Positions 1 to 64,000 of a stretch of 64,000 bases of DNA are shown here, in pieces. Origin of the DNA: Diabrotica undecimpunctata. Lineage: Eukaryota > Arthropoda > Insecta > Coleoptera > Chrysomelidae. The DNA lies in assembly GCF_040954645.1 (NCBI RefSeq), contig NC_092807.1:27883853-27947852 (forward strand). Direction: 5' to 3'. Both the position numbers and the translations under genes were made by a program. Positions within the stretch are counted from its first letter, which is position 1. The number at the start of each line of letters is the position of its first letter. The notes under the pieces were generated by a model. That model ran no database searches. It saw only the letters and a list, made by a program, of their open reading frames with translations, and had not been told where the DNA came from.

Positions 1-726
1 ATGGTGAATGAATTGAGTCTCGCTCGTCATGTACCAGATAGTATACTTTTGGAATCAGGTATAGATTTATTTTCGGATAAAGCCTATCAGTTTTATAAAG
101 ATGTTCGTCTACGTGTAGGGAGTTGGGCTGAATTAGTTGAAGAGTTTCGTAGGGAGTACCTGTCAGCTCACCATGGGGAAGCGCTTTTTGAAGAGCTTCG
201 GAGGAGAACTCAGCATTCGTCTGAGACTATTGGAGTTTACTTGGCAATAATGAATAGTTACTTTAATCGCTTGCGTTGTCATGTTCCAGAGGAAGTTAAA
301 TTGTCTATAGTTATTAGGAATTTGCATCCGTTCTATCAAGATAGATTACGTGATCCTTTGCCAGCTACCTTGGAGGAACTTCGTGTTCTATGTCGCAGTA
401 TGGAGGAAAGACGTGATTGTATTAGGAACTATGTTGAACCGAATAGTAGGAAAATGAATACTTTGGAAAAGGACCTAGCTTATATCAGTGTGGATGCTGA
501 AAGTTGTAGTAGTGTTAGTGAGGGTCCTGTTGTTTCATCCGAATCGGAGTCCGCTAGAGGAAAGTTTAGGACTTTAATCTGTTATCGTTGTAATCAGTCA
601 GGCCATAAGGCAGTAGGGTGTCTAATGAAGAAGGAGGCTGTTCACTGTTTTAAGTGTAAGAAAGAAGGGTTTACAGTCAGAACTTGTCCTTCGTGTAATT
701 CGGGAAACGGAAGGAAGCGCACCTAA
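1..726 (+). CDS. gag: Gag polyprotein with two zinc knuckles (partial)
   Basis: Nucleocapsid and capsid protein of the gypsy element, which packages the element RNA in the cytoplasm. The C-terminal part has two CCHC-type knuckles: CYRCNQSGHKAVGC (residues 193-206, CX2CX4HX4C) and CFKCKKEGFTVRTC (residues 216-229). The second has a phenylalanine where the histidine would be, so it may not bind zinc normally. The N-terminal half resembles a retrotransposon capsid domain (helix-rich, no cysteines before about residue 94). The frame is already open at base 1, so the true start is probably upstream. It ends with TAA at 724-726, overlapping the pol frame, which opens at 699. Gag-Pol is likely made by a -1 frameshift at 702-708. 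Confidence 0.8.
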   Translation: MVNELSLARHVPDSILLESGIDLFSDKAYQFYKDVRLRVGSWAELVEEFRREYLSAHHGEALFEELRRRTQHSSETIGVYLAIMNSYFNRLRCHVPEEVKLSIVIRNLHPFYQDRLRDPLPATLEELRVLCRSMEERRDCIRNYVEPNSRKMNTLEKDLAYISVDAESCSSVSEGPVVSSESESARGKFRTLICYRCNQSGHKAVGCLMKKEAVHCFKCKKEGFTVRTCPSCNSGNGRKRT

Positions 727-771
727 CTGGTCGAAGAGGTGTTGCCGACGTTGACTCGACCAACCTACGTC
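702..771 (+). promoter_or_regulatory. Probable gag-pol -1 frameshift signal with pseudoknot
   Basis: GGGAAAC at 702-708 is in the gag frame as G GGA AAC, a canonical X XXY YYZ slippery heptamer. It lies inside the gag/pol overlap (pol frame open from 699, gag stop at 724-726), and pol is in the -1 frame. Downstream, TGGTCGA (728-734) can pair with TCGACCA (756-762). In its loop, GACGT (747-751) can pair with ACGTC (767-771), forming an H-type pseudoknot. The spacer from the slippery site is about 19 nt, longer than usual. A nearer alternative stem is CACCT (720-724) with AGGTG (737-741). Confidence 0.6.
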
Positions 772-821
772 CTATTTTAGACTTTATTTTACATCATTCC
801 GAAGGAGATGAACGTCCATAT

Positions 822-3800
822 TTGAAAGTTAAAGTCTTAGGAAAGGAAATTTTGGGATTATTGGATTCTGGTGCTTCAAAGACCATTGTAGGAAGAACTG
901 GTTGGAAATTTTTACAAAACTTGGGTTTAGAGTTGGATACTTCGAAGAAGACCGTTTGTAGAGTGGCGAATGGTCAGATGTGTGAATCGTTGGGGGAATG
1001 TTTAGTACCTTTCATGGTTAGGGATCGCTTGCGTGTCTTGCCAGTATTAGTTATTTTGGACGTACCGCACATTCTGATTTTAGGATCTGATTTTTGGCGT
1101 GTTATGGGTATCGTTCCAGATTTGAGGCATAACGAATGGTATTTTTCGGACGCTCCAGCAATGGTAGGTTCAGTGGATCATCTCCGAGGTCAAACTATTT
1201 TGACCGATGCAGAGAAGTCGCAATTGGAGGAAGTTATTAATAGAAGTCGTGAACTAATGGGCACTTCTCTTGGTTGTACTGATGTCACTGAGCATGTGAT
1301 TGTTTGTAAATCTGCACCCATAAAACAACGTTACTATCCTGTATCCCCAGTAATCCAAAGCCATATTGATAAAGAGCTAGAAGATATGTTGGCGAAAGGA
1401 GTAGTGGAGCGATCGAATAGTGCTTGGTCGTCCCCGATTCTCTTGGTGAAGAAAAAAGTTCCAGAAGGTGAAGAACCAAAATGGAGGTTCTGCGTAGACT
1501 ATCGAAAGCTTAATGCCGTAACAGAGAGGGATGGCTACCCATTACCGTACATCTCTAATATTTTAAATAAATTAAAGAACGCGCATTATCTTTCCACCAT
1601 AGACATTAAGTCGGCGTATTGGCAGGTACCTGTTGCTAAGGCTTCCAGGCCTTATACTGCTTTTACGGTTCCTGGTCGAGGTCTTTTTCAGTTTTGCAGA
1701 ATGCCTTTTGGATTACATAATGCCCCGGCTACATGGCAAAGGTTGATAGATCGTGTCCTCGGTCCGGAGTTGGAACCCTATGTTTTTACTTACTTGGATG
1801 ACGTGGTCATCGTGACAAAGTCTATTGAAGAACATGTAAGGATCTTAGAGGAAGTCTTTAGACGCTTGAGAGAAGCTAAGTTAACCGTTAGCTGGGATAA
1901 ATGTCAATTTTGTAGACCGGAACTAAAGTATTTGGGTCATGTGGTTGATAGGAATGGACTACATGTTGATGGTGATAAGGTCAAGGCTATGCTACGTATC
2001 CCAACACCCACATCCGTCAAGGAAGTTCGTAGCATCATAGGCACATTTTCCTGGTATCGAAGATTTATTCCTTCCTTTGCGACACTACTAGCTCCAATTA
2101 CAGCGATATTGAAGAAAGGAAGAAAATTCAATTGGACCCCGAGTTGTGAAGAATCTTTTCAGAAAATAAAAGAATGTCTAGTTTCTGCTCCGATACTTAA
2201 TTGTCCTGACTACAATTTGCCTTTTGTTGTCCAATGTGATGCCTCAGGATATGGAGTGGGCGCCGTGTTATTGCAGCCAGGCCCGGATGGTGACGAAGTA
2301 ATTAGTTTCCTGAGCAGATCACTAACGCGTCAAGAAAGGAATTTTTCCACGACGGAACGGGAATGTTTAGCTGTGTTATGGGCAGTCGAAAAACTGCGTC
2401 CTTATTTGGAGGGTGTTCCTTTTACGGTCGTGACTGATCACGCATCCCTCGTATGGCTTCAAAATTTGAAGGATCCTACTGGAAGATTAGCTCGATGGGC
2501 GGTAAGATTGCAACAATATGACTTTAAGATTGTGCATCGGAAAGGAAAAGAACATGTTGTCCCCGATTTGTTATCTCGGTCAGTTCCCGTGCTTGATATG
2601 GTTGAAGAGGTTGTACCGCTTCCTAGTGGTGATAGTTGGTATGATAAACTTTGTAGAAAAATCGAGTCTAATCCCTTGAAGTATCCTCAGTGGAGAATGT
2701 CTGGTGGCAAACTTTATAAATACATCCGTCCCAGTCATGGATTTTTGGTCGAGGAAGCGGACAATTGGAAGGAAGTCGTTCCTAAGGGTCAACGATTGGA
2801 AGTGCTGAAGTTGTGTCATGATAGTCCTTTAGCAGGTCATATGGGGATCCTGAAAACTTATAAGCGTATTAACGAGAAGTATTTTTGGCCGAAACTGCGG
2901 AGTGATGTGTCTCGTTACGTTGGACGTTGCTCACTGTGTGCCATGCATAAGGTGGAACAAGGTAAGCCCAAAGGCTTTATGACTCCTCAACCTAAAGCTA
3001 CTCAACCATGGGAGATAGTAGCAACCGATCTTATGGGACCTTTCCCAAGATCAACTCAAGGCTATAAGTTTATCTTAGTGGTAATGGATGTGTTTAGTAA
3101 ATTTTCTTTGGTATTTCCGTTGCGATCCTCAAAAGCCGTGCATGTCGTTAAGAAAATAGAAGAAGAAGTTTTTCTCGTATTTGGAGTTCCACGTCTGTTA
3201 CTATGTGATAATGGTGTCCAGTATACTTCGGGTATTTTCAAGAAAATGATGGAAACCTATGGTGTCTCAGTTCGTTATAATGCGTTGTATCATCCACAGT
3301 GCAATCCATCTGAACGCTATAACCGAACCCTTAAAACAATGATGGCAACTTATATAGCTGACAACCATAGGAAGTGGGATGAAAATTTGGCCAAACTAGC
3401 ATGTGCTACGCGCACTGCATACCACGAGTCGACTGGTCAAGATCCCTACTTCATAAATTTCGGTCGGAAGATGGTAGTGGATGGACGAGATTTTTCCCGA
3501 AAGGACAAACTCGGAGACCCGGAGGACGAAGTAGCTAAAATGGGATATAATCGATCGCGTGGACTCCAGGAATTATTTGTTGATGTTAGAAAACGTTTAG
3601 ATAAAGCTTCGGCTAAGTGTGAGAAGACCTATAATCTACGGAGACGTCCAGAGGAATTTCAGCCCCATCAGTCAGTATGGCGGAGAAATTTTGTGTTGTC
3701 AGATGCCGCTAAATATTTCACGAAAAAGTTAGCTCCTAGATGGATAGGACCCTACTTCGTGAAGAAGAAAGTTTCCCCCTGGACATATAGTTTAGAGGAT

Positions 3801-3881
3801 GAAAATGGCAAGGATCAAGGTATTTGGAATATTAAGGATTTAAGGATTAGTAACCCGACTGGTGATCCCGATAGGATTTAG
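822..3881 (+). CDS. pol: Pol polyprotein: protease, RT, RNase H, integrase
   Basis: Reverse transcribes the element RNA and integrates the DNA. Visible in order: aspartic protease with LLDSGASKTIVG near residue 13; RT with YRKLNAV, QVPVA, MPFGLHNAP and the catalytic YLDDVV near residue 325; RNase H with QCDASGYGVGAVLL and TDHASL; the integrase H2C2 finger (HDSPLAGHMG, then CSLCAMHK); the integrase core with ATDLMGPFP, DNGVQYTS and a glutamate in NPSERYNRTLK; and a C-terminal basic domain with LAPRWIGPYFV. All expected catalytic residues are present and there is no internal stop. The first start-like codon is TTG at 822, but the frame is open from 699, so translation is most likely by -1 frameshift from gag. 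Length fits a complete gypsy pol. Confidence 0.9.
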   Translation: MKVKVLGKEILGLLDSGASKTIVGRTGWKFLQNLGLELDTSKKTVCRVANGQMCESLGECLVPFMVRDRLRVLPVLVILDVPHILILGSDFWRVMGIVPDLRHNEWYFSDAPAMVGSVDHLRGQTILTDAEKSQLEEVINRSRELMGTSLGCTDVTEHVIVCKSAPIKQRYYPVSPVIQSHIDKELEDMLAKGVVERSNSAWSSPILLVKKKVPEGEEPKWRFCVDYRKLNAVTERDGYPLPYISNILNKLKNAHYLSTIDIKSAYWQVPVAKASRPYTAFTVPGRGLFQFCRMPFGLHNAPATWQRLIDRVLGPELEPYVFTYLDDVVIVTKSIEEHVRILEEVFRRLREAKLTVSWDKCQFCRPELKYLGHVVDRNGLHVDGDKVKAMLRIPTPTSVKEVRSIIGTFSWYRRFIPSFATLLAPITAILKKGRKFNWTPSCEESFQKIKECLVSAPILNCPDYNLPFVVQCDASGYGVGAVLLQPGPDGDEVISFLSRSLTRQERNFSTTERECLAVLWAVEKLRPYLEGVPFTVVTDHASLVWLQNLKDPTGRLARWAVRLQQYDFKIVHRKGKEHVVPDLLSRSVPVLDMVEEVVPLPSGDSWYDKLCRKIESNPLKYPQWRMSGGKLYKYIRPSHGFLVEEADNWKEVVPKGQRLEVLKLCHDSPLAGHMGILKTYKRINEKYFWPKLRSDVSRYVGRCSLCAMHKVEQGKPKGFMTPQPKATQPWEIVATDLMGPFPRSTQGYKFILVVMDVFSKFSLVFPLRSSKAVHVVKKIEEEVFLVFGVPRLLLCDNGVQYTSGIFKKMMETYGVSVRYNALYHPQCNPSERYNRTLKTMMATYIADNHRKWDENLAKLACATRTAYHESTGQDPYFINFGRKMVVDGRDFSRKDKLGDPEDEVAKMGYNRSRGLQELFVDVRKRLDKASAKCEKTYNLRRRPEEFQPHQSVWRRNFVLSDAAKYFTKKLAPRWIGPYFVKKKVSPWTYSLEDENGKDQGIWNIKDLRISNPTGDPDRI

Positions 3882-4794
3882 GTCGGAGTAGAACGGACTA
3901 GCAAAGTTTTGTCTAGTCTAAGTAAATTCTTCTGAAATTGGTTGTATTTATTTTTTTTGTTGTGTCCGTGAAGGATGACTGAGTGTTGGCTATGATCGGT
4001 TCTTAGGATGTATTTGGATGGTCAACCGATTCGTTTTTTTTTGTGTTAGGTAGCCAATACGAAGTCGTAGGGTTGCGGTAGCCTTAATTTCTTTTGATTT
4101 ATGGAATTGAATGTCACTTAGGTTTGGTCAGAAATATGTTGTCTTCGATGATATGGCGTTGGGATTTTTTTTGATGTTAGTAAGCCATTCTATTTAATTG
4201 GGATTTTTTCGAAGCCACATAATTATGTTTTGGTGAATCTTGTTGGATAATAGCTTAGTTTTGGATGATTCACTAAATTTCGTTGTATACGGATTTAAAT
4301 TCTGGAAGACCTATCTCATTTTTATTTTAATGAACAATTGGAATTACACTACTGTTTCGGTAGATGTTTCTCGCAGTATCAGTAAGAGTGGAATGGTGGA
4401 GAGTTTCTTATGGACTCATGTTATGCGAGGTATAGTGAAGTACTAGCGATGCCCCAGAGCTGGGAGGTCGCGAATAAGGGCAACATCCAGTAACCGACCT
4501 AATCAGTGTTGTCAGATTGACGTTGGAATTTGAAACTATGCTACTTGATCTCATACGATGAGAGATGACTGTTGTGTGGAAGTGGAGTAAGTGTTGTAAG
4601 TAAGTTGTTGCTTTGTGCGTGTGGTTTGAGATTGGTATGTCTTTCGTTGTCCAAGTACTTGCGCATGGTGAAGACGGTGTGGATGATGATTGTGTTGTGG
4701 ACTTCGCTAGGAGTTTAGGTAGTGCGTCGCTAGCGCGAGGGAAAATTTTCTTTGTCTAGTTTTTCCTCGTAAATTTTCCTCTGGGAAAGGGAGG
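3882..4794 (+). other. 3' untranslated part of the gypsy element and polypurine tract
   Basis: About 0.9 kb of T-rich sequence between pol and the presumed LTR. It has only short frames (such as 4240-4446) with no recognisable domain, and I see no env. It ends in GGGAAAGGGAGG (4783-4794), a plausible polypurine tract for plus-strand priming. Confidence 0.5.
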
Positions 4795-5460
4795 TGTTGT
4801 TACGTTCCAAATTTAAAGTAAAAAGTCCCACCTCTATTTTATCAAAATTTAAATAATTCAGGACGTGTAAGAGCGGTTGCCTATAATATATTATAAGCAA
4901 GGTGGCGAAAATAAAATTAGTAATTTTCAAATAGGGGTAATGTCTGGCAAATTGTGCTGAAGTTAAGGGAACACGTCCTCTTTTTTGTGAAGAAACTAAT
5001 TTAGATCGTTCTTTCTAGAGTTATCTTGGAAGAATTGGGATCATAAAATTGAAATTTTTGAATCTCGGTATTATTCGGTGACCTCCGTGTGTCAAGTTGT
5101 CAAGTGTTCGGAAAGACGACGGAAAGAAAGTGATTCCAGATTTGACGGTGTTACTGAAAGGTTGGGCTAGATTAAAAACGGCATTTTGTTTTTTTGCTTT
5201 TGCTGCTGTTCCATGTGGGATCTGGACTAGTCCGAACCGTGTGGATATTCAAGGGGATTTGCTGCCTTCGTGGAAGGGTTTTTTTGGAATATCCACAATT
5301 TCGCTAAAAAAAGCGGATCTACAGTACACGTGAATACCGGGAGTCGTATTTAGATCAAGAAATTAGCCTTAATCACGAGTCCAAATAGCCGGCTACGCTT
5401 CGGTCCAATTTGGGATATTTCAAACCCCTAATCTGGCTAAGAAGGGTGAGTGTTAGAACA
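4795..5460 (+). repeat. Probable 3' LTR of the gypsy element
   Basis: Directly after the purine tract, the sequence starts TGTTGTTACG at 4795. It may end at TGTTAGAACA (5451-5460), giving the expected TG...CA edges with TGTT/AACA short inverted ends, about 666 bp. The 5' LTR is not in the window, so the right edge cannot be checked by comparison and could lie elsewhere. Confidence 0.4.
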
Positions 5461-6690
5461 TTTCGTTTTTAATTAATTAAAAAGTTGTAGTTATTTTTTT
5501 ATCCCATCTCTAAAAAGCTATTCACATTTTTATCAGTTTTCATACATTCAAGTTCGGAGACAAGTTTTTTTTTGTATTGCTCCATTATCGCCAAAAGGCA
5601 GATAAACAAAGTGTTAAAATCAATATATTTATTTCCAAATAATTATTTTAGACACAGATGGTAATTAATGTTTTCTTGCTTCAGGGTTGGTTGGTTGGTT
5701 TGTTTGTTTTTTTTCTGCTTCTTCTTCTTCGTATTTTTCCGTCTGGCTGTAATTTTCAACTTTTCAACATTGTCACACAAGTCTATGTACATCGGCAATC
5801 GTATGGGATTTTGGATTGAAGACACGCTGAACTATAACTGGAATTCCACGCGGTGAAGTATATGAAAATTCGAGGTATGGATCGATAATAATTAATTTTC
5901 AACGGAAGATTTAAGCGCCGTCTAATTTGGTTTGCGAAATACAATAGTTTTTTTTAAAAGATTATTTGCTGTTAGTTTTTATTTTCATATTTACAAATAC
6001 TTTACAGATTTTTTTTTAAAGATAATTTGCGGTTTATTTTATTAATTCAATATTTACACATACCTATTTTAATTTTGTAAACTGCGTCTAAGGGGGGGTT
6101 ATATATTTGAGATTTATTTTTTTTATATTATTTTCTGCGCACGCACTTGAGCTCACGTGGTGTCCTATTTGCGTTAATTATTTTTTTTGGTTGGTATTGA
6201 ACCGCACACCCCTTAGCGTCCGGTACTTTTGATACGTCTTACCTTTCATTTTGTTCTGTTAAATAGAAATAACTTATGAATTTTTGTTAGGCAAGTAGAA
6301 GCCGCATTTTTATATTATTTTTTTATTAAGCCTATGGTAAAGTTAAATAATATTGTAATATGTAGTATGTATGTATTTATTTTCAACTATTTTGGGAATC
6401 TATTTATTAAAATTGACTAAATTCTAATCTGACAATTTCATTTATTTTTTTTATTTATTCAGATTGTATACTGTTACTTAGTATTTTAGTAGTAAACCTA
6501 TTGGTAAGTTGGTGGTTTATGGAATAGTAACGTAGGGAAGGCTGTGGGCCAATTTACCTGGCGCCCCTGATATAACTTCGGATTTTTTTTGTTTTGTGGA
6601 CCGCACGACCATCTCCACTGTTTTGTCTAGCCGCGAGCCATTCCCAGACTGTCACCGTATAGTACTTTTCTTTCCGGGTGTACGTCTGAT
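5461..6690. other. AT-rich region, no gene seen
   Basis: Long T and A runs. A TGGCGCCCC string at 6559 recalls a retroelement primer-binding site, but no LTR edge could be fitted to it. The short frames here show no family signature. Confidence 0.4.
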
Positions 6691-7513
6691 TTATATTTGG
6701 TACATTTTGTAATTTTTTTTATATAGATTCGGTTTTGTACGCCACAGAATAGCTAATTCATAATCAGCTACAATAATTTTTGGAGCCAATATTAAATTAG
6801 AATTGCGACAATTTTCTTTAAGAATAACAAAAAGTTTTTCATATGTTGACCAAAGTGTATTCGGTAATAAGCAAAAGGCCACAGGTATGTAATGTCCGTT
6901 TTCTACAACATGAAGTGTGAAAAATTGTAAAAAATATTTCGTACAATATCGAAAAGTTCCTTCAAGATACACTTTGCCACAATTACACATAAATTTTAAA
7001 TTAATGTCACACAAAAATACCACAATATTGTTAATATGATCAGTAGCTAAGAGAAACGGTTCATTTTTTTATTGTTTTTAAATTTAATGTTTGTAAAATA
7101 TCTAACGCATCGGAAATACAGGTTGGTAAACGCGGTTGGATTTGACGTCTCTTGTAATACATATTATTTGTTACCTAGGCAATGTCTTTTATTGTTAAAG
7201 AATTCATACCATCACTGTTTTCCCTTGTTATAGAATGTATAATTTTTGTTGGCCGCCCTGTGATATCTTCTATGGCTTTCCGTTTACTTGCCGTACTCAA
7301 AATTTGTCTATTTAATTTCTTTATATCATTTTCATGATTGTGCACTGTTTCTTTTCGGAAAATTGTATTATCTACACTTAGCGTAAACAATTTTGCGTTA
7401 CATTTATTTACCGTACATGTCCAAAACTTTTCACCACTTTTAAGCACTTTTTTTTCACGATACTTATAATCATCCAACACAAGTAACGAGTTTCCCTTTT
7501 CACTTAAGATCAT
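6691..7513 (-). pseudogene. MULE-type transposase remnant with FLYWCH finger
   Basis: The upstream part (7175-7513) has a FLYWCH-like zinc finger: KFWTCTVNKC followed by HNHEND, a C..C..H.H pattern used for DNA binding. The downstream part (6691-7023) resembles the MULE transposase core: GTFRYCTKYFLQFFTLHV, then NGHYIPVAFCLLPN, then IIVADYELAI with a second catalytic aspartate. The usual aspartate before GTF is replaced (LEGTF), and the two parts are in different frames around 7024-7174. This is a dead Mutator-like copy. No terminal repeats were identified. Confidence 0.7.
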
Positions 7514-8479
7514 TTTAATTTCACTAATTTTGACTACCTTTCAAGACAGCTCAAAATAAACTAAATCTAAAATAATATTTTATTATTAAATATTTCCTTA
7601 CTCATTAAAATCTCCTTCGGTTCATAATTCGGTGCACTTATTTTGGCTGTTCAGGTAGCGGTCCTCAATTCGAGAACACCGTAAAAACTGACAAGCGCAG
7701 AAGATACAAAACAGCACGAAGAACTAATGTCGTGCTGATCGTATAGACTTTAATTTAGTAAGATATATTAGTGAGAATAATTGAATTATTATTTTATTTT
7801 ATATTTATATTTATTAAACAAACTATTGTAGAAAATACAATTAATTTTCTACATATATACTACGCTTTGCAACAAAACTTTATTTTGACTTAACTTCAAA
7901 TTGAAAATGAAACTCAAAATTCTGAAGCGGTTCGATTTACATGTACAAACGTGTATGTGTTTAAATTTCATTCTCCTTGGAAGTGAACCGTGCTTCCATT
8001 AGCTTAGGTATTTAACCATTTATCATTTCAATAACCCAAGCGTTTTGTTTCATGCTGCTTTATTTTCCGGAAAACTTTCTTTTGTAAAAGTTCTGACGTT
8101 GGCTCATAATGAAACAACGGACCTAATCAAACTTTTTCTTAACAAACGTTCTACCTTACACTGTACCGAAATGAAGCTGATTTATTTCAAATGTTCCTGT
8201 TTTTTGGAAAATTTCATTAATTACACACAGTCCGCACATTCCAATTTAAGTTGGGCGTTTTAGAAGTTACTTTAACTGACTGGATTACTGGATCAACAAC
8301 ATTGGCGTTCCAAAAGGAGGGTACAGTATGAGTAAGTATTATAGTAATTATATGTGTTACCTATTTGCTTTGAAAACAACTCTATAAAATTTGAAGTTGG
8401 TAACCGATTTAACACAAATAAGTCTCATGTAATTACTCCAAGAGCTAACTTCAAATTTTTATTGCATACTGAGCATAGT
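7514..8479. other. No gene seen
   Basis: AT-rich sequence. The 72-codon frame at 8045-8263 has no family signature and is probably chance. Confidence 0.4.
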
Positions 8480-8964
8480 ATCAGATGTTTCAGCTCTGCG
8501 ACAGACAACAATCCATAAAATTTTAAAACAACTGCAATTTAAACCTTATATATTTTGTTTCGTTGGTGAACTACATGAAGATAGTTCTGATCGGTATTTA
8601 TAATTTTGTGAGTTCATCACTGAACAAATTATTGGCAGTTCTTATTATGTATTTAATATACATTTTTTTTCGAGAGCTTCTTTTCCTTCAATGGTGAAAT
8701 TGACCATCATAACTGTGTTTATTATTTGAAAAAAAAAAACATTTTAGAAGGTACACACTCAATATACACATAGGGTCAAAGTTTGGACACAAACTTTCGG
8801 GAATTATATTGCTGGACTATTCTTTCTACTTGAAACTTCGATTAGCAAAATGTATCTGGTTTAGGTGTAAAATGCCATGCATCCCACTTTCACAGCCACA
8901 ATTGAGCAATACAACTGTTATCATGAAGAAAACTTAATTTTTCAACAAGACGTTAGTAAGATAG
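8480..8964 (+). pseudogene. Tc1/mariner-like DDE transposase remnant
   Basis: Read on the plus strand in more than one frame, this resembles the insect transposase family with an N-terminal DUF4817 helix-turn-helix. SALRQTTIHKILKQLQFKP and CEFITEQ are followed by FNGEIDHHNC (8690s) and, at the end, FQQDV, which matches the start of the second catalytic aspartate motif (QQDGAP in the family). The piggyBac element at 8965 begins just there, so this DDE element was probably cut by it. Several stops; non-functional. Confidence 0.5.
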
Positions 8965-9224
8965 TTAACCCTTCGGTACACGGGTAATACTTTGATACAC
9001 GTAAGAGCGGGTTGGGTCTGAGAAGCCCAAAAATTAAACTAATCATTTTTTATGTTTAATTTTGTAACAACAGGTTTGCGTTGCATATATTAGAACTACT
9101 ACTAAAGACAACTTATATACTTTAAAAGGAAATGAACTTCTATTATAATACTAAAACTGAAAATATAAAAGAAATTACGTTCTACAATATGGCCGATGTT
9201 TAAAAAACACCTTATATATATAAG

Positions 9225-10960
9225 TTATTCAGTCATTTTATCAATGCATATGAGACAAACAGGTATGGTATGTTTCAAGCAAATAAATTTTTTACAATAA
9301 TGACACATGTATCGAATTTTACGATCTCTACAAAAAGCACAACGCCCCCTTTTATTTTGCAATTCCGCAGGTGCTTGTACTGGTTCAGCACCATTGAGTT
9401 TAGCAACAAGCTCTCTTATATCTCGTACCAAATGAGGAGATTGAGCTTTCTTTTATATTGTCCATTACTAACTGAAGGCCTAGTTCTTAAAAAAAATCTT
9501 CTTTTGCTTGTTTTTAGATCCAGTTTGTTAGTTCTCTTTATCACAAATGTATTTATTGCAGCAACATCAATCAATCCATAAAAGATGACCATGGGCCAAC
9601 GTTTTGTATTTCTTGCGACAGTATAGGAACCTCGAAGTTAATGAACCGTGTCCATACCACCTTTCGTAGAGTTATAGAACGTTATTACTTCAGGTTTACT
9701 TTGGTCACCCGTTGTCGGATCGATTTGGTCATCATGGTGTAGGGTTGACAAAAGAACAACATGTTTTGTTGATTATTATTTAAATGGGAATAAGCCACAA
9801 TTAAAGGTTAAAATATGTTTTGTTGGTTTTGTTATATAGGACAATATCGTCATATCTTTGGTAAATCCAAACATAGTTGATTTTGGCGGTCTAAAAAAAT
9901 TCGGTTGGGATATATCTTTTGTTTTTCTGTAGGGTGCCTACAATTAATTGTTAGACTATGATTTGTCAGTAAGTTTAGTGCGACTTCAATTGATGTAAAC
10001 CAATTGTCCATTGTGACATTCCGGTTGGATTTCGAGATTGGTTTGCAAAGCCCCTCAACCACATCGTACGCTGCAGAACTGAGAGGATATGATTCTGGTG
10101 GTTGTGTACCGGCATAGATTTCTAATTGATAAGTATAGAAAGTGTGAGAATCCACCAAAGAATATACCTTCAGACCGTATCGGTCCGGTTTGTTTGGAAG
10201 CTATATTCTGAAACTACAGCGACATCTAAAGCCTAAAAGCATCTCATCGATAGTGAGATATTGGCCAATAGTATAATATTCTTGAAAATTTTCAACTACA
10301 TCCTCGGATACGACTCTAACTGCTGCAAGTTTGTCTACTTGTTTCCATTCGTCCCTTGCACGAATATCATCTAGGCGTAAGCACTTCATAAGAAATCTAA
10401 ATCTGCGGAGAGCCATCGTTGCCAGAAATATGTCAATGCCCGTACCATTTTTTCCCAAAACTCAAAAATTGAAGTTCTACCTCCACGGTAAATTCCAGTT
10501 AAGTAAATCAGGCCAATCAGAGCTTTTAGTTCACATATATTTGTTAGCCTCGCATCGGAACTGTCTTTATATCTCACGTACACACGCTCAATATATACAT
10601 TAGTACATTCAACAATATGTTTTATAATTTTGCCATTTAAAAACAGTTTCCAGCATTCCTTTTCAATTGTGCAACTTTTTGGATTGCGAATAACTCAAGG
10701 AAGTTTTGTGATGATATTTTCTCGTCTAGTTCTAACATTCTGTGTTGCGCGTGTATTATTTCATTTCATTCCATCTTTGGTATTGTAATAAAGGTGTTGG
10801 TTTGACACACCTTGTGGAATTCATTCTTGTAAGTTTAGTTTGGTGTCTGATAAATCAAATTCAGACTCTGAATTATGATTACCATCTTCGTTTTCTAATT
10901 TTGCAACAATAGTCTCATCGGAATCTGAATCTTCATAATTGTCTTCCTCGTCGGTTGCAG
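9225..10960 (-). pseudogene. piggyBac transposase (copy 1), main part
   Basis: DDD transposase that cuts and pastes at TTAA. The N-terminus (acidic, DEEDNYEDSDSDET, about 10900-10950) starts beyond the Penelope insertion: the ATG is at 12826-12828 (MYSYEGEVK), and the frame resumes at 10992 (KRLQCLYKE). The first aspartate is in TIDEMLLGF (10201-10458), the second in TMDNWF (9850-10158) and the third in KGGMDTV (about 9630-9700). The C-terminal cysteine finger CAFCRDRKIRYMCHYCKKF is in 9225-9431. All three catalytic aspartates survive, but frameshifts, a 43-bp insertion at 9772-9814 and the Penelope element at 10993 break the gene. Confidence 0.8.
9772..9814 (-). mobile_element. 43-bp Penelope tail micro-insertion
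   Basis: The sequence matches the 3' tail of the Penelope-like element at 10993 (GGGAATAAGCCACAATTAAA shared). It is flanked by the 11-bp direct repeat ATGTTTTGTTG at 9761-9771 and 9815-9825. Without it the piggyBac frame reads on into KPTKHVVLLSTLH, as the family requires, so it is a genuine insertion rather than part of piggyBac. Confidence 0.75.
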
Positions 10961-11563
10961 CTTCCTTGTAGAGACATTGCAAACGTTTTACCTTAATTAC
11001 TATTTAACTGGGAATAAGCCACAATTAAAGGTTAAAATACGTTTATTGACGTTTCAATTTCCACTTCGGAAATCGTTCTCAAAATACAAACATTAGTAAA
11101 TTAAACAAATTTTGTTTTTGTTACTTAGTGAAAAATTCTTCTATTAATTTAATTTTATCTGACTCATCTATATTGACAATTCAGACATACATTATACATT
11201 TTAAAGTAGACGACTTTAAAATGATATTGCCAATATTGTTGAGTTGCGTTCCTGGGACGACTTTACTTATAAGATAGTTCATTCGATTACATGAAATCAA
11301 CTTTAACTTGAGAATATCCGTCAGAAAAGATCATAACATGTAATTCGTCTTTAAAAAGACAAATACATGCCATGATGACAGTAAAATTCTCCTGTTAGTG
11401 ATTCCATAGTAAATTATGAGGGAAAAACCAGGAAAAAAACCTCATAATACTATCCCGACATGGTAAGTATTTGATCTTGCATTTATTTTACCTTCAATAA
11501 ATACCAAATTCCGATTTTATATGTTTTTTATTTAAAAAATATAAATGATGTATTCTCTATATG

Positions 11564-11893
11564 TTACTGACTTACCAATACTGGTATTTTCTTTTTAATA
11601 ACTTCCTCTTTCAATATGGGTAACCAGATCCTACTACATTCTGCCGAGGAATTCGCGACACAATTGGTCTCATTTAGCATAATTAGAGCCGCTTCTTTGA
11701 TTTTTCTCTTTTTACCATCCGTTTCTTTTAGGACTATATTTGAATCATTCCATTGAACCCTATGTTCATTATCCCATGCATGTTTACATATTTGAGATCT
11801 ATCAAATTCTCTATTTTTAATATAGGATTGATGTTCACTTATTCTAACATTTAATGGCCTTGATGTTTCACCTAAATAAAACATCAAGGCCAT
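11564..11893 (-). pseudogene. GIY-YIG endonuclease domain of Penelope-like element (left arm)
   Basis: C-terminal endonuclease of a Penelope-type RT, which nicks DNA to prime reverse transcription. YLGETSRPLNVRISEH gives the GIY-YIG-like start with the conserved arginine and histidine. KIKEAALIMLN carries the expected glutamate, and the tail ends WLPILKEEV. The RT and linker upstream are missing, since the copy stops at the palindrome centre. The first few codons (MALMF) come from the opposite arm. The downstream 103 residues are identical to the right-arm copy. Confidence 0.75.
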
Positions 11894-12183
11894 TAAATGT
11901 TAGAATAAGTGAACATCAATCCTATATTAAAAATAGAGAATTTGATAGATCTCAAATATGTAAACATGCATGGGATAATGAACATAGGGTTCAATGGAAT
12001 GATTCAAATATAGTCCTAAAAGAAACGGATGGTAAAAAGAGAAAAATCAAAGAAGCGGCTCTAATTATGCTAAATGAGACCAATTGTGTCGCGAATTCCT
12101 CGGCAGAATGTAGTAGGATCTGGTTACCCATATTGAAAGAGGAAGTTATTAAAAAGAAAATACCAGTATTGGTAAGTCAGTAA
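11854..12183 (+). pseudogene. GIY-YIG endonuclease domain of Penelope-like element (right arm)
   Basis: Mirror copy of the left-arm frame, read outwards from the palindrome centre. It is shorter at its start: the YLGET motif is replaced by HLNKT because the junction spacer belongs to the left copy. From TSRPLNVRISEH onward it is identical, including the KEAALIMLN segment, and stops at TAA 12181-12183. Not expected to be active alone. Confidence 0.75.
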
Positions 12184-12808
12184 CATATAGAGAATACATC
12201 ATTTATATTTTTTAAATAACAAACATATAAAATCGGAATTTGGTATTTATTGAAGGTAAAATAAATGCAAGATCAAATACTTACCATGTCGGGATAGTAT
12301 TATGAGGTTTTTTTCCTGGTTTTTCCCTCATAATTTACTATGGAATCACTAACAGGAGAATTTTACTGTCATCATGGCATGTATTTGTCTTTTTAAAGAC
12401 GAATTACATGTCATGATCTTTTCTGACGGATATTCTCAAGTTAAAGTTGATTTCATGTAATCGAATGAACTATCTTATAAGTAAAGTCGTCCCAGGAACG
12501 CAACTCAACAATATTGGCAATATCATTTTAAAGTCGTCTACTTTAAAATGTATAATGTATGTCTGAATTGTCAATATAGATGAGTCAGATAAAATTAAAT
12601 TAATAGAAGAATTTTTCACTAAGTAACAAAAACAAAATTTGTTTAATTTACTAATGTTTGTATTTTGAGAACGATTTCCGAAGTGGAAATTGAAACGTCA
12701 ATAAACGTATTTTAACCTTTATTTGTGGCTTATTCCCAGTTAAATAGTAATTAATTTAAAATGCCACAAGAAAATAGCTACAGAACAATATTAAGAAAAC
12801 GTTTTACC

Positions 12809-13100
12809 TCTCCCTCGTAAGAATACATTGTTTTGCTAAGCTCTAAAAACAATGTACTGCAAATTTTGTTTTGTAATTTCATAAAAAAATTACTTACATT
12901 AAGGAACGTGTTGGGTCTGAGAGAACGAAAACAGATATAACATCGACACCATCGCTTCATTACGCATTACTAAGGGATTATAGCTGGCCATGTCGTCGAA
13001 AGGTACCTAGACCGTCAGGACAGAACTTAGACTCGCTGACCGAATAGAGATATTAGAAAAACTAAATGGGCCTAACAGACCCAACCCGTGCACCGCAGGG
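12809..13100 (-). other. piggyBac copy 1: first codons and 5' untranslated end
   Basis: Holds the piggyBac start codon (12826-12828) and about nine codons cut off by the Penelope insertion, then the 5' leader. A second GGTTGGGTCTG-like motif near 12907 and the terminal copy near 13080 give subterminal repeats of the kind transposases bind. Confidence 0.55.
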
Positions 13101-13170
13101 TTAACCCTACTTATTAAACACAAGAAAGTCTCACAATATAACATAATAATTCGTACTTAATATAAATATA

Positions 13171-14215
13171 CAGTGGTACCTCGACATGCTAGTGTAATTC
13201 GTTACGTAATCTTGCTCGTATGTCAAATTGCTCGTATGTCAAAGCAATTTTTCTCATTGAAATTAACTTAAATGTCATTAATCCATTCCAGTCCCCAAAA
13301 AAACACGTTAGTTGTTTTTAAAGTGTTTTTAAATAAAAAAATGTATTTTAAAGAAGAAACATTTATTTATAAGTAACAAAAAATACATACATATTCTGTA
13401 AAAACATAAAAAAAGTGAAGTGCTTACGGAAGCACTTAATTTTCGTCAGTGGTCTTCACTTTTTTTGTCCCACTTTGCTCATTTTCATTTGCAGATCGTT
13501 TAAAAAAACTGTCCGAGGTTTGTATCTTCCTTCCTTTCAGAATATTGCGGAAATGTGTTACGCAAGTTTCGTTGAACAACTCCTATTCACGACCAGTTGT
13601 AACTTTTTCGGGGTGATTTTTATCCACGAACTCTGCAACTTTCTCCCATATTCCCAGGATCTTCTTTATATCTCTTAAAGAGACAACGTCTTATAATTCT
13701 GACTCCTCTTCAAAACTAATCTATCGTTGAACCACCGCATGCTGCTGCGAATGTAGTTCGTCTAACTACTCGGTTGTCAGCTCCTGAGACTGTTCCTCGA
13801 CAAGTACAGCCTCAGGCCACACCTTCTTCTATGCAGAGCTTAAGGTCCTTGTTTTAACACCTAGCCAGGTCTGCTCAATAATTCTTAGGCATATTACTAT
13901 GTTAAAGTGGTTCTTCCAGAACTCTCGAAGGGTAAGGTTTGTGTTCTCCGTCACCTCAAAGCAGCGCCGAAAAATGTGCTTGATATACAACTTCTTAAAG
14001 TTAGAAATCACTTGCTGATCCTTAGGCTGCAAGATAGGAGTGATGTTGTGTGGTAGGTAGAGAATCTTTATAAACTTGAACTCTTGGAGTGAATCATCTT
14101 CCAGATTTGGTGTCATCCTCGCCAAGTCAGTTACTCGTACATCTTACTCATGTTTTCAGTGATTTCACGTTTTAGTTTAATAGACATCATCTTCTTCTTC
14201 GAACCCATGGTTGTA
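13171..14215 (-). mobile_element. Tigger/pogo-type element, internally deleted
   Basis: CAGTGGTACCTCGACATGCT at 13171, after TATA, is a typical Tigger terminal repeat. It is followed by the usual repeated CTTGCTCGTATGTCAAATTG-type subterminal sequence (TGCTCGTATGTCAAA occurs twice). The coding remnant is on the minus strand. The opposite terminal repeat was not found, so the right edge is only the start of the gene. Confidence 0.65.
13750..14215 (-). pseudogene. Tigger/jerky-type transposase, central part deleted
   Basis: Starts MGSKKKMMSIKLKREITENM (near 14212), the N-terminus of a CENP-B/Tigger-like transposase. After a few codons it jumps to the C-terminal part (13829-14125): FIKILYLPHNITPILQPKDQ, then QVISNFKKLYIKHIFRR and LREFWKNHFNIVICLR. 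The DNA-binding domain and most of the DDE core are missing. LQPKDQ keeps the third acidic residue. A stop at 13853 replaces the tryptophan of the family's WKKVWPE segment, which continues after it. Clearly inactive. Confidence 0.7.
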
Positions 14216-14658
14216 TAAATAAATGTAATATTCTAATGTACACAAAGCACAAAACGAATTTAATTTATCAACAATACTTAGAAAATGAGGGAAACAAGCA
14301 AAGTAGACAGACTGAGGTCTATAGTAAAAATCGGATTTAACTTCCAATGACCATTTAATTTGTCGGTCCAAGTAATAGTCACGTACAGACCCGTAAAATG
14401 ATCTTTATGGCGACGCCGTAAAGATCTATTACCAGTAAAACTACCTTCTATTTACAAAGAAAATTAGAAGTAGTCAAATAAGAGGTATGAATTTATATAA
14501 AAACCGACTCCTCGTATCACAAATCTTGCTATCATCTCACGCAGGGTTGTAAAGGCAGAATAATGATAATAATGTATATTTGAAGTTATGATTTCCGTTA
14601 GTTAATAGCTTTGTTATTGTTTACATATGTGCTCGTTTGCTATTCGATACTATTAACA
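14216..14658. other. No gene; one short hairpin
   Basis: AT-rich. At 14400-14426 GATCTTTATGGCG and CGCCGTAAAGATC form a 13-bp stem with one mismatch around a single A. No family recognised. Confidence 0.4.
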
Positions 14659-14696
14659 GTCAATATAATCATCATCATCATCATCCAGCCCCATTT

Positions 14697-15185
14697 TCAC
14701 ATCCATTGTTGGATATAGGCCTCCTCCAAACGTCTCCAGTTCTCTCTATCTCTAGCTGCTGCAATCCAGTTTGTTTCTATTCTCCTTAGGTCGTCGGTCC
14801 ATCGGGTGGGTGGTCTGCCTCGACTTCGCTTGTCGGTTCTTGGTCTCCACTCCAATAACCTCTTCGTCCATCTTCCGTCTTCCATTCTAGCAACATGTCC
14901 AGCCCACCTCCACTTTTGTTTATTGATTCGCAGTATAATATCGTCTACGCCAGTTCGTCGGCGTATCTTCTCATTTCTCACGCGATCTTTCAAGGTCAGG
15001 CCCAGCATTGATCTCTCCATTCGCCTTTGTGTTACCCTCAGTTTTTCGGCAGTAGCTTTCGTTAAAGTTAGGGTCTCTGCTCCGTAGGTCAAGACTGGTA
15101 AGATGCATTGGTTAAATGCCTTCCTTTTCAGGTGAATTGGGGTATTTGTTTTAAAATGTCTCTCATCCTTCCATATGCCGCCCAT
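14697..15185 (-). pseudogene. RTE LINE C-terminal region
   Basis: Part after the RT palm: CILPVLTYGAETLTLTKA, then QRRMERSMLGLTLKDRVRN, KWRWAGHVARMEDGRWTKR and RGRPPTRWTDDLRRI. This cysteine-poor tail is found in insect RTE-type proteins often labelled endonuclease-reverse transcriptase. It overlaps the RT frame (15128-15757) by 58 bases in another frame, so a frameshift lies near 15130-15185. The stop lies just before the GAT-repeat tail. Confidence 0.75.
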
Positions 15186-15757
15186 CCCAACGTGATTCGT
15201 CTATTTAGCTCGCAGGTTTGGTTGTCTCTGGTTATTCTGATTTCATGACCCAAGTATGTGTATTTATCGATTAATTCTACCTTGTTGTTATTGATCTGTA
15301 TCTCTTCGCTGGGAACCATATTGGTCATCATTTTGGTTTTCTCAAAATTTATCTCCAGCCCAGTTTCTTGTAGTATGTCATTCAGTTCTTGGAGCATGTC
15401 TTTGATCTCTCCCAGATTATCTGACAGAAGCACGATATCGTCCGCAAAACGTAGATGGTTTAATCTTTCTCCATCGATGGATATTCCTTTCTGTTGCCAT
15501 GTTAGTCTTTTAAATGCATACTCAAGAACGGTAATGAACAGCTTTGGTGACATGGTTTCACCTTGCCTGACTCCCATTTTTATCTTTATTTTATTAGTTG
15601 CTGAATGTAGACTTATGGTTGTTGTGGCATTTTCATATATATTTTTACCTATATTACAATATCTGTGGTCGACCCTGCAATCTTGTAGTGCTCTTAAGAT
15701 GGACGGTAATTCCACTGTATCAAACGCCTTTTTAAAGTCTACAAATATCAATGCCAA
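15128..15757 (-). pseudogene. RTE LINE reverse transcriptase
   Basis: RT fingers and palm: FVDFKKAFDTVE, MGVRQGETMSPKLF and the catalytic LRFADDIVLLSD, followed by GLEINFEKTKMM and YLGHEI. The catalytic aspartates are intact. The frame upstream (15758-15923) is disrupted before it meets the endonuclease frame. Confidence 0.8.
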
Positions 15758-15923
15758 GGGACGGTTATATTTGTTAGTTTTTTCTATCAGGGTTTTTAGG
15801 CACTACAGGTGATCGTTTGTGCCGTAATTAGGGCGGAAACCGGCTTGTTCCCGAGGATGGTAAAAATCCAGCTTTGTCTCTAATCTGTTCGTTATTATTC
15901 GGATGTATAATTTATAAAGATGG

Positions 15924-17264
15924 TTAAGGAGACTGATTGGTCTGTATCTTTCCAGGTCTGCTATCTCCCTTTTTGTGTAAGAGTACAGTTATTGAATTAT
16001 TCCACTTTGTTGGGATATTTTGATTCCATAGGCATAGATTAAAGAGCTTTTGAATTTTGGTTATCAGTACTGAGCCTCCTATCTTTACCGCTTCAGTGAC
16101 GACACCGTCCTCCCTTGGAGCTTTGTTATTCTTTATCTTTTTTAGAGCCTTGTAAATTTCGTCCAAGAAGATTTCTGGGATATCTTCGGAACCCTGATTT
16201 TGAACCTTCCTCTGCTGATATTCAACTATATCTAGAGTCGATTGGTTGCTATATAATGTCTCATAGAATGATTCCACAATTTGTAACAAATGTTCTCTGT
16301 TTGATGTGATGTTGCCATTTCTATCCTTGAGTTTGACTATTTGTTTATTTCCATTTGTGAGTTTGCGTCTCATTATTTTCATACTCTTATTTTCCTCAAT
16401 AGTTTTGATGATTTTCTCATCTTTGTATTTTCTTAGGTCTTTTCTGATTTCTCTTGATACTTCCTTGTTCATTTTATTTATATCGTCGTTACTAGAGTTT
16501 TCGTCGCTTCTCAGTATTCTTCTTTGTTCCATTTTTTTCTGTGTTTCCAGACTAATTTTTTCTTCCTTCACGCTTTTTGGGCAGCATTTCTTTTGAGCTT
16601 CTGTTATTGCTTCTACTATTATGTCATTTAGGATGTTAATATCATTTGTTATTGATTTTTCTTGAAGGAATTCACCGATATGATCTTCAAAATTTTGTTC
16701 GTTGTTTGGATGTGTCCATATGTTTATTTGCTTCTTTTTTATCATATTGTGTAGTTCATAGTTGGTATTTAACACAATGGTGGCTCTCACCATACGATGG
16801 TCGCTTGATTTCGCAAATTTATTTAGCACTGTCACATCTGTAAATATGTATCTTTTATCAGTGATAAAGTAATCAATCTCGTTTGTCGTCTTCCCATCTG
16901 GGCTTTTCCACGTCCATCTACGGTGAGGTTTCTTGTAGTAGTAACTGTTCATTAGGAATAGGTTTTTCTCTAGTAAGAAGTTTAAAAGAGTGTCGCCACA
17001 GTCGTTCCGTCCCTGACTTCCAAAATTTACAAGAGCAGTTTCTGCTGGATCCACTTTTGTTCTTATTTTGGCGTTAAAGTCTAAACATATAACTGTGAAA
17101 TGTGTACGGTTGTTTGTGATGGCTGTGCTTAAATCATCATAAAAGACTTCGATCTCCTCGGCTGTATATTCTGTTGTTGGAGCATAGACTTGGATAACTT
17201 TTAGATTATATCTAGTATTTATTTTGAACGTGGCATATGTAACTCTAGTGGATATAATAATCAA
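15924..17264 (-). pseudogene. RTE LINE endonuclease and RT N-terminus
   Basis: Apurinic-type endonuclease that nicks the target: VIQVYAPTTEYTAEEI, then ICLDFNAKI (GDFNAKIG in the family), RRWTWKSPDGKTTNEIDYF and KSSDHRMVRA, giving the D and H catalytic residues. It continues into a long linker rich in lysine and the RT start (VLLHKKGDSRPGKIQTNQSP). The N-terminal endonuclease strands are missing, so it is 5' truncated and inactive. The start ATG is only an internal methionine. Confidence 0.8.
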
Positions 17265-17275
17265 CTGAAATTAAG

Positions 17276-17569
17276 ATCAATATAATAATGAACTAAAAAT
17301 TAAACGCATTTTATTTTAAGTTTATTTCAACTAAGGACCCACAAGGAACCTCATTACAACAGCAACCTTTTTTCCAGAACATGGCGATCTCAGCGAACTA
17401 GGAGAAAAAAATAATGGAAATGGTTATTAAAAATAGAAAACGCACGAATTGGACATTGGGGCGAATTCTGAACAACTCAATCGTCACCGGATGTACCAAC
17501 CGAGTACCAGACCCACACATATGAAGGATAAAAAAACAGTAGTATTTAAGTAAGAATTTAGGGTATTTT
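17276..17569. other. No gene seen
   Basis: Short AT-rich spacer between the truncated RTE and the next LINE fragment; nothing recognised. Confidence 0.4.
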
Positions 17570-18115
17570 TATGAAATTTTTTTTTCAAATTGTTTGTATG
17601 ATCGAATATCGATAATAAAACCTTCTGCCAGTCTATTTGCTTTTTGTATTTGACCTCTTACTTCTTTGCCCAGGTCTTTATAGCTGGACAGTATAATACC
17701 AAAGTATTTTATTTACATTACTTGTTCAATACAGATGCCATCAATTTCTATTTTACATCTGTTTGGTTCTTTACTGACTACTGTTGTTTTAGTTTTCTGG
17801 GATGAGATTGTCATAATAAATTGCTTTGCTCTTATCTAAAATCTGTGGACCAGTTTTTGCAGACTATCTTCAATTTGCGATATCAATATTGCATCGTCTG
17901 CGTAAAAAAAAGGATTTTTGTTTCTTTGTTTCCCATTCTGTATCCTCCTCCTTTGTTAACGCTTTTGATGATTTTATCTATGACTAAATGGAAGAGCCTA
18001 GGGCTCAATAAATCTAATTTCCATAGTTTCTGTAAGTCTATTTATTTTGACCATTTTTTTGTTTTGGTAGATGTTTTCGATAGTTTTTATAATATTTAGA
18101 GGAACTTCTCTATTA
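17570..18115 (-). pseudogene. LINE reverse transcriptase fragment
   Basis: Minus strand, in broken frames. VPLNIIKTIENIYQNKK is followed by RLFHLVIDKIIKSVNKGGG (the LSPLLFNIVLD region of RTs), a YADDAILI-like box interrupted by a frameshift near 17905, then AKQFIMTISSQKTKTTVVSK and EVRGQIQKANRLAEG. Both ends are missing. A different LINE family from the RTE next to it. Confidence 0.65.
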
Positions 18116-18129
18116 TACAGAAGATACCA

Positions 18130-18929
18130 TCTAAAGAGATTAACGATAATACTAACCAACCTAAAGGCAAACTGCAAAGTAAACGCACGAAACGACAGAA
18201 TTTGATTAAATACGAATGGACGAAAGAAGAATCTCAATATCCTGTGAACATTCTCGAAAATACCTTTTCTGTGGTGAATGAATTAAAGTCACCATAACAA
18301 TATTTCAAAATGTTTTTTTCAGACGATCTATTAAAGTTGATTGTCAACAATACAAACCTTTATTCCGTTCAGCAAACAGGCAAGTCGATAAGCGTTACTA
18401 AAGATGAGATAAGTGACTTCAGAGCAATACAGATTTTGATGGGTATAGTAGCTATGCCATCATACTTGGACTACTGGAGTGTAAACTTCAGATATGATAA
18501 AATATCAGAAATAAGGTCTCTCAAACAATATCAGAAAATTCCCCGGTATATTCACTTCGCTAATAACGATCATATAAACAACGATCAGTATTGGATATAG
18601 TGAGAAGAAATTGTTGTATTATAGAAGAAGAAAACCGCCATAGTATCGTCGAGATGATGGTCCCTTATAAAGTAAAAAAGACTGGTTCACGACGACAGTA
18701 CATAAAATCAAAACCAAAAAAATGGTGTTTTAAAATATTTGTTAGAGCCGGCATTTCAGGCTTTGTGTACGATTTTATAGTTTATGAAGGGGATGATACT
18801 TTTAGGCAGCATACTTTTTCACAAAAAGAAGAATCCTTAGGATTGATAGTGGCTAAAGTTGTTCTTGCTCTAACACAATCAATGAAATCACCGGCGCTAT
18901 GTGTTATTTATGTCGATAATTTCTTTTAG
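18130..18929 (+). pseudogene. piggyBac transposase (copy 2), N-terminal and catalytic part
   Basis: FFSDDLLKLIVNNTNLYSVQ and AIQILMGIVAMPSYLDYWS match the N-terminal piggyBac domain. YKVKKTGSRRQYIKSKPKKW with FKIFVRAGISGFVYDFIVY matches the start of the catalytic domain. The first aspartate motif (SIDEMM in relatives) reads SIVEMM, so the first catalytic residue is lost. The second is present in IYVDNFF (about 18910-18925). A frameshift separates 18310-18600 from 18591-18929. Related to PGBD-type proteins but inactive. Confidence 0.75.
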
Positions 18930-19190
18930 TTAATATGTAATAAGTTTTGATTTGTTTTACATTCTTCGCCATAGTTATGGAATTTTATCCCTGGGAACAA
19001 TGAGAAAGTATCGATTAAAAAATTGTGTTTAAGATGATATCTCTCTGAAGAAAAAAGGAAGAGGGTCGTTTTGTTCAAGAAGTGACAACATTAATAAAAT
19101 AAATGTTGTGAAATGATTTGACAACAAACCTGTTGTCCTAGGTAGTACATAGGTATACATCTTCTACACCTGTCCAAACAATTAGAAGAT

Positions 19191-19382
19191 ATGGGCGGAG
19201 TAGAGCTGATGGACATGCTGCTAAGCCTTTACATAATTTCCCTAAATACTCGTCGCTTGTACCTCCCCATATTTACACAAATGCTAGATATTTGTATAAA
19301 TAACGCATGGATTCTGTATAAAAGGGATAAAAATATTTTACAACACACGTCCAAAGACTATACTCTCAAATATTTTAGATAG
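19191..19382 (+). pseudogene. piggyBac transposase (copy 2), C-terminal part
   Basis: MGGVELMDMLLSLYIISLNT corresponds to the third catalytic segment (GGVDLADML in relatives, with the aspartate replaced by glutamate here), followed by YLPIFTQMLDICINNAWILY. The part between this and 18929 is scrambled. It ends well short of a cysteine finger, although CEHCGE-like residues cannot be placed with confidence. Confidence 0.65.
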
Positions 19383-20013
19383 TGCATAGCAGAGGCTCTA
19401 ACAGCAAGGGACAGAAAAAAAAATAAGAGAGTGCCAAGCGAAACGAAGAAATTAAAAAAAACTAAAAAGTGCGTTCTGCCGAGACCATCAGAGAAAATAC
19501 GATTTGATAAAGTTGATCATTTTCCAATTTATGAGACATGTGTAAGTATTGCAAATCAGGAGAGACACAATGGTCACGTACAAAATGTTCTCTTAGATTT
19601 TGTTTAGTAAAGGATAGAAATTGTTTTAATTCTTTTCATAATGACACATAAGTAAGTTTTACAACAGTTTTGGTTCTTTTTGACTAGAATGAAAAATTCA
19701 TATCTTACTTTATTACTTTTTGATTCCATTTTTTATTAAAAAACTACTTTTAGTACTTTTAGTTTCTGGATTTAATTGTGAGGTTTCACCCACAATCTTA
19801 GACTATGTTTCTTATAAGATACATAACAAGCTTTTACAATAAATTTGGATATTTGACTATGTATCTTGTGGGATACACTCCATATCTCCCTTATTTTAAA
19901 AAAGAATAATATAAAAATGGTCAAAATGCCTTGTGATATACCATATCACACTACCTAAACAACAATTTCATAAAAATTACTGTTATATTAAGGCTTGCCA
20001 AATTAAGGGTTAA

Positions 20014-20847
20014 GTAAAGTTCTATTTTTTTAAATTACCACTGTTCTTCTTTATCTTTATATTATCTTCTACAGTAAGTGGATCAATAAAATAAACTGAA
20101 AATAAAGAATGCAGTGAACAAAGTCATCGACATTAATAGGTAGAGAACAACTATTATTAAAGTCAGTGATCATTAGCTTGGCAAATCTAATCTAACATTA
20201 TTTTAAATTTTAAGAAAAAAATTTAATAAAATATTTAACAACACTTTCCTAAAAGTTTACCTTTAAAATAGGTCGTTGGTGTATAATCCAAACAAACGAC
20301 ACCGGAGCGATCAGGAAAACTGAACAGATAGTGTTTACCCGGAAAGGTAATAACCCAACCGGAAAAAGCAGGGTCGTGTTATTAAAATTAATGAATATAG
20401 TCTTGCGTAACATATTTTACGTGTGAAGTAAAATTACTAATTTAGGAACACCAAAATCAGATGCAAGGACACAAAAATTCTCTAATAAATTTAGTTATAA
20501 CAGATTTTATTTACATGATAGCACAAGTTTTATAGCAGGAAACGTACCACAAAAAACTGTGCCATTAAAATTATGGTATCAATAATGCTCCTATCTCGTA
20601 ATATATAAAACGTATATATACAAGACAAAAAGCTCGGGTTCGTTCGGAAAAATATTCCCATTAGATTTTTTTTGCATAATCACTTTCATGAGATACCCCA
20701 AAATAAGGAACAAGCGGTCGCCCAGGTAAAAAGTTGTTAAAATTTTTTTAAGCAATTTTTTTTAAACAAATTGCAACAATCAATTAAAGGATACAGGGAA
20801 AAAAGAAGGTATGTCAAATGACGGGCGAAAATGAGATAATTAGACCA
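20014..20847. other. No gene seen
   Basis: AT-rich spacer between piggyBac copy 2 and the mariner element; no family recognised. Confidence 0.4.
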
Positions 20848-20872
20848 TACGAGGTCTGGCAATTTGTAACGA

Positions 20873-21221
20873 TATATTTTGCCTACCTTAGGATAAGATT
20901 ATGGGGATAGAAAATTGGGGACAGAAACTAAGGGGGTTGAGATAGGGTAAACAAGAAAATTGATACTGGTGTGGACGGCACTCAGGGGTTAACTGGAGAG
21001 CTGGGATCGTGGGTAAGTGAATGACAAAGGGATCGGATTGGGGTAACTACAAAAAAATGAAACAAAGGGATACTTACACAAATCTCTTGGACAACTGGGC
21101 AAATAAGACAACAAGAAAAAGACTTCTAGCTATTTTAAAGGAAGGATGCCGCTTCGAAGAATCCTAAACTTGCTAGATTGAGGAAAAATATCCCTAAAAT
21201 AAACTTCTAAATAAATAACGA
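20873..21221. mobile_element. Unidentified 343-349 bp insertion in the mariner end
   Basis: Flanked by the 6-bp direct repeat TAACGA (20867-20872 and 21216-21221), exactly inside the mariner terminal repeat. Contains no frame of note and has a purine-rich top strand. The class is unknown. Confidence 0.5.
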
Positions 21222-21254
21222 GACTGCTTATAAAAAAGAATTTTATTTTAAAAA

Positions 21255-22250
21255 TTATTCCACAATCGAATGCTCTCCTTCAACATATTCCCCTTCCCTC
21301 GCCACACACCGTTCCATTCCTTTTTTTCATTGGTTAAAACAATGCTGGAAGTCTTCTTTTGTTAGAGTTTTGAGGAGCTCCGCCGTTTTTCGTTTCACCT
21401 CTTCCATCGACTCGAACCGGATTCTTTTTAAGGCAGACTTGATCTTCAGAAACAGAAAAAAGTCACAGGGTGCTAAAACAGGTGAGTACGGCGGATGTTC
21501 GAGCACTGGAATGCCTCTAGCGGGTAAATAACGCTTCACAGACAGCGCATTATGGGCAGGTGCGTTGTCTTGGTACAAGATCCACGGCTTGTTTTTTCAC
21601 AACTCCGGCCGTTTCTTATTAACTCGCTCTCGCAACGTTGCCAAAACTTTCAAATAGTAAGTTTGGTTTACAGTTTGACCCCCTGGAACCCATTCAGTCA
21701 TCACGATGCCGTTAATGTCGAAAAAAAAAAACGATTAAATTGGCTTTAACTTTTGATTTCGACATCCTTGCTTTTTTCATTCTTGGCGTTTTTCATTAAT
21801 TCAGGCTCTTCATGTAACCTCTCAAGAAAATCTGAGCAGATCTTTTGACGGACAAGCTTTTGGTCAGGGGTCAAATTTTTTGGGACCAACTTTGCACAAA
21901 CTTTCTTCATGTTCAATTTGTCATGTAAAATTTTTCTGATAGTTTCTTTATTGGCGTTTACAGTCTCAGCAATCATCCGAATGCTCATACGGCGATCTCC
22001 GCGCACAGTTTCATTTATTTTGGTCACTGTTTGCGGAGTTAAAGCAGAACCAGGTCGACTTGGACGTTGGTCATCTTTTTAGCTCTCTCTCGGCCTTCAG
22101 AAAATCATTTATACCATTCGAAAATACGCGCACGAGATAAAGAAATCTCACCATAGGCCTCTTTCAACAAATTATAGCACTCATTTGGAGTTTTTTTTAT
22201 TTTACCAGAAATTTCACATTAATCCGTTGCTCATGTTTTTCGTCACACAT
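21255..22250 (-). pseudogene. mariner transposase, first catalytic segment lost
   Basis: Begins MCDEKHEQRINVKFLVK at 22250. The helix-turn-helix with MSIRMIAETVNANKETIRKI and KVCAKLVPKNLTPDQKLVRQ is followed by DINGIVMTEW and the second catalytic aspartate in YQDNAPAHNAL. The third is in YSPVLAPCDFFLF, where the neighbouring aspartate is valine but the catalytic one in PCD is kept. The segment with the first aspartate (GDE.WV in relatives) is missing between residues PELMKN and AKNEKSK. Stops include one after HCFNQ. The DD34D spacing is preserved. Confidence 0.8.
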
Positions 22251-22708
22251 TGTTATCGGCACGAGAAAAAATCACGTTCTGTTCTAACCTCTACAGAAAA
22301 AATATTACTACAGCGACAAAAACGTGTTTTTCTACTGAAAAAGTAGACACTTCCAGCTATCCAACGCTGCATTCATTTCTCACTCTTCCCCTCTAGGACG
22401 CGTTCTGCGCGCGCAGTCTCGTTATTTAATAGCCAGACCTCGTATACTGGTACAAACTGGATACTATTTCATGTAAAAATTCACATTGATGAAAGGGGTT
22501 ACTCAGAACGTAACACATATTTTTATATTTGTTATACAGAGTAAAAAAGGAGGCATGTCCGACCGCTACAGGGAAAAAAGGAGGAATGTCAATGTAACCG
22601 ACGCCGACGAAGCGGTTAATAAATTTAGTTTGTACGTAGTTCAAAAGTGTTTAGAGGTTATGTATGTTTGTTAACTGAACCTAAAAGGAGAGTTATCTAG
22701 TTGTAAAT

Positions 22709-23490
22709 ATGTCTAGTGAGAGTTACGAATTTATGAAATGTGATGTTATGGAGACACGGAAAAATAATGCAAAGAACCGTAGAAAATATGGATGAATTCA
22801 TGAAGTAAATAAAAAATTAAATAGAAAAAGCCATGTAATAGGACCGGATTGTAAGTGCGTTAGGTTAAAGTGTTTTCTACAAATACCGGAACAAGCAAGA
22901 ATTCAAATTATTAGAAAGTTTAACCTCATGGAGTCGACAGATGTTCAAAATATATACTTATGCAGATTAATTACTGTACAAACTGTACAGCAACGAAGAC
23001 CACGAGTATCAGAGGACTCTGCACGTCTTCATGATGCCGCCTTTAGTTATAGAATCCGTTGTAATGTAAATGACGAAACATAAAAAGTTCCAGTATGTCA
23101 GAAGGCCTTTTTAGCATTCCATGGAATTGGGAAAAAAAAGTTAGAAGTTCAACAAAAGTCACTAAAATTGACAGGTCACGCTCCAAAAGATATTGGAGGA
23201 AGACATGGAAGCCATCGTCATTAAGTTTCTGTGGAAACAAAAAACTGTATAATGCAGCATATAGGGTCTTTCAGGGGCAGAAAAAGTCATTATAGTTTGA
23301 AAGACTCGTCGAAAATTATACTTATTTAAGGATTTAAATATTAACAAAAATGTACACAATGTACGTAGAGAAATTTACAGACATGCGTACTTCATACGAA
23401 ACATACAGAAGTATTTTTTCAACTAAATTTAATATTTCCTTTGGTTTATATTCATATAGTATGTCATAATTGTAGCCAAAAAATAGAATC
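22709..23490 (+). pseudogene. Uncharacterised insect multicopy protein family, copy A
   Basis: Begins MSSESYEFMKCDVMETRKNN. CKCVRLKCF, IRKFNLMESTDVQNIYLCR, QQRRPRVSE, FSYRIRCN, VCQKAFLAFHGIGKKKLE, then APKDIGGRHGSHRH and SFRGRKSHYSLKDS follow in order. Copy B at 36914-37791 has the same blocks. Two in-frame stops (after KNRRKYG and after NVNDET) and a frameshift after 23190. The function is unknown to me. The recurrence and position among transposons suggest a mobile origin, but I see no DDE or RT motif. Confidence 0.5.
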
Positions 23491-23536
23491 CCTTCTCCAT
23501 TGAATGAATATTGTGATAAATTAGGAAAAGCAAAAG

Positions 23537-23870
23537 CTAGAGTTGGTGAGTTTTATTTGCCCACCATTTGTTTGTTAAATTTTCAACAGAGAGACAAGAT
23601 ATTTTTTGTAATAAGCTGTTTTGATTATTAAACTGGCATTTAAGAATAAATTTTTCTGTCAAAAATAGACGTCTTAAACGTAAAGGTGGCTCGTTACATT
23701 CTGCCAAAAGGGCTGGTATGGGAGTAGATTTGAGAGCTCCTAGGACTAACCTTAAAGCTTTGTATTGTATTTGATCCAATTTAATCAAACCAAATTTTGT
23801 CGCTGATCCATAGAAAAAGCTTTCATAGTCCAAAAATGATCTGGTACATGCTCTGTAAACTATTTAGTTT
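23537..23870 (-). pseudogene. LINE fragment, region after the RT (I/Jockey group)
   Basis: MDYESFFYGSATKFGLIKLD, LRLVLGALKSTPIPALLAE and EPPLRLRRLFLTEKFI are the conserved stretch between RT and RNase H in I-type LINEs. The corresponding part of the larger LINE at 25513-25938 reads MDYGSVMYGSAS... with EPPLNIRRRFLSIKYLMK. A separate, older copy of a related family. Confidence 0.65.
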
Positions 23871-24297
23871 ATTTTCGGATGCCCAACGTTATTTTGATGA
23901 ACTTCCGCATCAATAATTTAGAGGCCCATTATACCCAAATCTCGTGTAGACGCTATAAAATTGTTGGAAAAAAAACTATTTTTAAGTTCTTTTACACAAA
24001 CATTATTTTTATAATAATCGTTAATTGTTTTCTGAAATAAAATGCATTTTCGTATCAACGTTGTTACTAATTTTCTTCATGTACCTCCTTTTTTACTTTA
24101 ATATGTTGAATTAATGTGTAAAATTTCTAAATGTTTGGCAAAATAAAGAAAGTAGAATAATTTACGTTTTTGCAATTCAACTGAAACCTTATATTTAACC
24201 TCTGGTAATACCTTGATCAATGTAAATGACAAGACAGTAATCTTTGTGCCGTGTTGAAGTATTAAAATTGCATTATTTCATTTCTGAAATACCTTCT
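23871..24297. other. No gene seen
   Basis: AT-rich spacer, nothing recognised. Confidence 0.35.
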
Positions 24298-24693
24298 TTT
24301 TTCCAAAACAACTCCCAAAACAAAATGATGCACGAGTCAAAAGCTTATTACCTGTTGAAGTTTTTGAAAAATTTTTAGATGATGATATAAATCAGTTCAT
24401 TGTTGATGAATCAAATAAATATGCAATGTTATTGAATGACCCAAATCCTACCATCACGCTGGATGAAATGAAATGTTGTTTTGCTATTCTCTTTTTATCG
24501 GAATACGTCGAATTACCTGGTCGAGACTTCTACTGGGACTCTCAAGATGACATGCGAAATCAAACGGTAAGTCAAGCTATTGTCCGAGATAGATTTCGTC
24601 AAATTCTAAGATACCTGCAGTGTGCAGATAACAACAAACTGGACAAATCTGATAAAATGTGAAAATTGAGATCGTTAATAAATGTTTCAAGGA
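24298..24693 (+). pseudogene. piggyBac transposase fragment (copy 3)
   Basis: FLDDDINQFIVDESNKYAML, then DEMKCCFAILFLSEYVELPG, RDFYWDSQDDMRNQTVSQAI, RDRFRQILRYLQCADNNKL and KLRSLI match the N-terminal half of piggyBac transposases. A TGA follows DKSDKM. The gene stops where the poly(A) end of the minus-strand LINE (from 24699) begins, so the LINE probably landed in it. I could not find the rest of this copy beyond 29.3 kb. Confidence 0.65.
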
Positions 24694-24719
24694 GCTGCTA
24701 TTTTTTTTTTAATAAATCA

Positions 24720-25430
24720 TTTATAATTTTGGATGAGTAGACTCTGTTTTTAGAACAACCAAAAAATATATGATCTAAATCACTTTCCTCTCCACAATGC
24801 TCACATTTGTCATCATCCAAAACCTGTATTTTAAATAAGTGTTTTGGATAACATGCGTGCTCGAATCGTATTCTAATAATGGAAGTTATGTGCCTCCTGG
24901 AAACTCTACAAGATTTGTACCAAGGAAATTTGGGAATATCTGGCTAAATTAACGGGTATCTATTTTGATTCATAAAAGAGTATTTCTTCCACTAGTAGCT
25001 CCACTCTCGAAGCAATGTTGACTTGCAAGAAATATTACTATCAGAAAGCGTTATTTTATGTAGAATACCAGTATCGGTTGAAATACTTTCTTTGGCTAAT
25101 AAGTCGACATATTCATTATGTTCAAATCCTGCATGTGCTTTAATCCAGCGAAAATGTACATTGATTCCTTTGGTTAAAATAGTTTGAATAATATGTTTAA
25201 TTCTATAAATGTATGGGCAGTCTTGTAAGTTTGGTGGTCCATATTTACCAATAGATTTTAACACTGCTAAGGAGTCGGACAAAATTATAATGTGGGTAAA
25301 ATCAACTACAGCTACATATAATAAAGCTTTATATATTGCAATAGCCTCTGCTGTATAAATCGAAGTCTCCGGGTTCAGTTTAAATTTCTTTTCTATATGT
25401 CCCGAAGGTATAAAAAAGCACATCCGGTTC
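24720..25430 (-). pseudogene. I-group LINE RNase H and C-terminal finger
   Basis: RNase H1 domain that removes RNA from the hybrid: IYTAEAIAIYKALLYV (conserved E), IIILSDSLAVLKSI (conserved D), HFRWIKAHAGFEHNEYVDLL (conserved H and D) in 24992-25423. The first RNase H aspartate lies upstream in a broken frame. Farther on, 24740-24900 encodes IRFEHACYPKHLF and CEHCGEESDLDHIFFGC, a CX2CX8HX4C-type finger seen at the end of this LINE group. Confidence 0.7.
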
Positions 25431-25512
25431 CATCTGAAAATTTAGACGCATCTGTATATAGAGCTATTGCCTTTTTTTAATTGCTCGTTATAGATACAAC
25501 AATATTTTTATT

Positions 25513-27040
25513 TTAATATATGTTTTTACTATAATTTGGTACAATAATATATGTATGTAAAAAGAAAGAAGAGTACTTTTTGAATATGTAGTTCGTTCTA
25601 TCTATATTTTTTAAAAGTGCTATATTTTGATTATACGCTTCGCAAAGTAAGGGAGATTTCTTTTTTTGCCAATATTTATTTGTCAGGTCATGGCAATTTA
25701 AAGTCACTATCTTTTCGTATAGAGATGAGTACAGTGAGTATACTTTCATTAAATATTTTATGGACAAAAACCTTCGTCTTATATTTAAAGGAGGTTCCAA
25801 GGCTTCCAAATATAAAACTTGTACTGGAGTGGATCTCATGGCTCCTGAACATATTCGTAAGGCTGAGTTCTGTAAAACGTTGATTTTGTTTAGTAGTATA
25901 TTACTTGCTGATCCATACATAACACTTCCGTAATCCAAAATAGATCGTACCTAAGCTTTGTAAAATAATAAACTTCCTTCAACATCCGATCCCCAACAAG
26001 TTTTATTAATTGATTTAAGAAAGTTTAATCCCTTATTGCATCTGCTCAACATGTCATCAATATGTACCTTCCAGGTCAATTTCTGGTCGAGTATAATTCC
26101 CAGATATTTAATTGTGTTTTTAAGGGAAAATTGTTGCCCATCTAAATTGATTGTACTGGCATTAGGAAAGTTATGTCTGGTAAATAAACAAACTTGTGAT
26201 TTACTGCACGATAATTCGAAACCATTTTCTATAAACCATTTTTGATGAAATCCATACACTTTATTCAGGTTTTCAATGGATTGCTGATTTTTTTTGTGTT
26301 CTGTATACAAACAGAAATAGTCAGCATATTGTACAATAATAAATGCAATATTAGTAATAGTGATGTTGTGTAGATCTGCTGTGTAAATGTTAAACAAAAT
26401 AGGACTTAAAACGGAGCCCTGACGTAATCCTTTGTTATTAGTCTAGGTCCTATAAGAGTATGATTGTCTTTTAAATAAATTATTCTATTTGTGTACAGTT
26501 TCACAACGTTAGAAACAAACTGTGCTGGAATATGAATAAATTATCATTTTTTCTTGGAGAATTGTAAAAGATACCGAGTCGTAAGCACCTTCGATGTCTA
26601 AAAATAAAGCAGGTACATAACTGTTCCTAAAAAAACTATTCTGAATGTCTACAACAAGAGTTGTTAAGAAATCTAAAGTTCCATAACCTTTCTTAAAGCC
26701 ATGTTGGTTAGCGGGTAAGAGACTTTGATCTCTTAGCCACCGATCTAATCTAATTTTAATCATCCGTTTAAGAGTCTTCAATGTACATGATAATATTGAT
26801 ATAGGTCGGTAAGCTTCAGCTAATTTAGGGTTTTTTCTCGGTTTAGAAATAGGGACGACTATAATACGCTTAAAATCGATTATGCCGTTACCCTCAATAA
26901 TTATCTGGTTAAAGATATTTAAAAGTAATTCTTTTGCGTTATCTGGTAAATTTTGTATCATAGGATATTTTTGTAGTTTACTAATGCTTTCTTTCTTTCC
27001 GCAACGGATTGATGACATTCCGAATCCCACCACGAAGGGG
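25513..27040 (-). pseudogene. I-group LINE reverse transcriptase
   Basis: From 27033: IVVPISKPRKNPKLAEAYRP, SILSCTLKTLKRMI, HGFKKGYGTLDFLTTL, LFLDIEGAYDSV (RT palm aspartate). Then GLRQGSVLSPILFNIYTADL near 26400-26440 and the catalytic box near 26317-26328, which reads YADY instead of YADD, so the third catalytic aspartate is lost. Next come FELSCSKSQVCLFTR, YLGIILDQKLTW and the downstream thumb MDYGSVMYGSASNILL with a stop at about 25948. Clearly inactive. Confidence 0.75.
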
Positions 27041-27160
27041 GAGTACGTTTACATTTAAATGATTTATATTGGCAAATAGATTGTTTAGAAGCTTCATTAA
27101 TACAGTCAATAAGGAAATTATATTTTTCTTGGATGTCTGAGGAGGCCTGAGGGTTGTTAG

Positions 27161-27830
27161 TTAATAAGGTATCAATAAACTGAGAGTATAATGACCAATT
27201 GGCTTTTTAATGTTCCACTTACTACTGGGATAAATGATATTTGTATTAGTTCCCAAGATATCGATTACAACCCTTATAACGGAGTGATTTGATCCCAAAG
27301 TATCAGTATCTACAGACCACGAAATTTTGTCAAAGAGGGAAGGTGAGCAAAATGTGACATCAATCTTGGAATCTGTGTTTTCTGGTCTCGTTTGGCAAGT
27401 TGGTTGTCCATTATTTATTACCACATAATCTAGATTCTGAATTGTCTCTACAATTTGATGTTTTATCATTTTTAGATGAGCCCCACAGAGAATTATCTGC
27501 GTTCATATCTCCTCCAATGATAAAAGGGTGTTTTAGTTGAGAAAATAACTTAACGCAATCTTCGGTGTTAGTTTTAGCTGTCGGACACCTATATACAGAG
27601 AGTAAAGTTAATTGACTTTTGTTATAGTTAATTTTAATACCACAAGCAAGCAATTCTTTAATATATTTTTTTTTTTAATTTTTATGTTTTCAAAGGGAAA
27701 ACCAGTTTTAATTAAAATAGCAACTCCCGAATAGCCGTCATCCCGATCTTTGCGTATAACATTATAACCTCTATAACTTACTATAAACAACATTCTGTTT
27801 AAACCAGGTTTTATTTATTAAAGCTATATC
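27161..27830 (-). pseudogene. I-group LINE apurinic-type endonuclease
   Basis: Three frames in order on the minus strand: YRGYNVIRKDRDDGYSGVAI followed by LIKTG (27608-27793), SVYRCPTAKT with PFIIGGDMNADNSLWGSSK (27411-27653, GDMNA motif) and SKIDVTFCSPSLF with GSNHSVIRVVI (27161-27469, the SDH-like end). The order and motifs fit an apurinic endonuclease; frameshifted at least twice. Confidence 0.7.
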
Positions 27831-28058
27831 AATATCTTCGGTTATTAGAAGTTAAGAAGGCTGTTTTTGTTAGCAACAGCTGATCGAGCATTCCAGTGTA
27901 TTATTTTGAGTTTAGCTTTGAAAGTAATTAGATTAGATATTTTTTTTTTAAATAATATCTAAAACATTATTAATACCTTTGGCTAACATATTGATATCAA
28001 GTGATTTTGCCTCTTCTAAACAATTAATATTTTAAATAAAATCTGAGAAAAGAATTAC

Positions 28059-29256
28059 TTAAGAATCTACCAATTTAATTTTATTATTGTCTACATTTAA
28101 AAAACCTTCCTTATTTAAGGGTGGTAAAGGTTGAGATGGTCCATATTTAAAGGGGATGTGAGGAGATGAAGGATATTCGGAAGTTGCAGATGATACTTCT
28201 CTTTTTTTATTTTCCCTATAATCAGTGCTTGATTTACTACAACTTGCTTGACTAATATTTTTGGTTTTCTGTAGATGAAATAAGTTTGAATAAGCAGGTA
28301 TATTAACTTCAGATGTGTTAGTTAATTTTGGAAATTCTTTATCTGAATTTAACAATATTTCAAATCTGTTATTACAAATAAGACCAGAAAAAGAAGAATC
28401 GTTCAAATTTTTGGCCTCCAAATATGAAATTTTATGTTCAATCATATTACTTTTTTTTTGATGTTCGAAAAAGGACAGTTTTTAGAGATCGATATATGCT
28501 TGTCACTTTTACAGTGTATGCAATACTTTTTTTTCATCACATGTATGTGTATCTGTTTTAATTTCTCCACATCGTATGCAGTATTCCTGTGTACCTTTAC
28601 ATTGTCTAGAAATGTGTCCAAATTTGAGGCATTTATAACATTGTGTAACTTTACTTAACAATTTTTTAACTTGAAAATATACATAATTAATTACATACAA
28701 CATAATTGCCTTCAAATGTAATTTATTATAACATTACGTCTAGGTACATATTCTGTATTTCCATCCTTTTCTATTTTCCTGTGCATTCTTTAAATATCAA
28801 TAATTTGTGAACTAGAGGTCATATATTTTTTCAAATATTCAATGTTATATTTGGTATCGACATCACGTATCAGCCCTTTGATTTCTAAGAGGTGATTGGG
28901 AATATACGCCTTTAAATTATCGTCTTTTAAATGACTATTACTGACTAATTTATTTGCATCCAAAATAGATTTGAGGATTACTTTGACACGGTCTCTTCCT
29001 ATACTTTTAATTTCCTTAATAATGTTAATCTTTAATTTTTTATGTAAAATATCACCCACAACCATCGGGTGCAATCGGCCTATATTCTGACCATTGGTCT
29101 TTTCAACATATACACAAAAATTTTGAAAGTCGTAAATACTAGAATTAATATTAAAAAGTTTTACTTCTCTTGTAGCATGAGAAACGGAGATGTTAATTCC
29201 TGTATCCATATCTTATTCACTAACACTAACAACTTCAGAAGTATTTAGTTCGCGCA
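28059..29256 (-). pseudogene. I-group LINE ORF1 (gag-like, zinc knuckle)
   Basis: RNA-binding ORF1 protein. Starts MRELNTSEVVSVSE (29254), then a stop, and continues MDTGINISVSHATREVKLFN (29209). VGDILHKKLKINIIKEIKSI with RVKVILKSILDANKLV resembles the RNA-binding fold. CYKCLKFGHISRQC (28509-28715) is a CX2CX4HX4C knuckle, followed by YCIRCGEIKTDTHTC. The proline- and serine-rich tail is in 28059-28445. Broken into three frames. Confidence 0.65.
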
Positions 29257-29618
29257 TTGGCGTCTTATTGGTATTCTCCCCCATCAGGTAGTCAGTTTAC
29301 TACCTTTTACAGAAGTATGTAAATATTGATAAACATAACGAAATTAAAACATTGTAATTGTCACAAAAACTGGGAGCTTAATGACTTTATCGATAAACAT
29401 GTCTACCCGATATCAATGTATCGCTTTGACTGATAAATTTTGTTATAAAACTTAATTTAAACAATTTAAATTTTTCTTTCTTGACGTATAAAAATATAAG
29501 TTAGATACTAATTTAAAACATAAATTTTATAATAAATAATCCTAAAATTAAAAAACCTTTTTATTTCACCCGCAATGTCTTCTTTATACAAATTAAACTT
29601 AATATTATATGTAAATAT

Positions 29619-29762
29619 TTGTATTTTGAGAACGATTTCCGAAGTGGATATCAAAACGACAAAGTACTCGTAAAATTATATTTTAAAGTAAAATTGTTAG
29701 TTACTCCCAGCGGAAATAGTAAATTTGTATTAAAATCTCACAAGAAAATAGCTTCAGAACAA
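29619..29762 (+). repeat. Penelope-like 3' tail, diverged copy
   Basis: TTTGTATTTTGAGAACGATT at 29619 and CACAAGAAAATAGCTTCAGA near 29740 match the tail of the Penelope-like element at 12650-12790. The middle is diverged. No coding part. Confidence 0.55.
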
Positions 29763-29859
29763 GTTTATGTTTTTGAGAACAAAAAATTTTTACAGTTATT
29801 TACAATTTATAAAATGCATTAAAAGGTTTGTAACTTTTTAATGCATTTTCTAATAATCC

Positions 29860-30420
29860 TAACCACTAGATCGCAGACTCAAGTTTTACTTCCTGTCCCT
29901 TCTTTCTGCGCCAATGATTAAAACGGAGCAGCCAAGTGTGATTTAGAAGATTTAAAGCTATTGTCAAAGCCCACCTTAACGTTTCCGCTTCAAGACTGCT
30001 ATTGATTTCGGTTCAACTTTGGCTTGAGATACGGATTTTTAACCATTGAATGAAACAATTTTGGGGTTGACTGTGTTGCCGACGTGAAAGGTGATGATAG
30101 ATATGATGTTCGTGGTGTTTTTATCGCAAAAACTAATTTCGCCGTTGCAAAAAATATACACATATTTGATATGATACAAAAATGTATTCTTATAAATGGA
30201 GATAATAATTTACCATCAGTAAGTTCCGGAACTTTTATTTTAAATCATAATACCTAGTAAATTATATACTTTTCAATAACTACAAAATATTTGTGATATC
30301 TAAAATGTCTACTCGATTTTAATATCTGAATTAGTTATAATGAATTATAGACATTGCAACAGAGGAGTGAGCTTTTTCTGGAAGGCGTCTGTTAAAAACC
30401 TATCGTACTCTAGATAATTG
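29860..30420. other. Unrecognised, one short open frame
   Basis: An open stretch of about 64 codons at 30054-30250 (plus strand, starting NNFGVDCVADVKGDDRYD, then VRGVFIAKTN) lacks a start and has no family I recognise. The rest is AT-rich. Confidence 0.3.
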
Positions 30421-30489
30421 GCTTACTGTACAGTCTTCATTGCAGAAGGGAAACCACTACACTATATAAGGCGTGTAGAAGCCAAGGGA

Positions 30490-31386
30490 CACAAGTGGAG
30501 AGGATACGAGTACAGCGGAGCAATAACAAGGCTGATCTCGTCGTATTTGAGCAACCGTCGATTCAGAGTCCGGATAGGACAAGTCCTGTCCGAGCTCGGG
30601 AACCCGGAGGCTGGAATGCCACAGGGAGCGGTACTGTCACCTCTACTGTACACGATATATACAGCAGACATACCTAGAACACCAGGTACACTATTAAGCC
30701 TCTATGCCGACGATACAGCGATAGCGGCCAAACATAGAAACACAGATATAGCGGTTAAAAACCTACAAACAGCGCTAGACCATATAGAATAATGGACTTT
30801 AAAATGGAAAATAGCAATAAACTCCGACAAGACGCAGGTTGTACTTTTCAAAAAGAGGCACCAGCAACCAGAAGAACATGTAACTGTTCAAGACAATCCC
30901 ATTGAGTGGAAAAGCGAAGCAAAATACCTCGGAGTAATCATGAATACAGGCTTAACATTCAACAAATACGTAGAAGCCACAGTACAAAAAGCAAACATGG
31001 CAAGAGCATCTATAAGAGGACTAACAAGAAGAAAAAGCAAACTTAGAATAAAAACAAAGATAAGACTAGTAAATAGTATAATCCTGACTATACTAACATA
31101 TGCATCCCTAGCTTGGGGATACATATGCAACACTTCAAAAAAGAAAATATAAGCGGCACACAACAACAGCCTAAGAGAAGCAGTCAACGTACCAAGATAC
31201 GTTGCAGAAAGATTCCTCTTTAAAAAACTACGACAAATCAAAGTGACTGACACGATGAGAGAAAAAGTCAGGATAAAGTTCGTAGAAATAGAGAACCACA
31301 TCAGCTACATACTAAGAGAGATAATGAGGTATGACGCTTTCCACAGATGGAAGCACAAAAGACCAAAACAACAAATAGTAGACTAA
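30490..31386 (+). pseudogene. Jockey-type reverse transcriptase, truncated
   Basis: SGAITRLISSYLSNRRFRVR, then NPEAGMPQGAVLSPLLYTIY and TADIPRTPGTLLSLYADDTA with intact catalytic YADD near 30705, DKTQVVLFKKR, KYLGVIMNTGLTF and ILTYASLAWGYICNTSKKK. Two in-frame stops: after DHIE (30790) and after KKKI (31150). The segment before SGAITR does not align with Jockey RTs and may be a rearranged junction, so the fingers with the first aspartate are missing. Confidence 0.75.
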
Positions 31387-31600
31387 AACAATAACACCAA
31401 AGAGAAAATTAAACCAGAGAGAAAATAAAATACTAGAGAGAAAATACTTCAAAATAACAACAACGCACATTCGTAGCTCAGAAACACTGAAGGACTATCG
31501 TCAAACACAAAGTGGACCCGGTTGCCTTAAAGAAGATAAAATCTATATTGTTATATTGTCTTATATTTATATATTTTTCAATGTTATAGTGTAGACTTTA
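30490..31600 (+). mobile_element. Jockey-type LINE fragment
   Basis: 5'-truncated plus-strand non-LTR element with RT and downstream region to a stop at 31386, then a 3' untranslated part. More GC than its surroundings, suggesting that it is comparatively recent. The tail is not clear. Confidence 0.7.
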
Positions 31601-31619
31601 CACTAATTTTGATTTTTTG

Positions 31620-32683
31620 TTTCAGGGCCACCTACAAAAAAAATCACAAAAAACACAAAAAACCGGCCTCGGTCACCAAAAAAATTAAAAAAAAAAAAAA
31701 CACTAACAAAAACTGGCGCAAGCCACCAAAAAAATGGCCCTACGTGCCCAAAATCCGGGCACGTAGGGCCCAACCCCTTAAGCACCAAGTCGCTGAACTG
31801 AGCCGGGGCTCAGGGCGGAGACTTGAGGCCCACGTAAGCAATTTTAGTTCGCGGATAAGCCACATTAAGATAACAGGATCATAGCGACAATGCGCTGTCC
31901 TGAGTTTTGCATTCGGTTAGGAAACCATGTCGGGGTTCTATTTCCCAGGACCTCCACATGAAGAGCATTTGGCTGATAGTTGTGCCCCTATCGCGCATCA
32001 GAGTGCTATAGGGGGGAAAGGGATGGTCTGAAGCATTGGAGCGCGGTGGGGTGACTCCTGTTTTACTCGAGTTAACACACCTCGCTCCAATGAATTGTTA
32101 CACCCGATCGTAATTCCTAGGGGTGAACATTTCTCACAGGCTGAGCGACTGAGCAGAGGTCACAGAGTTTTTCTGCTCTCGGTGAGTAAGACACCGTGAG
32201 TGGCGCTGGTAGTTTGTATCTTGACTTGGCGAAGAGCTTATGCTAGATCGGATTTAGTTAAACCGTCAAAAGGTTGCCTTTATAGGCTTCTCTCGGAGGC
32301 TATCTCTAATAGAACTGAGCGAAACATTCGGGATATCTGTATGGTGTCATCAGAGATGACACTGTAAGTTTTTGATTATTACAAAGACGGACAGCAACGG
32401 CCCCTGCCCTTCAGAGTGAGAAACGGCAAGTGGATATTTCCCTGGGAAGACAGAGAGAGAACATCCGCGCAGGTACCCGGAGAGATACCCATAAGCTGAT
32501 GGGCAGCGGTCCTCAGTCGAAAAAAAAACAGAGTCCTTTCTGTAGCAATCTCCTTAATATTTTTGAACATTAGTTCATCGCCTTACGGCAACAATGAACG
32601 AATTCCCTTCCCCAGAGTGTGATGACACGCAGGTGTCATCTGATGATTTCTGCACCATCTTCTATTTCTTCATTGTAAAATAG
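31620..32683 (+). other. GC-rich block, probable LINE 5' untranslated region and start of ORF1
   Basis: About 1 kb with higher GC than anything near it and no long frame. It ends in ATGAACGAATTC at 32594, opening a 29-codon frame (MNEFPSPECDDTQ...) that runs into AT-rich sequence and stops at 32683. The arrangement (structured GC-rich leader, then a first codon) suggests the 5' end of a Jockey-like LINE cut shortly after its ORF1 start. The assignment is an inference. Confidence 0.4.
31736..31770. repeat. Perfect 14-bp hairpin
   Basis: GGCCCTACGTGCCC (31736-31749) and its exact complement (31757-31770) around a 7-nt loop AAAATCC. Could be an RNA structure of the LINE leader or a terminator-like stem; unknown function. 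Confidence 0.7.
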
Positions 32684-33761
32684 GTATTTATATATCCTTT
32701 TATTCTATTTTATATATCCTTTATATCATTAGTTTAACCTTTATGAAATATTGAAATCTTATTTTACATAGGAAAATATTTAAGAATACCCAACAGCAGC
32801 ATTGCTGATGGTAATGAATATTTTCCCTAATTTGATTTTTTATGCAGGTCGTGTAAATACTAGAGCAGGACAAAAGATTCTAAAAAGTTTTTAACTAAAA
32901 TAAAAAAACCATTGAATTAAACCGTTTGTGCATTGAATACTAATTTAGCAGCGCTACAACTTTTTGTACACAATTTACTGCTGTCTGGTGATTACGAGTT
33001 TAAAAGTGAATGTAAATACCAAGCGGTAACTTTTCCAACTTTGTACCTTCTGACTCGTACTGATGAAATAAATAAACCGACCTCCTGTTATGTACGCCTT
33101 CGATACTTTTGCGCGATGTTTGCGATTTTGCGAATGCCTCGTAAAAAGTTGGAATCAGCTGGAGTTTTGCAACTTCGTCAATAAGCTGTTGTACTCTCAA
33201 TATTTGAATACTTCATGGAACTTTTTGTGTAAACTTTAACTTTAGACACTAGAAGTTTTCGGTAGAGGTTTTTGTTTACTGTTTGCTTCTTTTGATTTAA
33301 CGGTACGAAAGGTAATTTATAAAAAGTTGTTAATAGTAACAAAAAGCAGAATGGGAAGTGAAAAAGATTTAAATACAGTGCGAGGCAAATCTACTGAATA
33401 AATTTATTTTTTAGAGAATAGGCGAATTTTTAGACAAATAAATCCCAAAAAAGAGCGATTTTTATTTTAAAATTATAATTGTTTAATATCATATGATTAG
33501 TTAATCATATTCTGAGTAACTCTTGGTCTTCCAGTAAGATAAAATTGTTTTTTGTAAGAGTGACAGCATAGGCGTGGCCACAGCGGGTGCCGCTAGTGTT
33601 GTGGAACCCACACTAACTTTCGAAGGGAGCAAAAATTGGGATCGTTCACTTCTAAAAACAACTAATCTGCGAAGATGAGTAATATTAAATAAATGAGATA
33701 ATAAACTAAAAAGTAAAGTTTTTATAAAAAAAAAATTAAAAATTATAAAAGATCTAACTCT
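32684..33761. other. No gene seen
   Basis: AT-rich. The 66-codon minus-strand frame at 33000-33200 has no signature. Nothing recognised. Confidence 0.35.
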
Positions 33762-36468
33762 GTTCACAAATTGTTGAGAGCACGAAATATGCCTCAAACT
33801 CATAAAACGGTCGTAAATCATAGGCGTTCCTAAGGTGTTTATTCATTAAATAATAATATAATGTTTTAATACTGTTATATATAATATTGATAATATTTTA
33901 ATACTAATATATTTAGCAAAAAAACAATTAAAACCTTCACGACTAATGTTGGTTATTATATTATATTAATAAAAATAAGAATTTAACCTTTAACAATTTT
34001 GTAAATAAGAATACCTTATCTCTTTGGATATTTCAATACTAATCTTCGCGTTTAATCACTTTACTAGAAAACCTGGAATTCATATCCGAATGTACTATTC
34101 GTTGCAAGATAATTAAGATGGAATTCCCCAGATTTTTAATAATATAATTATATTCGAAACTTAACTTGAAAGGGTGAAGTTATTACGAAAGAAAACAATT
34201 TTTTTGTTTAGTACGTTTTTGATCGCATGTAATTTACGGCTCGTCGGTGTTTCCGCGTCTACGGCAGTAATTAGCGTCTCGAATATTTCTTTTGCGAATT
34301 ATCAGTGCGTGAGTGATTTTTTATTCCATATACCTACGAACATATACGTACCTTTCGCTCGTGCTCGTTTTGTTGGATTGTGATGGCTTCATCATCAAGT
34401 TTTACACCGGTACTGTTGCGTACAGTCAGTAAGTCTGTCTATTCACCAAGAGAGAAGACTATTGTCCTGAATGTTCACGATGCTCTGGTTTCTCAGAATC
34501 CCACAAACACTGTTCGCAACATAGTCGAAAGTTGTGCCAACATGACTGGCGTAGGAGAGTCAACTTTATATAGGTAAAATTCATGGATTTTTTTTCAAAA
34601 AAGAAATACCAAACCTAAACAAAATTTTACAAGAAGTTAGAGACGACCCGGATTTGCCTCATATCGGACGAACTAAATTGTGGCAAGTTTTAAAAGAATT
34701 ATATTTCCGGTGGGAGAAATCAGACCGAAAATCACTTTTGATTTACCGGGAGGAGAAGATGATGTTGGAGAAGAAATTATCTAAGATTCATACGAAAATT
34801 CCGGGCTGAAGAAAGGCCCATCTTCTACCAGGATGAAACGTGGGTAAACTCAGGTCATACTCTAAAAAAAATTTGGTCAGATAAAAATATATTAAGCTCC
34901 AGGCAAGCCTTTATGGAAGGTTGGTCTACTGGTATCTCCCCACCTTCTGGTAAAGGCAGTAGATTAATAATTTCTCACATTGGCAGTGAAAAAGGATTTG
35001 TTAAGGATGGTTTGTTGGAATTTCATTCCAAAAGCACAAAAGACTATCACGAGGTGATGACAGCTGATGTTTTCGAAGAGTATTTTGAGCAAATGATTGA
35101 ACACATACCACCAAATTCAATTATAGTATTAGATAATGCACCTTATCATTCACGACTAGTAGAAAGACTTCTAACGAATGCGTGGAAGAAACAGGATATT
35201 CTTGACTGGCTGCGGAATAAGTATCTGCCTTACGAAGATGGAATGGTAAAAGCAGAACTTTTAAAAATTGCCCGGCAACACAAATCTAAGTTCAAGAAAT
35301 ACGTAGTTGACAAAATGGCGGAAAGGCGAAACATCACAGTCTTTAGACTTCCACCCTACCACTGCGAAATAAATCCAATTGAACTCATTTGGGCACAAAT
35401 GAAAAGTTATGTGGCTACAAAAAATACGTCATATAAAATACAAGCTGTACGTAATTGTTATACGAGTCTTTATAACGTATTACAAAACAAAACTGGAAAG
35501 ATGCAGTAAGACATGTAATAGAAGAAGAACAAAAAATGTGGGATCTTGATAACATAATTGATGCGACCGTAGAGATTATTAACCTAATTATTAACCCTCA
35601 AGACGACTCGGATTCCGAAGTTGATCCTATTTATTTTGAATTTGAATAGTTTTCTAATCGTAATTATATAAGGTAAGTAATAGTAGTTGTAATCGTAAGG
35701 TATTAAAGGGGAAAGGCGCAAAATGTCGCCTGTCAAAATCTTCAATGTGTTTTAAATGTATCCATTTTTTTTTCAAATCCTGAGAAAACTAAAAAGCATT
35801 TTTGAAAAAATTAAAGGTAGAATGAAATATTTTTTAGAATAAATAAAAAGTTTCTTTTGCATGCAATATTTTCAATTAAAAATTATACTATATTTTCTCT
35901 TTTATTTTCACCCCTGTTACATAACATATTAAAATAACATTGTAGAAGTTTTCAGGGACTTTCTGCCCTGAGTAATAATGTAATCTTTCATTCTGCGTTT
36001 AAATTTTTCAAAAATATTTTTAGTTTTCTCCGAATTCGAAAATAATGGATACATTTAAAACACATTGGAAATTTTGCCAGGCGACATTTGACGCCTTTTT
36101 CCTTAATTAAATAAATGTATCTTTTACAAATGGCAAGAAACTTTTTATTTTTAAATAAAATAAATAAGTTTTATTAAAAAATACAATTTACATAAGTACA
36201 ATTTAAAAAATATATTTATTTAGTTCAAATAAATGTTTTAATCATATACTCTACGACACTGGTCGTTCATTTCTAACCATTCAAAATACCCCTATAATAG
36301 GATTATAAGGTATTGTATTCCTTCAGATACAAGGTGGGTTAGTCGAAAACGTCTTAAACCGTCAGTTTTAGGTTGGTTTTTACTATTATATCGTATTACC
36401 TATCCTCTCTGTATTTCAGTTTTCTAATTAGGGTTAAACTTGTAGTGAGCTATCAACAAATTGTGAAC
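33762..36468 (+). mobile_element. IS630/Tc1-like DDE element, copy A (D-E spacing 82)
   Basis: Ends GTTCACAAATTGTTGAGAGC (33762) and, inverted, GTTCACAATTTGTTGATAGC (ending at 36468). Contains one transposase gene. Copy B at 51994-54902 is the same family in the opposite orientation, including the noncoding flanks (for example the GGCGACATTTTGCGCC-like stretch near 35720 and its inverted partner near 36090, which give internal inverted repeats). Confidence 0.75.
34380..35649 (+). pseudogene. IS630/Tc1-like transposase, copy A
   Basis: Starts MMASSSSFTPVLLRTVSKSV. A stretch of about 120 bp present in copy B is missing after STLYR (34575). PDLPHIGRTKLWQVLKEL and RFIRKFRAEERP are followed by FYQDETWVNSGHTLKK with the first catalytic aspartate. 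IIVLDNAPYHS has the second and CEINPIELIW the glutamate, with exactly 82 residues between them. The last 45 codons are shifted to another frame at about 35490 and end ...DDSDSEVDPIYFEFE at 35649. Catalytic residues are intact, but the gene is broken. Confidence 0.8.
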
Positions 36469-36913
36469 CGTGTATAGAGGACTTTTAATTATTTTTATAG
36501 CTAAACCCAGACTTGTATTAGTTTTACAAATTATATATACAACTATTCTCTCCACAGCACTAAAAAATTTCACAAATTTCACTAGGTATTTAACACATAT
36601 GTGAGATCGGTCATAAGTTAACTAAATAATTTAGACATCCGATTATATCGCCCCCTTAGTGCAACAAGTAGATAACTCGAAATTTATGCATTTTGAGTTA
36701 TCCAGTTAAATCTGACCTATTTTTCATGCTCTTTTTAATGCAACAACTAGATATATATTATACGAGCAGTCAAAACATTTAAAGAGTGGCCAAAAATAGA
36801 TAACTTCCAAAATGTACTTTCTATTACTAGACATCTTTAGATATCTACTTGTAGCACTAACATTACTGAGTAGGTAACAAGTAGGTAACGAAGCAGATAC
36901 GCAGCTCACAAGT
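36469..36913. other. No gene seen
   Basis: AT-rich spacer between DDE copy A and the uncharacterised gene. Confidence 0.35.
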
Positions 36914-37791
36914 ATGGAAGAACTTCCTGTTACAACAAAAAAAAAAAAGAAAAAGGAAAAGGAATCCCAATAGCTGGGGAAGAAATATTGCAAAAAAAAA
37001 GAAGACAGGGTGGATAAAAGTTACGTTTCTAGTAGAGGAAATTACATCCCAGGGGTTTCAATGAAGAATCCGTGTAGTACAACATGTAAGAGAAAATACA
37101 ATGACAAATTAACCAACAATGCTCGACTCAAGAGTTTTCAAACGTACTATCGGCTTGAATCATCTGAACGAAAAAGGGATTTTATAAACAGTAACACAGA
37201 AAAAATTCCAAAAAAACTAACAACCACACAGAATTCCCAACGCCAATACACGATTTTATTTTGTTTGCCTACCAATCAAGGAAAAACACAAGTTTGTAAG
37301 GCTATGTTTATAAATACATTAAGTATACGAAAAGAAGTAGTGGATATTGTAATACAGCATCGAATGGAAGAAAACATTACTGCAGCGGATCAAAGAGGCA
37401 AAAGTGCGGAGAAAACCACAATTCCTGAAATTTTACAAGAAACCATATTGAAAGATTACCCGTAGTACCTTTACATTATTGTCGTGCAAAAACTTAAAGA
37501 AAGTATTTAGCGTCCGATCTTAATATTACTATAATGTACACCATGTATAAAGAGGATTGTACAGAAAAAAAAATACCGTTCGTAAGTTCGTCAATGTACA
37601 GAAAGATATTTTATGAAGAATATAACCTGGGTTTTTACCGCCCTATAAAGAACCAGTGCCGTATATGTATGAGTTATAATATACCTGGTAGCATTAAAAC
37701 TGGAATAATAGAAGCTAATTATCAAGCTCACTATGCTGCAAAAGATAGAGCCCGGGATGAAAAAAGGTCTGACAAGAAATTGAGAGACTGA
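36914..37791 (+). pseudogene. Uncharacterised insect multicopy protein family, copy B
   Basis: Starts MEELPVTTKKKKKKEKESQ, then a stop. YVSSRGNYIPGVSMKNPC, CSTTCKRKYND and SFQTYYRLESSERKRDFIN follow, then VCKAMFINTLSIRKEVVD, DQRGKSAEK, PVVPLHYCRAKT, RKYLASDLNITIMYTMYKED and SMYRKIFYEEYNLGFYRP with QCRICMSYN. Shares block order with copy A (VCxxxF, DxxGK/RH, SHY/LHY). A frameshift lies near 37465 and a stop after RAKT. I recognise the pattern from many insect genomes but not a function. It contains paired cysteines that might bind zinc. Confidence 0.5.
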
Positions 37792-38690
37792 GCTAGGTGA
37801 AGCATAGACGATAAGCTCCCATGGTTGATTGAGGTATTATTTTATTTGAGTATTAGGGTATTATTGGGTATTATTTTATGAGGTATTTCAATTCTCTTTA
37901 GTAGTCTTATCGTTACAACTAATAAACCAGATCCCCAAGATCTTGATTAGTTTTTTTAATTGATAATTAATATAATTAAGTGATTAAATGAGTGTAAGAC
38001 CATTTTTGTTTTTGAGTTATCGTGCAACATTTTCAACTGTATATGTCATGTATGACCTTACAAAATAAAATTAAAAAAATATGATCGATATATATTTTTT
38101 TCTATTAACCCCTATTTTATTACAATATCAACCTAAATACTTATGAAGACAATAGACAATTAATAGGACAAAGTAATAGGACTGACAAATTAAAATATTA
38201 TGGCATTCAGGGAGGCATCCAGTGATGCATCCGTTTTTCAAACTTAGTCTTCAATATTGACTATCTTTGACACCTATTTATACATAATCCTATTTATACA
38301 TAATACATATACATTTATGTATTATGTATGCGGTTTATTCACTAAACTTTTTGCGAACACATTCGGATGCACTTTTAGTTTCTCTGTATGTGTTTTCCTG
38401 CACTTTTTTATATCATTTTTATGGTATGTTAGTTACAAACCATAAAACGGCTAGTACTTTTCGTAATATTTTAGATTGAACTCTTTGACTATTTAAGTAT
38501 TGGAATTTGCGGCGATTTCCTCTAAAATTGTAGTCCATAAGCCCAAATTGGTTTCAGGATGTATTTGTAGAATCTTATATAGTAAAACGCTAAGCCCTTT
38601 TCTTGTCCACCACTTTACTCAAAAACCATATTAGATAATTAAAATATTTTTTCGGAATATTATTAGTATTACGTATGAGATTGTCAGGAT
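37792..38690. other. No gene seen
   Basis: AT-rich with many short T runs; nothing recognised. Confidence 0.35.
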
Positions 38691-38699
38691 ATACTTTTG

Positions 38700-39110
38700 G
38701 TACAAAAATTCACTTCCGGTTTTGAGATGACCGGAAGTTAAAATTTACTTTAAGTTTTAGACCCCACAATGTATATATGGATCGAAAGGTCTCATCGAGA
38801 CGAATCTAATTATGTACTTCCGGTTGCAATCCGACACCGGAAGTGACCCGAAACGCGCATAAAACGTCAAGATAGAGCAAATCTGACACCGGATTCGTGA
38901 TCAGCATGCAAAATTAACTGCTAAATGATATCCATGTCGACATTTGATGAACTAAAAATTGCATTCCGGTTTTGAGGTTGACGTCCGGTTTCGTTTTTAT
39001 TAGTCAAATCAATAGAGAATTCAACGTAGAGTTCAAAAATGTAAGTTCACGAAATTATCATTTATAGTTTTTGAGTTATTGATAAAAATATTTTTACTTC
39101 CGGTCATTGT
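38700..39110. repeat. Cluster of ACTTCCGG / CCGGAAGT motifs
   Basis: The motif ACTTCCGG or its complement appears repeatedly (near 38711, 38730, 38816, 38838 and 39100) with partial forms TTCCGGTTT near 38937 and TCCGGTTTC near 38973. This is far more than expected in such AT-rich DNA. Probably a decayed noncoding interspersed repeat. Confidence 0.5.
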
Positions 39111-39279
39111 ATATATTGTATATTTTTCTCGCAAAATAAAAATTTCATTTAAAAAACTCGATGTCGAGTTGGTCCGCTAGTATTATTTTATTTTCAGTTA
39201 ATAGTTTTGATTTTTCACCTAATAACCAAAACATGTTCTTCAATTTATGACCTAGTTGTTTTCACTTAGTGAATATATA

Positions 39280-39665
39280 CTTACTTACTATATATGTTCA
39301 GGGATTTTACACTATTCACTGCCTTCCCTCGCTCAACCGTTTCCATCTCTCTCTGTTGTCTAATTCTCCATCGTTTAGTCCTCTCTTACTCATGGCGTCA
39401 TCTACTTCGTTCTTCCAGGATTTTATCCATCTGCTGTCGCTAGTTTTTCTTACATGCCCATACCACTTTAGTCTTTTTTGTTCTATATTATGTTAGTATG
39501 TCAGTTTTTATTGATGTTTTTTTACTTCTCCTATTCATTCTTGTTACTCTGCAGCATCTCTTCGCATTTTCTTCGTCATGTAGTCAAGGTTTTCTCTAAG
39601 TATATATTGAATAGGGTTGGATATGTGCAACAACCTCGAATAAGCCCTTTTGTTGCACTTTAAAT
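39280..39665 (-). pseudogene. LINE fragment, RT and C-terminal pieces
   Basis: On the minus strand GLIRGCCTYPTLFNIYLEKT (RT box near 39600-39650) is followed, after a deletion, by RLKWYGHVRKTSDSRWIKSW, EVDDAMSKRGLNDGELDNRE and RWKRLSEGRQ. The palm with the YADD box is missing. Similar in type to the LINE at 45088-46444. Confidence 0.55.
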
Positions 39666-39759
39666 ATATACTTCTTCTAGTTTAATCTTTTCTCCAAGTA
39701 AATACTTTCATTTAATTTGACTCTCCATTTTGCCATCCATTGTTTTATTTTGTTTAGTT

Positions 39760-40450
39760 ATTTTGTAGTATTTCTAAGGCTATTTTGTGATTTTTGTTAG
39801 ATGATAGAATTGCCTTATCATCCGCAAAAGTGGCTGTGATCATATTTGTATCTCTTGGTAGGTCAGCAGTGAATATAAGGTATATAAGGGGTCTTAGGAG
39901 GCTTCCTTGAGACACTTCAGCGAGAATTTCGTGTATGCTTGGTATTAATTTTCATACTTTTCCTGGAAATTTCTGTTGGTGATTTATGACTTGTTGGCAA
40001 ATTCTGTTTAGGTTTACATTAGAGACTTTTATGCCAGACTTTATCAAATTCCTGGTTTATGTCTAGGAATACCGCTGAACAATGCCTATTATTTTTAAGT
40101 CTTCATTGATTCTCTTTTAAATTCTACGTACCTGTTGTATTGTTGAAATTTGTTTTATAAACCCAGATTAGTATGATAGTATTAGTTTTTTGTTTTCTAC
40201 TATAGGCATAAGCCTAGTAAGTGTCAACTTTTCAAAAACTTTGGAAACCGCTGGAGCAATACTAATAGGACAGTAAGACTGTACATTTTCTGGTTCTTTT
40301 CCTGGCTTTAGTATTATTGTTATCTGTGCTAATTTAGATTGTTGTAAAAAATGACCGAATCTTGTTATAAAGTTAAATAACTGTGTCCGAAATTGAAAAC
40401 TTTTCTCTAGGAATTGCTGCAGAGTTTTTCCAGTAATGAGGTCGTATCCT
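39760..40450 (-). pseudogene. Jockey-type LINE reverse transcriptase fragment
   Basis: In broken minus-strand frames: ITIILKPGKEPENVQSY, CPISIAPAVSKVFEKLTLTR, AVFLDINQEFDKVWH, AEVSQGSLLRPLIYLIFTAD and TATFADDKAILSS. The FADD box is present. Both ends are missing and several frames are needed. Confidence 0.6.
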
Positions 40451-40469
40451 AAAATCTAAGACTATCGTT

Positions 40470-40990
40470 GTGAAAGAAGAAAAATCTACTACTTAGACGA
40501 AACTTGGCTAAATGAATGCCATACTGTCTCAAAGGTGAGGTAAGTGTTAGAAATGAGAAACCGTCAACAAACCTTTATTCAAGGACTATCATCGGGTTTG
40601 AAAACACCAGAGGGCAAAGGACGAAGTCTCATTTCAATACACATAGGATGAGCAGTGATTTGAAAGTTTTGAATAACGGCTTGTTATTCTTTGAATTCAA
40701 GAAAACCCATGGCTATCATAAAGAAATGGACGAGCAAAGTATGAAGGTTTGTATTCAGAGAGTTTATTAAACCTTTAACCAAATTCTATTTTCGTTACGG
40801 ACAATTCATCTTACCATAGTCGACAATGGGAGCCGCCATCAACAACTGCCTGGTGAAAAGCTGGTATTATGAACTGGCTCTATCAAGGGGACATATATTC
40901 GAATAAAAGGCGAAATGACTCATGAATTGAACATAATTTGTTCTGCACCTCCCTCCTTATTATTGTTGAACTCCATCGAACTTATATAGA
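40470..40990 (+). pseudogene. IS630/Tc1-like transposase remnant (third family)
   Basis: YYLDETWLNECHTVSKV has the first catalytic aspartate, followed by NRQQTFIQGLSSGLKTPEG, the FEFKKTHGYHKEMDEQ region, VTDNSSYHS with the second aspartate (near 40800) and PSLLLLNSIELI with the glutamate. Frameshifts separate all parts, and the interval before the glutamate is shortened. Layout matches the 82-residue family of copies A and B, but the sequence is clearly different. Confidence 0.6.
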
Positions 40991-41044
40991 CACAAATAAA
41001 AATAAGTAGCGAAGGAAACTTAACTTAAACACGGACTCCTAAAA

Positions 41045-41160
41045 GGGCTTGTGCGTCGCTGTTTACTGTGTCTTCCCAGCGCTTTCTTGGCTTTCCAACC
41101 GGTCTCTTTCCCTGCATTATAGCATTCAGTGCTCTTTTTGGTAGCCTATGGTAGTGATAT
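41045..41160 (-). pseudogene. LINE C-terminal fragment
   Basis: RLPKRALNAIMQGKRPVGKP followed by RKRWEDTVNSDAQALLG is the GRPxxRWxD-type tail of insect non-LTR proteins. Only about 38 codons remain. Confidence 0.55.
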
Positions 41161-43605
<2,445 letters not shown>

Positions 43606-43680
43606 ATGTCTACCACAAAACAGCGGGGGATCGATTCTGGACAGGATCGCACATTTATTTTCCATTTGCATTACTTATTC

Positions 43681-44640
43681 GATTGTTAGGTGTGTTTAAA
43701 AGCTGGTCTTTATCATTGTATACTAAAGTTATAATAGTTGCAAAAGTTGCTATTTACATACACTACATTCACATATTTACAAAACTTTATCATTTCAAAA
43801 TATAGTACAAAAAGAACAGAGGCAAAAATATTTTAGAAAATTATTTTCAAAATTGAAGTGTGTCTAAAAGCTGGTTTTATACCGTTATCAACTGAATTTA
43901 AATTACGTATACATAGAAAGTTTACCATTTACAAATATCACTCAAAAAATACTTACATTTAAAAAAATTCATGGACAAATCAGTTTTACTATCACTGTCG
44001 TTATCTAGATCTATAATAATTGTTTCTTTGAGCAACCTATCTGTATTTATATAAGATCTTTCCATCTTTAGAACGTGGGCAACACTATTTTTCCTGCTGT
44101 CATTGGCTATTTTCCCCATTTCTAATTCAATTAGATGAACCACAGATGAATTTAGGGTGGGCGAATCATTACTTCTCCTTACTGATGCTTTTAGCTGATG
44201 CCATATGTGTTTAATCGGATTCAACATGCAATAGTAAGGAGGAAGTCCTAATACTGTATGACGAATTTCTTTCTGTCCTAACTGTCGCAATAATAGTGTT
44301 TTCTGATGGTATAAAACCATTTTTTGTTCCTGCATGGATTATTGTAATACGTTTTCCTTTATTTAATGAAGCTTTCGTTGTACAGCGACCAGAAAGATCT
44401 GCCCAACCATACTTTGCAACGTCATGGGTGTCAAACCACGTCTCATCCAGATAAATAATTTCTCTTCCACTTTCTCTGTATTTATGAATTTGAATTAAAA
44501 ATTCCGTCCTCCATATATGTAGACGAGCAGATTCTATAATTACTTGGCGTTTATCGCTCGTTTTTATTTTAAAGCCGTTTTTTAGAAGACAATGTCTTAC
44601 TGTCTCACTGTTCAAAAGCTCCATCAAATAAAACGTATTA
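43681..44640 (-). mobile_element. DDE element, second family, minus-strand copy
   Basis: Noncoding end with GTGTCTAAAAGCTGGTTTTA (43860) that recurs inverted near 46725, and a transposase remnant. It abuts a plus-strand copy of the same family at about 44640-44650, so the pair forms a head-to-head inverted structure. Confidence 0.6.
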
Positions 44641-44690
44641 CAATAAAAAATGCAGGAACAAAAAATGGTTTTACACCTATGCTTTAGCCT
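43925..44690 (-). pseudogene. IS630/Tc1-like transposase, second family, minus copy
   Basis: HCLLKNGFKIKTSDKRQVII, LHIWRTEFLIQIHKYRESGR, then IIYLDETWFDTHDVAKYGWA with the first aspartate and ITIIHAGTKNGF. After this a segment with the second aspartate is missing: the frame passes to NTIIATVRTERN and then GLPPYYCMLNPIKHIWHQLK, where the expected glutamate of NPIE is lysine. It ends IDLDNDSDSKTDLSM. Two of three catalytic residues are lost. Confidence 0.65.
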
Positions 44691-45087
44691 TGTCATGCAA
44701 AAAGATTAAGCACTCCCGTGTCGACTATCATGATACCACTCCGTCAGAATTATTTTAAAACTGGTTTTAAACGAAGTTATTGCAAAATATACTACCAAAC
44801 AGTGTAATTTTGATGAACAATGGCACAGTCGTAGTCTGAATAAAGTTCCATGTTCTAATGACACCAAACTTAGAATCAATCAATATATGCTGGAAAATAT
44901 ATTATGAAGATAATTATTCTAAAAAACAATTACTGGAAACTAAAATTATTTTTCTCCAGACAACAATATTATTGCTACAGTTGGCGAAAGAAATTGGTCA
45001 TCAGTATTAAAACTGCCTCCTTACTATTGCATGTTCAATCCGATTGAACACATATGGCATCAGCTAAAAGCATCGGTAAGGAGAAGT

Positions 45088-46444
45088 GGTAAGTTTTCGG
45101 TATGGCAACTTTTGTTGCCATACCGAAAAAACCAAAAGCAAAGTCTTGTGATCACCATCGGATGATAAGTCTAATTAACCACATTTCGAAGGAATACACC
45201 AAGGTTATTTACAACAGAATAAGCAAAAAATGCGAGGATAACACTGGAGATTCGCAGTTTGGGTTTCGGAATTCTCTTGGGACAAGAGAAGCACTTTTTA
45301 GTCTATAGGTACTCATCCAGCGCTGCAGAGATATGAACAAAGACGTGTACATATGCTTTATAGACTACGCAAAAGCATTCGATAACGTAAAGCACGAAAA
45401 AATAATTGAAGTTCTCCATAAGATCGGAGTCGACTACAGAGACATTCGAACAATAGCGAGTCTCTATTGGGGTCAAACAGCTAAAGTGAAAGTAGGATCT
45501 ACATTGACCAATAAAATTGAGATCAAGAAAGGGGTACGACAGGGCTGTATCTTGTCTCCTATTATCTTTAATATATACTCAGAAGAAGTATTTCAGCGCT
45601 GGAGGAAAGCACAGAAGGCATAAAGATAAATGGAGAAATAATTAATAACATAAGGTATGCTGATGACACTGTGATTCTAGCAAGTAGCATGGAGGAACTG
45701 AGTTGCCTAATGAGTAAGATACAAAAAACAAGTGCACAATACGGACTCAGACTAAATATCACAAAAACCAAATGGATGTTAGTAAGCAAAACCCAACAAC
45801 CACCACAGCAACTGATATTAGACAATGAAAGAATTGAACACGTGGATTCGTACATCTACTTGGGAACAACAGTTAACTCAAATTGGGATCAAGCGAAGGA
45901 AATACGTATAAGAGTAGAAAAGGCAAGAGCATCGTTCACTACCATGAAGCAAATTTTCACCTCTAAAAGCCTCACCCTACCTCTCAAAATTCGACTTCTG
46001 AAATGTTATGTATTCCCGGTTTTGTTATATGGAATGGAGGCGTGGACAATGACCGCAACATTGATGAAAAAAGTAGAGGCCTTCGAAATGTGGGCTTACC
46101 GACGTATATTACGTATATACTGGACTGAGCACGTGACCAACGAAGAGGTACTACGCCGGATAGGTAAAGAGAGAGAGGTAGGAATAAGTATAAAGAAAAA
46201 AAAGTTGGAATACTTGGGTCACGTTATGAGACATAATAAATAAATATAGAGTACTACAACTGATCGTTCAAGGGAAAATAGACAGCAGAAGGGGTCCAGG
46301 AAGGAGAAGACACTCGTGGCTTCAAAACTTGCGGCAATGGTTCGGATTGTCATCTGCTGAACTATTTAGATCTGCCGTAAACACAGTCAGAATAGCCATG
46401 TTGATTGCCAACGTTCGGAACGGACAAGGCACATGAAGAAGAAG
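45088..46444 (+). mobile_element. LINE insertion with 10-bp target duplication
   Basis: Flanked by AAGGAGAAGT at 45078-45087 and 46445-46454. Encodes RT without the endonuclease. The 5' end begins with an inverted repeat of its own first bases (45094-45109 with 45114-45129, 16-bp perfect stem, TTTT loop). The 3' end is a GAAGAAGAAG-type repeat. Confidence 0.75.
45102..46438 (+). pseudogene. LINE reverse transcriptase, 5' truncated
   Basis: ATFVAIPKKPKAKSCDHHRM and ISLINHISKEYTKVIYNRIS start the RT. Then CFIDYAKAFDNVKHEKIIEV, IEIKKGVRQGCILSPIIFNI, and IRYADDTVILASSMEELSC with intact YADD (45650-45680), RLNITKTKWMLVSK, YIYLGTTVNSNWDQAKEIRI, FPVLLYGMEAWTMTATLMKK, MWAYRRILRIYWTEHVTNEE and LEYLGHVMR. 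The tail RGPGRRRHSWLQNLRQWFG is in another frame and stops at 46438. Two to three frameshifts. Confidence 0.8.
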
Positions 46445-46805
46445 AAGGAGAAGTAATGTTTCGCTTACCCTAAATTCATCTGCGGTTTGTATAATTGAAT
46501 TATAAATGAAGAAAATAACCAATGACAGCTGGAAAAATATAGCTAGGTTGCTTAAAGAAATAATTATTATATATCTAGATAACGAAAGTGATAGTGAAAC
46601 TGACTTGTCCATGTAATTTTTTTTTAAATATAAGTACTTTTTGAATTGTATTTATAAATGGTAAACTTGCTATGTATACTTAATTTATGTAAATATTTTT
46701 AAATTCAGTTGATGACGGTATAAAACCAGCTATAAGACACACCTCAATTTTGAAAATAATTTCTAAAATATTTTTGCCTCTTTTCTTTTTGAAAATAATA
46801 CAGTT

Positions 46806-46808
<3 letters not shown>

Positions 46809-46840
<32 letters not shown>
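46809..46840. repeat. (TA)n microsatellite, 32 bp
   Basis: Alternating TA run just outside the DDE element end. Confidence 0.9.
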
Positions 46841-46842
<2 letters not shown>

Positions 46843-48023
46843 ATTATAATTTTGAACTATGAGAAAACAATAATTAAATTAATTATGATCCAATTAGCTA
46901 ATTGAAACAAAAAATTTATTTAATGAATATTATTACGAATATGTGAACAAATTTACTAACGACGCCAAAATAATAATTAATATGTTTTCTTATCTCAGGG
47001 TTCCTATTTAAGTTCAAAAAATACCTTTACCTTCAATAGTGTTCAATAAAGAAGAGGGGTAAAAGGAATGAATAAAAAAAACTCAAATTTGTAAAATACA
47101 ATTAAAATATAATAGTAAAATAAACTTAAAAAAACGGTTTATACAACTAATGAAATACCTTAGAAATACATGTTCCCCAAATCATACAGCTTTCACATAT
47201 AAAATTACAATATGAAAATAAGTCCAGTCTATTGTCTCGTCTCAATAAGTTTCTCTCTGCACTTTATGAAAATGATTCACTTTAATTAAATCTCTATCGA
47301 AAAGCTCCTTCCCTGGTTCTGCTTATAAAAACAGTCCTGTCGATCAAAAGAACGCACTGACTCACTTTTCTATCTCCTTTTGGAATTGCCCCTGTCTGTG
47401 TTACTACAAATCTCTCCGGGAATAATAATTTGTTGGTACCTACAAATTATGCACCCTTTTCATCCGGAAAATCAGCGTTCAAAACTTACTGACACTACTA
47501 TTTCACAAAATCTATACTTTTCTTTCAACGTTTACAAAAAACATACACTTGTAGATTTGATATGTTTTCTCACTTTCCATCAAACAGCAGATGATTTCTT
47601 TTTCCGCTTTAAAATTATTTTCGTCTCTCAATGCCTTCCATAATTTTCTGTTGACCAATCAACATCCTCGACTCAATTCTCCAAACGCCAACACTTTCCA
47701 ATTCCCATACTTGTGTATAAAAATATTAGACAAAAGACTTTCTACTTTGTACTAATTCCCTTAATTCCCATTTAGATTTAATATTTTAATACATTTTGTT
47801 TACTTAAGCTAATTAATACCTATCCTAATTTGAAAAGTACGAAATTTACTGTAAATCTAAAATTTAAAAAATCTCTTTTCTTCACAAAACAATATAACTT
47901 CACAACACAATAAAACTAAACCGTATATCTAAATATGCTATAATTATAACATGGTTTTAAAAATTTTTGTGTCTTCTTCTTTTTCTCTATTAATTATTCT
48001 TTATATACATTTTCGGATCATAT

Positions 48024-48025
<2 letters not shown>
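46841..48025. other. No gene seen
   Basis: Very AT-rich. The 87-codon frame at 47380-47643 has biased composition and no signature. Confidence 0.35.

Positions 48026-48100
<75 letters not shown>
48026..48100. repeat. (TA)n microsatellite, about 75 bp
   Basis: Alternating TA run abutting the DDE element at 48114, consistent with TA-targeted insertion. Confidence 0.95.
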
Positions 48101-48107
<7 letters not shown>

Positions 48108-48113
48108 TATATA

Positions 48114-50124
48114 CAGGGTGAGTCATAACTATTGGGACATAGACTAAGGGCAGATTATTTGGACCAAAATATGGCTATTGGGCCAAATATGCCTTAATAA
48201 AATGTTGCTGAGAAAAAAGATAAAGGGTGTTAAAGTTAATTTTTGTTTTTCGTTTTTTGCTAATAGTTTCCCTGTATATTTATAAATTGCTATCAAAATT
48301 GGCACAGAGGCATAATCTTAGACAAGAAATAGTATTTTATTTACAATTAAACTGTCAAGTACCAAACTAATAAACAAAGTTGCAACTAACGTAAGGTTTC
48401 CGTTTTGACGATAAATCAATACTAAACACACTTTAACTTAAAAGAACTCACAAACACTCAAACTAAATATTCTACATGGTCTCCTCAGATTTCTATGCCT
48501 TTTCTAATTCTTTTTGTAAAGGATTTTCGGACGTTAAAAAAATATTATTCTGTCCCCTTATAAGATTAGCAGCATTTTGAATGTATCTCCAAAGTTCGTC
48601 TCGTGTATTAATTTCATTGGCATAAACTAAGGACTTTATATGTCCCCAAAAATAAAAATTTAGCGGGTTGTACTCAGGACTTCTTGGTGGCCATTGAAAA
48701 TCACTGCCTCTGCCAATCCATCATTGAGGAAATACGTCATTAAGATGATTTCTAACAGCTAATGAAAAATGAGGTGGCGCTCCATCCTGCATAAACCACA
48801 TTTTTCTTCTTACATCCAGTGACAGATCATCTAAGATATCACTAAGAGTATTTTCCAAAAAGAATAAATAAGAATCTCCATTTAAATTCGGAGAAAGAAC
48901 ATAAAGCCCTAGTAGTTGGTCGCCTACAATGCCACACCAAATATTCAATTTGAAAATATCTAGCTTTAATAGCATGCGGGTTTTCTTCTTCCCAATAATG
49001 ACTATTTCGCTAAATAAAAACCCCTCGTCTGGTAAAATTTGCTTCGTCGGTGAACATAATATTCTTAATAAAGTGTCTGTCATTCGATGTTTATTCAGAA
49101 TACGTTGGCAAAACTGTAACCGTCGTGGAAGATCTGTTAGAAGTAAATTTTGAACAGGAGTAAAGTGATAAGGATGGAGGTTCTCTTTTTTTAGAATTCT
49201 AACAATAGACGACTGACTTACTTCTATTGCTGGTGATAGATGTCGTGAACTTATTTCAGGATTTTCATCTACTCGAACCAAAAGTTCATCTTCTTGATTA
49301 GGTGTGATTTGTTTCGGTCGACCACCCCGATTTTTAGTGTAAAATTACCCAGTTTCACATAAACTACGATATAATCTTGCAAAAGTTTTGTGATTTGGTT
49401 GCCTTCTGTTCGCGTATAACATTCCATACCTTCTGGCTGCCGAGCGACCGCAAAAATTTTTTTGTGCGTATACGCAAATCATATCTCGCATTTCTTCATT
49501 AGTAAAATGATTGTGGCGAGGCATTTCAATCAAAAAAAGTAATGATTACTTTTAAAAAATGCAACATTACACTAAACTGTCACATCAAAAATAATTTACT
49601 CTGAACAAATGACATTTACCAACAACAATTATCTGACAGTCCATAGCATACTTTTCATAAATGAAATAATATTTGAAATCCTTTTTTAAGACTCTAAGCA
49701 GTTCGACTGCGTTTTTATCGAAAACGGTTGAAATTATCATGTTTAAACAGTAGTACCAATTTTACGTAAAAATTATGTTTACGTCATATTTTCTAATAAA
49801 AATTACTAAAAAGTTTCATCAGAAAAAGTTTAGACTCAATTTGATCATTAGGAAAGATCCACGTGGCGCCCTCTATGACAAAACGTAAAATTGTAAATAA
49901 AATACTATTTCTTGCCTAAGATTATGCCTCTGTGCCAATTTTGATAGCAATTTATAAATATACAGGGAAACTATTAGCAAAAAACGAAAAACAAAAATTA
50001 ACTTTAACACCCTGTATCTTTTTTCTCAGCAACATTTTATTAAGGCATATTTGGCCCAATAGCCATACATTTGGTCCAAATAACCTGTCCTTAGTGTATG
50101 TGCCAGTAGTTATGACTCACCCTG
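48114..50124 (-). mobile_element. Tc1/mariner-like DDE element with 235-bp inverted ends
   Basis: CAGGGTGAGTCATAACTA at 48114 and its inverted partner ending at 50124, each next to TA (48112-48113 and 50125-50126). The inverted ends are long: 48114-48348 and 49890-50124, about 235 bp, with only a few differences. About 2.0 kb in total, complete, with one transposase gene on the minus strand. Confidence 0.85.
48493..49524 (-). pseudogene. DDE transposase with DUF4817-type N-terminus
   Basis: MPRHNHFTNEEMRDMICVYA with RSAARRYGMLYANRRQPNHK is the DUF4817-like DNA-binding domain. After a stop (LCETG then TAA) come FYTKNRGGRPKQITPNQE, SSIVRILKKENLHPYHF, LPDEGFLFS (first aspartate) and LNIWCGIVGDQLLG. 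MWFMQDGAPPHFSLAVRNHL holds the second aspartate. After another stop (FPQ then TGA) RSPEYNPLNFYFWGHIKSLV follows, where the expected third aspartate (PLDF) is asparagine. The spacing is 41 residues. Ends at TAG 48493-48495. Two stops and a lost catalytic residue. Confidence 0.8.
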
Positions 50125-50128
50125 TATA

Positions 50129-50739
50129 TTTATATATTGATTGATAAATAAATAAAAATGAAATACAATTTTGATCTAAATGAATATTATCACTGCTGAT
50201 CTATTTATTTGTCAATTCCTTTTAACTTCTTTAAAAGCAGTCCTTATTGAAATATCCTTCTAATTATAACTCTCTTTTAAATTCAATTGAAATCAGCTCA
50301 CATTTATTGCGTAGTCCCTTTGAAAGAGTCTAAACAAACACGACTTTTTTACTTCATATACGTTTTTCTCATTAAAACCGTTTGAATAAAGTAAAAAAGA
50401 ATGTTCATACGAATACTTCAAATACCCCGTAGCCATTTGAATTATGGACACAAATTCAAAAATGGAGATGACGGAAAAACTATGGAAAAGACACCCTCGG
50501 GCTCCAGTTTGTAAAAGAAATCTCGGTCTACATATTTCTCGGTTTTAAGTTTGAACTAGATAACGAAGAGGAGCTTTTAAATAGACGTAACGTTAGAACT
50601 CGATGGAGAATAAAGTCTTTATAAAAAGGTATTAAAATAAAAACTATTTTAAAAAATATTTCTTTACTAGAAAATGCTTTTAAGATTATGATATTTTACT
50701 TATTATATTTTAATAATATAATATTCTACATACGTAAGT
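50129..50739. other. No gene seen
   Basis: AT-rich spacer. Confidence 0.35.
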
Positions 50740-51660
50740 GCCTTAGTAGTCGGCACGGGCCCAGTTATTGGCACTTCGAATATTTTTGCTGTTCCGTAAA
50801 TACTAATCAGTCTTTTTCTGCTTGCCCCATTCCTCAGGACATTGTTATGTGTTGTGTGCAAGATATTTTCCACATTCTTCGATAACACCACATTTCAAAG
50901 TTAATGAGTTTTTTCTCTGTCGCCTCTGTAATTGTCCAGGCCTCAACTCCATACAACAGGACAGAGAGCACGTAGCCTCTCAATACCCTAGTTCTAATTT
51001 CGATGTTGAGTTTTCCATTGCATAATATTGCTTTCATCTTATTAAAAGCACTTCTAGCTATCTCAATACGCCGTTTTATTTCCGTACTTCTATCCCATTC
51101 TTCATTTATTTCGAAAGTACTGATATCTGTGCACCCTGTCTAAAAGTTTTCCTTTAGCATAAACACTGTCTTACTTAATCTTGTTCTTGCTTACCACCAT
51201 GATTTTTGTTTTATTTGTATTCAGTGCAATTCCATACCTTTCGCAGTATTGGATAATGCGATCAACCAAGATCTGTAGTCCTTCTCTGCTGTCCGCAAGG
51301 AGTATTGTGTCATCTGCGTATCTAAGATTATTCAGAAGTGCTCCGTTAATAAATATGCCTTCATTTATGTCTTCTAATGTCTTTTTAAACAATTCTTCTA
51401 AATACATATTAAAAAAGTAAAGGGAAAAGCACACATCCTTGTCTTACTCCACGATTTTTACTCCACGGTATTTAATTCGATTTTTGTTGGTCTATTCATA
51501 TTATGACTTTCTGTTATCGGTATAGATTGGCAATGATTCTGACGTCTTCGTCATCTAATTCTGTGTTCTGCAGTATTTTTGCCATTCTTCGGTGTTGTAC
51601 TTTATCGAAAGCTTTTTCAAAGTCGACTAGACATATGAATACGTTCGATTAGTGTTTGTA
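50740..51660 (-). pseudogene. LINE reverse transcriptase fragment
   Basis: In order on the minus strand: a KAFDKVQHRRMAKI-like start near 51590 in a broken frame, FNMYLEELFKKTLEDINEGI, LLNNLRYADDTILLADSREG with intact YADD (51171-51434), ALNTNKTKIMVVSKNKIK, then KAILCNGKLNIEIRTRVLRG, YVLSVLLYGVEAWTITEATE and FEMWCYRRMWKISCTQHITM (50834-51037). Same type as the LINE at 45088. Both ends are missing. Confidence 0.7.
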
Positions 51661-52816
51661 CAGTACAATTAATTTTTTTTTTCCCATAAGTTGGTATTAT
51701 TTTGTATTGTTCAACTTTTTATAATAAATATTCCTTCTTTAAATGTTTTTTTAACGTTCAATAATTCTAACATAACATTCAGAATACAAATTGTCAGTTT
51801 GACAACATGGAGTCTGAGGCACTCTAATACGTCATTTGTGTAAAATTAATTCACCATGTTGGTTAAGGGTTAATACATATTTGGTATTTCAGGATTTTAT
51901 TAAAACCTTCATAGTTGATTTTCTAAAAAACTTAGTTCTGTGGCATATAACATTGTTGCTCTAAGGCCTTTAAAAAATGCAGTTGACTACAGTCGGTTCA
52001 CAATTTGTTGATAGCTCACTACAAGTTTAACCCTAATTAGAAAACTGAAATACAGAGAGGATAGGTAATACGATATAATAGTCAAAACCAACCTAAAACT
52101 GACGGTTTAAGACGTTTTCGACTAACTCACCTTATATCTGAAGGAATACAATACCTTATAATCCTATTACGGAGGTATTTTGAATGGTTAGAAATGAACG
52201 ACCAGTGTCGTAGAGTATATGATTGAAACATTTATTTGAACTAAATAAATATATTTTTTAAATTGTACTTATGTAAATTGTATTTTTTAATAAAACTTAT
52301 TTATTTTATTCAAAAATAAAAAGTTTCTTGCCATTTGTAAAAGATACATTTATTTAATTAAGGAAAAAGGCGCCAAATGTCGCCTGGCAAAATTTCCAAT
52401 GTGTTTTAAATGTATCCATTATTTTCGAATCCGGAGAAAACTAATAAATATTTTTGAAAAATTTAAACGCAGAATGAAAGATTACATTATTACTCAGGGC
52501 AGAAAGTCCCTGAAAACTTCTACAATGTTTATTTTAATATGTTATGTAACAGGAGTGAAAATAAAAGAGAAAATATAGTATAATTTTTAATCGAAAATAT
52601 TGCATGCAAAAGAAACTTTTTATTTATTCTAAAAAATATTTCATTCTGCCTTTAAATTTTTCAAAAATGCTTTTTAGTTTTCTCAGGATTTGAAAAAAAA
52701 ATGGATACATTTAAAACACATTAAACATTTTGACAGGCGACATTTTGCGCCTTTCCCCTTTAATACCTTACGATTACAACTATTATGACTTACCTTATAT
52801 AATTACGATTAGAAAA

Positions 52817-54203
52817 CTATTCAAATTCAAAATAAATAGGATCAACTTCGGAATCCGAGTCATCTTGAGGGTTAATAATTAGCGGTTGTGTCTCTACGGT
52901 CGCATCAATTATGTTATCAAGATCCCATATTTTTTGTTCTTCTTCTATTACATGCCTTACTGCATCTTTCCAGTTTTTGTTCTGTAATATGTTGTAAAGA
53001 CTCGTATAACAATTCATGTACAGCTTGTATTTTACATAACGTAATTTTTCTAGCCACATAACTTTTCATTTGTGCCCAAATGAGTTCAATTGGATTTATT
53101 TCGCAGTGGTAGGGTGGAAGTCTATGGACTGTAATGTTTCGCCTTTCCGCCATTTTGTCAAATACGTATTCCTTGAACTTAGATTTGTGTTGCCGGGCAA
53201 TTTTTAGAAGTTCTGCTTTTACCATTCCATCTTCGTAAGGCAGATACTTATTCCGCAGCCAGTCAAGAATATCCTGTTTCTTCCACGCAGTCGTTGGAAG
53301 TCTTTCTACTAGTCGTGAATGATAAGGTGCATTATCTAATACTATAATTGAATTTGGTGGTATGTGTTCAATCATCTGCTCAAAATACTCTTCGAAAACA
53401 TCAGCTGTCATCTCCTCGTGATAGTCTTTTGTGCTTTTGGACTGAAATTCCAACAAACCATGCTTAACAAATCCTTTTTCACTGCCAATGTGAGAAATTA
53501 TTAATCTACTGCCTTTACCAGAAGGTGGGGAGATACCAGTAGACCAACCTTCCATAAAGGCTTGCCTGGAGCTTAATATATTTTTATCTGACCAAATTTT
53601 TTTAGAGTATGACCTGAGTTTACCCACGTTTCATCCTGGTAGAAGATGGGCCTTCCTTCAGCCCGGAATTTTCGTATGGATCTTAGATAATTTCTTCTCC
53701 AACATATTATCTCCTCCCGGTCAATCAAAAGTGATTTTCGGTCTGATTTCTCCCACCGGAAATTTAATTCTTTTAAAACTTGCCACAATTTAGTTCGTCC
53801 GATATGAGGCAAATCCGGGTCGTCTCTAACTTCTTGTGAAATTTTGTTTAGGTTTGGTATTTCTTTTTTGAAAAAAAATCCATGAATTTTCCTTCGAATA
53901 CCATTTTTGCCAAATTCATCAATTTCAATAGGCATTTTCCCTCTCTTTAAGTATTCGTTTGTGTTTGGGTTAGCTATACCGTGTTTTTCTTTCTGATAGG
54001 AACCTATATATAGTTGACTCTCCTACGCCAGTCATGTTGGCACAACTTTCGACTATGTTGCGAACAGTGTTTGTGGGATTCTAAGAAACCAGAGCATCGT
54101 GAACATTCAGGACAATAGTCTTCTCTCTTGGTGAATAGACAGACTTACTGACTGTACGCAACAGTACCGGTGTAAAACTTGATGATGTTGATGATGAAGC
54201 CAT
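52817..54203 (-). pseudogene. IS630/Tc1-like transposase, copy B
   Basis: Starts MASSSTSSSFTPVLLRTVSK at 54203. MPIEIDEFGKNGIRRKIHGF and PDLPHIGRTKLWQVLKELNF (53573-53935) follow, then FYQDETWVNSGHTLKK with the first aspartate, where an A-run frameshift occurs. FMEGWSTGISPPSGKGSRLI, IIVLDNAPYHS (second aspartate) and CEINPIELIWAQMKSYVARK (glutamate) are in 52917-53627, with 82 residues between aspartate and glutamate. The C-terminus DDSDSEVDPIYFEFE is in a third frame (52817-53059). At least three frameshifts or stops; all catalytic residues are kept. Confidence 0.8.
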
Positions 54204-54738
54204 CACAAACAATCCAACAAAACGAGCACGAGCGAAAGGTACGTATATGTTCGTAGGTATATGGAATAAAAAATCACTCACGCACTGCATATAATTCGCA
54301 AAAGAAATATTCGAGACGCTAATTACTGCCGTAGACGCGGACACACCGACGAGCCGTAAATTACATGCGATCAAAAACGTATTAAACAAAAAATTGTTTT
54401 CGTTCGTAATAACTTCACCCTTTTAAGTTAAGTTTCGAATATAAACTGAACAAACGAGGCACGTGGCCAAAGCATACCCATTATATTATTAAAAATATGG
54501 GGAATTCCATCCTAATTATCTTGCAACGAATAGTACCTTCGGATATGAATTCCAGGTTTTCTAGTAAAGTGATTAAACGCGAAGATTAGTATTGAAATAT
54601 CCAAAGAGATAAGGTATTTTTATTTACAAAATTGATAATGGTTAAATTCTTATTTTTATTAATATAATATAATTACATAACATTAGCCGTGAAAGTTTTA
54701 ATTGTTTTTTTGCTAAATATATTAGTATTAAAATATTA

Positions 54739-54746
<8 letters not shown>

Positions 54747-54783
<37 letters not shown>
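54747..54783. repeat. (AT)n microsatellite, about 37 bp
   Basis: Alternating AT run inside copy B; the same place in copy A has only a short TATATA. Confidence 0.9.
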
Positions 54784-54786
<3 letters not shown>

Positions 54787-54902
54787 CAGTATTAAAAAAT
54801 ATTATATTATTATTTAATGAATAAACACCTCAGGAACGCCTATGGTTTACGACCGTTTTATGAGTTTGAGGCAAATTTCGTGCTCTCAGCAATTTATGAA
54901 CG

Positions 54903-55638
54903 GAGAATATATAATGATTTTATTTCTCTAACGAATACATACAACTATCCATATACGAATATTAATTATCCTCCCTTCAATGCTACATTTTAATTTTTTG
55001 AGTACTACTTACTAATCCCTGCCCACCATAGCACCAATTATCCTTATTTAAATTTTAAACATTATACTACGCAGTATATAATTAAAGAGAACTATCGAAC
55101 ACCCATTAAATTATTCGAAAGCACTGGTAAATTTATAATTATAATTTAAACACGTTAGCACAATTTATTCGAAAATTAATTTTGATAGTGAAACTTAATC
55201 CAGACAATAAATAGGCAAACAATGTGTATCATAATAAAACCATACAACATATTTATTGTTTAAACAAGTTCATGACGTAACTCAAATATATCACGAATAT
55301 AGAAAATCCCTAAATCATCCAGTTTATGTATATGAGCATGTTTTTGTTGATGACATAAGCTACGGAAAATCCACATGTCTGCACTTTCATCATTTTAAAA
55401 AATGTATCGATCTATTTTGACCAAATCTTTAATAATTTAGGTCATATTCTAAATATATTGCAACAGAGAATAATTGACGAATATTGGACAAACAAATCTG
55501 ACATATAGAGTGTCAAAGAAAGATTCGTAATAAATTATGCCACGGAATTAAAATAAGTAAATTTGAAATAACATAACTATATGCAAAGGAACCATTACAG
55601 GGTGTTAAAATTACAAAAAAATACGAACATTAATAAAT
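54903..55638. other. No gene seen
   Basis: AT-rich spacer. Confidence 0.35.
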
Positions 55639-55775
55639 TTATTATTGTTTGTATTTTGAATACGATTAACGAAGTGGAAATTAAAACGTCAATAAACTTA
55701 CTTTAACCTTCAATTGTGGCTTATTCCCATTAATATAGTAGTTACTTTAAAATGCCACAAGAAAATAGCTTCCGA
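55639..55775 (+). repeat. Penelope-like 3' tail, second solitary copy
   Basis: TTGTTTGTATTTTGAATACG, GAAGTGGAAATTAAAACGTC and GTGGCTTATTCCCATTAATA match the tail at 12650-12754. TTTAAAATGCCACAAGAAAA matches 12755-12775. No coding part. Confidence 0.65.
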
Positions 55776-56241
55776 AAGTTGAGATAGTTTATTTAAGTCC
55801 CTCAATCCAAAATTAAATTTTTAGTTTACTTGGTACTGCAGTTAGGGAAACAATTGTATTGGAAATTAAAAATGCTCCATTTATGGCAATTATTTTGGAT
55901 ATAACTCAATACTAGTCAAAGACTGACCAACTTTCTGTAGTTTTTTAACTTGCCGTCACCCAGGTGAAAAATGTGTGTATAATAGCCCAAGTGGGGTATT
56001 ATTGACCCCATTTAAAAAAACTCAACAAACATTTCGAACACAAATTTATTTTTTTAAATATCTTATTTGACTATCTAAGGATTCATAAATAACAACAATT
56101 TTTACCACTGGATTAAATTTGACCGCGTATTAGGTAAAATTTACAAAATAATAAAATTCCTACAAACAAAAACACTAGATACATAAAAAATTCACAAACA
56201 AAAGATATTGATTTAAAATAAGAGATTTTCCAAAAAAGTTT

Positions 56242-57581
56242 TTACAAAAGGTTCAAATAAAAATATAAAAAAGCAAGACATTGGGTATCCAAGCCTAAAA
56301 AAAGTGAGGAGTCCCGGAACTGGATACATTCGTCGCAAATGCGATGAAGGTGATCTAAACAATAAAAATTTTGGCATTGATCGCACGTTTGTTTAGTTTT
56401 ACGGTCAGATTTTCTGGAACACTTTTGACACCGTCCACCTCCCGTACGTTGCTTTTTCGGTGGAGCTTGGTCACTTTCTTGAACTATTTTGGATCGTAAA
56501 TGTTTTGTAAGTCGCGGATTACTTTTTCGTTCTTCCATAATTGGCGTAACTAATGTTAGTTCTAGAAATATACGACGTTTCTTTGAATAGTCACTAGTGT
56601 TTGTTTTGTAAATTACCTGGCTGTTCATTCCAGCTGTGTCCATTAGTGAAAAAAATATTCTTAGTGGCCACCTTCTATAATTACGAGATATCCTGTAACT
56701 TCCTATCAACTCATCCACCGTATCAACCTCCTTTTGTAAAGTTACATATAGAAACTTATTATTTCGGGTAAAAGTTTCTCGCCGGTACATTTATCTATTT
56801 CATCATCGTGATGAAGGGATGATAATAAAATTACGTTTTTTTGGTACAAAGGATACCATAGTTATATGTTCCTAAAATCCAAATACCGAGGCCTGTGGTT
56901 GTCTGTTGTTATTCTGTATAAATTCTGGGGGAATATCTCGCTTGTTTTTCCTCAGAGTTTGTACTGAGGTTAAACTATGTCGTTTAGGCAAAATTTTCAC
57001 AAGTTCGTAAGAGTTATACCAATTATCGACAGTGATATTTCGATTTTTACTAGAAATTGGTGCTATCAGTCTTTGGACAATATCAATAGGTTTATTGCTT
57101 ATTTTGTACGGCCCATCTGGCTGCGTCCCTGCATAAATTTTCATAAATTAAAAACATAAAAGTACGAGAGTCTACTAGGGCCTGTATTTTTATTCCGTAT
57201 TTGGCGGGCTTTTTCGGAATATACTGCTGAAATGAGCAACGCCCACGAAAAGACTCTAACTTCTCGCCAATAGCCAAGTACTGTGGTACTTGAGGTACTT
57301 GAGTACTGTGGTACAACCTGGTGAGTAAGCTTGTTGACAATTTGCGACAAATTTTTTTAAAAACTGCCCTAATAGAAGCCAACTTATCAGATTGTTGCCT
57401 TTCTTATCGATTATCGAAACGTAAGCTCTGCAATAAAAATGTAAATCTATTGTGCCATCACTGGACGAAATACACCGATTCCTTTATCATTTGTTCGCCA
57501 AAGGTCTTTTAGATTACGATGACCATTTCTATATATACCCGATAGTAGAGGAGGCCAAATAATGCCTTTATTTCAGGTCCC
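56242..57581 (-). pseudogene. piggyBac transposase (copy 4), catalytic and C-terminal part
   Basis: Continues from the TTAA at 57582 with GPEIKALFGLLYYRVYIEMV, then DKLASIRAVFKKICRKLST and YLAIGEKLESFRGRCSF, where the first aspartate of the family's IDE is glycine. QPDGPYKISNKPIDIVQRLI and NRNITVDNWYNSYELVKIL carry the second aspartate. EVDTVDELIGSYRISRNYRR carries the third. The C-terminal finger is CQKCSRKSDRKTKQTCDQC and CLDHLHRICDEC. Frames change at about 57140, 56870 and 56790. Inactive. Confidence 0.8.
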
Positions 57582-57585
57582 TTAA

Positions 57586-58290
57586 GCTAGCGGGGACACA
57601 TGAGCGGAATCCAATTTAACCTACGTAATATTTTTTCACCAATTTTTCACTAATTTATTACCACCCTAATAATTTTTCACCACCAAACCAACCTTAAGGG
57701 GAGCGATTCTGCTGGCTTAAGGTTCAAGCTAGCAGAATTAAAAAAAAAAACTTTTTGTTGATGGCATATTTTTTCACCAATTTTTCACTAATTTATTACC
57801 ACTTTAATAATTTTTCACCACCAAACCACCCTTAATGGGAGCGATTCTGCTGGCTTAAGGTTTAAGCTAGCAGAATTCAAAAAAAAAACTTTTTGTTGAT
57901 GCCATATTTTTTCACCCATTTTTCACTAATTTATTACCACCCTAATATTTTTTCACCACCAAACGACCCTTAATGGGAACGATTCTGCTGGCTTAAGGTT
58001 CAAGCTAGCAGAATTCAGAAAAAAAATTTTTGTTGATGGCATATTTTTTCACTAATTTTTCACTAATTTATTACCACCCTAATTATTTTTCACCACCAAA
58101 CCACCCTTAATGGGAGTGATTCTGCTGGCTTAAGGTTTAAGCTAGCAGAATTAAAAAAAAAAAACTTTTTGTTAATGGCATATTTTTTCACCCATTTTTC
58201 ACTAATTTATTACCACTTTAATATTTTTTCACCATCAAACCACCCTTAAGGGGAGCGATTCTGCTGGCTTACGGTTCAAGCTAGCAGAAT
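57586..58290 (+). repeat. Left array of 138-bp units
   Basis: The anchor ATTCTGCTGGCTTA occurs at 57706, 57844, 57982, 58119 and 58258 (spacings 138, 138, 137, 139; the last with ATTCTGCTGGCTTAC). Each unit has an A run, TTTTTCACC-type stretches, and a hairpin in which ATTCTGCTGGCTT pairs with AAGCTAGCAGAAT with one mismatch around a short loop. The hairpin arm contains TTAA and resembles the element's own end (TTAAGCTAGC). Confidence 0.9.
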
Positions 58291-58433
58291 AAAAAAAAAA
58301 TATTCATGCTATACCACAGTCTTCTGCTAGGTTTTTACAAATTTATTACAACTTTAGTAATTTTTCACCCCTTACTTTCCCTTTAACAAAAATTAAATAA
58401 ATTTGTTTTTTCAAAAATACATTTACACGGTGT

Positions 58434-58630
58434 GTGTGTGCGAGTGTGTGTGTGAAAAACACTTCGGTTGTAATAATTGGTATATTTAATTAAAAATTAC
58501 TACTTACCTATTACTTACTAAAAGTACTACAAATTTCACTGAAGATGGACTGATAAATCCGAAAACGTTTTGAACTTAATCCCTTACGATTTTTAAAATT
58601 TAATTAAATATACCAATCACAACAGTGTTT
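58434..58630. repeat. Small inverted-repeat segment
   Basis: TTGGTATATTTAATTAAAAA (58487) and its near-complement ending AAATATACCAATCACAACA (58606-58624) enclose about 90 bp with CTGAAGATGGACTGATAAAT. A GTGTGTGTGTG stretch precedes it. Possibly a small hairpin MITE inside the larger element; class unknown. Confidence 0.45.
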
Positions 58631-58779
58631 TACTTCAATGTTCGAGTTTTTTAACTATATGATATACAGCCAACTCACGGGAATGATCCCTTTTTAAGTT
58701 GTAGAATTTTGTTAAAAAATAGGCAATGTACAAAACAACAATATTGCAATGTTTAGCATATAAAAAAGTTGGTGAAGTT

Positions 58780-59434
58780 GGTGTTTGTGTAAATTCTAGC
58801 ATTTAAAGATGTAAACTACTTTCCTTATTTGAATTTCTAGTATTTATGGGAATTATCTTCCACACTGACACATACGGATTTCAAGATTTAAGGGTTATTG
58901 GAAAACAGATCCACTATTCAACTTAAAATCTTTTTTGCAGAACATCGGAAGAAATCTTTTTCTTATAATTTTAAGGTGCTTAATCTTCATCCATAATCCA
59001 ATGGGACCGAATGTTATTCCTGAAGATCGGTTTTATAGAATAAGAACAGTTATAGACTTTTTAATAATAAAATGACTGCTCTGCGTTATCCAGTAAAAGA
59101 ATTATCGCTAGATAAATCGATGGTACCGTGGAAAGTTAGACTTAGTTTTAAACAATATACTAAACAAAAGACATAAAAAAAGATATCAAGATTAGAATTA
59201 ATTCGTAAATTAATTTATAAAAAAGCAAAGAAAGACGGAATATCGCACGCGAACATTTACCTATAAATAATTGCTAATAAATCGGACAAACGCGAAACGA
59301 AAACGAAAAGATGCAGAGTATGTCCTATCCTAAAAATAAGAAAAAACCCAATTTATGAATGTGTGGATTGTGCCGAGAAACCAGATCTCTCCCTGGGAGA
59401 TTCTTTCAAACATTTCCATAAACAAAATAAATAA
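58780..59434 (+). pseudogene. piggyBac transposase remnant inside the TTAA element (copy 5)
   Basis: IIFHTDTYGFQDL, then in the next frame YWKTDPLFNLKSFLQNIGRN, PEDRFYRIRTVIDFLIIK, then ALRYPVKELSLDKSMVPWKV and RLSFKQYTKQK with the first catalytic aspartate (SLDKSM, SIDEAM in relatives). The region with the second and third aspartates is deleted. It resumes at GISHANIYL and the cysteine-rich end CRVCPILKIRKKPIYECVDC, stopping at 59432-59434. At least two stops. Resembles PGBD4-type piggyBac more than copies 1-4 do. Confidence 0.7.
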
Positions 59435-60179
59435 GTTAATATTTTTTTGTAATAACCTTTAATTTCTACCTATATTCAACTGACAATGAATGAACAATCG
59501 ACAAAGAATTAAAATATAAATATCTTTAAATTTTTAAAATGCTGCTAATATAAATTTATTTTACTACGCAAATAATCTATATCAGCTGTTCTGACCAACC
59601 GGTAATTTCGGTCTAATTTGAATATCCCTACTTAAAATATTTATAATATCCTAAAGTGTTTTCCAATATAAATTCTTTATGTTATACACCTAATCTTAAA
59701 ATTATGTTTTGACCAATCGTTGATACTCTTCTTATTTAAATAACATTAAAATATTAAATAACTAAATTATTTTTCAAATTTTCATCTACCTAATGAATAC
59801 AAATATTTTAACAATAGGAGCGCACGGTCCCGACCCTCCTTTACAATCAGTTAAATAATGTAATAGACGTAATAAAATTATTTCAATTTGAATATTTCTT
59901 ACCTGGTAATTTATTCTGTGAAATATAAAAATTCCATTGTATTTACTAAAACTCAACTTGATTTCAGTTATTTTATATTCATAAAAGGGACTAACGATTC
60001 GATTTCGCTTAGCCATGTAATACGACTCGAATCAATTTTTTAAAACAGGTAAAATTTATAGTTTTTGGAATAAAGTGTTTTCATATTTTTAATATTTAAA
60101 CATTGAAAAAATAAATATTAGTTAGTATAAAATAACATTTGAAAATGTTTTTCAATAAGGTTAGTTGAGAAAAACATGA
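59435..60179. other. No gene seen (inside the TTAA element)
   Basis: AT-rich spacer between the transposase remnant and the right repeat arm. Confidence 0.4.
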
Positions 60180-61430
60180 CTAGGCTGGTAAAAATATAGT
60201 AAAATTCTAGCAGAGCACTCTTGTGTTTTCAAAAAGATTTTTTATTCACCTAGCGTCAATGTGTATCTTGTTGAATGTTTCCCATTAACTGAGGCTTAGG
60301 GGTCAAAAATTATAAGGGTGGATTAAATTTAGTAAAAACCAGGCAAGCAATTTATATTTTCAGTTACAAGTAGAATACAGTAAAATTATAAAAATAGATT
60401 TTTTATCACCTTAAATTTTAACGTAGTAGAATTATTGACTCCTCATAGAGGGTAGTTGAAGGGTGAAAAATTACTAGGATGGTAATGTATTAGTACAAAT
60501 CTAGCATAATACTGTAGTATCTCATATTTCCGAAAAGATTTGCTTTGCATTCAACCAGCGTAAATGTGTAGATGGTGGAATTGGTGAAGTTGGTTAACAT
60601 TTAGTAAAAATTAACCAGAGAGTTTCTTATTTTATTTATAAATAGTATTTAGTAAAATTATAAAACAAAACTTTTTCATCTTTAATTTAAACGTAGCAGA
60701 ACTATTGACTTCCACTAAGGGTTAGTCGAGGGATAAAAAATTACTAAGTTGGTAATAAATTCGTAAAAACTTAGCAAAACACTGTGGTATATCATAAATA
60801 ATTTTTTTTTAATTACGCTGGCTCGAACATTAAGCTAGGAGGAACGTTTCCAAATAAGATTGGTTTAGAGATGGAAACTTATCAGGGTAAAAATACTTTT
60901 TTATGTCAGTTATAAGTAGAGGATAGTGAAATTGTAAAAAAAGATTTTTTCACGTTAAATTTTAACCTAACAGAATTATTGACTTATCACAAGGGGTAGT
61001 TTAGGCAAAGAATATAGACGCTAAGCGTCTATATTCTTTGGTTTAGGTGTGAAAAATTACTAGGGTGGTAATAAATTAGTAAAAACTTAGCAGAATACTA
61101 AGGTATTTCAAAAATACGTTTTTTTCTTATTTTGCTGGTTCAAATATTCAGCTAGTAGGAAAGTTTTCGAATAGGTTTATGGGAGAAAAATGATCAGGAT
61201 GGTCAATGTTTAGTATAAACTTAACAAAACACTTTTTTATTTCAGTTATAAGTAGTGGACAGTAAATTAAAAAAAAATTCTCCTTAAATTTTAATCTTAG
61301 ACAATTATTGACTTTTCACAAGGGGTAGTTAAGGGGTGAAAAACTACTAGGATGGTAATAAATTCGTAAAAACCTAGCAAAACACTGTGGTATATTATAA
61401 ATATGTTTTTTTAATTCTGCTAACTTGAAC
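60180..61430. repeat. Degenerate inner repeats of the right arm
   Basis: The phrase family GACTNNNCANNNGGGTAGTT...AAAAATTACTAGG recurs at about 60438, 60708, 60981 and 61311, that is, every ~270-290 bp (about two 138-bp units). Sequence is well diverged from the outer units. A 35-nt palindromic insertion sits at 61006-61040. Confidence 0.65.
61006..61040. repeat. Perfect 35-nt palindrome flanked by short direct repeats
   Basis: CAAAGAATATAGACGCT (61006-61022), a single A, then its exact complement (61024-61040). TTTAGG precedes it and GTTTAGG follows, while the neighbouring units have only one such motif. It therefore looks like a tiny insertion with a 6-bp target duplication. Confidence 0.6.
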
Positions 61431-62119
61431 CGCAAGCCAGCAGAATGACTCCCCTTAAGGGTGGTTTAATGGTGAAACAATATTAGGGTGGTAATAAATT
61501 AGTAAAAATTGGGTGAAAAAATATGTCATCAACAAAAAGTTTTTTTTTGAATTCTGCTAGCTTGAACCTTAAGCCAGCAGAATCGCTCCCATTAAGGGGG
61601 TTTGGTGATGAAAAATTATTAGGGTGGTAATAAATTAGTGAAAAATTGGTAAAAAAATATGCCATCAACAAAAGGTTTTTTTTTTGAATTCTGCTAGCTT
61701 GAACCTTAAGCCAGCAGAATCGCTCCCCTTAAGGTTGGTTTGGTGGTGAAAAATTATTAGGGTGGTAATAAATTAGTGAAAAATTGGTGAAAAAATATGC
61801 CATTAACAAAAAGATTTTTTATTTTATTATTCTGCTAGCTTGAACCTTAAGCCAGCAGAATCGCTCCCATTAAGGGTGGTTTGGTGGTGAAAAATTATTA
61901 AGGTGGTAATAAATTAGTGAAAAATGGGTGAAAAAATATGCCATCAACAAAAAGTTTCTTTTTTGAATTCTGCTAGCTTGAATCTTAAGCCAGCAGAATC
62001 GCTCCCCTTAAGGTTGGTTTGGTGGTGAAAAATTATTAGGGTGGTAATAAATTAGTGAAAAATGGGTGAAAAAGTATTACGTAGGTTAAATTAGATTCCG
62101 CTCATGTGTCCCCGCTAGC
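61431..62119 (-). repeat. Right array of 138-bp units
   Basis: The inverted anchor GCCAGCAGAAT occurs with CAGAAT at 61441, 61578, 61715, 61856 and 61994 (spacings 137, 137, 141, 138), then the terminal unit to 62119. Units match the left array in reverse orientation with high similarity, including the same hairpin. Confidence 0.9.
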
Positions 62120-62123
62120 TTAA

Positions 62124-62599
62124 GGGTCCTCTTTACTTCAACAATATTAGTACTGCTACAATATGCTTTATCTTTGTAGGTTAATGCTTTTTTATCTATC
62201 AATACATTGGTGCAGACCGTGATACCTTCAAGCATTTCTTCATAAAAAAAGAAGCCAGCAATCTAAAAAGTCTTAACATCTTTAGCATATGGATTGTATC
62301 CTGGTAAATTCGAAATTATGTTCTCTGCCCTCTTTTTAACTGCTTTATTACCATAGTGTTTTCTCCATTTTGTTTTGGAATCCCTACCTAAATAATAAGA
62401 ATATTTTTTATCTTCTTTTCGCTTATTTTCAGATTTCAATACTTCTAGTTCCCCAATTTCTTTATTTTGTTCACCTATCAGACTGATTACTTATGTGATC
62501 AATTTCGTTTTCATCGTCGGAGTTCATAATTTCGTACTCATCATCTTTGAGTTCCTGCCAAAGTGCCAATAGTTGAGCTTGTTCTTTTTCGTAATTCAT
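62124..62599 (-). pseudogene. piggyBac transposase (copy 4), N-terminal part
   Basis: Starts MNYEKEQAQLLALWQELKDD at 62599, with an acidic stretch (SDDENEID). After a stop and frameshift it continues SYYLGRDSKTKWRKHYGNKA, then ENIISNLPGYNPYAKDVKTF, a stop, and MLEGITVCTNVLIDKK with SSTNIVEVKRT at the TTAA. This is the usual N-terminal piggyBac domain, and it reads in frame into 57581 once the TTAA element and one TTAA copy are removed. Two stops. Confidence 0.75.
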
Positions 62600-62872
62600 T
62601 CTAGAGAAAAAAGTTTATATGTACAACAAATAACGCCACGAATTAAAATTGTCTTGTATCTTCGTCAAACAGGTGGGGTCTAATCGGATTGTAGAACACT
62701 GTACTCACTTTGACGATCAACTGACAACTGAAATTGGTTCAGAATACCCAACGGCAACATGTTTTAGGAAGCTATAGGCAACCAATAAAACATCTGTATA
62801 TTAACCATAGAATTATGCTAGTTCTAAGTGTGTTGGGGGTACCATTAGACCCCACCTGGGTGACGCCGGGTT

Positions 62873-63093
62873 CATCATCATCATCGTCATTCAATCTTCG
62901 CTTATCCACTGCTGGACATAGATCTCCCTCATAATTTTCCATCTATTTCGATTTTGTGCCTCTTGCATCCAATTCCTATGACAACGTTTTAGATCGTCAG
63001 TCCAACGTGTTGGTGGACGACCTCTGCTTCGGTAGTCATCATCTCTTGGTCTCCATTCCAGTATCCGTTTTGTCCATCTATTATCTGTCATTC
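62873..63093 (-). mobile_element. RTE 3'-end fragment with CAT-repeat tail
   Basis: CATCATCATCATCG at 62873 is the tail. The minus-strand frame encodes NRWTKRILEWRPRDDDYRSR, then GRPPTRWTDDLKRCHRNWMQ and REIYVQQWISED, equivalent to the C-terminus of the RTE at 14697-15185. Only about 220 bp; it sits exactly in the right TTAA of piggyBac copy 4. Confidence 0.75.
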
Positions 63094-63840
63094 GTTAATA
63101 CGTGTCAATAGTAGAAACCAATGAGTCTGTATCCAAATAAATCAAAATCTATTAATCTTTTTTGGGTTTCATATTAGTTTTGAATAATAATACTCTTGAA
63201 ATTCTTATTTTAAATAAAGTGACAAAATATAGAGTTGATTTATTTAAATGTAGGGTAGGGTTACGATGGAGCAAACGTTATGTCGGGTGCATATGGAGGA
63301 TTACAAATCTGCAAATTGTTTGCTGATTTTTTTTTTTCGAAGTCTATCTAATAATACTGTGTTTGAGATGTCACTGTCGAAAGTGCTCATTATCCACCCA
63401 ATAGTTTGATAAATACAGTTAGAAATACTAATGTTTATTTGTGTTTTTTAATTACTGCCAATTTTTGTAATTTTAACTTAATTTATCAACAATATTCGTT
63501 ACCATATGAAAGTGTTTATATTAAAAACAAACTTGCATATAGATTAATAATACATTAAGCATTTACAAAAACAATATTCTCTAATTTATTTTTAAAGTTT
63601 TAGCAGTTGATCGGAGAATAAAATAATATTAACCATATTAGAAGCTTTCCTAGGAGTTACATTAATGGATGCCAAAATGAGAGAGCACAGATTAAGCAGA
63701 TTCGATGTTTAAGGTCGCTAGAAGTAAATAGAAACAAACAAACTAAGTAGGTACTCATTTTTATACAGCTTAATTTGTATCTGTAACTACGTTACCACAT
63801 CTAATGCTTCAAGGCTTTAATCTGGCTTTAATTAATTTTT
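63094..63840. other. No gene seen
   Basis: AT-rich; nothing recognised. Confidence 0.35.
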
Positions 63841-63844
63841 TTAA

Positions 63845-64000
63845 AGATTTTGCCCGTCGTATGCGGCCTTGGAAGTCGACGAATAGGTGATGGGTTTCAA
63901 TGTTAAATTCCAATGTATTCTTGAGGATCTGTCTTATTAAATGAATCTGATTAATTTTTGATTTTTCTGGAGTAAATCCGGCCTGGTATTTTCCAACTAT
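63845..64000 (-). pseudogene. LINE reverse transcriptase fragment running off the window
   Basis: On the minus strand from 64000: IVGKYQAGFTPEKSKINQIH, LIRQILKNTLEFNIETHHLF, VDFQGRI. This is the RT region with GFRPGKSTTDQI and HLFVDFKAAYD in relatives (compare 42530-42660). The aspartate-containing FK is altered by a frameshift. The rest lies beyond the window or is lost. Confidence 0.65.

What the first reader, a model, noticed from the sequence alone, without database searches (positions are those of the whole stretch)
57582..62123. piggyBac-like TTAA element with Foldback-style ends of tandem 138-bp units
Seen: TTAA on both sides, a TIR of GCTAGCGGGGACACATGAGC and beyond, five 138-bp units on each side in opposite orientation, and a decayed piggyBac transposase between them. 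Known: piggyBac duplicates TTAA and normally has TIRs of about 13-20 bp; Foldback-like elements have long ends with tandem subrepeats. Inference: a piggyBac lineage has grown its terminal repeats by amplifying a unit that contains a copy of its own end (a hairpin with TTAA and GCTAGC), which may multiply transposase binding sites. I know of no named family of this kind.
Basis: partly seen in the sequence, partly recalled or inferred. Interest (0 to 1): 0.85.

Follow-up and report, generated by a model that had tools for sequence, protein, structure and literature searches.

The report
Foldback transposon carrying dead piggyBac fragment
This is one copy of a jumping DNA element, present hundreds of times in its genome, with long tandemly repeated ends; it duplicates nine bases where it lands, so it is not the piggyBac-type element it seemed to be, although it carries a broken piece of a piggyBac gene.

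Summary
The reported anatomy is real, but the piggyBac reading fails. The window lies in a 1.74-Gb genome with 736 matches to the terminal sequence. Both ends were examined in 28 elements. A perfect 9-bp target duplication flanks 26; the window copy has 8 of 9; one is half of a tandem dimer flanked 9 of 9 as a unit. Here the element interrupts another piggyBac gene; removing it with one 9-bp copy aligns gap-free to a relative, whereas the TTAA model needs a nine-residue insertion. The inner piggyBac fragment is real, but its stop codons are shared by 14 of 14 full-length fragments, so it was dead before the family spread. A true piggyBac nested in one copy shows TTAA and CCC ends. Best reading: a non-autonomous Foldback element, probably of the MULE/Rehavkus kind, like Tetris and Rehavkus-1_TC. 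Its transposase was not found. New member of a known kind.

The parts
57566..57574 (.). left copy of the 9-bp target-site duplication, CTTTATTTC
57575..62130 (+). complete non-autonomous Foldback-type element (4556 bp)
   Evidence: ends set by comparison of 18 complete copies; inverted arms
57575..57627 (+). left terminal domain beginning AGGTCCCTTAAGCTAGCGGGGACACATGAGC; the TTAA is internal
57628..58302 (+). left tandem array: five 138-bp units (starting 57628, 57766, 57904, 58041, 58180)
   Evidence: TRF; profile
58807..59431 (+). captured dead piggyBac transposase remnant: matches model positions 54-150 in two frames, then jumps to the C-terminal zinc finger; stops at 59174 and 59264 lie between pieces of one frame, stops at 58866 and 59036 bound the pieces; all four are stops in 14 of 14 full-length fragments compared
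60230..61384 (-). about six diverged inner units of the right arm
   Evidence: profile scores 24-39 against 108-156 for the outer units
61404..62077 (-). right tandem array: five strong 138-bp units in inverted orientation (3 to 11 in the other 17 complete copies)
   Evidence: TRF; profile
62078..62130 (-). right terminal domain, ending GCTAGCTTAAGGGTCCT
62131..62139 (.). right copy of the 9-bp target-site duplication, CTTTACTTC (8 of 9 identical)
56242..57574 (-). target: downstream part of a separate, decayed piggyBac transposase gene interrupted by the element; its upstream part continues from 62140 (aligned part to about 62250)
   Evidence: DDE_Tnp_1_7 on 57092-57403 (E 1e-9) and weakly on 56242-56790 (E 9e-4, below cut-off); empty-site alignment

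Best explanation
57575-62130 is a non-autonomous cut-and-paste DNA transposon of the Foldback type. Its long inverted ends consist of a roughly 53-bp terminal domain followed by a tandem array of 138-bp units. SHOWN: it duplicates 9 bp on insertion; it exists in hundreds of copies with shared ends; the number of units in the right arm varies between copies; its interior holds a piggyBac transposase fragment that was dead before the copies spread. INFERRED: it is moved in trans by a transposase of the MULE/Rehavkus group that recognises the AGGTCCCTTAAGC termini; the arrays grew by local duplication of a unit that contains an end-like motif (CCTTAAGCYAGC) and may add binding sites; the piggyBac piece was picked up by capture, or by nested insertion followed by decay, as foreign internal sequences are in Pack-MULEs.
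For: 9-bp duplication: mean identity 0.95 at length 9 against 0.29 at 8, 0.31 at 10 and 0.30 between mismatched copies, 16 of 18 complete elements were perfect, the window had 8 of 9 and L013's first copy 2 of 9, 10 of 10 further elements were perfect (picked by hand from usual-sized pairs, not by arm similarity). L013 is half of a dimer flanked 9 of 9 as a unit. Empty site: the interrupted piggyBac gene aligns gap-free under the 9-bp model (score 119) and needs a nine-residue insertion under TTAA (score 100). The outer AGGWCCC belongs to the element: the left end has T and the right end A in 17 of 18 complete elements, L015 having A at both, and one T with one A in 35 of 37 pairs, A at both in 2. 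Copy number: 736 ends, control 0. Dead remnant: same stops in 14 of 14. Right arm 3 to 11 strong units in 18 complete elements. Similar architecture in Tetris (PMC4079207, passages) and Rehavkus-1_TC (PMC10218199, passages); Rehavkus listed with 9-bp duplications (PMC6446971, passages).
Against: No transposase of its own was found. Six long intervals or pieces looked into hold nested elements: L015 and L058 Tc1-like, L030 and L033 non-LTR, L031 piggyBac, L032 Gypsy-like (Pfam for L030, L031 and L058, the rest by eye; L032 is 10 of 12.3 kb and L058 4 of 8.9 kb). The 41 MULE-domain loci on C1 and C2, of 150 scored, lie at least 101 kb from a listed end. Two large MULE families of the genome have unrelated ends. 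The MULE/Rehavkus assignment therefore rests on duplication length and architecture alone; sequence similarity to Rehavkus-1_TC or TCsat23 could not be tested. PMC6446971 lists Rehavkus ends of 26-400 bp, shorter than the roughly 730-bp arms here.
Confidence: 0.8

Rival explanations
1. A piggyBac lineage that amplified its own terminal repeats: TTAA is the target duplication and the inner gene is its transposase.
For: TTAA adjoins GCTAGC at both ends and a piggyBac remnant lies, at least in part, inside 20 of 22 copies read. PMC12732532 notes that a small number of beetle piggyBacs lack TTAA duplications or deviate from them (passages).
Against: 9-bp duplication outside AGGWCCC in 26 of 28 elements, 8 of 9 in the window, and the last a dimer flanked 9 of 9. 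Empty-site test favours 9 bp. Stops shared by all 14 full-length remnants compared. A true piggyBac in the same genome has TTAA plus CCCATTAGCGCC ends; beetle piggyBacs have short ends starting mostly CCC (PMC12732532, passages).
Confidence: 0.03
2. A Foldback element of another superfamily with 8-9 bp duplications, such as Merlin, or of an undescribed superfamily.
For: No MULE gene was linked to these ends. Foldback structures arise in several superfamilies (stated in PMC4079207, passages).
Against: Merlin elements are recalled to be small with short ends. The best architectural match seen is Rehavkus-1_TC (PMC10218199, passages). Not tested: the search for PF12762, meant as a Merlin-type probe (recalled), got no answer.
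Confidence: 0.15
3. A satellite array or segmental inverted duplication with no transposition.
For: Tandem 138-bp units.
Against: Hundreds of dispersed matches to the same end and 9-bp duplications at the copies examined.
Confidence: 0.01

Closest known systems
Rehavkus-1_TC (Tribolium castaneum), carrying satellite TCsat23
   Same: Inverted termini with tandem satellite monomers, 'mostly five and eight' (PMC10218199, passages); here five on the left, and four to eight on the right in 16 of 18. Rehavkus is listed with 9-bp duplications and a minisatellite before the 3' end (PMC6446971, passages).
   Different: 164-bp against 138-bp monomer; 9.5 kb against about 4.5 kb. No Rehavkus transposase in any copy read here; a dead piggyBac fragment instead. 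Sequence similarity not testable here.
Tetris (Drosophila virilis)
   Same: Foldback element with a terminal domain, a tandem outer domain (TIR-220) of variable copy number, an inner domain, a variable middle without apparent coding capacity and 8-10 bp duplications; no autonomous copy found; the tandem unit shares 37 bp with the terminal domain (PMC4079207, passages).
   Different: 220-bp unit. Only three structurally complete copies reported. No piggyBac fragment mentioned in the passages read.
Aedes aegypti MULEs (Muta1-14)
   Same: Long inverted ends with subterminal tandem repeats in 10 of 12 long-ended families, 8-9 bp duplications, non-autonomous copies with heterogeneous internal sequences (PMC5225508, passages).
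   Different: Subterminal repeats are 9-15 bp, not 138 bp.
Beetle piggyBac elements
   Same: The captured fragment belongs to this transposase family.
   Different: Intact ones are 2.1-3.5 kb, with short ends starting mostly CCC and, as a rule, TTAA duplications (PMC12732532, passages).

Membership tests
piggyBac | TTAA target-site duplication | tested here: not met
   TTAA is inside the terminus; the duplication is 9 bp
piggyBac | short terminal repeat starting CCC next to TTAA | tested here: not met
   termini AGGTCCC and AGGACCC; a true piggyBac nested in L031 has CCCATTAGCGCC
piggyBac | own functional piggyBac transposase | tested here: not met
   remnant lacking the middle of the gene; stops shared in 14 of 14 full-length fragments
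Foldback-type elements (structural class) | long inverted ends built of tandem subrepeats | tested here: met
Foldback-type elements (structural class) | array length varying between copies | tested here: met
   right arm 3 to 11 strong units in 18 complete elements; left arm 5 in all 22 rows, a sample retrieved with a five-unit query
MULE superfamily | 8-11 bp target-site duplication | tested here: met
   9 bp
MULE superfamily | MULE-type transposase in an element with the same termini | tested here: inconclusive
   none found; 150 of 1659 candidates scored, and only 100 of 736 ends listed
Rehavkus | 9-bp duplication and tandem repeats near the ends | tested here: met
Rehavkus | terminal repeats of 26-400 bp (table in PMC6446971) | tested here: inconclusive
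   arms with their arrays run about 730 bp, but the arrays reported for Rehavkus-1_TC, five and eight monomers of 164 bp, would exceed 400 bp too
Rehavkus | PHD-finger transposase | tested here: inconclusive
   no transposase of its own found in the copies read; no Rehavkus query sequence was at hand
Rehavkus | sequence similarity to Rehavkus-1_TC or TCsat23 | not testable with these tools

The most novel reading that the evidence does not exclude
The array units, each holding an inverted copy of the end motif, act as spare ends for a transposase not yet linked to this family, so that the element can also move or multiply as tandem dimers. The L013 pair (two copies differing by 1 substitution in 4914 aligned bases, joined by a 10-bp filler and flanked by one 9-bp duplication) would be a product.
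Probability: 0.12. Interest if true: 0.55.

Novelty: new member of a known kind. Interest (0 to 1): 0.3.

Why it matters
It corrects a tempting misclassification: a TTAA at both ends plus a piggyBac gene inside looks like a new piggyBac architecture, yet the duplication shows a Foldback element that carries a piggyBac corpse. As a transposon with satellite-like tandem ends in hundreds of copies, with position-specific units and variable arrays, it is good material for studying how such ends grow and how transposons may seed satellites.

Tried and rejected
piggyBac reading: rejected. TTAA-based empty site: it also keeps an open frame and first looked convincing, but it fits the relative worse. 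Autonomous copy: six long intervals or pieces (L015, L030-L033, L058) show nested insertions and no transposase of the element's own; most intervals of the genome were not read. Two large MULE families as source: unrelated ends and no match to the element in L054-L057. Rfam: no match at gathering over the window; two sub-threshold snoRNA-like matches in the element (E 0.33 and 0.99) taken as chance. Homogenisation between the two arms of one element: outer 190 bp differ by 3.2% within (18) and 3.1% between elements (306 pairs), so none seen. Viral-contig collection: no exact match to a 26-base terminus. Papers: piggyBac with TTAA, tandem repeats, terminal inverted repeats and foldback gave 1 paper, a general plant review, seen as listing only; a looser search gave 3, of which one (PMC5225508) was read in passages.
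Full report
What is there. The arms are inverted copies (outer 324 bp 94% complementary), each with about five 138-bp units. A profile of the unit finds five in the left arm, five strong ones in the right and about six diverged ones further in. The inner gene is a real piggyBac remnant: two adjoining pieces match DDE_Tnp_1_7 (positions 54-114 and 112-150 of 349; the first just below Pfam's cut-off, the second above it), and a later piece matches the zinc finger zf-Tnp_2 (below its cut-off). Two further pieces match nothing, so the middle of the gene appears to be missing.

Copies. The window lies in a 1.74-Gb genome. The 32-base terminus with up to two mismatches occurs 370 + 366 times, the reversed control never. 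Only 100 of the 736 places are listed. Among them 37 adjacent pairs could be formed and 26 ends were left unpaired; the median length is 4916 bp, and 30 of 37 pairs lie between 3.8 and 5.5 kb.

True ends and target duplication. Twenty 10-kb stretches around the best arm hits were fetched. With the window they gave 22 rows, of which 18 were complete elements. L011 (partly masked), L019, L028 and the second copy in L013 were left out because the other end was not found inside the stretch. All 18 have AGGTCCC or AGGACCC outside the TTAA. In 17 of 18 the left end has T and the right end A; L015 has A at both. These bases therefore belong to the element. Directly outside, 16 of 18 have a perfect 9-bp duplication, the window copy has 8 of 9, and L013's first copy has 2 of 9. 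Mean identity is 0.95 at 9 bp, 0.29 at 8, 0.31 at 10 and 0.30 between mismatched copies. Ten further elements, picked by hand from usual-sized pairs, gave 10 of 10. The L013 exception is the first half of a dimer: two copies with 1 substitution in 4914 aligned bases, joined by GAGACGAGAC, flanked as one unit by AAACATTTA on both sides.

Empty site. The element sits in another, decayed piggyBac gene on the minus strand. Removing it with one 9-bp copy gives a frame that aligns without gap to a second piggyBac of the window (10386-10694, score 119). Removing it with one TTAA leaves nine extra residues (score 100).

The inner piggyBac gene did not move the family. Of 22 rows, 14 (window and L011 included) carry the fragment over essentially its whole length, 6 carry part of it and 2 (L021, L028) none. 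The 14 full-length ones have stops at all four positions examined: two between pieces of one frame, two that bound the pieces where the frame shifts. Their mean pairwise identity is 98.0%. A search with the fragment scored 40 of 287 candidates, at 97-100% identity; the 12 that lie where one search lists ends are all within 4 kb of one (my comparison of the two lists). No intact parent was seen among those 40. One copy (L031) holds a nested true piggyBac (DDE_Tnp_1_7 at E 1e-33 and 2e-23), with TTAA on both sides and CCCATTAGCGCC ends, inside a TTAA of a unit: a good contrast.

The arrays. Units at the same left position in different elements are about 97-98% alike, those at different left positions 91-97%. 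The left array was therefore inherited whole from a master copy, while the right array ranges from 3 to 11 strong units. The left count of five is biased by the five-unit query. The unit holds an inverted 11-of-12 match to the terminus (1 of 500 shuffles as good). That this adds transposase sites is inference; PMC4079207 proposes the same for Tetris, citing Galileo (passages).

Class. Nine-base duplications, long ends and foreign inserts fit the MULE group (PMC6446971 and PMC5225508, passages). Tandem satellite units in inverted ends, mostly five and eight, are reported for Rehavkus-1_TC (PMC10218199, passages). No transposase of its own was found: the six long intervals or pieces looked into show nested elements, and the 41 MULE loci on C1 and C2 (of 150 scored) lie at least 101 kb from listed ends. 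The assignment to MULE/Rehavkus is therefore probable, not shown. No call named the host; a beetle is a guess from the literature parallels.

Noticed in passing
L013 and L029 (G000:C2:99665885-99675727): Two element copies in tandem, 1 substitution in 4914 aligned bases, joined by GAGACGAGAC and flanked as one unit by a single 9-bp duplication; a recent dimer or an assembly error.
   Followed up: partly
G000:C3:52192783, 52197434, 52202402: Ends in the order +, +, - suggest a second tandem pair.
   Followed up: no
L031 about 548-3084: Nested true piggyBac with TTAA duplication and CCCATTAGCGCC ends inside a tandem unit.
   Followed up: partly
L019 (G000:C11:10984530-10994529): Polinton-like genes (by eye) apparently nested within a copy of the element.
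   Followed up: no
L054-L057: Two MULE transposase families with many intact frames of 473 and 480 aa; the ends of the copies read are unrelated to this element.
   Followed up: partly
window 61006-61040: A perfect inverted repeat (CAAAGAATATAGACGCT / AGCGTCTATATTCTTTG) interrupts a diverged inner unit and looks like a tiny insert.
   Followed up: no
window 58469-58624: Hairpin arms (84% complementary) around a stretch resembling a hammerhead ribozyme core (recalled motif); no Rfam ribozyme match.
   Followed up: partly
window 11564-12183: Two nearly identical 111-aa frames in opposite orientation, partly overlapping; possibly from a Penelope-like element (by eye); the one tested has no Pfam match.
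   Followed up: partly
window 34763-35509 and 52917-54022; L058; L015: A transposase with a DDE_3 domain (Tc1/mariner-like; for window 34763-35509 and L058, the others by eye) occurs twice in the window and is nested, itself or a relative, in two copies of the element.
   Followed up: partly
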